Assembly (NCBI GenBank): GCA_001799795.1
Contig: MGUD01000028.1
Span: forward strand, 1-42,771
Length of the DNA stretch: 42,771 nucleotides
Direction of reading: 5' to 3'
Source of the DNA: Elusimicrobia bacterium GWC2_61_19
GTDB lineage: Bacteria; Elusimicrobiota; Elusimicrobia; Elusimicrobiales; UBA9959
The notes under the pieces were generated by a model, which did no database searches, had not been told where the DNA came from, and saw nothing but the letters and a program-made list of their open reading frames with translations. Made by a program: the position numbers and the translations under genes. Of this stretch, positions 1 to 42,771 are shown in pieces (within the stretch, counting starts at the first letter, position 1; every line of letters begins with the position of its first letter).

Positions 1-522
1 CTGCTTAACACGGTTATCGCCTCGTCGATAGCGATCCAGTCGATAACGAGCGAGAACCAGATAGTGGACGGCGTGATAACCAGCGCTGACCTGGCGGGCT
101 CGATAGCCGACAGCAAACTGGCTACCATCACCACTGCGGGTAAGGTTGAGCCCGGCGCGATAGCGGCCGGAACTTTAGGCGCGTTAGTAGTGGCGTCCTC
201 TGTGCCTGCGGCCAATGTCGGTGTGGGCCAACTGGGGCCTGAAGTCCTAGCCTCCTCCGTGGCGGTAAACAGCGTGTTCACCGGCGCCATCGCCGACAGC
301 GCCGTTACTGACGGAAAGATCGCCGGCATGTCAGCTTCCAAACTCTCCGGAACCATTCCGCAGACCGTGACTATGTTCTCCGACACAGGCTGCGATCTGC
401 TCACCCCGGCCGCGGCAGGCCAGTTCTGTTATGATACCACCGTCCACATGCTGAGCGTTTCAACGAGCACGGAACCGGGCGGCTATGCGGCAATTGCCAT
501 GGATGCAGTGACGACCTGGTAA
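1..522 (+). CDS. C-terminal part of a tail-like repeat surface protein (5' truncated)
   Basis: The frame is open from the first base of the window, so only the last 173 residues are seen. They are rich in Ala, Ser, Thr, Ile and Gly and carry irregular repeats of the type 'SADLAGSIADSKL', 'GAIADSAVTDGKIAG' and 'SASKLSGTIPQ'. Such repeats occur in phage-tail-fibre-like and adhesin-like beta-helical proteins. Near the end there is a small domain with two Cys (TGCDLL and GQFCYD). The next gene starts 7 bases after the stop codon, so the two are probably cotranscribed. An extracellular or surface role is inferred from the repeat style. The N-terminus, and with it any signal peptide, lies outside the window. 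Confidence 0.7.
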   Translation: MLNTVIASSIAIQSITSENQIVDGVITSADLAGSIADSKLATITTAGKVEPGAIAAGTLGALVVASSVPAANVGVGQLGPEVLASSVAVNSVFTGAIADSAVTDGKIAGMSASKLSGTIPQTVTMFSDTGCDLLTPAAAGQFCYDTTVHMLSVSTSTEPGGYAAIAMDAVTTW

Positions 523-529
523 TAGGTAT

Positions 530-2701
530 ATGAAAAATAAAGGCACCCTGCTCTCTATATTTGCCCTGGCGGCATTCTTATGCTGCCAGGGGCCGGTGCA
601 TGCTATTGCCGGCACGCTGGAGACGCAGGCTGTTACCGGCGGGCTGGGGATATCCAGCGGCACCGCCAAAATAATGGAGTCCGTGGTGGGGGAGATCTCC
701 GGCGTACAAATGACCGCCGCCTCCAAGAAAGTACTTTCCGGGCACGCCTCCAACAGCCACAGCCCCGGCGTGGTAACCGACCTGGTCGCCAGCACGCAGC
801 CGGTGGGGGAAGGCCAGGTGCGCATTAACTTCACCAGCGTAGGACGCGACGGTTTCCATGGGCAGGCTGGGAGCGTTGTGGTTAAAATTGCCACTTTCCC
901 GGTCACTTACGCCAACTACGAAAGCATACTTTCCTCGCTGACCCTTGTGGGCTTAAGCACCGGTACGGTGGATATCAGCACCTACTCACACCTGGTGCCC
1001 GGGCCTGAGTATTACACGGCCCTGCGCGTGCGCGACAGCGCGGGCATCTACGGCAGGATCTCTTCCACCGCGGCGTTTTATACGACGGCTATCGCCCCCG
1101 ACCCGGTAACCTCGCTTACGATACAATCCTCTACCTCCGGGGCTTTAACACTTGTATGGCCCATGACGGGAGATGATGGGAACAATGGAGCTTTCGATAA
1201 CGGCGCCATCCGTATTGACTATTCTACAGACCCGGCTCACAATTTCTCCAGTTCCACTTATGTAGCGCAGTTATCCACAAGCGCGCTCGCCGGTACTACT
1301 GAGTATTACTGGCTATCTGGCCTGCCCGGCAATGTCACTTACTACGCAAGAGTCTACCTCGGCGACGACGTGACCGTATACAGTGGCCTGGGCAATATCG
1401 CAAACCTTATAACAATGGCCTACCCGCCGACCCCGGCCGGTTTCTCGGACCTGTCCAGCGACGGGTTCTCCGTAAACTATGTGGCCAATAATCTCGCCGG
1501 CACGCAGTACTACGTGCAGATCTCCAGTTACGCGGATTTCTCCGCCGCGCATGATTCGGGCTGGGTTACCACCTCTTCAGCCGCTTTCACCGGGTTGGAT
1601 ACCAACATGCTTTATTATGCACGCGGCAAAGCCAAGAACAGCGCCGGCGTGGAGACCATCTATTCCGACCTGGGCAGCCTGGCCCTTACGCTTAACGTGG
1701 CCCGTCCCGCCTCGCCTATAGTACGCGGCGCGGTTTCCGGCGCCGGTTTCACCCTGTCATGGGACCGGGTGCTTTACGACGTGTACGGCGGCACCACCAG
1801 CATCAAACGCTACGAGGTCTACCGCAGCACCTCTATAGACGGCACCCCTGAACTGGTGGCCTCGCCGTCGAGCGCCACGTTCAGCTACACCGAGGCCGTA
1901 AGCGGCGTCAGGTGGTACTTCGTTAAAGCCGCGGACCAGTTCAATCTTAAGAGCGACGCCTCGCTGTGGATGAAGAATTCCGGAGAGCAGGCTCGCGTGG
2001 TGGCCGACGATGCCCGCGCGGCCGCCGATATGGCGCCGGAGCTGCAGGCGGCGCTGGGCGCGGCCGGCCTGTCGCCGCGCCTCGCGCACCAGGCGCAGTA
2101 TGAGAGCGGGCTTACCTTCGCGGCGTACAAGCTCTACTTCCTCGCCTCCAACGGCGACGAAAAAACGGGGCTGGATTTCCCCGGCGACGTTACGTTGACC
2201 GTGCCCCTTACCCGCACCGGGGCCGTTACCATCAGCGCCGTGTCCCCCGCGGCTTCCTACACGGCCTACGACTACGCCGTCTACTACTTTAACGGCGTGG
2301 AGGACGTGCGCATCGGCGGCACCGTCGACCCTGTCACCGGCAGCATAACCGTGCTTACCCGCAAGACCGGCGTCTTCAAGGTCAAGCAGGTCCTGCGCCC
2401 GGCCAGCTTCAGGATAACGCAGACCGTGCCCCGCAAGATCTTTACGCCCAACGGCGACGGCATCTGGGACGAGTTCAATATCATCTTCGAGAACCCCGAG
2501 GGCCTGGCGATCTCGGCCGCCAAGGTCTACGACCTGTCCGGCGCTGAAGTGGCCAGCCTGCGCCCCGGCACCTATAACTCCGAAGCCTCGCTGGCCTGGG
2601 ACGGCAAGAAGTCGGGCAGTAAGGCGCCCGCCGGCATATATATATATCAATTCAAGGCGGGCGACAAGATCTATAACGGAACGGTGGTGCTGGCGCGCTA
2701 A
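530..2701 (+). CDS. Secreted fibronectin type III protein with CHU_C-like C-terminal domain
   Basis: The 723-residue protein starts with a signal peptide (MKNKGTLLSIFALAAFLCC..., probably cleaved near residue 28). Residues about 80-490 form several fibronectin-III-like modules, recognisable by recurring 'YYTALRVRDSAG', 'YYARVYLGDD' and 'YYARGKAKNSAG' strands. The last 90 residues begin with FTPNGDGIWDEF and end with WDGKKSGSKAPAGIYIY and a final Val-Val-Leu-Ala-Arg. That is the pattern of gliding-motility-associated C-terminal (CHU_C/FlgD-Ig-like) domains, which in Bacteroidota can be type IX secretion signals. The start has an AGG 4 bases upstream and probably relies on coupling to the preceding gene. 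A cell-surface or secreted location is well supported; the binding partner is unknown. Confidence 0.8.
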   Translation: MKNKGTLLSIFALAAFLCCQGPVHAIAGTLETQAVTGGLGISSGTAKIMESVVGEISGVQMTAASKKVLSGHASNSHSPGVVTDLVASTQPVGEGQVRINFTSVGRDGFHGQAGSVVVKIATFPVTYANYESILSSLTLVGLSTGTVDISTYSHLVPGPEYYTALRVRDSAGIYGRISSTAAFYTTAIAPDPVTSLTIQSSTSGALTLVWPMTGDDGNNGAFDNGAIRIDYSTDPAHNFSSSTYVAQLSTSALAGTTEYYWLSGLPGNVTYYARVYLGDDVTVYSGLGNIANLITMAYPPTPAGFSDLSSDGFSVNYVANNLAGTQYYVQISSYADFSAAHDSGWVTTSSAAFTGLDTNMLYYARGKAKNSAGVETIYSDLGSLALTLNVARPASPIVRGAVSGAGFTLSWDRVLYDVYGGTTSIKRYEVYRSTSIDGTPELVASPSSATFSYTEAVSGVRWYFVKAADQFNLKSDASLWMKNSGEQARVVADDARAAADMAPELQAALGAAGLSPRLAHQAQYESGLTFAAYKLYFLASNGDEKTGLDFPGDVTLTVPLTRTGAVTISAVSPAASYTAYDYAVYYFNGVEDVRIGGTVDPVTGSITVLTRKTGVFKVKQVLRPASFRITQTVPRKIFTPNGDGIWDEFNIIFENPEGLAISAAKVYDLSGAEVASLRPGTYNSEASLAWDGKKSGSKAPAGIYIYQFKAGDKIYNGTVVLAR

Positions 2702-2766
2702 GAACGTTTTTAAAGCCGCGGTCGACGGCTAGCCGTGCGTAGTGGCCTAACTATTAGGTAATATTT

Positions 2767-4131
2767 ATGAAACAGCGGGAAGGTAGACTTATTACTGTGG
2801 TAAGAACGCTGACGGTCATGCTTTCCGTTGTTGTATTCTCTTATATGAGAAGCTACGCCTCTTTCAACGATTCCGCCTGCGGCGCCCGGGCTACGGCCAT
2901 GGGCGGCGCCTTTGCCGCCATTCCCGGCGGCACGGAGGCGATGTGTTCCAATCCGGCCTCCCTGCTTGAGCTCGCCTCTCCGGAGCTCACCGCCGTTTAC
3001 GGCAAGCTTTACTCCGGCCTCAGCGACGATTCCAAAATAGGTCAGGGCTACTTCGGTTTCGCCGCGCCGGTAAAACGCTATCTCCAGGGCGCCGCCGGTT
3101 TCGCCTGGAACGATACCCGCCTCAGCGACGCTTACTCCGAGACCACTTTCGCCGTCAGCTACGCCACCGCGGTCTATCGCGGCCTGGGCGCCGGCGTTAC
3201 GCTGAAGTACCTGCGCCGCGCCTATGTGTCCGACAATTATACCGCCCTGGACCCGGTCTTCTCCGACGGCTACTCCAAGGGCGCGCTGGGCGCCGACCTG
3301 GGTTTTTTCTACCGCCCAGAGCCACGCTACGCTTTCGGCCTGGCGATCAAGAACCTCAACAAGCCGGACCTGGGCCTGGCGGCGGCCGACCGCCTGCCGG
3401 TGGAAGTGCGCGCCGGCGCCTCCTACGCCATGAAGACCAGCCTGCTGGACCTCGACGCTTCCTTCGCCGGTTCCGACTACACCGTGGCCGCCGGCGCGGA
3501 GTATTCCTTTCAGCGCCGCTACGCGCTGCGCATGGGTCTGGCCGCCGGCAATAATTCGCGGCGCACCATCAATATGGGCCTCGGCGGCCGCTTCGGCCTG
3601 GCCGAGTTCGATTACTCTTTCAGCCTGCCTATCGGCGGCATCTCCGGCACCATGGGCTCGCACCGTCTGGCTTTCTCTTTCCGCTTCGGCCCCGAAGCCG
3701 ACCTGCAGCTCGCCGCCGAGCTGGCCGAACTGAAGCGCGCGCAGGAGAAGGCCGCGCTGCAGGAAGAAAAGATAAAGGCCCTGCAGGGCAAGCTGGACGC
3801 CGCGTCGCCCCAGGGCGTCGCCGTTCAGGCCCAGCCCGAAGTGATAAAGCAGATAGAGGCGCTTAAAGTGGAACTTGAAAAATCCCGCGCCGAGATGGAG
3901 ACCATCAAGGCCCGCCCCGAGGCCAGGCCCGCCGCGAAGCCCGCGCAGCCCAAGGCCAAGCAGCCCGCGGCGCGCAGGACTTACGTGGTGAAAGAAGGCG
4001 ACACCCTTGAAAGCGTCGCCGCCAGGGTTTACGGCGACGCCGAGCGCTGGCCCGAGATCTACCGCGCCAATACCGGCGCGGTGGGCCGCGGCGGCGAGGT
4101 GAAGCCCGGACAGGTGCTGGTGCTGCCCTAG
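2767..4131 (+). CDS. PorV-like outer-membrane barrel protein with C-terminal LysM domain
   Basis: The 454-residue protein has a hydrophobic N-terminal export segment (residues about 9-28). A beta-barrel of the PorV/PorQ (UPF0164) type spans about 30-313, opening with the typical 'GARATAMGGAFAAIPGG...NPA' sequence. A short coiled coil (about 315-380) and an Ala/Pro/Lys linker follow. The last 50 residues are a LysM-like module (TYVVKEGDTLESVAARVYGD ... PGQVLVLP), which usually binds peptidoglycan. The arrangement suggests an outer-membrane protein tethered to the cell wall. In Bacteroidota, PorV shuttles CHU_C-type cargo, and here the neighbouring upstream gene has such a domain. Whether a type IX-like pathway operates cannot be told from this window. 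Confidence 0.78.
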   Translation: MKQREGRLITVVRTLTVMLSVVVFSYMRSYASFNDSACGARATAMGGAFAAIPGGTEAMCSNPASLLELASPELTAVYGKLYSGLSDDSKIGQGYFGFAAPVKRYLQGAAGFAWNDTRLSDAYSETTFAVSYATAVYRGLGAGVTLKYLRRAYVSDNYTALDPVFSDGYSKGALGADLGFFYRPEPRYAFGLAIKNLNKPDLGLAAADRLPVEVRAGASYAMKTSLLDLDASFAGSDYTVAAGAEYSFQRRYALRMGLAAGNNSRRTINMGLGGRFGLAEFDYSFSLPIGGISGTMGSHRLAFSFRFGPEADLQLAAELAELKRAQEKAALQEEKIKALQGKLDAASPQGVAVQAQPEVIKQIEALKVELEKSRAEMETIKARPEARPAAKPAQPKAKQPAARRTYVVKEGDTLESVAARVYGDAERWPEIYRANTGAVGRGGEVKPGQVLVLP

Positions 4132-4134
4132 CGG

Positions 4135-4165
4135 TAACGAGGAGCGGCCGCGGCCGCGAAAAAAT
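4135..4165 (+). promoter_or_regulatory. Distant Shine-Dalgarno with GC palindrome before the start codon
   Basis: A Shine-Dalgarno-like AACGAGGAG ends at 4144, 21 bases before the ATG at 4166, which is too far for normal use. The 12-base palindrome CGGCCGCGGCCG (4145-4156) fills the gap and could fold into a small hairpin, bringing the two elements to about 9 bases. This is an inference from sequence only. Confidence 0.35.
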
Positions 4166-6892
4166 ATGAACGAGAAATTTGACGAATCATCCCTTAACGA
4201 GGCTGCGATCAACGACGTGGAGACCGCGCGCCTGGCGCTGCGCTGGGCGCTGGATAAGATCCGCGGCCTGCACGAGGACGGCCTGAAGCAGCGCCAAAAC
4301 CTGCAGGAAAAATCCAGCCAGGTTTCCTTCCTTGAGAACCAGCTTAAGACCAAGAACGCCGAAATAGAGCGCGGCAGCCGCGTGCACGAAGAGGAGATGA
4401 AGTCCCGCCAGGATTCCCTGGAATACCAGTTCCGCTCCCGGCTGGAACGCCTCACCGAGCGAGAGAAGGAGCTGGAGGACAAGATCTCCAAGAGCGAAGA
4501 GACGCTGAAGCAGAAAGAGAACAAGCTGACGGAAGATTACCAGAAGAAGTCCGAGGAACTGCGCGGGCGCTGGGCCCAGGTGGAAGGGGAACTGTGGCAG
4601 CTGCGCCAGGAACAGATGTCCAAGCAGCAGGAATTCGAGCGGGTGTACGCCGGCCGCCTGGAGGCGGAAAAAAAGAGGCTGGCGGACGAGTCCGCCTCCC
4701 AGAAGGCCTCCCTGGAGCTTATCTATCAGAATAAGGTGGAGGAACTGGAGAAGAGGGAGAGTTCCACGGGCGAGGAACTGCGCAAGCAGGAGGCCGTGCT
4801 TAAATGGGCCAAGGACAGCTGGCAGAAGGACACGGAGAGCCGCGAGCGGGCGCTTAAGCAGAAGGAACTCGATATCGACAAGAAAGTCCTGGAGAAGAAC
4901 CAGGAGATCGACGATTACAAGGTCAAAGTGTCGCTGCTGGAAAAGCAGCTGAGCGATTTCCCCGAGGCGCTCCGGCGCCGCGACGAGGACCTGTCCCGCT
5001 ATAAGGACGCGCTGGCCAGTCTCGACGGCGTGATCCGCACCCTGGAGGCCGAGAAGAAGAACCAGCAGACCGATTACGAGGCGCGCCTGGTCAGGACGAC
5101 CGAAGCCCTCGACATAGAGAAGAACCGCTTCAAGGAAATGGAAGTGGAGATCCCCAAGCGGCTTAAGATCGCCGTGGAGCACGAGCGCAACAGGTTCGCG
5201 GAAAAGCTGCAGGAAATAGAGCGCAACTACCGCGAGGACATGAGCAAGCGCCAGGACGAGATCGACTACCTGCAGCGCAACCTGAAGACTTTCGAAGAGA
5301 CCATAAAGACCCTGCAGACCGAGCGGGACGCGTTCTCGCACAAGGTGGAGCAGGTGCAGACCCAGTATAACGTGAAACTGGAGGAATTCTCTTTCCGCGA
5401 GAAGCAGCTGCAGTCGGAATACGACGTGCGGCTTAAGGTGGAGATGGAGAAGCATACCAGCGCGCTCCGCTCCGAGATCGATACCGCCGGACGCATTTAC
5501 GAGGACAGTCTGCGCCTGAAAGTCGAGGAGATCTCTCACCTGCGCCGCGAACTGGAAGAGTCCGCCAAAGACAAGGGCGCGGCCCGCGAGCAGCAGGGGC
5601 TTCTGCGCCGCGAACTCGAGGTTCTGCAGGAACGCGCGCAAGCCGCGCAGGACGCCCTGCGCAACCGGCTCAAGGCCGAGTTCGAACAGAAACTTACCGA
5701 AGACGCCGGTCAGTGGGAAAAACGCATTTCCGCCGAAAGGCAGCGTTTCGCCTCCGAACTGGAAGGGCGCGCCATGGAGTTCACCTCCGAAATGGGGCGC
5801 AAGGAAGAGGAGCTGGGCGAACTGCGCCTGCTGCTTCAGAAGGCCGGGGAAGATATCAAGATGGCCAGGCAGAAGGCCGGCGAGGAACTTAAGGCCGCGG
5901 TGGCCGAGGAACGTTCCCGCGGGGCCGTGCTGGCGGGGGAACAGGCCGCCGCCTACGCCGAGACGCTCAACATGCGCGACGCCAAGATAGCGGAGTTGTC
6001 GCGGGCCTTCGAGGCCTCCAAGGTGGAGCGCGAAGAACTCGCCATGCACGAGCGCGAGCGCCTGCAGCGGCTGTACGCCGAAAAGGAAAAAGCGCTGGAC
6101 GAGGACCTGGCCGCCAGGGAGGCGGAACTCCTGCGGACCCGTGAGGCCCTGGCCAAGGCTTCGGCCGACCGGGACGCCGCCCAGCAGATGCGCCAGTCGC
6201 AGGAAGACTCCTACCGCAAGACCCTCGAGGAGTTCCGGTCCAAGCTGTCCGAAGCCCTGCTGCGCTTCGAGGTGCTGCAGAAGACTGCGGAGGAACGGCA
6301 GGCCTTTATCGCGTCCCTCCAGATGGAACTTTCCCAGGAGCGCAAACGCTCCGAGGAACAGGCCGCCGGCCTGGCCGCCAGGCTGGCCGCCAAGGAAAAG
6401 GACTTCCGCGACGTCCGCTCCGAGTACGCCGACTTCAAGAGCGCGTTCGACGCCGAGATCCAGGAAACCGATAAGAAATACACCGACGCCATGCAGAAGC
6501 TGCGTTCCTCGGAGGAGCAGCGCGTCGCCAAGGACAAGCAGCTCGAGCAGTACAAGCGCGAGGGCGACTTCTGGCGCATGGAGATAGCCCGCAAGGGCGA
6601 GGAAGTGGCCGCCCTGGAAAAAGAGAAGCTTAAGGAACTTTCGGCGCTGAAGGATTCGCTGAACGCCAAGGACATCGCCATGGCGCAGTTGCAGTCCAAG
6701 TGCGATACGCTGGCCCGCAGCGAAGAGCGCCTGCGCGTCTACGTGGAAGAGGAGAAGACCCAGCGGGCCATGGCCGAAGTAAAAGCGGAGGAAGCCATCG
6801 CCGACGCGGCCAAGAAAGCCGAAGAGTTCGAGAAGACACGCCAGCTCGTGGAGCAGCTTAAGGAAAAGTTCAAGGTATGGAAGAACAAGTAA
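4166..6892 (+). CDS. Giant coiled-coil protein, 908 residues
   Basis: Apart from about 25 N-terminal residues, the whole protein is a nearly unbroken heptad-rich coiled coil, very high in Glu, Lys, Arg, Gln and Leu. There is no signal peptide or membrane segment, so it is probably cytoplasmic. No catalytic motif is visible. It resembles SMC-, myosin-tail- or filament-forming proteins only by composition, and no family can be named. Its stop codon lies inside the first codons of the next gene (16-base overlap), which encodes another long coiled coil joined to a histidine kinase. The two products may form a common scaffold; that is inferred from gene coupling and similar architecture. Confidence 0.8.
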   Translation: MNEKFDESSLNEAAINDVETARLALRWALDKIRGLHEDGLKQRQNLQEKSSQVSFLENQLKTKNAEIERGSRVHEEEMKSRQDSLEYQFRSRLERLTEREKELEDKISKSEETLKQKENKLTEDYQKKSEELRGRWAQVEGELWQLRQEQMSKQQEFERVYAGRLEAEKKRLADESASQKASLELIYQNKVEELEKRESSTGEELRKQEAVLKWAKDSWQKDTESRERALKQKELDIDKKVLEKNQEIDDYKVKVSLLEKQLSDFPEALRRRDEDLSRYKDALASLDGVIRTLEAEKKNQQTDYEARLVRTTEALDIEKNRFKEMEVEIPKRLKIAVEHERNRFAEKLQEIERNYREDMSKRQDEIDYLQRNLKTFEETIKTLQTERDAFSHKVEQVQTQYNVKLEEFSFREKQLQSEYDVRLKVEMEKHTSALRSEIDTAGRIYEDSLRLKVEEISHLRRELEESAKDKGAAREQQGLLRRELEVLQERAQAAQDALRNRLKAEFEQKLTEDAGQWEKRISAERQRFASELEGRAMEFTSEMGRKEEELGELRLLLQKAGEDIKMARQKAGEELKAAVAEERSRGAVLAGEQAAAYAETLNMRDAKIAELSRAFEASKVEREELAMHERERLQRLYAEKEKALDEDLAAREAELLRTREALAKASADRDAAQQMRQSQEDSYRKTLEEFRSKLSEALLRFEVLQKTAEERQAFIASLQMELSQERKRSEEQAAGLAARLAAKEKDFRDVRSEYADFKSAFDAEIQETDKKYTDAMQKLRSSEEQRVAKDKQLEQYKREGDFWRMEIARKGEEVAALEKEKLKELSALKDSLNAKDIAMAQLQSKCDTLARSEERLRVYVEEEKTQRAMAEVKAEEAIADAAKKAEEFEKTRQLVEQLKEKFKVWKNK

Positions 6893-9582
6893 GCCACCTG
6901 AGCGATCTTGAAGGCCTCAACAGCGAACTTGACGGCCTGCTCGCCGACCTGAAAGGCCGGGAGGATAATTCCTTTTCAAAGATCCGCGACCTGGAGACCC
7001 GGCTGGAGGCCGCCAGGTCGGTGGCCGATTCCGCGGCGGCCCGCCTGGAGGCCCAGGAAATGGCGCTCTCCGGCGCGCTGCAGGAAGCCAAGACCTCCCT
7101 GATAAACGAGATCTCGAGGTCCGCGGCGCTCTCTTCCGAGCGCGAGGACCTGGCCGCCCGGCTCGAATCCGTCTCCCGCCTGCTCGACGAGGAAAAGGCC
7201 AGGTCGGCGGAGAAGGACCTGTTCATTAAAAGTTCCCGCTCGGCCCTGAAGGACAAGGACGCCGAGTCCGAAAAGATCTGGCGCGCCATGGAGGAGCTGA
7301 AGGCGGAAGCGGCCCTCGAACGCACGGCTTTAAAAGAGCGCGAGGCCCAGCTCGTCAAATTTGCGAAAGCGCAGGAAAATCTGGAACAGCGGCTCGCCCA
7401 GGCCGTCCGCGACGGAGCGCGCAGCGAGGAAGGTTTCGTCCTAAAGCTGGACCTGGTAAAGAAAGAATTAAAAGAGCAGGCCAAACGGTCCGAGGAACTT
7501 GAACGCGCCCTGGCGGCGGCGGGCAAGCGACTCGACGAGGCCATGGAGGAGACGGCGCACAAGGAAGAGCTGCTTCTGACCGCCCGCGCCTCCCTGGCTG
7601 AAAAAGAGGCCCTGCTCAAGTCGGCCGGCCTTAAGATCAGGGAGATCTCAAGGGAGGCCGAGGGGTTGCGCGGCGGCAGCCGCAAGGAGAACGCGGAACT
7701 CGGCCGCCAGATAGCCGCTTCGCTTTCGGCGCGGGTGGAGGAACTGGAGGCCGCGCTGGCGGAGAACTCGGCGGAAGCTCTGGACAGGTTCCGCAAGTCC
7801 CAGGCCGCCCTGAACGATTCCCAGGCCGCGCTGCGCAAAAAAGAAGAGGAGAACGCCGCCCTGCGCGCCAGGGAAGAGTCCCTGCTGAGGCAGGTCGAGG
7901 ACGCCGAAGAAAAATGGAAGCTGTCGGCCGTACAGCTGCATAACTCGGTCTCGAAGCTGCGGGCGGCGGAGAACGAAAATGAAATTACCGCGGGGCGCAT
8001 AAAGACGCTCGAGGCCGAGCGCGACAAGTTCCGCGCCGCCGCGCTCAAGGCGGAAGCTACCGCGTCCTCGCTGGCTTCGCAGGAGTCCGAGGCCCGCGAC
8101 GGCGAGGCCGCCGGGCTTATGGCCGCCCTGGAAGAACAGGCGGCCAGGTATACCGAGCTGCTCCGCAAATACGACGACCTGGTGCTGGCCAACGAGTCGG
8201 CCGTCCGCGAAAAAGCCGGTGCCAGAAGCGAGGCGGAAGCCCTGCGCGCCCGGCTGCAGGCGGCCGAGTCCGAGGCCGCCGGCGCCGCCGAAGAAGAGAA
8301 AGCGCGCTACTCCCGGCTTTCCGAGCGGATGCACAACGCCGACGCCCTGCTCAAGAAAAAAGAATTTGAACTGGAGGAGGCGCGCGCCGCGCTCTCCGGC
8401 ATCGAGGGGGAATGCGAAAGGCTGCGCAGCAGCCGCCAGGCCCTCGGCCAGAAGTACGCCGCGGAGATCCAGGCGGAGAACGAGATGATGCGGCAGGCGC
8501 AGGCCAGCGTGGCCGAGCGGGATTCCGTGATAGCCGGGCTGTCTTCGGCCGAGGAAAAACTGAAACAGGAAGCGGAGGCCCTTAAAAAGGAAAAGCAGGG
8601 CCTGTTGGACCTGGTCCGTAAAAGACCCGCCCCGGAAAATTCCGAGAAAATTTCCAGAACGGAACGACAGTTGGCCGAGAACGAGAGCCGCCTGCAGGAG
8701 CTGCGGCTCGAGCTCCAGAGAACGAGGTCCGAGAAAGAGGACCTGGCGGCCCGCGAAGGCGCGCTCAAGGAGGAACTGAAGGCCAAGCCTTACCGCGCCA
8801 TGCTGCGCGAGTCCGAGGAGCGCCTGCTCATCAAGGAAAAGATGCTGGCGGAACTGAACGCCCGCCTGAAAAAACTCGGCGGCGATTTCGAGGAGCTGAA
8901 GACGCGCGGCCAGGCGGCCGGCGGTCCCGGTTACCTGCCCGATTTCGAAGAACTGGTGGCCGGCGTCGCGCACCAGATAGCCAATTCCATAAGCATCATA
9001 CGCAGCCACGCCGAGTTCTGCGCCGAATCCCCGGACGCGGAAGGCGCCCGGGAGTCGCTGCCGGTAATAGTGCGGAACATCGTGGCGCTGCAGAAAAAAA
9101 TAGACACCATCATGAATTTCTCCAGGCCGGTGATCCCGCAGCGGTCCCCCGAGAAACTTTCCTCCATAGTTTCGGAAACCCTGGAGGCCCTGCGTTCCTC
9201 CGGCAAGCTGGACAAGATCAAGGCCCGGGTGGACGCCCAGGGCGAACTGCGCCCTATCAGCGTGGACCGGGTGCGCCTGGCCGCGGCCCTGGAACAGCTT
9301 CTCCTTAACGCGGCGGAGGCGATGCCGCGCGGCGGGGAGATACAGATCAGGCTTTCATCCGCCGGCGGCAGGCAGCGGCTTGAGATCAAGGATACCGGGG
9401 AAGGGGTGGAAAAAAAGAACCTCGGCGCGGTCTTCCATCCGTTCTTTACCACCCGGCCAGGGAAAATGGGGCTGGGGCTTACCCTGGCGCGCAACGTCGC
9501 CAGGGCCCACGGCGGTACGCTGGAACTCGCCGGCGAGCCTGGCCGCGGCGCCAGGGCGGTAATGGAGCTGCCCGAGGCCTGA
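6877..9582 (+). CDS. Coiled-coil sensor histidine kinase, 901 residues
   Basis: Residues 1 to about 670 are a continuous coiled coil with no membrane segment. The C-terminal 220 residues are a histidine kinase. They contain an H-box with the phospho-acceptor candidate His699 (GVAHQIANSISIIRSHAE), an N-box at Asn811 (LLLNAAEAM), a G1 box at Asp839 (DTGEGV), an F-box (FHPFFTTRP) and a G2 box at 862-868 (GKMGLGL). It should autophosphorylate and signal to a receiver domain, and the gene 7 bases downstream encodes one. The kinase lacks a recognisable sensor domain, so input may come through the coiled coil, perhaps via the upstream coiled-coil protein whose gene it overlaps. That coupling is inference. 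The start codon is set by the overlap and preserves the whole coiled coil. Confidence 0.88.
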   Translation: MEEQVSHLSDLEGLNSELDGLLADLKGREDNSFSKIRDLETRLEAARSVADSAAARLEAQEMALSGALQEAKTSLINEISRSAALSSEREDLAARLESVSRLLDEEKARSAEKDLFIKSSRSALKDKDAESEKIWRAMEELKAEAALERTALKEREAQLVKFAKAQENLEQRLAQAVRDGARSEEGFVLKLDLVKKELKEQAKRSEELERALAAAGKRLDEAMEETAHKEELLLTARASLAEKEALLKSAGLKIREISREAEGLRGGSRKENAELGRQIAASLSARVEELEAALAENSAEALDRFRKSQAALNDSQAALRKKEEENAALRAREESLLRQVEDAEEKWKLSAVQLHNSVSKLRAAENENEITAGRIKTLEAERDKFRAAALKAEATASSLASQESEARDGEAAGLMAALEEQAARYTELLRKYDDLVLANESAVREKAGARSEAEALRARLQAAESEAAGAAEEEKARYSRLSERMHNADALLKKKEFELEEARAALSGIEGECERLRSSRQALGQKYAAEIQAENEMMRQAQASVAERDSVIAGLSSAEEKLKQEAEALKKEKQGLLDLVRKRPAPENSEKISRTERQLAENESRLQELRLELQRTRSEKEDLAAREGALKEELKAKPYRAMLRESEERLLIKEKMLAELNARLKKLGGDFEELKTRGQAAGGPGYLPDFEELVAGVAHQIANSISIIRSHAEFCAESPDAEGARESLPVIVRNIVALQKKIDTIMNFSRPVIPQRSPEKLSSIVSETLEALRSSGKLDKIKARVDAQGELRPISVDRVRLAAALEQLLLNAAEAMPRGGEIQIRLSSAGGRQRLEIKDTGEGVEKKNLGAVFHPFFTTRPGKMGLGLTLARNVARAHGGTLELAGEPGRGARAVMELPEA

Positions 9583-9589
9583 GGGATCT

Positions 9590-10795
9590 ATGTCACGCAT
9601 CCTTATAGTGGACGACGAACCGGATATGCGCCTGGCTGTGCGCAACGTCCTTAAATTACGGGGTTACGATATCTATGAAGCCGGGGACGGCCCCACGGCC
9701 CTGGAAATGGCCAAGGCCGACCGCCCCGACCTGGTGCTGCTGGATATGCGCCTGCCGGGCATGGACGGCATCGAGGTGCTGGAGGGCCTCAAAAAAATAG
9801 ACGACACCCTGCCGGTCGTCATGATCACCGGCTACGGGCATATACAGTCCGCGGTGGACGTGATGAAGCTCGGCGCCAGCGAATATCTGCAGAAACCTTT
9901 CGAGAACGCGCAGCTGGTGGAGACCGTGAAAAAGTTCGCGCACGGGACCACGGTGGCGCCAAGGCGCTCTTACGCGGTGGCGCCAAGCGAGCGGCCCGAA
10001 CAGCCGGTCTTTCAGCCTGCGCCGCGGCCCGCCGCGGCCCCGTACCGCAGAGAAAGCCGGCCCCGCGGGCGTTCCGCGCTGGCGGCCATAGCGCTTGCCG
10101 TCCTGCTTTCCGGTGCCGCCCTGTACCGCTACATAAATGTGAGTCACGAAGCTTACTACCGCGAATACCCTGGAGTCGCGGCGAATATTTCGGCCATGGT
10201 GTGGCGGGAGGATAACCTGATAGCCGGGGACTGGCTGGCGCGGGCGGTCTATGTTTACGCGCGCGAGGGGGAAAATCTTAAGCTGGCGGACACCTTCCAG
10301 CTTGAGAAAACTCATATAAGCGGCCTTGCCGCCGCCGGCGATACTCTTTATGTGGCAGATTCCTGGCGGAAACTCATAGAGGCCAGGAGCATCGCCCCGG
10401 GCCTGCCGCTGCTTAAGGTGTTCCCGATGCCGGGCAAGGTTTCCGCGCTGTTCTATGACGGGGAGTATCTCTGGACCTGCGACTCCGACGGCAACGCGGT
10501 GCTGCGCCGCCCGGACGCCGAGCTTACCCCGTCGGTCTCCTTCAGGCTGCCGGAAAAACCGGACCAGATCTTCCGCGACGGCAAGTATCTGTGGACGGCC
10601 GTTTCCGCCACCGGCCTGCTGTACCGGCACCTCCTGGACGATAGCCTGACCCTCGACGGAGTGTTCGCGCTGAAGACGCTGCGGGCCGGGTATCCCCTTT
10701 CCGCTTTCGCCTGGAAGGACGGGCGGCTGTGGCTGGCGCGCGACGGCCTTTCGGTGATAACGGAAGCGGGCCGCGGAGAACTGGTCGCCCAGTAG
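9590..10795 (+). CDS. Response regulator receiver fused to a membrane helix and C-terminal (apparently extracytoplasmic) domain
   Basis: Residues 1-118 are a canonical receiver domain with acidic pocket Asp8/Asp9, phospho-acceptor Asp52 (LLDMRLPGMDG), Thr80 and Lys102 (LQKPF). A Pro/Ala/Arg-rich linker follows. Next comes one hydrophobic helix at about 164-182 (ALAAIALAVLLSGAALY), then about 210 residues with repeated motifs (YDGEYLWTCDSDGNAVL, RDGKYLWTAVSATGLLY, WKDGRLWLARDG) that look like beta-propeller blades. By the positive-inside pattern the receiver is cytoplasmic and the propeller extracytoplasmic. No DNA-binding or enzymatic output domain is present, which is unusual. The histidine kinase encoded 7 bases upstream is the probable partner. 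A Shine-Dalgarno GAGGGA precedes the ATG, and a strong terminator follows the stop codon. Confidence 0.85.
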   Translation: MSRILIVDDEPDMRLAVRNVLKLRGYDIYEAGDGPTALEMAKADRPDLVLLDMRLPGMDGIEVLEGLKKIDDTLPVVMITGYGHIQSAVDVMKLGASEYLQKPFENAQLVETVKKFAHGTTVAPRRSYAVAPSERPEQPVFQPAPRPAAAPYRRESRPRGRSALAAIALAVLLSGAALYRYINVSHEAYYREYPGVAANISAMVWREDNLIAGDWLARAVYVYAREGENLKLADTFQLEKTHISGLAAAGDTLYVADSWRKLIEARSIAPGLPLLKVFPMPGKVSALFYDGEYLWTCDSDGNAVLRRPDAELTPSVSFRLPEKPDQIFRDGKYLWTAVSATGLLYRHLLDDSLTLDGVFALKTLRAGYPLSAFAWKDGRLWLARDGLSVITEAGRGELVAQ

Positions 10796-10810
10796 CCGCC
10801 CGTGAACGGA

Positions 10811-10848
10811 CGAATAAAAAACCCCGCCGGAGCGGGGTTTTTTATTCG
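10811..10848. terminator. Bidirectional intrinsic terminator
   Basis: A perfect 17-base-pair stem (arms 10811-10827 and 10832-10848) with a CGGA loop contains a CCCCGC/GCGGGG core flanked by A6 and T6 runs. It can therefore terminate both the + operon ending at 10795 and the - strand pilin gene ending at 10872. Confidence 0.92.
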
Positions 10849-10871
10849 CCTTGGCCGGCTTCGGCCGCGGT

Positions 10872-11330
10872 TTAATTCACCAGTTCGTCGCAGTTCGTGC
10901 CGCCGCCGGGGCAGGCCGCAATGCCGACCTGGGGCTTGTCCGGGACGTTGACGTTCAGTGAGTAGGCGCCGTAGCGGGCCGCCACGGAGGAACTGTTCGT
11001 TTGGCGCGTGACGGTCATCAGGTAGCAGGGGCCGCTGCCGCAGGTGCTGGCGGCTATCGTGGCGCTGAAAAACTTCGAGGGCAGCGAGGCGGGCGTCATA
11101 TTGGGGTAGCTGATGTCTAGGTCGGTGAAGTTGGAAGTGTACGCACCGCCGCGGGCAAGGTAGCGTTCCTGCGCGGATTTAACGCTGGAAATAAGGGACA
11201 TGGCTTCGGCGACGCGCGCTTTCTCGACGACCTTGAAATACTGCGGTATGGCGATGGAGGCCAGGATACCGATGATGAGCACGACGACGAGGAGCTCGAT
11301 TAGCGTGAAGCCTTTTCTGTTCTTTTGCAT
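10872..11330 (-). CDS. Type IV pilin-like prepilin
   Basis: The 152-residue protein has a class III signal: a short basic leader ending in Gly7, then mature FTLIELLVVVLIIGILA with Glu at mature position 5. Prepilin peptidase would cleave after Gly7. The hydrophobic helix continues into 'AIPQYFKVVEKARVAEAMS', as in PilE/PilA major pilins. Two Cys pairs follow: STCGSGPC near residue 105, and AACPGGGTNC near the end, like the C-terminal disulfide loop of pilins. It is one of few left-half genes on the - strand. A purine-rich GGGGGAAG precedes the start. pilT, encoding the retraction motor, lies 3.5 kb away on the opposite strand. It could equally be a pseudopilin of a type II secretion system. 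Confidence 0.9.
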   Translation of the reverse strand: MQKNRKGFTLIELLVVVLIIGILASIAIPQYFKVVEKARVAEAMSLISSVKSAQERYLARGGAYTSNFTDLDISYPNMTPASLPSKFFSATIAASTCGSGPCYLMTVTRQTNSSSVAARYGAYSLNVNVPDKPQVGIAACPGGGTNCDELVN

Positions 11331-11366
11331 TTGTTATTCTTCCCCCTTGCTAAGATTTTATGGAAT

Positions 11367-11438
11367 TGCGCCCGGCGCGATTCGAACGCGCGGCCACTCG
11401 CTTAAAAGGCGAATGCTCTACCCCTGAGCTACGGGCGC
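11367..11438 (-). tRNA. tRNA-Lys(UUU)
   Basis: The 72-base cloverleaf has acceptor stem GCGCCCG/CGGGCGC with discriminator A, a D arm GCTC...GAGC, anticodon loop CTTTTAA (anticodon TTT) and T loop TTCGAAT. CCA is not encoded. Confidence 0.96.
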
Positions 11439-11542
11439 ATCACTTCCATATACGACAAGTAAATTATACAAAAAAAACGCGGGAAAGCAAGACGCGGCGT
11501 GCGCCGCCGCGCTCGCGAGGGGGCGCGCCGGCCGGCAGGGTT

Positions 11543-11572
11543 TTGCCAAGCGGCGAAAAATAGGGCTATAAT
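11543..11572 (+). promoter_or_regulatory. Promoter of the ftsQ-like gene, likely leaderless
   Basis: A -35 box TTGCCA (11543-11548), an 18-base spacer and a perfect -10 TATAAT (11567-11572) are seen. The start codon is only 9 bases after the -10 box, so transcription would begin at or within about 3 bases of the ATG, and no Shine-Dalgarno is present. Confidence 0.7.
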
Positions 11573-11581
11573 ATAACCTCA

Positions 11582-12376
11582 ATGGCCGGCAGAACCAAAT
11601 ACAGGGTGCGCGTGCGGGTAAAGGTGCGCAATAAAATTTTACGGCGCGGCGGCGCGGCCGCCGGGCTGGCGCTGGGCCTGCTCCTGGCGGCGTGGTTCCT
11701 GGGCGCCGCCTTCAAGGCTTCCCGCGGCTTCCTCGGCGGGAGCTTCCTCTCTTTCAAGACCACCTCTTTCGAAGTGGACTGCCCGGCCCCGGCCGCCGCG
11801 GCCAGCGCCAGGGCGCTCATGACCGAGACTTTAAATTCACATCTTACCGCCGGCCGCTGCGCCGGCATCGCCGCCGACCTGCGTAAGCGTCATCCCGGTC
11901 TGCTTTCCGTGGACATAGCCAGGAATTTCTTTACCGGCAAGGCCCGCGTTACGGCCCGTCCCGAGGAAGTGGTATCGCCCGTACTGCTTAACGGCGCCAC
12001 CGCCTACCTGGGGATCACCGGGCGGTTCATGAAAGAGAACCTCGCCGGCCCCGCCGCCGCCGGCCTGCCCACGGAGGTCTCCTGGCCAGCCCCGGAGGCG
12101 CCGGCCCTGGCCGCTTTCCTCAAGGAGATCAAGCCCCTTCTGCCGCTGTTCTATTCGCCGCCGGCGCGCCTGGACTGCCCCGGCCGCGACTGGGCCTGCC
12201 GCCTCAGGCTGGCTGACGGCTCGACCGTCCTCTGGGGGGGATTTGAATTCACCCGTCTAAAAATATTAAGATTGAATGAAGTAGCGCGGGATGCCGGCCT
12301 GAAGGGCGCCGTGCCGTTCAGCGCGGACATGCGCTACTTTAAAGAAGGCAAGATTTTTGTTTCCGCAGTAAAGTAG
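11582..12376 (+). CDS. ftsQ: FtsQ-like division protein
   Basis: The 264-residue protein has a basic cytoplasmic N-terminus (about 22 residues, RVRVRVKVRNK) and one membrane helix at about 25-45. The extracytoplasmic part of about 215 residues includes a POTRA-like stretch (DLRKRHPGLLSVDIARNFFTGKARV) and ends in the beta-rich 'SADMRYFKEGKIFVSAVK'. This topology and its place immediately before ftsA and ftsZ match FtsQ, which links early and late division proteins in the inner membrane. Sequence similarity to well-studied FtsQ is weak, so the name rests largely on topology, size and position. The gene starts the cluster and has its own promoter directly upstream. Confidence 0.72.
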   Translation: MAGRTKYRVRVRVKVRNKILRRGGAAAGLALGLLLAAWFLGAAFKASRGFLGGSFLSFKTTSFEVDCPAPAAAASARALMTETLNSHLTAGRCAGIAADLRKRHPGLLSVDIARNFFTGKARVTARPEEVVSPVLLNGATAYLGITGRFMKENLAGPAAAGLPTEVSWPAPEAPALAAFLKEIKPLLPLFYSPPARLDCPGRDWACRLRLADGSTVLWGGFEFTRLKILRLNEVARDAGLKGAVPFSADMRYFKEGKIFVSAVK

Positions 12377-12439
12377 CACCGTTCCTCCTTGACCATTTTC
12401 TGATTCAGCGGTCATCCGCTTAATTTCTGGAGCTTTCAT

Positions 12440-13672
12440 ATGGGAAAATCTGAGATCATAGCCGGGCTCGACATGGGGTCCAGCCGGGTGACCTGCGTTA
12501 TCGCCGAACGCGACGAAGAGCACAACAAGATCCGCGTCCTCGCCGGGGCTTCCGCTCCCTGCAAGGGGCTCAAGGGCGGCGTCGTCGTCAATATCGAGGA
12601 AACCGCCAGGGCTATCGAACACGTGATGGACTCCGCGGAGAGCAAGGCCAACGAGGTGGTGGGCGAAGTCTACCTCGGCGTGCGCGGCTCCCATATCCAG
12701 GCTTTCGACAACAAGGGCGGCTACAACATCGCGCGCACCGACAAGGAGATCACCAGCGAGGACGTCTCCAACGTCATCGAGAACGCCAAGACCGTGCCGC
12801 TGTCCTCAGACCGCGAGATCCTGCACGTCATCCCGCAGGGCTTTTCCCTGGACCGGCAGCGCGGCGTGCCGAACCCCATAGGCATGGAGGGCGCGCTGCT
12901 CGAAGTGGGCGTCCATATCGTCACGGCGTCCAGCCCCATCATCAACAATCTTATGAAGTCGGTCTCGAAGGGCGGCTTCCGCGTGGTGGATACCATCTAT
13001 ACGCTGCTCGCCGTCGGCGAGCTTGTGGTCTCCGAAGAGGAGAAGGACCTGGGCTGCCTGCTGATCGATTCCGGCGGCCAGACCACTTCCATCGGCATCT
13101 ACTCGGAAGGCAGCATCCATTTCTCCCGCGAGATAGCCATCGGCGGGGACCATATCACCCGCGACATCGCCTACGGCCTCGGCACCACCATGGCCGCCGC
13201 CCAGGAGATAAAAGAGAAATACGGCGCGGTGTTCTCCAACATGCTGGAAGAGGACAAGCTGATAAATATCACCAAGCTGGACGCCAGGACCAAGAAGGAA
13301 GTGAAGCCGCGGGAACTGCTGGACTTCATCCAGCCGCGCGCCGAGGAAATTTTCGAGAAGATCAACCAGGCCATCCAGGGCTCCAACTACGCCGAGCTGC
13401 CCGGCGGCGCCATTCTTACCGGCGGCGCAGCCCTGCTCAAAGGCATGCCCGAAGCCGCGGAACAGCTGCTGGACCTGAGCCAGGCCAGGCTGGGCCTGCC
13501 GGCGCAGGAGATCCTGCAATGCCCCGAGGAGTACATGACGCAGCCTTTCCTGGGCGCCGTGGCGCTGGTCTGCTACCCGCACCTGAAGACCTGGAATACC
13601 GACGTGCCGGGCCCGGTGCGCGGCGGTTCCATGGAGAAGAAGGTCTGGCGCTGGCTTAAAGACCTGTTCTGA
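12440..13672 (+). CDS. ftsA: Cell division protein FtsA
   Basis: FtsA is an actin-like ATPase that tethers FtsZ to the membrane. The 410-residue protein shows the actin-fold phosphate and nucleotide motifs GLDMGSSRVTCVIAE (residues about 10-24), DSGGQTTSIGIYSEG and GGAALLKGMPEAAEQLL, plus the FtsA-specific 1C region. It ends in an amphipathic helix (KKVWRWLKDLF), the usual membrane-targeting sequence. The ATG is preceded by GGAG at 7 bases. ftsZ begins 9 bases after the stop codon, with GAGGA overlapping the FtsA end, so the two are coupled. Length and motif order are normal for the family. Confidence 0.97.
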   Translation: MGKSEIIAGLDMGSSRVTCVIAERDEEHNKIRVLAGASAPCKGLKGGVVVNIEETARAIEHVMDSAESKANEVVGEVYLGVRGSHIQAFDNKGGYNIARTDKEITSEDVSNVIENAKTVPLSSDREILHVIPQGFSLDRQRGVPNPIGMEGALLEVGVHIVTASSPIINNLMKSVSKGGFRVVDTIYTLLAVGELVVSEEEKDLGCLLIDSGGQTTSIGIYSEGSIHFSREIAIGGDHITRDIAYGLGTTMAAAQEIKEKYGAVFSNMLEEDKLINITKLDARTKKEVKPRELLDFIQPRAEEIFEKINQAIQGSNYAELPGGAILTGGAALLKGMPEAAEQLLDLSQARLGLPAQEILQCPEEYMTQPFLGAVALVCYPHLKTWNTDVPGPVRGGSMEKKVWRWLKDLF

Positions 13673-13681
13673 GGAATTTAA

Positions 13682-14833
13682 ATGTCTGAAACCAGGATAC
13701 GCTACAACAACGATTTCCAGGACCGCGAAGCGGTCATCAAGGTCATCGGCGTGGGCGGCGGCGGCGGCAACGCCGTCAACCGCATGGTGGAGGCGGACAT
13801 CCGCCTGGTGGATTTTGTGGCCGTGAACACGGACGCGCAGGACCTGCGCCGCAGCAAGGCCCCCAACCGCATACAGATAGGCGAGACCCTTACCAAGGGG
13901 CTCGGCGTGGGCGGCGACCCGGCCCGGGGCAAGGAAGCCGCGCTGGAGTCCGCCGAACTTATACGGGAGGCCGTCTCGGACGCCGACCTGCTTTTCGTCA
14001 CCGCCGGCATGGGCGGGGGCACGGGCACGGGGGCGGCCCCGGTGGTGGCCCAGACCGCCAAAGAAACCAATCCCAACGCTCTCGTGATCGGCGTCGTTAC
14101 GCGCCCTTTCGGTTTCGAGGGCAAGAGCCGCGCCGACCAGGCGCAGGCCGGCATCCACGAACTGCGCAAGTACGCCGACTGCCTCCTTGTCATCCCTAAC
14201 GACCGCATCCTGTCCGTGGTGGGCCGCGACACCTCGAGCGAGGACGCCTACCGCAAGGCCGACGACGTGCTGCGCCAGGCCATCCAGGGCATTTCCGACG
14301 TCATCACCCGCGCCGGCGCCATCAACGTGGATTTCCAGGACGTAAAAAAAATAATGACCAAGTCCGGCGAGGCCCTTATCGGCATCGGCCGGGCCACGGG
14401 CGCCGACCGCCACATCGAAGCGGCCAAGGAAGCCGTGCACTCGCCCATGCTCGAAAGCGCGGTGATAGACGGCGCCAAGGGTATCCTGGTCAACTTCACC
14501 AGCTCCCGCGACATAAAGATCGTCGAGGTGGACGAGGCGATGGAATACATCATAAAGCACGCCAACCCCGAGGTCTTTATAAAATACGGCCAGGCCTTCG
14601 ACGAGACCCTCGGCGACGAGCTTAAGATAACCGTTATCGCCACCGGCTTCCCCTCCAAGCGGGGGGAACTGGCCGGAGACCTCGCGCGCCTGCGCGGCAT
14701 GGGGCGCAACCGCGCCCGCCGTCTGGAGGACGATTTCCTGCCCGAAACGCCGGTCTCTTCCGGCGGCCGCGAAGAAGACATGGAGAAGCCGGCCTACTTG
14801 CGCCGTCAGAACGGGGCGAGACGGCTTAAGTAG
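13682..14833 (+). CDS. ftsZ: Cell division GTPase FtsZ
   Basis: FtsZ polymerises into the cytoplasmic division ring. The 383-residue protein has the glycine-rich start VIGVGGGGGNAVNRM, the tubulin signature GGGTGTG, the T7 catalytic-loop region NVDFQDVKKIM and a conserved GTPase core to about residue 330. The C-terminal linker is short (about 30 residues) and ends in EKPAYLRRQ followed by a basic tail. This matches the conserved C-terminal peptide that binds FtsA. The 21 bases to pilT contain a very purine-rich Shine-Dalgarno (GGGGGAGGGGG). Confidence 0.98.
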   Translation: MSETRIRYNNDFQDREAVIKVIGVGGGGGNAVNRMVEADIRLVDFVAVNTDAQDLRRSKAPNRIQIGETLTKGLGVGGDPARGKEAALESAELIREAVSDADLLFVTAGMGGGTGTGAAPVVAQTAKETNPNALVIGVVTRPFGFEGKSRADQAQAGIHELRKYADCLLVIPNDRILSVVGRDTSSEDAYRKADDVLRQAIQGISDVITRAGAINVDFQDVKKIMTKSGEALIGIGRATGADRHIEAAKEAVHSPMLESAVIDGAKGILVNFTSSRDIKIVEVDEAMEYIIKHANPEVFIKYGQAFDETLGDELKITVIATGFPSKRGELAGDLARLRGMGRNRARRLEDDFLPETPVSSGGREEDMEKPAYLRRQNGARRLK

Positions 14834-14854
14834 CTGTAGGGGGAGGGGGACATT

Positions 14855-15949
14855 ATGGCTATAAACCTTAACCTGCTTCTGAAAGTGATGGTTCAGAACA
14901 AGGCTTCCGATACTCATATCAGGGGCGACTCGTCGGTTTTCCTGCGCATAAACGGCGGCATCACGCCCATAAATTCCTCCATCATGTCCCAGAAAGAGGT
15001 CGAGGAGATGGTCTTCCCGCTGATGAACCAGCGCCTCAAGTCCATCTTCGCCGAAAAACACGAGGTAGACTTTTCCTTCGACGGCGCGGAGCTGGGCCGC
15101 TTCCGTTTCAACGTCTTCACCCATAAGGGCAAGATAGGCGTGGCCATACGCCATATTCCGCTGACCATTCCGACCTTCGAAGAACTGCGCCTGCCCGCCG
15201 ACCCCATAAAGAAACTCCTGCAGAACGAGCGCGGGCTGGTGCTGGTAACGGGGATAACCGGCTCCGGCAAGACCTCGACGCTGGCCGCGATGATAGAGTA
15301 TCTCAACCAGACGTGGGACGCCCATATCATCACCGTGGAAGACCCGATAGAGTTCGCTTTTACCGAGAAGAAAAGCATCATCAGCCAGCGCGAGCTGGGT
15401 TCCGACACGACCACCTTCGTGGACGCCCTGCGCGCCGCCATGCGGCAGGACCCCGACGTGATCATGGTGGGCGAGATGCGCGACCTGGAGACGACGCAGG
15501 CCGCCATTACCGCGGCCGAGACCGGCCACCTGGTGTTCGCCACGCTGCATACGATGAACGCCGTGCAGACCATTTCGCGCATCATCGACCTTTACCCGCC
15601 GCACCAGCAGGCCCAGGTGCGCCTGCAGCTCGCCGAGAGTCTGCGGGGCATAATTTCGCAGCGCCTGCTCCCCTGCTATAAAGGCGGGCGCCTGCCGGCC
15701 GTGGAGATCATGACGGCTACGCCGCACATCAAGAAGATGATCGCCGAGAACACCATAGACGCCATAAACCAGGCCATCGCCAAGGGCGGCTTCTACGGCA
15801 TGCAGACTTTCAACCAGTCCCTGGTCAAGATGCACAAGGACGGGATGGCCAAGCTGGAGGATATCCTGCAGGCGGCCTCCAATCCCGACGACGTGCTGCT
15901 GGCCATAAAGGGCATCGAGCAGGAGATAGAGCCGGGGCGGTCGAAATAA
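14855..15949 (+). CDS. pilT: Type IV pilus retraction ATPase PilT
   Basis: PilT is a hexameric ATPase that depolymerises type IV pili at the inner membrane. The 364-residue product has a PAS-like N-terminal domain (KASDTHIRGDSSVFLRING) and Walker A GITGSGKT (Lys139). An Asp box (ITVEDPIEF), Walker B (DVIMVGEMRD) and His box (FATLHTMNA) follow, and the length is normal. The gene lies between ftsZ and a nucleoside kinase gene, with its own strong Shine-Dalgarno. This is an unusual place for pilT and suggests cotranscription with division genes. A PilT-like ATPase for another pilus-type machine is less likely. Confidence 0.94.
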   Translation: MAINLNLLLKVMVQNKASDTHIRGDSSVFLRINGGITPINSSIMSQKEVEEMVFPLMNQRLKSIFAEKHEVDFSFDGAELGRFRFNVFTHKGKIGVAIRHIPLTIPTFEELRLPADPIKKLLQNERGLVLVTGITGSGKTSTLAAMIEYLNQTWDAHIITVEDPIEFAFTEKKSIISQRELGSDTTTFVDALRAAMRQDPDVIMVGEMRDLETTQAAITAAETGHLVFATLHTMNAVQTISRIIDLYPPHQQAQVRLQLAESLRGIISQRLLPCYKGGRLPAVEIMTATPHIKKMIAENTIDAINQAIAKGGFYGMQTFNQSLVKMHKDGMAKLEDILQAASNPDDVLLAIKGIEQEIEPGRSK

Positions 15950-15978
15950 ATTTAATTTAGCTCACAAGGAAGGTACCT

Positions 15979-16698
15979 ATGTTCGCTGAAGGCTATATCG
16001 GCATCGCGGGGATCATCGGCGTCGGCAAGTCCACGCTCACCATGGAACTGGCCAAAGCGCTCAACTTCGAGCCCGTCCTGGAAGAGGTCGGCGGCAACCC
16101 GTACCTCGAGAATTTTTACGGCGACATGAAGCAGTTCGGTACGATCATGCAGATCTGGCTGCTCAACCACCGTTTCCGCCAGCACCGGGAGTTCATCTCC
16201 CGCATCAGCCTGGGCAAGATCCGCGGCGTCGTGCAGGACCGGACCATCTGGGAAGACACCATCTTCGCCCGCATGCTCAACAACCACCCGGACAAGATCA
16301 TCTCGGACATGGATTACAATACCTACCTGGACCTGTTCGACAACATGGTGCTGCGCGAAATGGTCTACCCGCAGCTGATGATCTTCCTGGACTGCCGCGT
16401 CGAGACTTCCATCGCCCGCATCAAGTCCCGCGGCCGCAACATGGAGAAGGCCATCGATCCCTCCTACCTGAAAAGCCTGCAGGAGAATTACTACGAATTC
16501 ATAGAGGAGATGGAGGACGCCGGCGTGCGCATCCTCCGCCTCAACTGGGAGAGCTACCAGCCCATCAGCGAGGTGGCGCGCCTGGTCCACGAATATTCGC
16601 TCAAGCCCTCCAACTTCACCAAGTGGGTGCGGCCGCTGCGCAAGATGGGCATGGAGAACAAGGCCAATCTCCCCAATAAGCCGGCGCTGGTAAAGTGA
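15979..16698 (+). CDS. Deoxynucleoside kinase (dGK/dAK/dCK family)
   Basis: This family phosphorylates deoxynucleosides in the cytoplasmic salvage pathway. The 239-residue protein opens with the P-loop GIIGVGKST (Lys17) and has a Glu-containing EVGGNPYLENFY segment. The family's DR(S/T) motif is present as Asp87-Arg88-Thr89 (QDRTIWED), and a LID-like stretch is seen at RIKSRGRNMEKAI. Substrate preference (dG/dA or broad) cannot be told from sequence alone. A clear AAGGAAGG Shine-Dalgarno precedes the ATG. The stop TGA overlaps the ATG of cmk (TGATG), consistent with translational coupling of two nucleotide kinases. Confidence 0.9.
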   Translation: MFAEGYIGIAGIIGVGKSTLTMELAKALNFEPVLEEVGGNPYLENFYGDMKQFGTIMQIWLLNHRFRQHREFISRISLGKIRGVVQDRTIWEDTIFARMLNNHPDKIISDMDYNTYLDLFDNMVLREMVYPQLMIFLDCRVETSIARIKSRGRNMEKAIDPSYLKSLQENYYEFIEEMEDAGVRILRLNWESYQPISEVARLVHEYSLKPSNFTKWVRPLRKMGMENKANLPNKPALVK

Positions 16699-17384
16699 TG
16701 CGACCGAAAGGCCTGGTCATAGCGATCGACGGCCCGGCCGGCGTGGGTAAATCCACCGTCGGCAAGATGGTCGCCGCGCGCGTGGGTTACAGCTTTGTCA
16801 GCACCGGCAAGATGTACCGCGCCCTGGCCTGGAAGGCGCTGGAACTGGGCCTCGACCTCGGGGACGACGCCGGGCTGGTCGCTTTGGCCGGCCGGCTTAA
16901 ATGGGAATTCCCCAAGGGCGCCGGCCCGGAGGCCGACGTGGCGATAGACGGGCGCACCCTGGACCGCGAGATCACCGACGAGCGCGTGGGCAAGGCGTCC
17001 TCCGGCATAGCCAAACTGGCCGGCGTGCGGCTCTTTATGAAGGACATGCAGCGGCTGGCCGGCATCGACGGCGGCGTGGTCATGGAAGGCCGCGATATAG
17101 GGTCCAATGTTTTCCCCGACGCGGAGCTGAAGGTCTACCTGGACGCTTCGCCGCAGGCCAGGGCCGAACGGCGCGCTCAGCAGCTGCGGGCGCAGGGGCT
17201 GGAAGCGGACCTGGAGCAGATACTTGATTTCATAGTGAAGCGCGACGCGCAGGATTCGGGGCGCAAGAACAACCCGCTGGTAAAAGCCCCGGACGCCCAC
17301 TACCTGGACTCCACCTCCGTCCCCAGGGAGAAGGTGGTGGACGCCATAGTGGAGCTTTTCGAGCGCGCCCGCAAGGCATTTTAA
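16698..17384 (+). CDS. cmk: Cytidylate kinase
   Basis: Cmk phosphorylates CMP and dCMP with ATP. The 228-residue protein has P-loop IDGPAGVGKST (Lys18). The NMP-binding 'SFVSTGKMYRALAWKAL', the core 'GGVVMEGRDIGSNVFPDAELKVYLDAS' motif (positions 17074-17154) and the lid region RDAQDSGRKNNPL are also present. The ATG at 16698 overlaps the previous stop codon; a GTG three bases earlier in the same frame is the alternative. The next gene, plsC, starts directly after the stop codon. The order cmk, acyltransferase, rpsA is common in bacteria. Confidence 0.95.
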   Translation: MRPKGLVIAIDGPAGVGKSTVGKMVAARVGYSFVSTGKMYRALAWKALELGLDLGDDAGLVALAGRLKWEFPKGAGPEADVAIDGRTLDREITDERVGKASSGIAKLAGVRLFMKDMQRLAGIDGGVVMEGRDIGSNVFPDAELKVYLDASPQARAERRAQQLRAQGLEADLEQILDFIVKRDAQDSGRKNNPLVKAPDAHYLDSTSVPREKVVDAIVELFERARKAF

Positions 17385-18008
17385 ATGCCGGCCTCACCGC
17401 ACGAAGAACGCCCTTTATCGCTGCTTATAGTCTACGCGGCTTTCCGCGCTTTCTTCCGGCTTTTCAACTCCATCAAGGTGAGCGGCCTGGAGAAGATCCC
17501 GCCTTCCGGCCCGCTGATAATAGCGTGCAACCACCTGTCCAATGCCGACCCCCCGGCCCTGCTTTCCTTCGTGGCCCTGGTGCGCCTGCCCAACGTTATC
17601 GCCAAGAAAGAACTGTTTTCCATCTGGCCGCTCAGCTATTTTCTGCCCCGCTGGGGGGCTATCCAGGTGGACCGCGCCCGCGAAGGCGGTGACCTGGGGG
17701 CCCTGCGCGGCTGCCTGACGGCGCTGAGGCGGGGGGGCTGCATGGCTATTTTTCCCGAAGGCACCCGCGCCAGGGGCCGGGTGCTCAAGCCCAAGCCCGG
17801 CGTGGCCCTGATGGCCCAAAAAACCGGGGCCCCGGTGCTGTGCGCGCGCATATTTAACAGCGATAACTTCTTAAAATTAGGTAAAATAACTATTAAGTAC
17901 GGCGGTATCAGGTATTTCGAACCGCCCGCCGACGGCGACCTCAGGGCCGCCTATGCCCGGTTTTCAGAGACTATAATGGCGGACATTTTTTCAATAACAG
18001 AGGAGTAG
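17385..18008 (+). CDS. plsC: 1-acylglycerol-3-phosphate O-acyltransferase (PlsC family)
   Basis: PlsC adds the second acyl chain to lysophosphatidic acid to give phosphatidic acid at the inner membrane. The 207-residue protein has an N-terminal hydrophobic helix, the catalytic HX4D motif as His50-Leu-Ser-Asn-Ala-Asp55, and the substrate-binding FPEGTRARG (Glu125). The ATG follows the cmk stop codon without a gap, and the rpsA ATG is 7 bases after the plsC stop, so the three genes form one unit. Together with plsY at 37.8-38.4 kb, two steps of phospholipid synthesis are encoded in this window. Confidence 0.93.
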   Translation: MPASPHEERPLSLLIVYAAFRAFFRLFNSIKVSGLEKIPPSGPLIIACNHLSNADPPALLSFVALVRLPNVIAKKELFSIWPLSYFLPRWGAIQVDRAREGGDLGALRGCLTALRRGGCMAIFPEGTRARGRVLKPKPGVALMAQKTGAPVLCARIFNSDNFLKLGKITIKYGGIRYFEPPADGDLRAAYARFSETIMADIFSITEE

Positions 18009-18015
18009 TACCCAC

Positions 18016-19215
18016 ATGGAAACCAACGAGACCCAGCACATTGAGGACCAGGACAGCGATAAAAAGCCGGCGGCGCAGGGCGCCGACGAAGAGATGTCGA
18101 TGGCGGACCTCCTGAAGGCCGAGGCCGAGGTTACCGAAAAGATCTATTCGCGCGACGTCGTCACCGTCAAGGTCGTCCAGGTCAACGCGGAGTTCGTGCT
18201 GGTCGACATCGGCGAGAAGAAAGAGGCGGCCATCCCGCTGGCCGACTTCCAGGACGAGAAGACCCCCGTGCCCGGCGACGAGGTGCAGGCCGTGCTGGAG
18301 AAGAAAGGCGGGGAAGGCCGCCACACCATGATGTCCCACCGGCGCGCCCGCGAAAAGGCCGCCTGGGAAATGGCCAAGAAGATGTTCGAGGCCAAAGAGC
18401 GCGTGAAGGGCAAGGTCACCGAGATCGTCAAGGGCGGCTATATCGTGGATATTTCCGGGATGCGGGCTTTCATGCCGCTGTCCCTGTCCGAGCTGGGCGG
18501 CGCGCACAAGCATTACCTGCCGCCGAACGCCAAAATCAAGTTCTATATCACCGACTTCAGCGAGAAAGACCGCAAGGTCGTCGTTTCCCGCCGCCAGGTC
18601 CTGGAAGAGGACGAGAAAGACCGCCGCGGCGGTGTGCTATCCGAAGTGGCCCCCGGCCACGTGGTGCGCGGCGTGGTCTCCAAAGTGACCGAGGAAGGCC
18701 TGCTGGTGCGCTTCCAGGGCATAGAGGGGAAGGTGCGCCTGGAAGACCTGTCCTGGCGGAACCCGCAGGAAGCCCTGAAGGGCTACAAGCGCGGCCAGCG
18801 CGTAAAATGCAAGATCCTCGCCGTGGATAAGGAAGGCGAGCGCCTCCTGTTCGGCCTTAAGCAGCTTATGCCCAACCCGGTGGACATGATCAAGCGCAAG
18901 TTCGCCTACCGGTCCAACCTGAAGGCCAAGATCGCCTCCGTCTCCCCCGAAGGCGCCGTCGTAAAGATCAGCGAGATGGTGGAAGGCTTCATCTCCCCCG
19001 AGGATTACGGCGCCGAGGGCGCCCCCCGCGAGGGCCAGGAAGTCAACACCGTGGTGGTCGGCATCAACTCGGCCAATTTCAGGCTCAACCTTTCCATCAA
19101 GCGCTGCGAGGAAGTGGAAGACCGCAAGCGCATGGCGCAGTACCTCAAGGGGGCGCCTTCCCTGACGCTGGGGCAGATCCTGCTCGAGAACTCGGAGGAC
19201 GAAGGTGAGTTATGA
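18016..19215 (+). CDS. rpsA: 30S ribosomal protein S1-like protein with four S1 domains
   Basis: S1 helps mRNA bind to the 30S subunit. The 399-residue protein has an acidic N-terminal extension (about 40 residues) and four S1 RNA-binding modules. Their approximate ranges are residues 43-110, 124-193, 213-281 and 298-367 (for example VKGKVTEIVKGGYIVDI and VRGVVSKVTEEGLLVRF). E. coli S1 has six modules, and four-domain forms are common elsewhere. The position after cmk and plsC supports RpsA rather than another S1-domain protein. The last codons overlap the next gene by 11 bases. Confidence 0.92.
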   Translation: METNETQHIEDQDSDKKPAAQGADEEMSMADLLKAEAEVTEKIYSRDVVTVKVVQVNAEFVLVDIGEKKEAAIPLADFQDEKTPVPGDEVQAVLEKKGGEGRHTMMSHRRAREKAAWEMAKKMFEAKERVKGKVTEIVKGGYIVDISGMRAFMPLSLSELGGAHKHYLPPNAKIKFYITDFSEKDRKVVVSRRQVLEEDEKDRRGGVLSEVAPGHVVRGVVSKVTEEGLLVRFQGIEGKVRLEDLSWRNPQEALKGYKRGQRVKCKILAVDKEGERLLFGLKQLMPNPVDMIKRKFAYRSNLKAKIASVSPEGAVVKISEMVEGFISPEDYGAEGAPREGQEVNTVVVGINSANFRLNLSIKRCEEVEDRKRMAQYLKGAPSLTLGQILLENSEDEGEL

Positions 19216-20149
19216 GCCACGCTCCCACGCATTAAGGAGCGCGGTCAGGAAGGTTCTTCACACGTACGGCGCGCCGCTGGGCATGTTCTTGTTCTTCATG
19301 CTGGCGGCGCTCTACGTTTATATGGGCCGCGTGAACCGCGCCCTCCCCGATTTCCCCAGGACCGCCTCGGACTTCATGCAGTCGGCTAAAGCCGAGCGCC
19401 GCCTTACGGAGCTGCAGGCCGCGCTGGCCGCCAACCCCGACGATATGCAGGCCCTGGCCGAAGCCGGCCGGCTTAAATATCAGCTGGGCGCCCCCCGCTA
19501 TATAGAGGCCATAGCGGACCTGGAACGCGCCCGCGGCCTGGGCCTGGCCGACGCGCGGTCCTTCTATTACCTGGGCACCATGTACCAGGCCGTCGGGCTT
19601 TACGATTTTGCCGCGCAGGAATACCGCAAGTTCCTTAATAATTTCCCCGGGGACACGGAGACCAGGATGCTGCTGGCGAAGCTCTGCTACACCGCCGGCG
19701 ATTTCCCCGGGGCGGTGCGCGAATACGAGCTGCTCCGCAAAGAGGCCAAGGCGGACCCCGTGCTGCTGGAGAACCTGGCGCTGGCCCGCTGGAAGAACAA
19801 ACAGGACTACTCCCGGACCCTTTCCGATATGCGCGCCCTGGGGCCGGCGGGCGCCTTCCTGGCCGATTACGCCGAGGGCCGCATTAATTACGAGCTGAAG
19901 GTTTACCCGAGGGCCGCCGCCCTTCTGAAAAAAGCGGCGGACTCGGCCCAGACGGCCGGCGGCTTTACCGACGAGGCCGCCCTGTTGTGGCTGGCCGCCG
20001 ACGCGGCCTATAAGAACAAGGACGCCGACGGGGCTTACGGCTGCCTGCAGCGGCTGACCGCGCTGAACCCGGCCCATGAAGAGGGCAAGAGCCTTCTCGC
20101 CAAGATCGAGAAAGCGCGCGCCGCCGCGGCCAAAAAGAAGAAGAAATAG
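19205..20149 (+). CDS. Membrane-anchored tetratricopeptide-repeat protein
   Basis: The 314-residue protein starts at GTG, inside the end of rpsA, with GGAGG at a suitable distance. One membrane helix (residues about 22-41, PLGMFLFFMLAALYVYMG) is followed by about 250 residues of TPR-like helical pairs (ADARSFYYLGTMYQAVGLYD, FAAQEYRKFLNNFPGD, ADAAYKNKDADGAYGCLQR). It ends in a basic tail of Lys and Ala. TPRs are protein-interaction modules, and the partner is unknown. The overlap with rpsA suggests coexpression with the translation and lipid genes. Confidence 0.85.
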   Translation: MSYEPRSHALRSAVRKVLHTYGAPLGMFLFFMLAALYVYMGRVNRALPDFPRTASDFMQSAKAERRLTELQAALAANPDDMQALAEAGRLKYQLGAPRYIEAIADLERARGLGLADARSFYYLGTMYQAVGLYDFAAQEYRKFLNNFPGDTETRMLLAKLCYTAGDFPGAVREYELLRKEAKADPVLLENLALARWKNKQDYSRTLSDMRALGPAGAFLADYAEGRINYELKVYPRAAALLKKAADSAQTAGGFTDEAALLWLAADAAYKNKDADGAYGCLQRLTALNPAHEEGKSLLAKIEKARAAAAKKKKK

Positions 20150-20181
20150 GGACCAGGACGCTTTTAACGGGCGTATTTCGC

Positions 20182-23028
20182 ATGCCTGTACCAGCATACA
20201 AGAACATTTTTTTAAAAGCGGCCGTCGTGGCCGCGGCGGTCTTTCTTTTGCGGCCCGCCGCCTCCGCCCTGGAGGAGAACAAGGTCATAATAAAGGCGTT
20301 CGACTGGAAGATCTACGCCACCGAGCACTTCGATATCCACTATTACGCCGGCTCCGAACCCTGGGTGCCTTACGCCTCCGGCGTGCTCGAGGCGGCCTAC
20401 AGGCGCGAGAGCGCCGACCTGAACCCCGCGCTGGCCAAGCGCATCCCCTTTTTCCTCTACTCCTCCATAAACGACATGGAGCAGACCAACGTGACGGACG
20501 TGTCCGACGGCATCGGCGGGCTGACGGAGCCTTTCAAGGACCGCTTCATGGTCTGGTCGGACGGTTCGAAAGGCTGGCTGAAGGACGTGATGGAGCACGA
20601 GTTCGCCCACGAGGTGCAGTTCAGCGTCCTTATCGACGGTTTCTGGAAATCCGCGCGCATCCTCAAGACCTTCATCTACCCGCTCTGGATGATAGAGGGC
20701 ATAGCCGAGTACGAAACGGGCATGAGCGATTATGCCGTGGAGAAAATGTACGTCCGCGACGCCGCCCTCTCCGGCGGGCTCATCCCGCTGTCGCGCCTGA
20801 ACCAGTTCGGGCACCTGAAGCCGCACCAGATGACGCTGGCCTATAAGACGGGCGCCCAGGCCATCCGCTTCCTGGCCGGCCAGTACGGCGCCGACAAGCC
20901 CCGCAAGATGCTGGAACTGTTCCGCACGCGCTACGAGGCCGGCTCCGTCCTGACGCCGCTGATAGGCGCGGACCTGCCCGCCTTCGAGAAAAAATTCGCC
21001 GAGTACACGGAGCTGAAATACCTGGCCGAGGCCCGCGACGAGCGCCTGCAGGAGCCCGGCGTCTACGGGCCGGCCCTGACGCGCGGGTCCGATAATATCC
21101 CGGAGTTCAACGTCAGCCCCGCCCTGTCTACGGACGGTAAAAAGCTGGCTTTTCTTTCCACCCGCGACGGGCACCCGCCGGAGGTGCGCGTAAAAGACCT
21201 GGCGACCGGCCGGGAGAAGAAATTTACGGCCCTGGAGGCCGGCGCCGAGAACATCCCCTACGGCCGCTTTACAAAACCGCTGAAGAGCCTCTCCTGGTCG
21301 CCGGACGGCAGGTACCTGGCCTTCAGCGGGCAGAAGAACCACCGGGAATATCTCTACCTGTACCAGCCCGGTACCGGCAAAGTCGCCCGCGCCGCCGTCG
21401 CGGGCCTGGAGGAACTGCGCCAGCCGGTTTTTTCTCCCGACGGTAAAAAGCTGGCCTTCGTGGGCATGCGCGGCGGCTTCAACGATATTTACGAAGCCCC
21501 GGCCGACCTGCTGGCCCGGGGGGGGACGCTGCCGGAGTCGGCGGCCGTGCGGCTGACCAGCAGCGAACAGGATGAAGCTTCCCCCGCTTATTCTCCGGAC
21601 GGCAACACCCTGGCCTATTCCTGCGAAGTCGAGAATTCAAGCGGGCCGGCGCGGGCGCTGTGCCTGCTGCCGCGCGGCGGCAAACCGTACCGGGTGGACG
21701 TCCCTGACGGCGACGTCTACGACCCGGTCTTTTCCGCGGACGGCCTGACGGTCTATTTCATCTCCGACGCCGGCTATGATTTCGACCTTTATTCCCTCGA
21801 TCTGATCTCGGGCGTGTCCCGGCGGCTGACCCGCGGGATGGGCGGCATCTTCACGCCGGCGGTCGCCAACGGCAAGCTCTATTTTTCCGCCTTCCGCCGC
21901 GGCGGCATGGATGTCCACGAGGCGCGCCCTGAGAACCTGCTTTATGAAAAAGTCGGCATGGCTCCGCTGAGGTCCGCCGAAGCTTTCGAGGTGCGTTCGG
22001 CCAGCGGCACGGTCAGCCCTTATAAATTCAAAGCCTCCACCGACCTGTTCTTCCCGGCTTTCATGTTCTCCTCGCCGGGAGGGCTGTTCTGGATGAATTA
22101 CTGGCAGATCTCGGATATGCTGGGCAACCACAACCTGAACATGTATTTAAATTACAATTCCGGTTCGGAGTTCCTCAGCCTGCAGGCCAACTACTCCTAC
22201 GCCCGCTACAGGATGCCGCTGTTCCTGCAGACCACCGCCCTCACGTATAACGGGGCGCTGAATTCCGACCGCCTGGAATACGACAAGCGCTACGCCCGCC
22301 ACGCCGTCGGCACCGCCTGGCCCTTCGACCGCTACAACCGCGTGCAGACTTTCGCCATCGTCAAGAACGAGACCAACGATTTTACGGACATCCGGTATAC
22401 CGAGCGCCTGCGCACGCGCGCCGTGCAGACCTCCTACGTGCGCGATACCGTCGACGGGCTGTACCTGACCGCCAACCGGGGCTCGCGCACCGAACTGTCC
22501 TGGACCAAGGCCGCCGAGGTGTCCGGCGGCAACCTGAAATACGACGCCTACGTGCTGCAGTACCTCAAGTATTTCCCGCTGTCCAAGAGGGCGGCCTTCG
22601 TTAATAATTTCACCGCCGGGCGCAGCACCGGGCGCGACAGGCGGCTGTACGGCTACGGGGGGCTGGGCGGAGTGCGCGGTTTTTCGGGGTCTTCCGACAC
22701 TATGGAAAAGCCCGGCGTCTTCCTTAATAACGCAGAGCTGCGCGTGCCGCTTTTCAAGGACCTGAACTACTACATGTGGTATATGTTCCCGGACTTTTAC
22801 TTTAAAGGCATCTACGCCAAGCTTTTTGTGGACTCCGCCTACGGCTGGGACAGGGCCGCGGAACTGGGAGATTTCAGGGGGTCGGACGTGCGCAGTTCCA
22901 TAGGAGCCGGGATCAACGTGCACACCTTCGTCCTGCAGGCCTTCCAGCTGGTCCTCAGCTTCGACTACGCGGTGCGCACTTCCGACGGGGGGAAGATCTT
23001 TTATTTCTACCTCGGCCCGCTGTTCTGA
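20182..23028 (+). CDS. Metallopeptidase / TolB-like propeller / outer-membrane barrel fusion protein
   Basis: The 948-residue protein has a signal peptide (cleavage near ASA at residue 29). Next comes a gluzincin-type peptidase domain with HEFAH (His139, Glu140, His143) and the downstream MIEGIAEYETG, where Glu172 is the likely third zinc ligand (peptidase MA-like family). Residues about 295-610 hold at least five PD40/WD40-like repeats (LSWSPDGRYLAFSGQKN, PVFSPDGKKLAFVGMRGG, PAYSPDGNTLAYSC). The last 300 residues form a beta-barrel with an Omp85-like GGVRGFSG motif and C-terminal Phe. It is predicted to sit in the outer membrane with its enzyme domain in the periplasm. No Shine-Dalgarno is visible before the ATG, though the signal peptide supports this start. 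The substrate is unknown. Confidence 0.85.
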   Translation: MPVPAYKNIFLKAAVVAAAVFLLRPAASALEENKVIIKAFDWKIYATEHFDIHYYAGSEPWVPYASGVLEAAYRRESADLNPALAKRIPFFLYSSINDMEQTNVTDVSDGIGGLTEPFKDRFMVWSDGSKGWLKDVMEHEFAHEVQFSVLIDGFWKSARILKTFIYPLWMIEGIAEYETGMSDYAVEKMYVRDAALSGGLIPLSRLNQFGHLKPHQMTLAYKTGAQAIRFLAGQYGADKPRKMLELFRTRYEAGSVLTPLIGADLPAFEKKFAEYTELKYLAEARDERLQEPGVYGPALTRGSDNIPEFNVSPALSTDGKKLAFLSTRDGHPPEVRVKDLATGREKKFTALEAGAENIPYGRFTKPLKSLSWSPDGRYLAFSGQKNHREYLYLYQPGTGKVARAAVAGLEELRQPVFSPDGKKLAFVGMRGGFNDIYEAPADLLARGGTLPESAAVRLTSSEQDEASPAYSPDGNTLAYSCEVENSSGPARALCLLPRGGKPYRVDVPDGDVYDPVFSADGLTVYFISDAGYDFDLYSLDLISGVSRRLTRGMGGIFTPAVANGKLYFSAFRRGGMDVHEARPENLLYEKVGMAPLRSAEAFEVRSASGTVSPYKFKASTDLFFPAFMFSSPGGLFWMNYWQISDMLGNHNLNMYLNYNSGSEFLSLQANYSYARYRMPLFLQTTALTYNGALNSDRLEYDKRYARHAVGTAWPFDRYNRVQTFAIVKNETNDFTDIRYTERLRTRAVQTSYVRDTVDGLYLTANRGSRTELSWTKAAEVSGGNLKYDAYVLQYLKYFPLSKRAAFVNNFTAGRSTGRDRRLYGYGGLGGVRGFSGSSDTMEKPGVFLNNAELRVPLFKDLNYYMWYMFPDFYFKGIYAKLFVDSAYGWDRAAELGDFRGSDVRSSIGAGINVHTFVLQAFQLVLSFDYAVRTSDGGKIFYFYLGPLF

Positions 23029-23035
23029 TAATGTT

Positions 23036-23064
23036 TTGACGGATATGGAGGAATATACTAGAAT
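23036..23064 (+). promoter_or_regulatory. Promoter of the HEAT-repeat gene, likely leaderless
   Basis: A -35 TTGACG (23036-23041), a 17-base spacer and -10 TAGAAT (23059-23064) lie 8 bases after the stop codon of the upstream gene. The chosen ATG at 23072 is 7 bases after the -10 box, the expected transcription start distance, giving a leaderless mRNA. Confidence 0.65.
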
Positions 23065-23071
23065 TCAGATT

Positions 23072-24199
23072 ATGAAAACGATCAAGACCGCGTCTATATT
23101 TATAACTTTGCTCCTCACGCCGGCGCTGTTCCTGTGCGCCCAGACCGCGCAGCAGAAAACGGCGAAGCCGGCCGTTAAGAAAGCCGCCGCCAAACCGGCC
23201 GCCAAGCCCGCCGTGAAACCCGCGGCGAAGCCCGCCGCCGCCGTGCCGGCCGCCAAACCCGCCGTGACCCCCGCCGCCAAGCCGGCGCAACCTGCGGCGA
23301 AGCCCGCCGCCGCGGCCGCCAAAGCCCCTGCCACCCCTTTTGACGAGGCCGTGGAGAAACTTAAGTCCAAAGACCCCGCCGTGCGCCGGCAGGGAGCCGA
23401 CTTCCTCAGCCAGAGCCGCAACCAGAAAGCGGTGTCGTATCTGGTTAAGGCCCTGGCCGACGAGGCCGGCGCCGTCCGCTCTTCGGCCGTGGACGGGCTG
23501 TGCCAGTTGGTCAACCGCGACTCCACCAGGAAGATCTCCGAAATGCTGCTGCAGGACAAGGACGCCCTGGTGCGGCAGCAGGCCGCCAGTTCGCTTTCCT
23601 ACATGGCGGACCAGACCGCCGCCCCGGCGCTGGTGAAAGCTCTTAAGGACGACGCCCTGGCCGTGCGCTACGCCGCCGCCAATACCCTGGGCGCCATGCA
23701 CTACGCTCCCGCCGAGGACGCGCTGATAGACATGCTCGCGGACGCCTCCATGCGCCGCGTGGCGATCTCCGCGCTGGGCCAGCTGCAGTCCAAGAAGGCG
23801 GCCCCCGAGATATTTAAAGCCCTGGCGGACCAGGATAAGTACACCCGCCTTGAGGCGGTAAGGGCCCTTGGCGCCATCGGCGACAAGTCCGCCGCCCCGG
23901 AGATGGAAAAGCGCCTGGACAGGGCGGAAGAGCCCTCCGTGCGCGTCGAGGCGGCTCTTGCTCTGGCCAAGATGGGCCTGACCAGCGGGCTTGTGACGGC
24001 TTACGAGTTCGTTAAATCCCCCGACATGAGCCTGAAGAACCAGGCCCTCGAGGTAATAGGCGCCGTCGGGGACGCGCGCAGCCTCCAGTTCATAGAGGAA
24101 ATTTACGCCGCCGAACAGAACCCGGTGACCAAGAGCATGCTGGACTTTACCCGGCAGCGCCTGCAGGCCAGGCAGAAGATGCAGCAGAAGCGGCCCTGA
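23072..24199 (+). CDS. Secreted HEAT-repeat (PBS-lyase type) protein
   Basis: The ATG at 23072 was chosen over an upstream in-frame TTG at 23036, because the protein then begins with a clean signal peptide (MKTIKTASIFITLLLTPALF...) and sits directly behind a promoter. The 375-residue product has a low-complexity Ala/Pro/Lys region (about residues 25-95, PAKPA-type repeats). About eight HEAT units follow (for example DPAVRRQGADFLSQSRNQKA and DDALAVRYAAANTLGAMHYAP). HEAT arrays form curved binding scaffolds. The Lys/Ala/Pro stretch could span peptidoglycan or bind anionic polymers. The location is probably periplasmic; the partner is unknown. Confidence 0.85.
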   Translation: MKTIKTASIFITLLLTPALFLCAQTAQQKTAKPAVKKAAAKPAAKPAVKPAAKPAAAVPAAKPAVTPAAKPAQPAAKPAAAAAKAPATPFDEAVEKLKSKDPAVRRQGADFLSQSRNQKAVSYLVKALADEAGAVRSSAVDGLCQLVNRDSTRKISEMLLQDKDALVRQQAASSLSYMADQTAAPALVKALKDDALAVRYAAANTLGAMHYAPAEDALIDMLADASMRRVAISALGQLQSKKAAPEIFKALADQDKYTRLEAVRALGAIGDKSAAPEMEKRLDRAEEPSVRVEAALALAKMGLTSGLVTAYEFVKSPDMSLKNQALEVIGAVGDARSLQFIEEIYAAEQNPVTKSMLDFTRQRLQARQKMQQKRP

Positions 24200-24215
24200 G
24201 CCGGCGCGACCGGCC

Positions 24216-24506
24216 ATGGCAAAGAAACACCGGCCCCGCAATGACAGGGATCTCGCCGCAAAGCCGTCCCGGGAAAGCCAGGGCGCAGCCGTGCCCGCTG
24301 GTGGCGGCGCGGAGGGGGGAAGCGCGCCGGTGAGACGCGCGCTTTGGATCTCCTCCCTGGTTTTGATACTTTCCGGCTATTTCCTGCTCCGCAGTGTCGA
24401 TCCGGGGGGGCAGAACGCCTGGGCTGTAGTCTCCCCGGCCCTTTTGCTGGCCGGTTACCTGCTTATAATCCCCGCCATAATATACACTTACCGCGGTAAG
24501 CCCTGA
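24216..24506 (+). CDS. Small two-helix membrane protein, unknown function
   Basis: The 96-residue protein has a basic hydrophilic N-terminus (about 42 residues) and then two hydrophobic helices (ALWISSLVLILSGYFLL and VVSPALLLAGYLLIIPAII) separated by SVDPGGQNAWA. The arrangement resembles short DUF3098-type membrane proteins, but this is a weak impression. There is no visible Shine-Dalgarno. It starts 16 bases after the HEAT-repeat gene and is probably cotranscribed with it. It is the last rightward gene before the putative replication terminus. Confidence 0.65.
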   Translation: MAKKHRPRNDRDLAAKPSRESQGAAVPAGGGAEGGSAPVRRALWISSLVLILSGYFLLRSVDPGGQNAWAVVSPALLLAGYLLIIPAIIYTYRGKP

Positions 24507-25163
24507 AAAAAACCTCTGATGGCGCTTTGGGTTGCGGTAAACCCCGCATTTTATCCCTTGTCGGCTTTTATCCGCCCGGAAAATACTTTCCGGGGCGCTC
24601 TTTGTTGTGTTTTTCTGCGGCTTTACCCACCACTAGAGAGAAACCTTACAGGTGTCTGGCCGGATCGGCCCCCTTGTCGGTGTTTTTGGTTCCCCCCGTA
24701 AAATCCTTGTCCGTGTTTTTTGAAGCGCCTTTCAGGGTCTTCACGGCTTTTATGGCGCTTCATGGTATTTTCGATCCGCGATAATTTTGCCTGTTTTTTC
24801 CTTTTCCTGGTCTTATTCCTCTTCATGGTGTTTATAATTTCCTTAAAATCAGGCTGATTTCCAGCTTGTTCGGCTGCCTTGTTCGCCTGTCCCCGGGCCT
24901 CCGCTTCGTGGTATTTTGCGTGGCTGGGCGTTTAGAGGGGGGAGTTAGGCCTTTTGGGGGCCTTGCACGGCCTTTGGCCTTCCAGGCCCTTTGGCTGCTT
25001 TTAAAAAGTTGGCTGTTTTTTTGCTTTCCGGAACTTGGCGTTTTATGGCCTTTGATGGTGTTTTTGAAAGGTCCGGATTTTGCCTGATTTCAGTCTTTCA
25101 CGGTTTTTGATTTTTGAAAATTTGGCAAAATCCCGGATTTCCGGATCTGAAAATTTGCCTAGC
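24507..25163. other. Non-coding stretch with strong T/G strand bias
   Basis: No convincing gene is visible in 650 bases. The + strand is conspicuously rich in T and G and poor in A, unlike its neighbours. Open frames here (for example the Lys/Arg-rich one on the - strand at 24623-24826) look like by-products of that bias. Two related segments, 24746-24793 and 25038-25086, share the order TTTTATGGC, then ATGGT(A/G)TTTT, then ATTTTGCCTG. They may be remnants of an old repeat. A decayed gene or a terminus-specific skewed region are both possible. Confidence 0.5.
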
Positions 25164-25190
25164 CCCGCTCTTTCAGGCGGGATTTCTTTT
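25164..25190 (+). terminator. Possible intrinsic terminator
   Basis: Stem CCCGC (25164-25168) and GCGGG (25077-equivalent arm at 25177-25181), with an 8-base loop, is followed by ATTTCTTTT. It is the first terminator-like hairpin after the rightward gene cluster that ends at 24506. Confidence 0.5.
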
Positions 25191-25312
25191 GCTAATGATA
25201 AAATACTATAAACGATATCGGATATTAATAAATAACGTATATAAAACGAGCACTATTTAAAAAACATTGATTGCGTTTATCGTTGTGACGGCATATTGCG
25301 AGGGGATTGATA

Positions 25313-25340
25313 AGTTAACATAATATATCTTATCGTAAGT
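25313..25340 (-). other. dif: dif-like XerC/XerD recombination site
   Basis: Read on the - strand, the 28 bases are ACTTACGATAA (XerC arm), GATATA (centre) and TTATGTTAACT (XerD arm). The XerD arm matches E. coli dif (TTATGTTAAAT) at 10 of 11 positions, and the full site matches the B. subtilis dif as I remember it at about 23 of 28. The surrounding 250 bases are AT-rich, whereas the genome is GC-rich. Genes on both sides point toward this site. XerC/XerD would act here to resolve chromosome dimers at division. Neither xer gene is in the window. It could also be a dif-derived junction of an integrated element. Confidence 0.82.
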
Positions 25341-25512
25341 CCTTGGGCCAAGACGGGGCTGTTGCCTGGTTCTCGGTGTTTCCGGGTGTTTTCTTGGGTT
25401 TCTGGCGGGTTTGCTGATTTGCTGCGGGTTCTTCTACCGGTTCTTTGTCTGGTTTGGTTTTCCCCGGTGTTGCGGGTTCTGTCGGGTTGCCTGCCTGCCC
25501 ATGGACGGGCAT
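25330..25512 (-). CDS. Possible small hydrophilic protein ending inside the dif-like site
   Basis: A 60-residue frame rich in Pro, Lys, Glu, Gln and Thr starts 17 bases after the stop codon of the winged-helix gene and could be coupled to it. A weak purine tract (GAAGCAGG) precedes the ATG. The stop codon falls in the XerC arm of the dif-like site. There is no recognisable domain, and a disordered tail-like protein is all that can be said. It may be spurious, because the - strand here is A/C-rich. Confidence 0.3.
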   Translation of the reverse strand: MPVHGQAGNPTEPATPGKTKPDKEPVEEPAANQQTRQKPKKTPGNTENQATAPSWPKDLR

Positions 25513-25529
25513 TATGTCGGCCTGCTTCT

Positions 25530-26009
25530 CTAGACCAGTTTCCTGGCTTCCAGCCAGACTCTTTCCAGGCCTTTGTCGGTTATCTGGTAGGCCCGGCTTC
25601 TCTTGGTTCCGGAGGCCTTTACCAGCCCTTCTCTGTGGGCTTTTGCGAGCAATCTGTCGATGCGTTCTGGGACATAGCCGGAGGCCTTTATGGCTTTTGA
25701 CAGGGTTATGGCGCTAATGGAATTGGCCATGTTCAGCTGCCTTTCGGCCGCCAATATTAGCAGGGCGGCGTCTCCTGCCTTGAGGTTCTGGTGCTTGTTT
25801 TTGAGGATCAGCAGCCCGTTTTTAGCTTCTGTCAGGGCGTTCCAGGCCGGCGCCTGCGGCTGCTCTTCGTAGTGTTTTTGCCTGTTCGTCCCCGGTTCTC
25901 CCGATAACCGGCCCAAGAAGCCTTCCTTTTCCGTCTGTATGAATTCTACCGGGCCCTCCGCCTCGAATTCGGCCCCTGACGGGTGTTTGATCCTGAGCTT
26001 GTAATTCAT
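25530..26009 (-). CDS. Winged-helix DNA-binding protein, unknown family, next to dif
   Basis: The 159-residue protein has a short N-terminal beta-rich domain (MNYKLRIKHPSGAEFEAEG...) and a charged linker. A C-terminal winged helix spans about residues 80-155: ALLILAAERQL, then ISAITLSKAIKASG, a recognition-like helix ERIDRLLAKAHREG, and the wing ASGTKRSRAYQITDKGLERV. It is soluble and small. It has a good promoter whose -35 box lies in the last of four phased repeats, which suggests autoregulation. Its position about 190 bases from dif recalls B. subtilis rtp, which encodes a winged-helix replication terminator with sites at its own promoter. That parallel is inference and no RTP similarity is visible. 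A transcriptional repressor, or a replication protein of an integrated element, are alternatives. Confidence 0.72.
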   Translation of the reverse strand: MNYKLRIKHPSGAEFEAEGPVEFIQTEKEGFLGRLSGEPGTNRQKHYEEQPQAPAWNALTEAKNGLLILKNKHQNLKAGDAALLILAAERQLNMANSISAITLSKAIKASGYVPERIDRLLAKAHREGLVKASGTKRSRAYQITDKGLERVWLEARKLV

Positions 26010-26042
26010 GATTATCGCCTCTTGCCTATGTCTTATGTCATT

Positions 26043-26071
26043 ATTTTAGCGTATAGTTATGTATATGTCAA
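26043..26071 (-). promoter_or_regulatory. Promoter of the winged-helix gene
   Basis: On the - strand, TTGACA (26071-26066), a 17-base spacer and TAAAAT (26048-26043) form a near-consensus sigma-70 promoter. The leader is about 27 bases and contains GAGG before the ATG. The -35 box is the last unit of the phased repeats. Confidence 0.8.
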
Positions 26072-26102
26072 TATATGGCAAGCATATGTCAAGTATATGT
26101 CA
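26063..26102 (-). repeat. Four phased 11-base direct repeats (TTGACATATAC type)
   Basis: Core ATATG(T/G)CA (+ strand) occurs at 26063, 26073, 26084 and 26095, so it repeats every 10-11 bases on one face of the helix. Weaker copies lie downstream of the -10 box (TTATGTCA at 26033). On the - strand each unit reads TTGACATAT or TTGCCATAT. The array overlaps the -35 box of the winged-helix gene and looks like an operator or iteron set. The same core recurs at 29248-29285. Confidence 0.75.
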
Positions 26103-26107
26103 ACAAG

Positions 26108-26127
26108 TGTTGATAACCTGTGGATAA
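26108..26127 (-). promoter_or_regulatory. Two adjacent DnaA boxes
   Basis: On the - strand a perfect box TTATCCACA (26127-26119) is followed after GG by TTATCAACA (26116-26108), one mismatch from consensus. They are 11 bases apart and continue the 10-11-base phasing of the neighbouring repeats. DnaA may regulate the gene, or the boxes may be left from a plasmid-type origin. Confidence 0.65.
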
Positions 26128-26289
26128 CCCCGCCGCCCGTCGTGCTTTTCCGCCAGGTTTTAAGGGGTGCGGGGGCTTGTTTGTGTTTTTTTGAGGGCGT
26201 GAAGGGGGAAAAACGAGGTTTTATCCCCCTCTACACGGAGAAAAATAGCTTCAATGGATGATATTTAGCGCAAGACAGCGCTGTGTGCG

Positions 26290-27600
26290 TTAGAAGCGGG
26301 CCGAGATGGCGCCGTAGATGAGTTTTGCCTGGGTGGCGTCGGGGTAGAGGCTCAGCGGGGTGAAAACGGCGTAGACGGCGTTTAAATGCAGGTTCTCGCC
26401 AAAGGCGTAGGAGGCCTTGACGTCGTACTCGCTGGCTATCTGCAGCGAGCCGCCGTTGGCGTTCCTGGAGGCGCGGAACTTGTACAGGTCCGCCGATATG
26501 ATCAGTTTCTTGTAGGGCAGGTCGGCGCCGATATTGATGACGTTCAGGCCGGAGACGCCGTTGGGCAGGCCGTTGGCGGTGGCGGAGGTCTTTATCATGT
26601 CGTAAAGTGTTGCCCCGGCTATGGCGCCGTAGCCGCGCCTTTCCATGCCGCTGAATTTGCCGCCGAAGGCCGGGAAGAAAGCTTTGTCGGTGCCGGACTC
26701 GGCGCCGGGGTTGCCGGAGGACCGGCCGTAGGCCAGGCGCACCTTGGACGGTCCGAAGAAGGTGATGTCCTGGTTCCAGGCGCCCTTAAGCATGAAAGCG
26801 TGGGCCTCGTACTTGCCGCCGCCCCCCCCCGCGAGCTTGGCCGTGCCGCGCTGTATCGCGGCCTCGCCGTCGAAGGAAAGCTGCTTCTGGCTGAGGAAAT
26901 AGCGCAGGCCGGTGAACTTCTTGGTCTTGGACGCGGCGTTGAAAAGAATATCCTGGCTGGGGCCGTCGTCGACTTCCCAGAAATGATAGGCCTGCCAGAG
27001 GCCTTCACTGGCGGGGTAGTAGGCCGTGCCGCCATAAACCTTCAGGTAGCGGTCGGTCATGAACGGGCGGAAAAAGAACAGATCGGTCTTGATGTTGCGG
27101 TAGAGCTTGTCTATCTCGAGGCGGCCGCCTGGCAGGCCCAGGTCGTCGCTGCCGAGGGTTATGCCCTGGCCGAGGGCGTAGTCCTGCCGGCCGAAAGTGG
27201 CGGTGATGTTGGGGCGCAGGAACTTGTAGATCTTGACGTAGGCGCCGCGGATGAAAGGCGTGCCGTCGGCGTTGGGCAGGCGGTTGATGGCGTCGGCGAA
27301 CTGCGGACTGGTGATGGTGTTGGAGGACGCGCCCGGGCCGATGCTCTGCAGCACTACGCCCACGTCCATGGAGGAATCGGGCGTCTTTTCCAGCTTTATG
27401 CCCTTTATGATGAAGCCGATGGCGGCGTTCTCGGAGAAGAGCGGCTGGGAGGCCTGGCGGTCGCCGTAGACCAGGTGCTGGTAATTGGCGGCCTTTATCT
27501 CCACGTCGGAAGACAGGTCCAGCTTGGTGGCGTGCGCGCCGTTAGCCAGGGCGAGCAGGGCCGCTATGGCGGCGGAGATTCGTAGGGCCGGACGTTTCAT
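26290..27600 (-). CDS. Outer-membrane beta-barrel porin-like protein
   Basis: The 436-residue protein has a signal peptide (MKRPALRISAAIAALLALANGAHA, cleavage near residue 24). A long series of alternating amphipathic strands rich in Tyr, Gly, Asp and Phe follows, ending in the C-terminal Phe typical of outer-membrane barrels (YGAISARF). A conserved-looking segment is GRQDYALGQGITLGSDDLG, similar in style to alginate-export-type porins. It should form a pore for small solutes; the substrate is unknown. A perfect extended -10 lies just before its ATG. The neighbouring upstream gene encodes a second, unrelated-looking porin. Confidence 0.82.
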   Translation of the reverse strand: MKRPALRISAAIAALLALANGAHATKLDLSSDVEIKAANYQHLVYGDRQASQPLFSENAAIGFIIKGIKLEKTPDSSMDVGVVLQSIGPGASSNTITSPQFADAINRLPNADGTPFIRGAYVKIYKFLRPNITATFGRQDYALGQGITLGSDDLGLPGGRLEIDKLYRNIKTDLFFFRPFMTDRYLKVYGGTAYYPASEGLWQAYHFWEVDDGPSQDILFNAASKTKKFTGLRYFLSQKQLSFDGEAAIQRGTAKLAGGGGGKYEAHAFMLKGAWNQDITFFGPSKVRLAYGRSSGNPGAESGTDKAFFPAFGGKFSGMERRGYGAIAGATLYDMIKTSATANGLPNGVSGLNVINIGADLPYKKLIISADLYKFRASRNANGGSLQIASEYDVKASYAFGENLHLNAVYAVFTPLSLYPDATQAKLIYGAISARF

Positions 27601-27608
27601 TGCTTTTA

Positions 27609-27614
27609 ATTATA
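27609..27614 (-). promoter_or_regulatory. Extended -10 of the porin gene, likely leaderless
   Basis: On the - strand, TGTTATAAT contains a perfect -10 with an upstream TG, 8 bases before the ATG at 27600. No good -35 and no Shine-Dalgarno are seen, consistent with an extended -10 promoter and a leaderless mRNA. Confidence 0.6.
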
Positions 27615-27650
27615 ACAAAAAAATTAAGGCTTCCTTTAGGTGGCAAAAGA

Positions 27651-27678
27651 AAAACCCCGGGGCTTTGGGCCCCGGGGT
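27651..27678 (-). terminator. Intrinsic terminator after the second porin gene
   Basis: A perfect 10-base-pair stem (arms 27669-27678 and 27654-27663 with CCCCGGGG core) and a 5-base loop are followed on the - strand by T residues. It lies 24 bases after the stop codon at 27702. Confidence 0.9.
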
Positions 27679-27701
27679 CCTCTTTAATTAACTTTCGTTA
27701 A

Positions 27702-28952
27702 TTAGAACTTCACGTTCATGTACAGGCTGGCCAGTTTGACGGAGTCATCCTTGCCGCCAATCTTGAGCTCGTCGGGCATGAACATCGCCAGACCGGCTTT
27801 GAGGGCCACGTTCTGGGAGTGGGTCCAGGTGGCCACGAGGTTCGCCTCGGTGCCGGCATGGTCCACGGTGCCGACTTTCTCGGTGTAGGAGAAGTCGTAA
27901 TACTTAACGCACAGGTTGAGTTTGTCCAGCTTTTCCGGGGTCCAGTTGGCGCCCACGTTCCAGGTGGTCAGGTTGCTGAGGCTGCTGGAGCCGCCGATAG
28001 CGGTCACGCCCATGCCGCCCAGTATGAGGCCGGGGCGATAGTTGGCGTTGATGTCCTGGAAGGACTTGTCGGAGGAGTCGGCGGTGTTCTTGTCGCCGGT
28101 GCCCATGGCGTACTCGCCCATGAAGTTCCATTTGCCCAGGAAATCATAGCCGTAAGCGGCGTTGAATTTCATGGCGGAGCCCTTGTAGTCCTTGTTGGTG
28201 GTGGAGGTCAGGTTGCGGTCCATGCCCATGTTCATGGCATATTCCGCGCCGTATTCCACGCCCACGTACTTGCCGTTGACTTTTACGCCGATGACCTGAA
28301 GGTCGTCGACCTTGGCGGCGGTGTTGTAGTCTTTGGCTTCGTAATAGTAAGCGGCGGGCTTCACTATTTCGGAGTAGTCGTAGGAGGCGGTCACACCGTA
28401 AACGTCGATGTCTTTATTGATGACACCGTTGGCTTCCGTCTGCTTGGAGGCGAGGGCGGTCACGCCCAGCTTGTCCTTGGACCACTTGGAGGTCCAGCCG
28501 TCCAGGGCCACGGCAAAGGCGTTCATGCCGCGGGTATACCAGTTGGCGGGGCCGTAATAGATAACGATGTCGCCATCGTTGCCGTAATACTGGCGGCCGA
28601 TCTGGTGGTCCAGGCCGATTACACCTTTCAGGGTCAGGTAAGCCTGCTCGAACTGGAACTGGTCGATGAGGGTATTGACCTTCTCCGGGGCGTCGCCCAT
28701 CTGGCGGTTGCACTTAACCGCGCTGACGGTGGCGGCCACGTCTTCATTGAGGTCAAAACCTGCGTTGATCATAACGCGGTGGTTGACTTCGCCGAATTTG
28801 TCCGAGGCGTCCGTATCAAAGTCCAGCGCGTTGTTTAATACAAAGCCCTGGCCTTCAATGCTGCCGTTGTACTTGAAGTTCTTGAGCAGTTCGGCGTTGG
28901 CAATGTTGCCAACAAGCGCGACCAGCGCAAGCATTCCTATTACTTTTTTCAT
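27702..28952 (-). CDS. Outer-membrane porin (alginate-export-like beta-barrel)
   Basis: The 416-residue protein has a clear signal peptide (MKKVIGMLALVALVGNIANA, positions 28952-28893). About 16 predicted amphipathic strands follow, and it ends in LYMNVKF with the terminal Phe of outer-membrane barrels. GRQYYGNDGDIVIYYGPANW resembles the region seen in alginate-export-type porins. The composition is lower in GC-type residues and richer in Lys, Asn, Asp and Tyr than its neighbours, as is usual for abundant porins. An AGGAGGAG Shine-Dalgarno, a consensus-like promoter at 29194-29222 and a long hairpin-rich leader suggest high and regulated expression. The substrate is unknown. Confidence 0.85.
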   Translation of the reverse strand: MKKVIGMLALVALVGNIANAELLKNFKYNGSIEGQGFVLNNALDFDTDASDKFGEVNHRVMINAGFDLNEDVAATVSAVKCNRQMGDAPEKVNTLIDQFQFEQAYLTLKGVIGLDHQIGRQYYGNDGDIVIYYGPANWYTRGMNAFAVALDGWTSKWSKDKLGVTALASKQTEANGVINKDIDVYGVTASYDYSEIVKPAAYYYEAKDYNTAAKVDDLQVIGVKVNGKYVGVEYGAEYAMNMGMDRNLTSTTNKDYKGSAMKFNAAYGYDFLGKWNFMGEYAMGTGDKNTADSSDKSFQDINANYRPGLILGGMGVTAIGGSSSLSNLTTWNVGANWTPEKLDKLNLCVKYYDFSYTEKVGTVDHAGTEANLVATWTHSQNVALKAGLAMFMPDELKIGGKDDSVKLASLYMNVKF

Positions 28953-29187
28953 TAATTACTCCTCCTTACTGTGTCGTAAGCCCGTTTCCGGGGCTTGTTT
29001 CCCCGCCTTGCGGCGGGGTTACTGAACTCTCCCTGTAAGGTTTTAACGCCTTACAGTTAGGGCCTGCCCCTTCCGGGGCCTACGGCCTTGCAGGAGAAGC
29101 GCCTTTAAATTGGCGCTCCGCTCCCCCCTTAAACCCCAGGGGTGGCGGACCTCCCGTACTGCGTTTGGGAGGCCTCCTCTACAGAGC
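28953..29187 (-). promoter_or_regulatory. Long hairpin-rich 5' leader of the porin gene
   Basis: About 235 bases separate the predicted transcription start (near 29187) from the ATG. They contain at least five short inverted repeats: CCTCCC/GGGAGG, AGCGCC/GGCGCT, CCCC/GGGG pairs, CTGTAAGG/CCTTACAG (8 pairs) and CCCCGCC/GGCGGGG (7 pairs). The Shine-Dalgarno follows the last hairpin. This could be a structured untranslated region controlling stability or translation, or a novel cis-regulatory RNA. It is not a riboswitch class I recognise. The rest of the gap to 29362 holds the promoter and phased repeats. Confidence 0.55.
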
Positions 29188-29193
29188 AAGGTT

Positions 29194-29222
29194 ATTATTA
29201 CAAAAAGGTTTCGGGCTGTCAA
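29194..29222 (-). promoter_or_regulatory. Promoter of the porin gene
   Basis: On the - strand, TTGACA (29222-29217), a 17-base spacer and AATAAT (29199-29194) with an upstream TG are seen. AT-rich sequence upstream of the -35 box could act as an UP element. Confidence 0.72.
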
Positions 29223-29247
29223 CTAGATATCTATATTAATATGCCTT

Positions 29248-29285
29248 ATATGTCAGGATATGGCAAAAAGCCCGGCCATATGTCA
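29248..29285 (-). repeat. Second set of phased ATATGTCA repeats
   Basis: Copies ATATGTCA (29248), ATATGGCA (29258) and ATATGTCA (29278) are spaced by 10 and 20 bases, the same core and helical phasing as at 26063-26102. They lie 26 bases upstream of the porin -35 box, a typical activator position. A shared DNA-binding protein is likely, with the winged-helix product as candidate. Confidence 0.65.
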
Positions 29286-29362
29286 TGGGCCGTCTGAAGG
29301 GCATAGCCCTTGATACGGCACCTGCATAGCATTGACCGGGCTTTAAGCTGTGCCGTTGTTGT

Positions 29363-30025
29363 TTACTTTTTGGCGGGCGCAGGGCCGGTCAGGCGTGCTT
29401 TGGCCTGCATGGCCCAGGAAGTGTCGGGGTAGAGCAGCACGATCTTTTCGTAGGTGGTCTTGGCCAGGTCCAGGGCGCCGGACATCTCCTGCGCGCGGGC
29501 CAGCGAGGTGTGTGCCTCCGGGGCCAGGAAGTGCTCCGGGTCCTTGGCGAGGAAGTCCGCGTACTGCGCCTGGGCGCCGGCCAGGTCGCCGGCGGCTTCC
29601 TTGCATTTACCCAGGTTGTAGACGGCGAAGGGGCCGAGGTCCTTGGAGTTAAGGAGCTTGGCATATTCCGCGCCGGCTTCCGCGTACTTGCCCTGCGCGA
29701 AGAGTATGTCGCCTTTGGTAAGCGTGGCGTAAGGCGCGGCGCTGGTGTTGCCGTAGGAGGTCTCAATGGCGGACAGCTGCTGCTGGGCCTGCGGTATGTT
29801 GCCGCCGTAGCCGACCTGCTGGGCTATGAACAGGTTCTTCCAGGCGGTGTCGCGCAGGTCGCGGTAGTGGATGAAGAAGTAAACGGCGAAGATGGCCGCG
29901 GCCAGAAGAATGACGGCCGAGCCGATGAAGGTCTCGCGGTTGTGCTTTATCCAGGTAAGAGCGTTGTTGAACTTGCTGGGGGCTACTTCAAGATTTCCGC
30001 TCGCTATCCAGGTTGCTTGGGGCAT
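29363..30025 (-). CDS. Membrane-anchored TPR protein (YfgM/TPR_21-like)
   Basis: The 220-residue protein has a cytoplasmic N-terminus of about 34 residues and a membrane helix at about 35-54 (GSAVILLAAAIFAVYFFI). Four to five TPR-like units follow (GDILFAQGKYAEAGAEYAKL, AVYNLGKCKEAAGDLAGAQAQYADFL, AEMSG-type helices). Topology and length fit YfgM-like TPR proteins, which interact with translocon and periplasmic chaperones. Here only the fold and anchor can be stated. The AAGGAGA Shine-Dalgarno supports the ATG. tRNA-Arg lies 26 bases upstream on the same strand and may share its transcript. Confidence 0.82.
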   Translation of the reverse strand: MPQATWIASGNLEVAPSKFNNALTWIKHNRETFIGSAVILLAAAIFAVYFFIHYRDLRDTAWKNLFIAQQVGYGGNIPQAQQQLSAIETSYGNTSAAPYATLTKGDILFAQGKYAEAGAEYAKLLNSKDLGPFAVYNLGKCKEAAGDLAGAQAQYADFLAKDPEHFLAPEAHTSLARAQEMSGALDLAKTTYEKIVLLYPDTSWAMQAKARLTGPAPAKK

Positions 30026-30051
30026 ATTATGTGTATCTCCTTAAGATCTGG

Positions 30052-30123
30052 TGCCCCCGAGAGGAATCGAACCTCTATTTGGAGTTTAGGAAACTCTCGT
30101 CCTATCCGTTGAACGACGGGGGC
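30052..30123 (-). tRNA. tRNA-Arg(CCU)
   Basis: The 72-base cloverleaf has acceptor GCCCCCG/CGGGGGC with discriminator A, anticodon loop TTCCTAA (anticodon CCT, reads AGG), and T loop TTCGATT. The outermost anticodon-stem pair appears as A-C. CCA is not encoded. Confidence 0.94.
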
Positions 30124-30139
30124 ATTTTCGCACCGCAGA

Positions 30140-30682
30140 CTAATATTTTATCAAAGAATGGATGTTGCGGCCAGGCAGTTTGCTCCTGCCTTTGAGGAAC
30201 TCCAGTTCTATCAGCATGGAGATGCCGGCTACTTTGCCGCCGAGTTTCTCCACCAGCTCGCAGACGGCGGCGGCGGTGCCGCCGGTGGCCAGCACGTCGT
30301 CCACTATCAGCACCTTTTCCCCCGCCTTCACGGCGTCGGCGTGCATTTCAAGGGTGTCGGTGCCGTACTCCAGGGCGTAGGACGCGCTGACCGTCTTGTA
30401 CGGCAGCTTGCCTTTCTTCCTTACCGGCACCAGGCCCGCGCCCAGCTCCAGGGCGATGGGCGCCGCCAGCAGGAAGCCGCGGGCTTCTATGCCCAGCACC
30501 TTGGTAATGCCGGCGCTCTTGAACTGCGCGGCGATGTGCTTTATCATTTCCGAGAACGCCGCGTGGTCGGCCAGCAGGGGCGTGATATCCTTGAAGACTA
30601 TGCCTTTCTTGGGAAAGTCCGGCACGTCCCGGATGATCGTCTTAACTTTCGAGGCGAAAGCCTCCGCGGCAGCTTGTGTCAT
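30140..30682 (-). CDS. apt: Adenine phosphoribosyltransferase
   Basis: Apt converts adenine and PRPP to AMP in purine salvage (cytoplasm). The 180-residue protein has the family start VKTIIRDVPDFPKKGIVFKDITPLL, the substrate-binding GIEARGFLLAAPIA, and the PRPP-binding signature VLIVDDVLATGGT. The reading frame is open further upstream, but that part overlaps the sigma factor gene, so the ATG 8 bases after the sigma stop codon (with GAGG) is the start. Length is normal for the family. It is probably cotranscribed with the sigma factor and acylphosphatase genes. Confidence 0.96.
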   Translation of the reverse strand: MTQAAAEAFASKVKTIIRDVPDFPKKGIVFKDITPLLADHAAFSEMIKHIAAQFKSAGITKVLGIEARGFLLAAPIALELGAGLVPVRKKGKLPYKTVSASYALEYGTDTLEMHADAVKAGEKVLIVDDVLATGGTAAAVCELVEKLGGKVAGISMLIELEFLKGRSKLPGRNIHSLIKY

Positions 30683-30690
30683 AAGGCCTC

Positions 30691-31743
30691 TTATTTTTTC
30701 CCTTTCTGTTTGCGCGGCGCGTAGGGCTTGGTGGGGATGGCGTCGCCGAGGATATCGGTCTTTACCTTGGGCTGGTGCCAGCCCGGCTGCAGGTTGGTGT
30801 GGTCCGGCCGGCGGCCCAGTTCTATCAGGCCCATCTTGGCGGCCACCCGGCGCAGGCGCAGCAGCGCGCGCTCTTCTATCTGGCGCACGCGCTCGCGCGA
30901 CAGGCTGAGCTTCTTGCCGATGTCGTTTAAGGTCATGGGCGTCTGGCCCGTGAGGCCGTAGCGGAATTCCACTATCATGCGCTCGCGCTCGCCTATTTCC
31001 ACCAGCGCGTCCTTCAGGTCGTCGTGCAGGCGCAGGATGGAGATAAGGTTGTCGGGAGAGGCCGCGGAATCGTCCTTGATGGTGTCGCCCATGGTGTCTT
31101 CCGTCTCGCCGCCGCTCGACAGCGGGGTTTCCATGGAAGACAGGCCGGTCACGATCTCGCTGGCGTTGAGGGCCGTGCGCACCTGGTTGGCGTTCCAGTG
31201 CATGTGCTTGGCCATTTCGGCCATGGTGGGGTCCCGGCCCAGTTTGCCGTGCATGGCGTCCCACTGCTTAAGCCATTTGCGCAGCGCGGTCCAGGCGTGC
31301 GGCGGGATGCGGATGGTCTTGGAATTCTCTTCCACGGAGCGGCGCACGTATTGCTCCACCCAGTAGGAGGCGTAGGTGGAAAAGCGGTAGCCCTTGCTGG
31401 GTTCGAATTTGTCGATGGCGTGCAGCAGGCCCAGGTTGCCCTCTTCCACCAGGTCCATGAGGTCCGCGCCCTGGTAAAGGAAGCGTTTGGCGATGGGGAT
31501 CACTAGTTTGAGGTTCAGTTCCATGATGCGCTCTTTGGCGCGGCGGTCGCCGCGCTTCACGCGCTTCCAGAGTTCGTGGGATTCTTCGCGGGAGATCTTG
31601 TGGTCGATCTGGCTGATCTTGCGGATGTACTGGTTGGTCGAGTCGATATTTATATCGCTCAGTTTTTCTTTGGGCCCGGCTTTGGAGGCTTCCTCTTTCT
31701 TGGGGGCTTCTTCTTTTTCCTGGTCTTCTGTTTCGTCGGACAT
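30691..31743 (-). CDS. RNA polymerase sigma factor, sigma-70 family (group 1/2 type)
   Basis: The 350-residue protein has a charged Lys/Glu-rich N-terminus instead of a full region 1.1. Region 1.2 (DSTNQYIRKISQI) and region 2 follow, with the core-binding and -10-recognition helix at ERIMELNLKLVIPIAKRF and YRFSTYASYWVEQYVRRS. Region 3 and region 4 with SLSRERVRQIEERALLRLRR come next, then a C-terminal basic tail. Region 2.4 (YASYWVEQYVRRSVEE) differs from the usual YATWWIRQAI, so promoter choice may differ. It could be a housekeeping-like or RpoS-like stress factor. GAGGG precedes the ATG. The context with apt and acyP gives no hint of the regulon. Confidence 0.93.
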   Translation of the reverse strand: MSDETEDQEKEEAPKKEEASKAGPKEKLSDINIDSTNQYIRKISQIDHKISREESHELWKRVKRGDRRAKERIMELNLKLVIPIAKRFLYQGADLMDLVEEGNLGLLHAIDKFEPSKGYRFSTYASYWVEQYVRRSVEENSKTIRIPPHAWTALRKWLKQWDAMHGKLGRDPTMAEMAKHMHWNANQVRTALNASEIVTGLSSMETPLSSGGETEDTMGDTIKDDSAASPDNLISILRLHDDLKDALVEIGERERMIVEFRYGLTGQTPMTLNDIGKKLSLSRERVRQIEERALLRLRRVAAKMGLIELGRRPDHTNLQPGWHQPKVKTDILGDAIPTKPYAPRKQKGKK

Positions 31744-31754
31744 TTTTCCCTCTT

Positions 31755-32033
31755 CTACGCCGTGGGTTTGATATGAAAATCTTTTTCCGCCGTTTCGCTG
31801 TCCAGCATTTCCTGCGTTTCGGCCTCGTCAACCTTGGCCCAGGGGTGGCCGCTCTTTATTTCCTTAAGGAAGCCGTCCAGGGCCGGTACGCCGCCCTGCG
31901 CCTCCCCCTCCACCCCGCCGTCCAGGGCGTTCCTGACCCAGCCGGAAACGGCGTGTTTGGCGGCCGCTTCTTTTACGAACCAGCGGTAGCCGACGCCCTG
32001 CACTCTGCCCGAGATCCTGAAACTCAAACGCAT
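31755..32033 (-). CDS. acyP: Acylphosphatase
   Basis: Acylphosphatase hydrolyses acyl phosphates such as carbamoyl or acetyl phosphate. The 92-residue protein has the signature GRVQGVGYRWFV with catalytic Arg17 and the second catalytic residue Asn35 in WVRNALDGGVEGEAQG; both are intact. An AGGA Shine-Dalgarno lies 8 bases before the ATG. The sigma factor gene begins 11 bases after its stop codon. The C-terminus is slightly divergent (about 15 residues), and otherwise the length is normal. Confidence 0.95.
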   Translation of the reverse strand: MRLSFRISGRVQGVGYRWFVKEAAAKHAVSGWVRNALDGGVEGEAQGGVPALDGFLKEIKSGHPWAKVDEAETQEMLDSETAEKDFHIKPTA

Positions 32034-32111
32034 ATGTTATTTCCTGAACCGAATTAAATAATACTAAAAAGGGTATGGGCTAGCAAGGAGGTATTGACAA
32101 GGCAATAAGGG

Positions 32112-32132
32112 CCGCCGCACAGCGTGCGGCGG
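32112..32132 (-). terminator. GC-rich hairpin downstream of tRNA-Pro, possible terminator
   Basis: A 9-pair stem CCGCCGCAC/GTGCGGCGG has a 3-base loop. It lies after tRNA-Pro(CGG) in the - direction but lacks a clear T run, so termination is uncertain. Confidence 0.35.
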
Positions 32133-32169
32133 GCGGCGGAAACAAGGCGGGAAAGAAGGAAAAAGGAAA

Positions 32170-32242
32170 TCGGGGCGGTGAGATTTGAACTCACGATCTC
32201 TCGCACCCGAAGCGAGCGCTCTACCAGCTGAGCCACGCCCCG
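32170..32242 (-). tRNA. tRNA-Pro(CGG)
   Basis: The 73-base cloverleaf begins with C1, typical of tRNA-Pro. It has acceptor CGGGGCG/CGCCCCG with discriminator A, anticodon loop TTCGGGT (anticodon CGG, reads CCG) and T loop TTCAAAT. CCA is not encoded. Confidence 0.96.
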
Positions 32243-32302
32243 ATCAAATCGGCTTCGGGAATTTACTGCTCTTATATAATAGCAAAGTCTTAAACCTAAA
32301 GT

Positions 32303-33448
32303 CTATCCTGCGCGGTGCTGCGGGCCGCCTGTCAGCGCTTCTATGAGCCTGGCGGCGATGTCGCGGGCCGCGTGCGGCCGGGCGTGCTCGGCCATGCCGC
32401 GCGAGGCCTGGGCCAGCGCGCCCGGGCTGGCCAGGTAGCGGCGCACCAGCGGGACGAGCTCCTCCGGGCTGCCGGCGGTAACGGCCAGTTTGTGCCTGTG
32501 CAGAAAGCCGGTGTTGCGCTCCTCCTGCCCCGGCAGCGGCGAGTAGATGATAAAGGGTTTGGCCATGGCCATGGTTTCGGCCAGCGTTACGCCGCCGGGT
32601 TTCCCCACCACCAGGTCCGCCGCGGCGTAGTACGGGGCGGGTGAATCGGTGAACTCCACGAAGCGCATGAATTTTGAATTATGGGTCTTCTCCGCCTGGC
32701 GGGCCAGCTTGCGGTTATTGCCGCAAAGGACTATCACCTGGATCTTCCCCAGCAGGGGCTTTAGCGCCGCGGCGGCCGGCAGCAGGGCGCCCAGCCCGCG
32801 GCTGCCGCCGGTGATCAGCACGGTGAACGGCCCCGGGGGCAGGCCCAGCGCCCGGCGGGCCGCCGCCTTTTCCGGCTGCGGCCCGGTGAACTCCTTGCGC
32901 ACCGGTATGCCGGTGAGCAGGATCTTTTCCGGCGGGACGCCTTTTTCCCTGAGCATGGCCGCCGTGCTTTTTTCCGGCGAAAAATATTCGGTCACCCCGG
33001 AGACGGGCCAGTAGGTGTGGGCGCAGAAATCGGTGATCACCGAAAAAAGCGGCAGGCGCGCCAGGCGGCGGTTCTTGGTTATCAGCAGGGAGGAGAATGC
33101 CTGGGTGGAGACCGCGGCGCGGATGCCTTTCTTCAGCAGCAGGGTGGCCAGCTTCTGCGAGGAGAAAGGCAGGATGGCCTCCCTGAAAGCGCTGGCGGCG
33201 AAGGCCACGAAATCGTTGTCGTAGACATAGTCCCAGACCGCCGGGGTGCGGCTCAGCATCTGCAGGTAGGTCCTGGCCACGAAGGGCCCGAAGTCGGGGT
33301 AGACCTCGGAGAGGTCCACGAAGACCGGCTCTATGATGCTGGGCGGCAGGAACTCGGCGATGGCGCTCGCCGCGGCGTAATGCCCCGACGGCTTAGAGCC
33401 GTAGATCAGCGCCACCTTCAAAGGATATCCAGTCCCCGCCGTTTCCAT
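32303..33448 (-). CDS. MGDG-synthase/MurG-like glycosyltransferase
   Basis: The 381-residue protein fits the MGDG_synth plus GT28-C architecture. The N-terminal domain has ALIYGSKPSGHYAAASAIAEF, and the C-terminal UDP-sugar domain has LITGGSRGLGALLPAAAAL and VVGKPGGVTLAETMAMAKP. Such enzymes transfer galactose or glucose to diacylglycerol on the membrane. An in-frame ATG 21 bases upstream exists. I prefer the ATG at 33448, because a perfect extended -10 box lies just upstream of it and would exclude the longer form. No Shine-Dalgarno is present at either. The exact sugar and acceptor are not determinable; glycolipid synthesis is the best guess. Confidence 0.86.
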   Translation of the reverse strand: METAGTGYPLKVALIYGSKPSGHYAAASAIAEFLPPSIIEPVFVDLSEVYPDFGPFVARTYLQMLSRTPAVWDYVYDNDFVAFAASAFREAILPFSSQKLATLLLKKGIRAAVSTQAFSSLLITKNRRLARLPLFSVITDFCAHTYWPVSGVTEYFSPEKSTAAMLREKGVPPEKILLTGIPVRKEFTGPQPEKAAARRALGLPPGPFTVLITGGSRGLGALLPAAAALKPLLGKIQVIVLCGNNRKLARQAEKTHNSKFMRFVEFTDSPAPYYAAADLVVGKPGGVTLAETMAMAKPFIIYSPLPGQEERNTGFLHRHKLAVTAGSPEELVPLVRRYLASPGALAQASRGMAEHARPHAARDIAARLIEALTGGPQHRAG

Positions 33449-33454
33449 CCTGTG

Positions 33455-33460
33455 ATTATA
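33455..33460 (-). promoter_or_regulatory. Extended -10 of the glycosyltransferase gene, likely leaderless
   Basis: On the - strand, TGCTATAAT gives a perfect -10 with TG one base upstream, 6 bases before the ATG at 33448. Transcription would start at the start codon. No -35 is evident. Confidence 0.6.
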
Positions 33461-33513
33461 GCAAAGCAAATAAATCCGTACCCCGTTTCTTTAAAAATAA
33501 GTGAGTGAGATCC

Positions 33514-33652
33514 GCTGCCTGCCTGGATGGGTCGGATTAGCAAAACCCTGTCGGAAGGCGAGGCTTGCGTAAGCGCCGAGCCTGAGACGGGGAAGCGCGC
33601 GCACGGTGTGCGCGACGCTGTTTTTGCGTTCCGGCCCATCCGGGCAGGCAGC
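33514..33652 (+). ncRNA. Candidate structured RNA with three-way junction
   Basis: In the gap between the glycosyltransferase and peroxiredoxin genes, positions 33514-33536 pair with 33630-33652 as a 23-base-pair helix, continued by GCAAAA (33540-33545) with TTTTGC (33622-33627). Inside are two hairpins. One is closed by CCCTGTC/GACGGGG (33546-33592) and contains AGGC/GCCT with a GA/GA internal loop. The other has 11 pairs (33594-33619) with a GGT loop. Wobble pairs at 524-642, 532-634 and 549-589 (all offset 33000) are G-U only if the + strand is transcribed; the - strand would give A-C mismatches. It is not a class I recognise (not SRP, 6S, RNase P or tmRNA by motif). A small inverted-repeat element is the alternative. 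Confidence 0.55.
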
Positions 33653-33663
33653 TCCGGTAAGCG

Positions 33664-33696
33664 AACGACCCCGCTATCCGAAGACGCGGGGTCGTT
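33664..33696 (+). terminator. Hairpin following the candidate RNA
   Basis: A perfect 11-pair stem AACGACCCCGC/GCGGGGTCGTT with an 11-base loop is followed by GTCTCTCTATC, which is pyrimidine-rich but not a strong T run. It could end the candidate RNA on the + strand. Confidence 0.45.
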
Positions 33697-33738
33697 GTCT
33701 CTCTATCACTGCCGTTATTTTTGCCCCGAAGGGCAAAG

Positions 33739-34347
33739 CTATTTCAGGCTCTCGGCCACGTGGCCCACCAGTTTCTCCGACGGCTTAAGGGTCTTTTCAC
33801 CGGGCTTCCATTTAGCCGGGCAGACCTCCGCCGGGTTCTTGTAGGTATGGACGAACGCTTTCATCTTGCGGAGCAGCTCGCCCATGTCGCGGCCCACGTT
33901 GTTGAGGTTGATCTCGGCGCCGGCCAGCACCCCGTCCGGATTGATTATGAAGGTGCCGCGGTAGGCCAGGCCGGAGGCGTAGTCGTAGGCGCCCAGCGCC
34001 TGGGCCAGGCGGCCGCGCGCGTCCGAGGCCATGCGGTACTTCACGTCTTTGAGCAGCCGCTCAGTCCCCTGCCAGCCCATATGCGTGAACTTCGTGTCGG
34101 TGCTGACCGAAACGACCTCGGCGCCCAGGGCCGCCAGTTCGGCGTGCCTGTCGGCCAGGTCGGCCAGTTCGGTGGGGCAGACAAAGGTGAAGTCCGCCGG
34201 GTAGAAGACCAGTATGGTCCACTTCTTGTTCTTAACCGCCTCGGCCAGGCTGAACCTGCCGAACTTTACCGCGGCCGGGTCGAAGGTCTCCAGCTCCGGG
34301 AGCGGGGCCTTGTTCCCGACAGTGACCACTTCTATTTTTTCTTCCAT
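33739..34347 (-). CDS. 2-Cys peroxiredoxin (AhpC/Prx1 family)
   Basis: Peroxiredoxins reduce hydrogen peroxide and organic peroxides in the cytoplasm. The 202-residue protein has the peroxidatic Cys57 in FYPADFTFVCPTE and a resolving Cys176 in NPAEVCPAKW, so it is a typical 2-Cys enzyme. The family motif GTFIINPDG and an Arg in the substrate pocket (near 130) are present. The gene starts inside the end of the upstream Fur-family gene (16-base overlap), with AAGGAGA as Shine-Dalgarno. Regulator and enzyme thus form an operon, as in PerR-controlled peroxide defence. The stop codon overlaps a small hairpin TTTGCCC/GGGCAAA. Confidence 0.95.
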   Translation of the reverse strand: MEEKIEVVTVGNKAPLPELETFDPAAVKFGRFSLAEAVKNKKWTILVFYPADFTFVCPTELADLADRHAELAALGAEVVSVSTDTKFTHMGWQGTERLLKDVKYRMASDARGRLAQALGAYDYASGLAYRGTFIINPDGVLAGAEINLNNVGRDMGELLRKMKAFVHTYKNPAEVCPAKWKPGEKTLKPSEKLVGHVAESLK

Positions 34348-34763
34348 GATATTTTCTCCTTGTTCCCGCCGCGGCCGCAGGCCGGGCAGATCCCGTAATA
34401 TTCCACGTTACAGATTAAGATCTTAAAGCCCTTCGGGGCGCCTTTAGGGGGTGCCTGCCGGCGGGCCGGCAGGTCGGCTATAAGGCCGCAGCGCACGCAG
34501 AGCAGGTGGTGGTGCGGCGTCAGGCCCGGGTCGAAACGCTTGCGGGCAGCGTCTATCTTTATTTCGGCCAGTTGGCCATTCGAGATCAGCGTCTGGAGCG
34601 TATTGTAGACCGTGGCGAAGGACATGCCGGGGAATTTGCGTTTGAGGCGGGCATAGATGTCTTCCGCCGAGGGATGGCTTTTGTTGCCGTCGAGAAAGCG
34701 GAGGATCTCGGCGCGCTGCGGCGTCATGCGGAAGGCGGGGTTTTCGGGCGGTTTGTTTTTCAT
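34332..34763 (-). CDS. Fur-family regulator, PerR-like
   Basis: The 143-residue protein has the Fur winged helix (MTPQRAEILRFLDGNKSHPSAEDIY...MSFATVYNTLQTL), a His-rich metal site HHHLLCVRCG and a second CxxC in YYGICPACGR, giving the structural zinc site. Its operon with peroxiredoxin favours a PerR-type peroxide sensor over Fur. The target operators are unknown. A short perfect inverted repeat TAGAA-TCG-TTCTA lies 3 bases before its ATG. No Shine-Dalgarno is visible. The ATG gives a normal N-terminus. Confidence 0.9.
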   Translation of the reverse strand: MKNKPPENPAFRMTPQRAEILRFLDGNKSHPSAEDIYARLKRKFPGMSFATVYNTLQTLISNGQLAEIKIDAARKRFDPGLTPHHHLLCVRCGLIADLPARRQAPPKGAPKGFKILICNVEYYGICPACGRGGNKEKISWKKK

Positions 34764-34766
34764 AAG

Positions 34767-34842
34767 TAGAATCGTTCTAACCTAAGAAAGAATATCACAT
34801 AAGAACCATTATTGTCAAGCGGCGGCTTTTCCGCGGTATAAT
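34767..34842. promoter_or_regulatory. Divergent promoter region between perR-like gene and copper-chaperone gene
   Basis: Towards the - strand a TTGACA (34818-34813) is followed after 18 bases by TATTCT (34794-34789). Towards the + strand TTGTCA (34812-34817) and a perfect TATAAT (34837-34842) are 19 bases apart. The two -35 boxes overlap in one TTGTCAA. An inverted repeat TAGAA/TTCTA (34767-34779) and repeated TAAGAA words flank the promoter and may be operator sites. Confidence 0.55.
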
Positions 34843-34858
34843 ATTAAGGAGGTGAAAT

Positions 34859-35062
34859 ATGAAAATAACGATAAAAATAAAAGGCATGAGCTGCGGCGGG
34901 TGCCGCCTGAGCGTGGAGAACGCCGTTAAGCGGGTGCCCGGCGTAACGGCCGTGGCCGTGGATCTGGAGAAGGCGGAAGCCGCGGTGGATTATGACGACA
35001 AAAAGGCCGCCCCTGCGGACATCAGGGCGGCCGTCGAGGGCGCGGGTTTTACCGCGGCCTGA
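34859..35062 (+). CDS. Heavy-metal-associated (HMA) domain protein, copper-chaperone-like
   Basis: The 67-residue protein is a single HMA domain with the metal-binding motif GMSCGGC (Cys12, Cys15) and the usual beta-alpha-beta-beta-alpha-beta pattern. It probably carries copper(I) in the cytoplasm. It has a strong AGGAGGTG Shine-Dalgarno and a TATAAT. It is the only clear + strand CDS in the right half, divergent from the PerR-like gene. Its stop codon lies one base from the end of the convergent serpin gene, leaving no room for a terminator. Confidence 0.92.
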   Translation: MKITIKIKGMSCGGCRLSVENAVKRVPGVTAVAVDLEKAEAAVDYDDKKAAPADIRAAVEGAGFTAA

Positions 35063-35063
35063 A

Positions 35064-36257
35064 CTAGTTCCTGGAAGGGTCTTCCATCCTGCCCATAAAG
35101 AGCAGCAGGCCGGTCTTCTTTTCTTCTATGAAGAAAATGAAAGGCCGGTCCGCGCGGAAAAGCGCGAACCCGAAGCTGGCCGACTTCAGCCCCATCGCTA
35201 CGCCGGTGGCGGCGGCCGCTTCGGTCCCCTCCTCGTTAACCTCTACAAAAGCCTTGTGCACAGCGCGCTGGATATAAAGGTTGCGCGTGCCGTCCATCCC
35301 CGAAAAGTCCGCCGCGTCCGTGAAGGCCTTGGGCATCCCGAGGGCCGCCAGTTCTGCGTTCAGGTCGAACCCGGAACTGAACGTGAAGCGCGGCAGGAAA
35401 ACTTTTACCTTCTGTTCGGCCAGGGAAGCGCGCATCTCTTCCAGGGCCGCGGGCGTAAGTTTCTTCCCGGCGTCGGAGAGTTTGGTGCCGTCCTTGGGCA
35501 GCGCGAGCAGCATGGAGAGGCCTCCGCCGCCGTACGGCAGGCGCAGTACCTGAAAGGAGACCGTCTCGCCGTACTGCAGGTCGCGGGTGCCGCTGAAGGT
35601 CATCATCTGCGTTTTTATCTTCTGGCCGTCGGCTTTAGTGAACTCGGCTTCGCCCGTCATGGCCTTTGTAAAAGGCTGCAGCCAGGTGCCCTTGAAATAG
35701 ACGGCGTTCACCAGCACCAGGCGCGTCAGCGGCGTCAGGGCGCCTTCTGCGAACAGGTCCTTTATCTTTCCTTTTGTGTGTTCTTCGGTCCAGGCGTTTA
35801 TGGCGCGGCGGGACACTTCCGAGGCCGTTTTGAAATTGGCGGCCCTGGCCTCGGCGTCGTATTTGCGGCTGAGCAGGCCGGTGTAGGCCGGCAGGAACCT
35901 GTAGTCTTCCTGGGCCCATAAAGAGTTGGCCTGCGCGAACTCCGCGCCTTTGGCGGCTTCTTTCAGGTCCTTGCCCAGGGCTCCCAGCCCGTCGCGCAGC
36001 GCCGGCGGGAAGGAGAAGACGGCCGCTATTTCTTTGGCGGTGGGGCCTTTGGCGCCTTCGTAGACCATGGCGAAAGCGGTGTGCAGGCTGTACGGGGAGA
36101 AAAAGATATTCCCCTCTTTCCGCGCTTCGGCGGCGTAGAATTTGAACGCCATGGCGTTTACGCGCGCGGCCGGCATTAAGGCCGGTTCGCTCTTTGCACC
36201 GGCCTGCGCGGGGACCGCCGCCAGTGCCAGTATCAGGAACTTGCTGGTAAATTTCAT
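35064..36257 (-). CDS. Serpin (serine protease inhibitor), secreted
   Basis: Serpins trap serine proteases by a suicide mechanism. The 397-residue protein has a signal peptide (MKFTSKFLILALAAVPAQAGA) and the full serpin fold, including NIFFSPYSLHTAFAMVYEGAKG, NAVYFKGTW and LPRFTF. The hinge EEGTEAAAATGVA is of the inhibitory type with small residues. Counting from P17, the scissile bond would be Lys358-Ser359, predicting a trypsin-like target, although the loop C-terminal to it is about 3 residues longer than in alpha-1-antitrypsin. AAGGAG precedes the ATG. Two terminator-like hairpins lie just upstream. Confidence 0.93.
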   Translation of the reverse strand: MKFTSKFLILALAAVPAQAGAKSEPALMPAARVNAMAFKFYAAEARKEGNIFFSPYSLHTAFAMVYEGAKGPTAKEIAAVFSFPPALRDGLGALGKDLKEAAKGAEFAQANSLWAQEDYRFLPAYTGLLSRKYDAEARAANFKTASEVSRRAINAWTEEHTKGKIKDLFAEGALTPLTRLVLVNAVYFKGTWLQPFTKAMTGEAEFTKADGQKIKTQMMTFSGTRDLQYGETVSFQVLRLPYGGGGLSMLLALPKDGTKLSDAGKKLTPAALEEMRASLAEQKVKVFLPRFTFSSGFDLNAELAALGMPKAFTDAADFSGMDGTRNLYIQRAVHKAFVEVNEEGTEAAAATGVAMGLKSASFGFALFRADRPFIFFIEEKKTGLLLFMGRMEDPSRN

Positions 36258-36268
36258 GATCGCTCCTT

Positions 36269-36296
36269 AAAAAACAAACCGGCCTTTCGGCCGGTT
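36269..36296 (-). terminator. Terminator-like hairpin directly before the serpin gene
   Basis: On the - strand the stem AACCGGCC/GGCCGGTT with a GAAA loop is followed by TGTTTTTT, then at once by the serpin AAGGAG. This is a complete intrinsic terminator in the serpin leader, so it may be an attenuator. It is a near copy of the hairpin at 36362-36388. Confidence 0.7.
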
Positions 36297-36361
36297 ATTG
36301 TTTATTGTCTTGTCGGGGCACCGGGCGCCCCTTGTCACAGTTGAGACTGCTTGGAACCTTT

Positions 36362-36388
36362 AAAACAAAACCGGCCGTGCGGCCGGTT
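36362..36388 (-). terminator. Terminator after tRNA-Pro(GGG)
   Basis: On the - strand the same 8-pair stem AACCGGCC/GGCCGGTT with loop GCAC is followed by TTGTTTTA, 22 bases after the tRNA. The flanks (ACAATAACC and GGTTTTGTTTT) are shared with the copy at 36269-36296. Confidence 0.75.
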
Positions 36389-36410
36389 ATTGTTTGTTTG
36401 AACTGCCTCA

Positions 36411-36482
36411 TCGGGGCGGCGGGAATTGAACCCGCAGTCTCTCGCACCCCAAGCGAGCGCTCTACCATTGAGCCACGCCCCG
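36411..36482 (-). tRNA. tRNA-Pro(GGG)
   Basis: The 72-base cloverleaf has C1, acceptor CGGGGCG/CGCCCCG with discriminator A, anticodon loop TTGGGGT (anticodon GGG, reads CCC/CCU) and T loop TTCAATT. It is very similar to tRNA-Pro(CGG) at 32170-32242. CCA is not encoded. Confidence 0.96.
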
Positions 36483-36560
36483 GTAACGCAATTCAAACTT
36501 GACCGCGTGCGAACTAAAACCGAGTATTTATTATAGCAAAAAAGGAAAGCGGGACGTGGT

Positions 36561-36902
36561 TTACAGCTCTTTTATCAGCAGGCGCAGTTCTTTTTTTATG
36601 TCTTCCAGCAGGTCGCTCTTGGCGGCGGCGGTGACGGCCGCGGCGGCCTGCAGCGTTTTTTTCTGGCGGCGTTTGGCGGCCAGGGCCTTGCGCGCGCCTT
36701 CCAGCGAGTAGCCCTTAACGAAGACGAGGTCTTTTATCTCGAAGATGGCGTCGATGTCGGCCTGGGTGTAGCGGCGGTGCCCGCTGGAGAGGCGCAGCGG
36801 TCTCAGCAGACGGAATTTAGCCTCCCAGTAGCGCACGGTATATTCCGGCACCTGGGTTTTGCGGGTGACTTCCGCCATGGTGAAATAAGTCTTTTCCGCC
36901 AC
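36561..36902 (-). CDS. MerR-family transcriptional regulator
   Basis: The 113-residue protein has an N-terminal MerR winged-helix domain (YFTMAEVTRKTQVPEYTVRYWE..., LSSGHRRYTQADIDAIFEIKDLV) and a short coiled C-terminal region. It is of the short type found next to ihfA/HU genes and lacks a ligand-binding domain. It starts with GTG, 4 bases after the HU-like gene stop codon, so the two are coupled. An internal ATG at residue 9 is possible. The target genes are unknown. Confidence 0.88.
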   Translation of the reverse strand: MAEKTYFTMAEVTRKTQVPEYTVRYWEAKFRLLRPLRLSSGHRRYTQADIDAIFEIKDLVFVKGYSLEGARKALAAKRRQKKTLQAAAAVTAAAKSDLLEDIKKELRLLIKEL

Positions 36903-36906
36903 CCGC

Positions 36907-37173
36907 TCACATCCCTATGGTAAGTTTTTTGGAAGGTTTAAAACGTATGCTTTTGCGCGGCCCCACCATCACGCGCTGGTTGGTCTTGGGGTTGCGCATC
37001 TGGCGCGGCATGCGCTCTTTCACCTTGAAAGTGCCGAAATTGGAGATCACCACTTTGCGGTTCTCGCGCAGCGCCTCGCCCATTATCTCGAAAGTTTTGC
37101 AGACGGCCATCTTGGCGTCTTTCTCCGTGGTGAGGTGCTTGGTGAGTTCCCTTATAAGGTCAAGCCTGTTCAT
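36907..37173 (-). CDS. HU/IHF-family DNA-binding protein
   Basis: HU and IHF bend DNA and shape the nucleoid. The 88-residue protein has the family start MNRLDLIRELTKHLTTEKDA, the central VISNFGTFKVKERM, and the DNA-binding arm RNPKTNQRVMVGPRKSIRF with the intercalating Pro. It is closer to IHF-alpha style than HU by neighbours (a MerR gene follows). The gene overlaps the end of the bifunctional nuclease gene by 14 bases. Confidence 0.95.
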   Translation of the reverse strand: MNRLDLIRELTKHLTTEKDAKMAVCKTFEIMGEALRENRKVVISNFGTFKVKERMPRQMRNPKTNQRVMVGPRKSIRFKPSKKLTIGM

Positions 37174-37756
37174 CGTCTTCTCCCCCCTCTTCTTCCTCGT
37201 CGTCCCCTTCCTCGTCTTCCTCCTGCGCGGCCGCGCCCGGCATTCTGCCGCCCAGCAGCTGCCCGATGATGTCGTTGGGTTTGAGGTTCTTCAGGTCATG
37301 TTTGAATTTTACCACCTCGTCTTCCGTGATGGGTTTGCTGAGCACCTGCGTCTTCTCGAAGACCTGCTCGTTGATGAAGATCGGGCAGCCGAAGCGTACG
37401 GCCACGGCCACGGCGTCGGAGGGCCGGGAGTCCACCAGGCGCAGGTTGGCGCCGGAAGGCTCGGCCAGGTGCAGCTGGGAATAGTAGGTGTTCTCTACGA
37501 TGTCGGTGATGGTCACGCGGTTCACCGTCAGGCCCAGCGTCTTTATCACGGAGAACAGCAGGTCGTGCGTCATGGGGCGCGGCGAGGGATACCCCGACAG
37601 GCGGATGGCTATGGCCTGGGCTTCCATGGGGCCTATCCAGATGGGTAGTATGCGCGACCCCTCTATTTCGTCGAGGAAGATGATGGATTCGGTCAGGCTG
37701 GTGGCTATGGAATAGATGCGCACTTCCACGTCGTTGCCGGTGTTTTCTTGTGTCAT
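37160..37756 (-). CDS. Bifunctional nuclease family protein (DUF151/BFN)
   Basis: BFN-domain proteins have been described with DNase and RNase activity. The 198-residue protein has the family core VRIYSIATSLTESIIFLDE, LPIWIGPMEAQAIAIRL, THDLLFSVIKTLG and VDSRPSDAVAVAVRFGCPIF. It ends in an unusually acidic tail of about 30 residues (Glu, Asp and Gly). The start ATG shares one base with the plsY stop codon (TAATG), and its end overlaps the HU gene, giving tight translational coupling. Its role in this operon is unclear. Confidence 0.92.
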   Translation of the reverse strand: MTQENTGNDVEVRIYSIATSLTESIIFLDEIEGSRILPIWIGPMEAQAIAIRLSGYPSPRPMTHDLLFSVIKTLGLTVNRVTITDIVENTYYSQLHLAEPSGANLRLVDSRPSDAVAVAVRFGCPIFINEQVFEKTQVLSKPITEDEVVKFKHDLKNLKPNDIIGQLLGGRMPGAAAQEEDEEGDDEEEEGGEDDEQA

Positions 37757-38409
37757 TATTTGTCGCCGCCGTCAGCCTCTTTCTTGTGTTTGAACGAAAG
37801 CTCGGCCCCTTTCAGGATGCGCCGGATATTGGCGATGTGCGTGTAGAAGATCAGCAGGCAGACGGTCAGCGCCAGCAGCGTGAAGGGCTTCTGGTAATCC
37901 TTCGCCAGCACAAAGCAGAGTATGGGCAGCGCCACCGAGGCGGCCATCGAGCCCACGGAAATATGGCTGGTTATGGCCACCGCTATGCCGAATACCACAA
38001 AGGCGCCTGCGGTGGGCACCGGGAGCAGCGCCATGAAGACGCCGGCGGAGGTGGCCACGCCCTTGCCGCCGCGCAAGCCCAGGAACACGGTCCAGATGTG
38101 GCCGGCTATGGCCAGCGCGCCGGCGGTCACCGGTATCCACCAGTGGCCTTTGCTGAAATCCATGGAGCCGGGAATAAAGAAATAGCGGGTGGCTATCAAA
38201 GTGGGGGCGAAACCCTTAAGGAAGTCCACCACAAAAGTGAGGATGCCGGGCCATTTCCCCAGGGTGCGGTACACGTTGGCGGTGCCGGGGTTGCACGAGC
38301 CGTGCTTGCGGATGTCTATGCCCTTAAGCCGGCCGATTATGTAACCGGTGGGAATGCCCCCCAGGAGGTAGCTGGCGATGAAAAGCAGGCCGATCTTAGT
38401 GTTGGTCAT
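37756..38409 (-). CDS. plsY: Acyl-phosphate:glycerol-3-phosphate acyltransferase PlsY
   Basis: PlsY makes lysophosphatidic acid from acyl phosphate and glycerol 3-phosphate at the inner membrane. The 217-residue protein has about five hydrophobic helices and the conserved loops SYLLGGIPTGYIIGRLKGIDIRKHGSCNPGTANVYR (read as two adjacent motifs at 38373-38266) and GGKGVATSAGVFMAL. Its TATAAT lies 7 bases before the ATG. It heads a unit with the nuclease, HU and MerR genes. The partner enzyme PlsC is encoded at 17385-18008. Confidence 0.95.
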   Translation of the reverse strand: MTNTKIGLLFIASYLLGGIPTGYIIGRLKGIDIRKHGSCNPGTANVYRTLGKWPGILTFVVDFLKGFAPTLIATRYFFIPGSMDFSKGHWWIPVTAGALAIAGHIWTVFLGLRGGKGVATSAGVFMALLPVPTAGAFVVFGIAVAITSHISVGSMAASVALPILCFVLAKDYQKPFTLLALTVCLLIFYTHIANIRRILKGAELSFKHKKEADGGDK

Positions 38410-38416
38410 CTTTTAG

Positions 38417-38422
38417 ATTATA
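38417..38422 (-). promoter_or_regulatory. -10 box of plsY, likely leaderless
   Basis: On the - strand a perfect TATAAT is separated from the ATG at 38409 by 7 bases (CTAAAAG), so the mRNA would start at or next to the ATG. Confidence 0.6.
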
Positions 38423-38423
38423 T

Positions 38424-38444
38424 AAAAAAGAAGTCAGGACTTCT
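38424..38444 (-). terminator. Compact terminator of hflX
   Basis: On the - strand AGAAGTC/GACTTCT surrounds the hflX stop codon and is followed by TTTTT. The small loop means 5-7 effective pairs. The plsY -10 box begins right after the T run. Confidence 0.6.
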
Positions 38445-39699
38445 CCTCTTTAGCGGCGGCGGCCCTTTTGCTGAGGCGCGCGTAGTTTTCCGGGGTGGCT
38501 TTAAAGGTCAGCGTAACCCCCTCCTGGCCGTAGGCCGCGTCCTTCACCAGGGATGAGGCGTAGATCTCTTTGACCAGGCCTTTCGCGCCGACAGGGACGG
38601 TCAGTTCGTAGTCCCCCCAGCGCTGCGCCAGCGCCTTCTCGCAGGCCTTCAGCAGCGCGGGGACGCCGTGGCCGGTAAGGGCGGAAACCATTAGCGGGCG
38701 CAGGCGGTCCGGGGCCCAGGCTGAGACGGCCGGGTCCTTTACCGCGTCCGCTTTATTGAAGACGTTTATGACCGGGATGCCGTGCGCGCCCAGTTCGTCC
38801 AGCGTCGCTTTCACGGCCTCGTGCTGCTGCCTGGCCTCGGGGGAGGAAAGGTCGTGCACGTGCAGGATCAGGTCGCTGTAGCGGATCTCCTCCAGGGTGG
38901 CGCGGAAAGCGGCTATCAGGGCGTGGGGCAGTTTCTGTATGAACCCGACGGTATCGGTGAACAGCGCCCAGCCGCCGGCGGGCAGGCGCACGCGTTTGGT
39001 GGACGGGTCCAGCGTGGCGAAAAGCTTGTCGTCGGCGTAAATGCCGTGGCGGTTGCCGGTCAGGAAGTTAAGCAGGGTGGATTTGCCGGCGTTGGTGTAC
39101 CCTACGATGGACACCTGCGGCATGGGGATGGAGTCGCGTTTGCCGCGCTGGGTGCCGCGCTCGCGCTTTATGGAGTCTATTTCTTTTTCCAGATCGGTTA
39201 TCTTCACGCGCAGTTCGCGCTTGTCGTATTCGATCTTTTTTTCGCCGGAACCGCGGCCGCCGATCATGCCGCGCTGCTGGTCCATGGAGCCGCCCTTGCC
39301 GGCCAGCCGGGAAAGGGAGTAGTTGAAGCGGGCCAGCCGGGCCTGCAGTTTGCCTTCGCGCGTCCTGGCCCGCAGGGCGAAGATCTCTATGATAAGCCGC
39401 GCCCGGTCGGCCACGGTAACGCCCAGCGCGTTGGTCAGGTTGCGCTGCTGCGCCGGGGACAGTTCCTCGTCGAAGATGACCGCGCCGGCGCCGGTTTCCT
39501 CTATCCGCGCTTTCAGCTCTTCCACCTTGCCAGATCCTATGAACGTGGCCGGGTTCCAGGCCTGCAGGCGCACGCTTATTTTCTCCACCGGCTCCAGGCC
39601 GGCGGTTTCGGCCAGGCGCCAGAGTTCTTCCAGGGAGCTTTCCCCCTCCGCGCCCGGGTGTTTGCGTTTAAGTTCCGCGGCTACAAGTATTGTTTTCAT
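38434..39699 (-). CDS. hflX: GTPase HflX
   Basis: HflX is a ribosome-associated GTPase that splits stalled ribosomes under stress. The 421-residue protein has the N-terminal HflX domain with WNPATFIGSGKVEELK. The central helical region contains 'RLAGKGGSMDQQRGMIGGRG', and the GTPase G domain has GYTNAGKST (G1), DTVGF (G3) and NKAD (G4). The frame is open about 330 bases further upstream, but that part overlaps miaA. The ATG overlaps the miaA stop codon (ATGA), giving coupling. The miaA-hflX order resembles the E. coli miaA-hfq-hflX cluster without hfq. Confidence 0.95.
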   Translation of the reverse strand: MKTILVAAELKRKHPGAEGESSLEELWRLAETAGLEPVEKISVRLQAWNPATFIGSGKVEELKARIEETGAGAVIFDEELSPAQQRNLTNALGVTVADRARLIIEIFALRARTREGKLQARLARFNYSLSRLAGKGGSMDQQRGMIGGRGSGEKKIEYDKRELRVKITDLEKEIDSIKRERGTQRGKRDSIPMPQVSIVGYTNAGKSTLLNFLTGNRHGIYADDKLFATLDPSTKRVRLPAGGWALFTDTVGFIQKLPHALIAAFRATLEEIRYSDLILHVHDLSSPEARQQHEAVKATLDELGAHGIPVINVFNKADAVKDPAVSAWAPDRLRPLMVSALTGHGVPALLKACEKALAQRWGDYELTVPVGAKGLVKEIYASSLVKDAAYGQEGVTLTFKATPENYARLSKRAAAAKEEKS

Positions 39700-40658
39700 G
39701 CGTTGATTATCCGCTGCGCTATCGCCGCCGGGTCGTAGTCCTCGTATTTTTTTAGCTCTATCTTCACCGCGTTGCGGTAGCGCGCGAACCAGGTGTTCTG
39801 GCGCTTGGCGTAGGCCATGGAGGCCGCGGTTATCGCGCGGATGGCGTCGGGTTTCGACAGCCGGCCGGCCAGATGATCCAGCACCTGCGGGTAGCCCAGG
39901 GTCTTTAGGCCCGGGCAGTCCTCCGGGTAGCCCTTCGCCAGCAGGGCCCGCGTCTCGTCGGCCCACTCGTCGAAGCGGGTGGCCGTGCGGCGTTTCACCC
40001 GCTCCGCCAGCAGGTCTTTCTGCCATTTTAGGAAAATGAATTTACCCTCGTGCGCCGGCAGGGCGTCGAAGAACCTGCCGGACCAGATCTGCGAGACCGG
40101 GCGGCCGGCCAGGCGGGTTATTTCTATGGCCCGCATCACGCGCTGGATATTGCCGGGCGGGATCTTCAGCGCCGCTTCCGGGTCTATGGCGGCGAGCTGC
40201 GCGTGCAGGGCCTCTTTGCCGCCCGCCTCCGCCAGCGCGGCCAGTTCCTCCCGCATGGCGGGGTCCGCCGGGGGCAGTTCGTCCAGGCCGTTCCAGAAGG
40301 CCTGGATGTACATGCCGGTGCCGCCGGCCATTACCGGCACCTTTTGCCGGCCCCAGATCTCCGGCATCAATCTCTTGGCTTCCTTTACGAAAGTGCCCAC
40401 GTCGTACGAGGCGCGCGGGTCCAGCGTGTCCACCATATGGTAGGGCACGCCTTCCACCAGGTAAGTCCGGCCCGCGGGCGTTTCTGTCCAGGCGCCTCGC
40501 GGCTTGGCGGTGCCGGCTTCCAGTAATTGATAAGTCTGCTTGGAGTCGGCCGAAATTATCTCCCCGCCTAGGCGGCGGGCCAGCTCCAGGGCTATTTCGG
40601 TCTTGCCGGAGGCGTTGGCCCCCATCAGGGTTATCGGCTTGAGTATTTCCTGGGACAT
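39696..40658 (-). CDS. miaA: tRNA dimethylallyltransferase MiaA
   Basis: MiaA adds a dimethylallyl group to N6 of A37 in tRNAs reading UNN codons. The 320-residue protein has the P-loop GANASGKT (Lys19), the DSKQTYQ segment with catalytic Asp, and the C-terminal MiaA motif (YAKRQNTWFARYRN). The product is the substrate of MiaB, whose gene lies just upstream. No Shine-Dalgarno is evident before the ATG (ACCAAAAATG). Gln rather than the usual Val/Ile follows 'DSK', a minor deviation. Confidence 0.95.
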   Translation of the reverse strand: MSQEILKPITLMGANASGKTEIALELARRLGGEIISADSKQTYQLLEAGTAKPRGAWTETPAGRTYLVEGVPYHMVDTLDPRASYDVGTFVKEAKRLMPEIWGRQKVPVMAGGTGMYIQAFWNGLDELPPADPAMREELAALAEAGGKEALHAQLAAIDPEAALKIPPGNIQRVMRAIEITRLAGRPVSQIWSGRFFDALPAHEGKFIFLKWQKDLLAERVKRRTATRFDEWADETRALLAKGYPEDCPGLKTLGYPQVLDHLAGRLSKPDAIRAITAASMAYAKRQNTWFARYRNAVKIELKKYEDYDPAAIAQRIINA

Positions 40659-40675
40659 TTTTGGTTCTTAATTCA

Positions 40676-40719
40676 GGAGCCAGAGGCAAGATGTCGTTGG
40701 ACTTCCTGCTTCTGGCTCC
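40676..40719. other. Inverted repeat between miaA and the PilZ gene
   Basis: GGAGCCAGA and TCTGGCTCC (9 perfect pairs, extendable to about 15 with mismatches) flank a 26-base loop. There is no T run on either strand, so it may be an RNA processing hairpin or a weak terminator. Confidence 0.4.
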
Positions 40720-40738
40720 CGGTGCCGTCCGCGCGGCG

Positions 40739-41221
40739 CTACTTCTTTTTGAACAGCGGTTCGTCTTTCTGCGGCTTGTTGCACAGGCCGTGGGCCCGGC
40801 AGGTTTCCACGCAGACTTCCGGCAGCTTGAGGGCGGTGCGGGTGTCGCAGTCGGAATAATCCTCCGCCATCTCGTTTATGCGCTTTTTGTCGTCGGGGCT
40901 TATGTGGGAAAAAGAAATGCCGTTCATGAAGACGCCGCCCTTGTCCTTTACCCAGGAGATCTTGCCGGTCACCGGCATTTCCTTCACGCCGTTGAGCTTC
41001 AGGATGATGTTGAGCTCCTTGGTGTGGGGCGGGGCCATGAAAGTTATCAGGCGCATGCCGCCGGCCGACAGATCGGCCAGGATGGCGGGCTGGGGCACGG
41101 ACTGGCCGTGCGCGTTGCTGGTGTAGAACTCTATCTCCACCGGCTCGAGTATGCCGTGCAGGATGGGCAGGCGGACATGTTCGCGCCTTTCTTTAAGAAC
41201 CTTGCTGATTTTTTTGGTCAT
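40739..41221 (-). CDS. PilZ-domain protein with Cys-rich C-terminus
   Basis: PilZ domains bind cyclic di-GMP. The 160-residue protein has the Arg-rich first motif (Arg13-Glu-His-Val-Arg17) and the second motif Asp50-Leu-Ser-Ala-Gly-Gly55, both intact, so binding is likely. Beyond the domain (about residue 110) is a tail with Cys125, Cys137, Cys141 and Cys147 that could hold a metal or an iron-sulfur cluster. Such a tail is not part of the usual PilZ fold. The ATG overlaps the miaB stop codon (ATGA), coupling it to tRNA modification for no obvious reason. Pilus genes are elsewhere in the window (pilin, pilT). Confidence 0.88.
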   Translation of the reverse strand: MTKKISKVLKERREHVRLPILHGILEPVEIEFYTSNAHGQSVPQPAILADLSAGGMRLITFMAPPHTKELNIILKLNGVKEMPVTGKISWVKDKGGVFMNGISFSHISPDDKKRINEMAEDYSDCDTRTALKLPEVCVETCRAHGLCNKPQKDEPLFKKK

Positions 41222-42462
41222 AGTACCTTTCCGTTCAAAGTATTTTTGTCGGTCCCCTCAATGAGCGCCTGCGCGCTACTGCCCGGGGACCCGCCGGCCT
41301 TCACCCTGCAGCCGAAATTGCCTGAGGTGCGGCCATAGTTCTCGGTCTCAAAAAGAACTTCCTCTATTTTACCAATTCTTTCTTGTAAAATTACGCGTGA
41401 ATTCTTCTTTACCGCCGCCAGCAGCTTTTCCAAGCGGGCTTCCATGGCGGGCTCGTCCAGGTGGGACACCATGGCGGGGTTATCCGTGCGCGGCGAATAC
41501 TTGAAGCAGAAGGCCATGGAGAAGCGCCCTTCCTTAAGCATGGAGAGCGTGTCGGCGAAATCTTCCTCGGTCTCGCCGGGGTAGCCCACTATGAAATCCG
41601 TGGACACGGCCAGGTCGGGCACGGCCGCGCGCAGCTTGGCTATCAGGCCCAGGTACTGGGCGCGGGTGTAGCCGCGGCGCATGGCTTTCAGTATCCTGTC
41701 GGAGCCGCTCTGTACCGGCAGGTGCAGATAGCGGGCCAGCTTGGGGCTTTTAACCAGCAGGTCGGTGAAGGCGTCGTCGAAATAGAGCGGGTGCGGGCTC
41801 ATGAAGCGCAGCCGCGCCAGGCCCGGCAGGGCCAGCACTTTCCTTAAGAGTTCGGAGAACGTGGTCTTGTCGTGTTTGTAGGCGTTGACGGTCTGGCCCA
41901 GCAGCACTATCTCTTTGGCCCCGCCGGCCAGCTTGGCGCGCGCGTCTTCAAGGATCGTCTTTGGCGGCAGGAACACGGCGGGGCCGCGCACGGCCGGCAC
42001 TATGCAGTAGGAACATTTAAGCGAGCAGCCGCGCATGATGGTGACATAAGCCGACAGCGGGGAGCGGAACAGCGCGCTGTCCGGGTAGCCGGTCTCCGGC
42101 GCGGGGCCCAGCTGGGCGCACAGCGCGTCCTCGAAATATTCTATGGCCCTGGCGCCGGTCACTTCGTCCACGAAAGGAAAACGGTTCTTAATGGCCTTCC
42201 CCCCCAGCTTCTGGGCGGCGCAACCGACGATAAAAAGTTTCCCCTCGGGATGTTTTTCCTTCCAGACGCGCAAGCGGCCTATCTGGGAAATGGCCTTGTC
42301 CTCCGCGCGCTGCCGTACGGTGCAGGTGTTCACCACCACAGCGTCGGCCTTCTTGAGCTCGTCCGTAAGTTCGTAGCCGCGCCGTCCGAAGGCCGCGGCA
42401 ATATCAGCTGAATCGGCTGAATTCATTTGGCAGCCAAAAGTAATAATGTGAACTTTCTTCAC
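41218..42462 (-). CDS. miaB: tRNA-2-methylthio-N6-dimethylallyladenosine synthase MiaB
   Basis: MiaB adds a methylthio group to the MiaA product at A37. The 414-residue protein has the UPF0004 cluster ligands Cys11, Cys47 and Cys81, the radical-SAM CxxxCxxC as Cys146, Cys150 and Cys153 (GCSLKCSYC), SGSDRILKAMRRGYT, and a C-terminal TRAM-like domain (FETENYGRTSGNFGCRVKAGG). It is a little shorter than E. coli MiaB, mostly in the TRAM part. The start is GTG: no Shine-Dalgarno is near, and a -10 box TAAAAT lies 6 bases upstream. It could be a related methylthiotransferase, but the neighbouring miaA supports MiaB. Confidence 0.93.
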   Translation of the reverse strand: MKKVHIITFGCQMNSADSADIAAAFGRRGYELTDELKKADAVVVNTCTVRQRAEDKAISQIGRLRVWKEKHPEGKLFIVGCAAQKLGGKAIKNRFPFVDEVTGARAIEYFEDALCAQLGPAPETGYPDSALFRSPLSAYVTIMRGCSLKCSYCIVPAVRGPAVFLPPKTILEDARAKLAGGAKEIVLLGQTVNAYKHDKTTFSELLRKVLALPGLARLRFMSPHPLYFDDAFTDLLVKSPKLARYLHLPVQSGSDRILKAMRRGYTRAQYLGLIAKLRAAVPDLAVSTDFIVGYPGETEEDFADTLSMLKEGRFSMAFCFKYSPRTDNPAMVSHLDEPAMEARLEKLLAAVKKNSRVILQERIGKIEEVLFETENYGRTSGNFGCRVKAGGSPGSSAQALIEGTDKNTLNGKVL

Positions 42463-42468
42463 AGGGAT

Positions 42469-42474
42469 ATTTTA
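42469..42474 (-). promoter_or_regulatory. -10 box of miaB, likely leaderless
   Basis: On the - strand TAAAAT ends 6 bases before the GTG start. AAGG is 12 bases from the start codon, too far for a Shine-Dalgarno. No clear -35 is seen. Confidence 0.5.
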
Positions 42475-42518
42475 CCTTGTTTATCACCTGGCTTTTCCAG
42501 CATTCTGCCATTTTCAGC

Positions 42519-42537
42519 CGGTTACATTTTGTAACCG
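42519..42537. repeat. Short perfect inverted repeat upstream of miaB
   Basis: CGGTTAC and GTAACCG flank ATTTT, about 45 bases upstream of the miaB -10 box. It may be an operator or a small hairpin. The gap 42463-42643 otherwise holds no gene I can support. Confidence 0.4.
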
Positions 42538-42643
42538 ACTAGTAATTCTAGCTGCCTGGTAGTCTGACTGTTGAATCAACACTTGCAGTATATTCACAAT
42601 GGAAAAATACCAGCCTGGAAATACTCAAAGACACTGCATCACA

Positions 42644-42724
42644 GCGCCGTCCAAACGCCGAGGCAATATTCCGCGAGTCCGCCTCGTTCATTTGTCAGCC
42701 GAAGGTGATAATACAGACCCGCCG
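42644..42724 (-). pseudogene. Fragment of a second miaB-like 5' end, with TGA at the first cluster Cys
   Basis: On the - strand 27 codons read RRVCIITFG, a TGA stop, then QMNEADSRNIASAFGRR, aligning without gaps to the MiaB start KKVHIITFGCQMNSADSADIAAAFGRR. The TGA replaces Cys11. Similarity stops after GRR, and no frame continues it, so this is a remnant or truncated duplicate that has diverged (about 70 percent at the base level). There is no start codon or promoter. Confidence 0.65.
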
Positions 42725-42762
42725 TGCTGCCCCGCCCGCCCCGGGCGGGGCGGCACGTTTTT
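42724..42762 (+). terminator. Strong rightward intrinsic terminator without an obvious gene
   Basis: A 14-pair stem (arms 42724-42737 and 42743-42756, one U-G wobble) with a 5-base loop is followed by GTTTTT on the + strand. No + strand gene ends here within the window, so it may end an antisense or small RNA, or block read-in. Confidence 0.75.
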
Positions 42763-42771
42763 CAGATTTCT

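Follow-up and report, generated by a model that had tools for sequence, protein, structure and literature searches.

A winged-helix protein gene conserved beside dif in Elusimicrobia

Introduction

Joined duplicate chromosomes are separated at dif, and to our knowledge the proteins known to act at the terminus are few and narrowly distributed. The gene for RTP of Bacillus subtilis is located near dif, and the winged-helix proteins TubR and AspA, which act in partition, bind to arrays of DNA sites. According to sections of a review, both RTP and Tus autoregulate, and perhaps most species are without a fork trap (PMC10331603). A passage of another article describes a common fold and dimer arrangement for PadR proteins and RTP (PMC3506622). 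At the plasmid site cer, about 180 bp of accessory DNA is used, as stated in part of a further source (PMC5357621), and a portion of the study by Kono et al. (2011) reports a predicted dif in one Elusimicrobia genome (PMC3025954).

The window considered here is a stretch of 42,771 bp, the entire contig of a 66%-complete Elusimicrobiota genome assembly. A first-pass annotation, made from the letters alone, proposed that a small winged-helix protein encoded next to dif may bind phased repeats in its own promoter and act at the terminus, possibly in the manner of RTP. We compared the locus with its relatives throughout the phylum and with the systems named above.

Results

An orphan winged-helix protein encoded beside dif

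The dif site and the gene next to it are located as follows:

25313 to 25340, minus strand: dif, 28 bp, ACTTACGATAAGATATATTATGTTAACT, with the XerC arm facing the gene (single copy in the assembly; adjoins the gene in relatives)
25530 to 26009, minus strand: gene for an orphan winged-helix protein of 159 aa (open reading frame; no Pfam or NCBIfam family; structural models)

The stop codon of the gene lies 189 bp from dif, confirming the separation of about 190 bases given in the first-pass annotation. The 24-base core of dif, with at most 3 mismatches allowed, has one match in the 66%-complete assembly. Two Xer-type matches (292 and 276 bits, under the curated XerD cut-off) were found in the window's genome, which therefore holds both a 28-bp site and Xer recombinases; Xer-type matches were present in all nine genomes searched, with the curated cut-off passed by one. 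Matches to the FtsK gamma domain, found in 5 of 14 genomes and missing from all four of the window's genus, stay below the cut-off and are too weak to carry any argument.

The window protein matched no family at E ≤ 1 in a profile search of Pfam and NCBIfam, and a search of solved structures by sequence returned none at E ≤ 0.1. Among 32 relatives, weak matches were obtained to PadR (4 members, best E 0.0017, the window protein not among them), to YjhX_toxin (one member, E 0.0015), to an Sso10a-type family (5 members, best E 0.033) and to a phage transcriptional-regulator PHROG (19 members, best E 4.9e-4); a search with 60 members had the same outcome. The replication-terminator family was absent among the Pfam hits at E ≤ 1 for both the 32 and the 60 members, and MatP was not named among the Pfam and NCBIfam hits of the window protein and its relatives. 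The window protein thus belongs to an orphan family with no known family matched. A metabolic-repressor identity, which the first-pass annotation had named as an objection to a terminus role, found no clear match, the best being the weak PadR and phage-regulator hits of some members.

AlphaFold models of the family (mean pLDDT 80.8 and 84.4) agree with the winged-helix assignment made from the sequence of the 159-residue protein. They consist of an N-terminal beta-beta-alpha unit, in which SGAEFEAEGP is invariant across the alignment of 32 members, a variable linker and a C-terminal winged helix, followed in both models by a C-terminal helix (residues 145–158). Foldseek returned generic MarR/PadR-like folds, with a best E of 1.1e-3 and a TM of about 0.4 over the query; TubR and the pNOB8 centromere-binding protein rank lower among the best 50 hits, none of which is a chain described as RTP. 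Since PadR proteins and RTP share a fold, a winged helix neither proves nor excludes an RTP-like role.

The gene and its linkage to dif across the class

The gene was matched in 57 of 61 genomes, the window's own included, and a survey of 340 genomes of the phylum found it in 174. Among the 191 good genomes it is present in 117, and among 100 genera in 41; all 174 gene-positive genomes fall inside the window's class. One apparent absence (G008) concerns a contig that stops 38 bp past dif, on the side expected for the gene. A mobile-element origin was considered and set aside, as no relative of the protein was found at E ≤ 0.01 in 72,556 plasmid and 50,697 phage records.

For the linkage count, dif was accepted at a score of at least 22/28, downstream of the gene and on its strand. 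Such a site was found in 30 of the 32 loci of the window's group (its genus and near relatives), at a distance of 46–278 bp, in 13 of 16 loci of the sister family (159–2191 bp), in 28 of 31 loci of other families of the class (29–646 bp) and in two of the four loci from other genera of the window's family (L063–L066). Altogether, dif lies just downstream in the same orientation in 73 of 83 loci, and apart from the exceptions listed below the homologues are not scattered far from dif, which the first-pass annotation had raised as a possible refutation. Because the loci were chosen by the gene and the genomes are related, these counts are not independent events. Seven more sister-family genomes agree by coordinates (G050, G052, G053, G055, G056, G059 and G060), and of three loci kept outside the 83-locus count (L173, L185 and L186) one has dif.

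Four of the ten misses still have dif at a looser score or a longer distance, namely a 21/28 site 1 kb off (L070), a 20/28 site at 0.9 kb (L163) and same-strand sites 5.9 and 12 kb off in G049 and in the complete relative G045, respectively. Two loci have a flank of just 0.55 and 0.96 kb (L159 and L162), and in L064 and L066 there is no dif in the stretches examined. In L020 (G023), near a contig end, unrelated sequence takes over after the XerC arm and spacer, the break falling within dif; in L012 (G021), the gene is directly followed by other DNA, which has an inverted repeat of about 21 bp and looks like an inserted element. In two genomes of the window's family (G034 and G036), the gene is present and dif is not recognisable. 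One counted site (L178 in G184, 22/28) likewise comprises the XerC half and spacer only, with unrelated sequence thereafter; both L020 and L178 could reflect the integration of an element at dif or a switch in the assembly. Separately, an identical dif-like 28-mer with 3 mismatches to the pattern occurs in six sister-family genomes (for example, G046:C1:203887-203914), and in G046 and G054 it lies about 18–20 kb from dnaA.

Position relative to the terminus

In the complete relative (G045; 1,643,562 bp), dnaA is at 586, the gene at 904.5 kb and dif at 917 kb. Of the stretches sampled for GC skew, all ten as far as 758 kb are positive and all twelve from 820 kb onward are negative; the gene and dif (904–917 kb) lie roughly 85–160 kb past the skew change. 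Gene orientation converges on dif in G019, with 85 kb on the plus and 33 kb on the minus strand to the left of the site and 16 and 83 kb, respectively, to its right. In G203, a one-contig genome from another family of the class, about 1.09 Mb of a total of 3.80 Mb separate the gene from dnaA, the two are not opposite each other, and the skew is uninformative; the terminus position therefore rests mainly on the one complete relative.

The GC skew of the window itself turns from negative to positive at dif, a pattern that at first suggested an origin. On either side of dif in G019, which belongs to the window's genus, GC skew at third positions goes with the coding strand, so the window skew says nothing about an origin. 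AT skew at third positions shifts at dif with a sign that is unreadable, and shows no clear shift at dnaA in two genomes.

We also considered sequences enriched near dif. TGMCATAT has 12 sites in 260 kb near dif versus 5 in 900 kb elsewhere and ranks 15th of 3358 permuted patterns; a matS-like, terminus-wide set is not claimed, as 3 of the 12 are the porin-side site described below and 5 lie inside genes. The most dif-enriched of 26,610 octamers, TCTGCATT, was rejected because in 16 of 24 rows it marks an end of an inverted-repeat element. These elements, of about 2–3.5 kb with shared inverted ends, occur at 594–614 kb of G019:C15 and 46–93 kb of G028:C51, on the same side of dif in the stretches sampled of both genomes, and explain most of the TCTGCATT enrichment. 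Similarly discarded was TGATATCA, of which 6 of 12 copies near dif are one local repeat in one genome. Six copies of CGCGCCTGATATCAGGACGA lie within 20 kb at 540–560 kb of G019:C15.

Phased repeats and DnaA boxes in the promoter

The promoter of the gene, read along its strand, contains the following elements:

26119 to 26127, minus strand: DnaA box TTATCCACA (sequence reading and scan)
26108 to 26116, minus strand: DnaA box TTATCAACA, 2 bp from the TTATCCACA box (sequence reading and scan)
26094 to 26103, minus strand: phased repeat 1, TTGACATATA (pattern scan)
26083 to 26092, minus strand: phased repeat 2, TTGACATATG (pattern scan)
26072 to 26081, minus strand: phased repeat 3, TTGCCATATA (pattern scan)
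26062 to 26071, minus strand: phased repeat 4, TTGACATATA, holding the -35 box at 26066 to 26071 (pattern scan; conserved)
26043 to 26048, minus strand: -10 box TAAAAT, 17 bp from TTGACA (direct reading; promoters of relatives)

Repeat 4 supplies the TTGACA -35 box, followed after a 17-bp spacer by TAAAAT, and the four phased repeats overlapping the -35 box, with two DnaA boxes behind them, are found just where the first-pass annotation had placed them. The repeat TTGMCATATR has 4 matches versus 0.05 expected, and none of 100 shuffles gave at least 4; in the comparison of relatives, the phased repeats have the form TGNCATAT. TGNCATA occurs upstream of the gene in 32 of 32 loci of the window's group, 16 of 16 of the sister family and 29 of 31 of other families, against an expectation of 0.12–0.19 per sequence. 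In 22 whole genomes, the exact tandem pattern has 13 matches, distributed over 9 genomes and all upstream of the gene. A looser repeat scan covered 2.0 Mb of sampled sequence from four genomes and had 24 matches, of which the gene's own promoter accounts for 9, against 11 in one shuffle of each. The protein may bind the phased repeats.

DnaA-type boxes are found upstream of the gene in 30 of 32 loci of the window's group, where shuffled sequence gives 0.02 each, and are sparser elsewhere (6 of 16 loci of the sister family and 16 of 31 of other families). The strict pair of boxes has 25 matches in 17 of 26 genomes. Twenty-two of these belong to 14 genomes of the window's genus, with 8 at the gene and 14 elsewhere, one per genome, and in the three genomes with dnaA located (G000, G019 and G028) the non-gene pair abuts dnaA. 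The remaining 3 matches are in the sister family, none at the gene; five genomes of other families have no strict pair, and at the gene the pair is absent in all 12 genomes of other families searched. As a side observation, a further protein with a DnaA-like AAA+ domain in a longer frame (465–1625 aa) was seen in 17 of 17 genomes searched for dnaA (for example, G000:C16:94813-95454, with similar ones in relatives), and in G214 no full dnaA was matched.

Porin neighbours and a second repeat array

Upstream of the gene, two porin-like genes and a second array of the same repeat were recognised:

26290 to 27600, minus strand: porin-like gene (Alginate_exp), adjoining the winged-helix gene (Pfam match)
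27702 to 28952, minus strand: second porin-like gene (Alginate_exp; Pfam match)
29248 to 29285, minus strand: second repeat array, preceding the porin gene at 27702 to 28952 (inspection; relatives)

All 13 loci of the window's family retain the adjacent porin, as do all 14 of other orders, where several genes further out are kept as well in 5–10 of the 14 loci. In the sister family, no porin neighbours were found at any of 12 loci, with about 6 kb compared for 11 of them and 19 kb for one. Given the porin synteny in other orders, the dif linkage could partly be inherited gene order, and the conserved linkage is perhaps in part only synteny. Of 21 loci of the window's group, 19 have a repeat site at the matching place; in 17 of these a homologue of the second porin was found, and the site precedes it in 17 of 17, which ties the array to the porin more firmly and slightly raises the odds of a local regulator. 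Outside the window's group, a porin-side array was found in L157 only, from another order, with flanks that are short for some loci. Concerning the question, posed by the first-pass annotation, of whether the repeats stand at many unrelated promoters, the answer is no, although in the window's family they do mark one further conserved promoter, which belongs to a porin gene 3 kb distant.

A conserved motif beyond dif

On the far side of dif, comparison of relatives brought out two further features:

25230 to 25258: imperfect inverted repeat between dif and the motif (alignment)
25189 to 25214, minus strand: fixed-distance motif, consensus CATTTATAGTTTTTTATTATTAGCAG, starting 98 bp past the XerD arm (alignment and matrix)

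A stretch of about 150 bp past the XerD arm is conserved in an alignment of 29 loci, and in several relatives the inverted repeat is almost perfect, both arms showing changes. The motif was followed in a dataset of the 74 loci that remained after those with dif below 22/28 or a flank under 200 bp were left out, using a 26-bp matrix trained on 29 instances from the window's group and taking the best hit in 400 bp on both strands. The best hit fell at the same offset in 23 of 28 loci of other families, 7 of 14 of the sister family and both loci of other genera, a total of 32 of 44 loci outside training. In the control, gene-side flanks gave a top score of -2.6 in other families, lower than all 23 hits, and of 11.1 in the sister family, higher than 3 of the 7 hits. 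Within 580 kb sampled from G019, the dif-side motif scores 47.5 and the next best site 16.6; 180 kb of G028 without dif has one hit, at 19.1, about the weakest training score.

Being at a fixed distance and shared across orders, the motif makes dif look like a composite site. By sequence comparison, the region appears to provide conserved accessory DNA at a fixed spacing from the core, as in sites of the cer and psi type. An RNA reading of the region beyond dif was rejected, there being no Rfam match above the gathering score and no consensus fold. Our literature search, which covered titles and abstract openings from part of the journals, showed no description of the gene or the motif.

Discussion

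The architecture of the locus and its conservation are well supported by the comparison of relatives. As the gene stands beside dif across many families and has DnaA boxes at its promoter, it may represent a new participant in the closing stage of the replication cycle. The interpretation that we tentatively place ahead of the others, while giving it less than an even chance, is that of a module at dif, in which an autoregulated, DnaA-controlled winged-helix protein acts at dif or marks it; binding of the protein to the repeats, control by DnaA and action at dif are what we infer from the layout. Under such a mechanism, the protein would bind the repeats overlapping its own -35 box and repress itself, and DnaA would bind the box pair and couple expression to the replication cycle. 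Produced and bound at a single place near dif, the protein would then form a nucleoprotein complex marking or assisting the dif region, and could serve as an accessory factor of XerCD/FtsK dimer resolution or as a terminus anchor. The broader proposal of a class-wide composite dif, comprising the XerCD core, the accessory motif and a neighbouring winged-helix gene that is switched by DnaA and by itself and controls or marks dif, is rather doubtful; a protein on the motif beyond dif need not be the winged-helix protein.

The strongest rival, and a serious possibility, is that the protein is an ordinary local regulator of itself and, in the window's family, of the neighbouring porin, standing near dif because gene order at the terminus is conserved. 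This explanation is in keeping with the repeat site that precedes the second porin wherever that porin was found in the window's group (17 of 17), with the porin synteny in other orders and with a fold of the MarR/PadR type; it has more difficulty with the sister family, where none of 12 loci has porins and yet dif lies within 2.2 kb in 13 of 16. The porin-side array, moreover, is limited outside the window's group to L157, some flanks being short, and neither the DnaA boxes nor the motif beyond dif would be explained. Another possibility is a timing device, in which a DnaA-controlled terminus gene doubles in dosage at the end of replication and feeds back on initiation or division; the strict DnaA-box pair shared with the dnaA site in the genus and the location in the terminus half of the complete relative are consistent with it. 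We nevertheless regard this as unlikely, given that linkage to dif over tens to hundreds of bp is far tighter than dosage requires and that the motif beyond dif is again left unexplained.

An RTP-like replication fork trap, although suggested by a winged helix, autoregulatory-looking sites and a dif neighbourhood as in B. subtilis, is in our estimation a shade less probable still. PadR folds, hit weakly here, closely resemble RTP in the portion of PMC3506622 cited above, and one of 14 loci (L041 in G019) has a TGGCATA repeat pair 0.9 kb past dif in the opposite orientation. The other 13, however, have no repeat pair within 3 kb past dif, the exact tandem arrays of 22 genomes stand solely at the gene's own promoter, and neither a sequence match to the RTP family nor, among the best 50 structural hits, a chain described as RTP was obtained. 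Fork arrest thus has little support beyond analogy. The terminus-protein reading of the first-pass annotation accordingly divides in two: comparison strengthened the part that concerns dif linkage, autoregulation-type sites and DnaA boxes, whereas RTP-like fork arrest, with neither a family match nor opposed site arrays, was not supported. Iteron-like repeats, DnaA boxes, a winged-helix protein and weak structural likeness to TubR and the pNOB8 centromere-binding protein would also suit an origin-like or plasmid-derived element, with an initiator-like protein, captured at dif. This we consider very improbable, in view of the plasmid and phage records without a relative, the skew of the complete relative, which places the origin near dnaA, and the spread of the gene over many families of the class.

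Should the module at dif be real, a single promoter would connect initiation with the final step of the chromosome cycle, in a terminus system unlike Tus, RTP or MatP. A gene kept beside dif with DnaA boxes would offer a concrete handle on how initiation is coupled to the end of replication and to dimer resolution, and a conserved extra motif at a chromosomal dif would challenge the view that 28 bp suffice. E. minutum, which we take to be a cultured relative, makes the reading testable.

Comparison with known systems

MatP with matS and Tus with ter are, like the protein proposed here, terminus-specific DNA-binding systems; at the present locus there is no match to their families, and no dispersed terminus-specific sites were established. 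PadR and MarR regulators, TubR and AspA of pNOB8 have the winged-helix fold in common with the window protein and differ from it in that the structural likeness is distant (the Foldseek E and TM values given above), while PadR itself was matched in only 4 of 32 members and not by the window protein. In B. subtilis, RTP is likewise a small winged-helix protein with a gene near dif and sites in its own promoter; here, an N-terminal beta-beta-alpha unit and DnaA boxes at the promoter are added, with no sequence-family match and no opposed Ter-like arrays found. ColE1 cer and pSC101 psi, which work with ArgR, ArcA and PepA, are plasmid sites, whereas the present site is a chromosomal dif with a predicted accessory motif on the XerD side, about 98 bp away. 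As in those sites, an Xer core is joined to conserved DNA at a fixed spacing that could hold accessory proteins.
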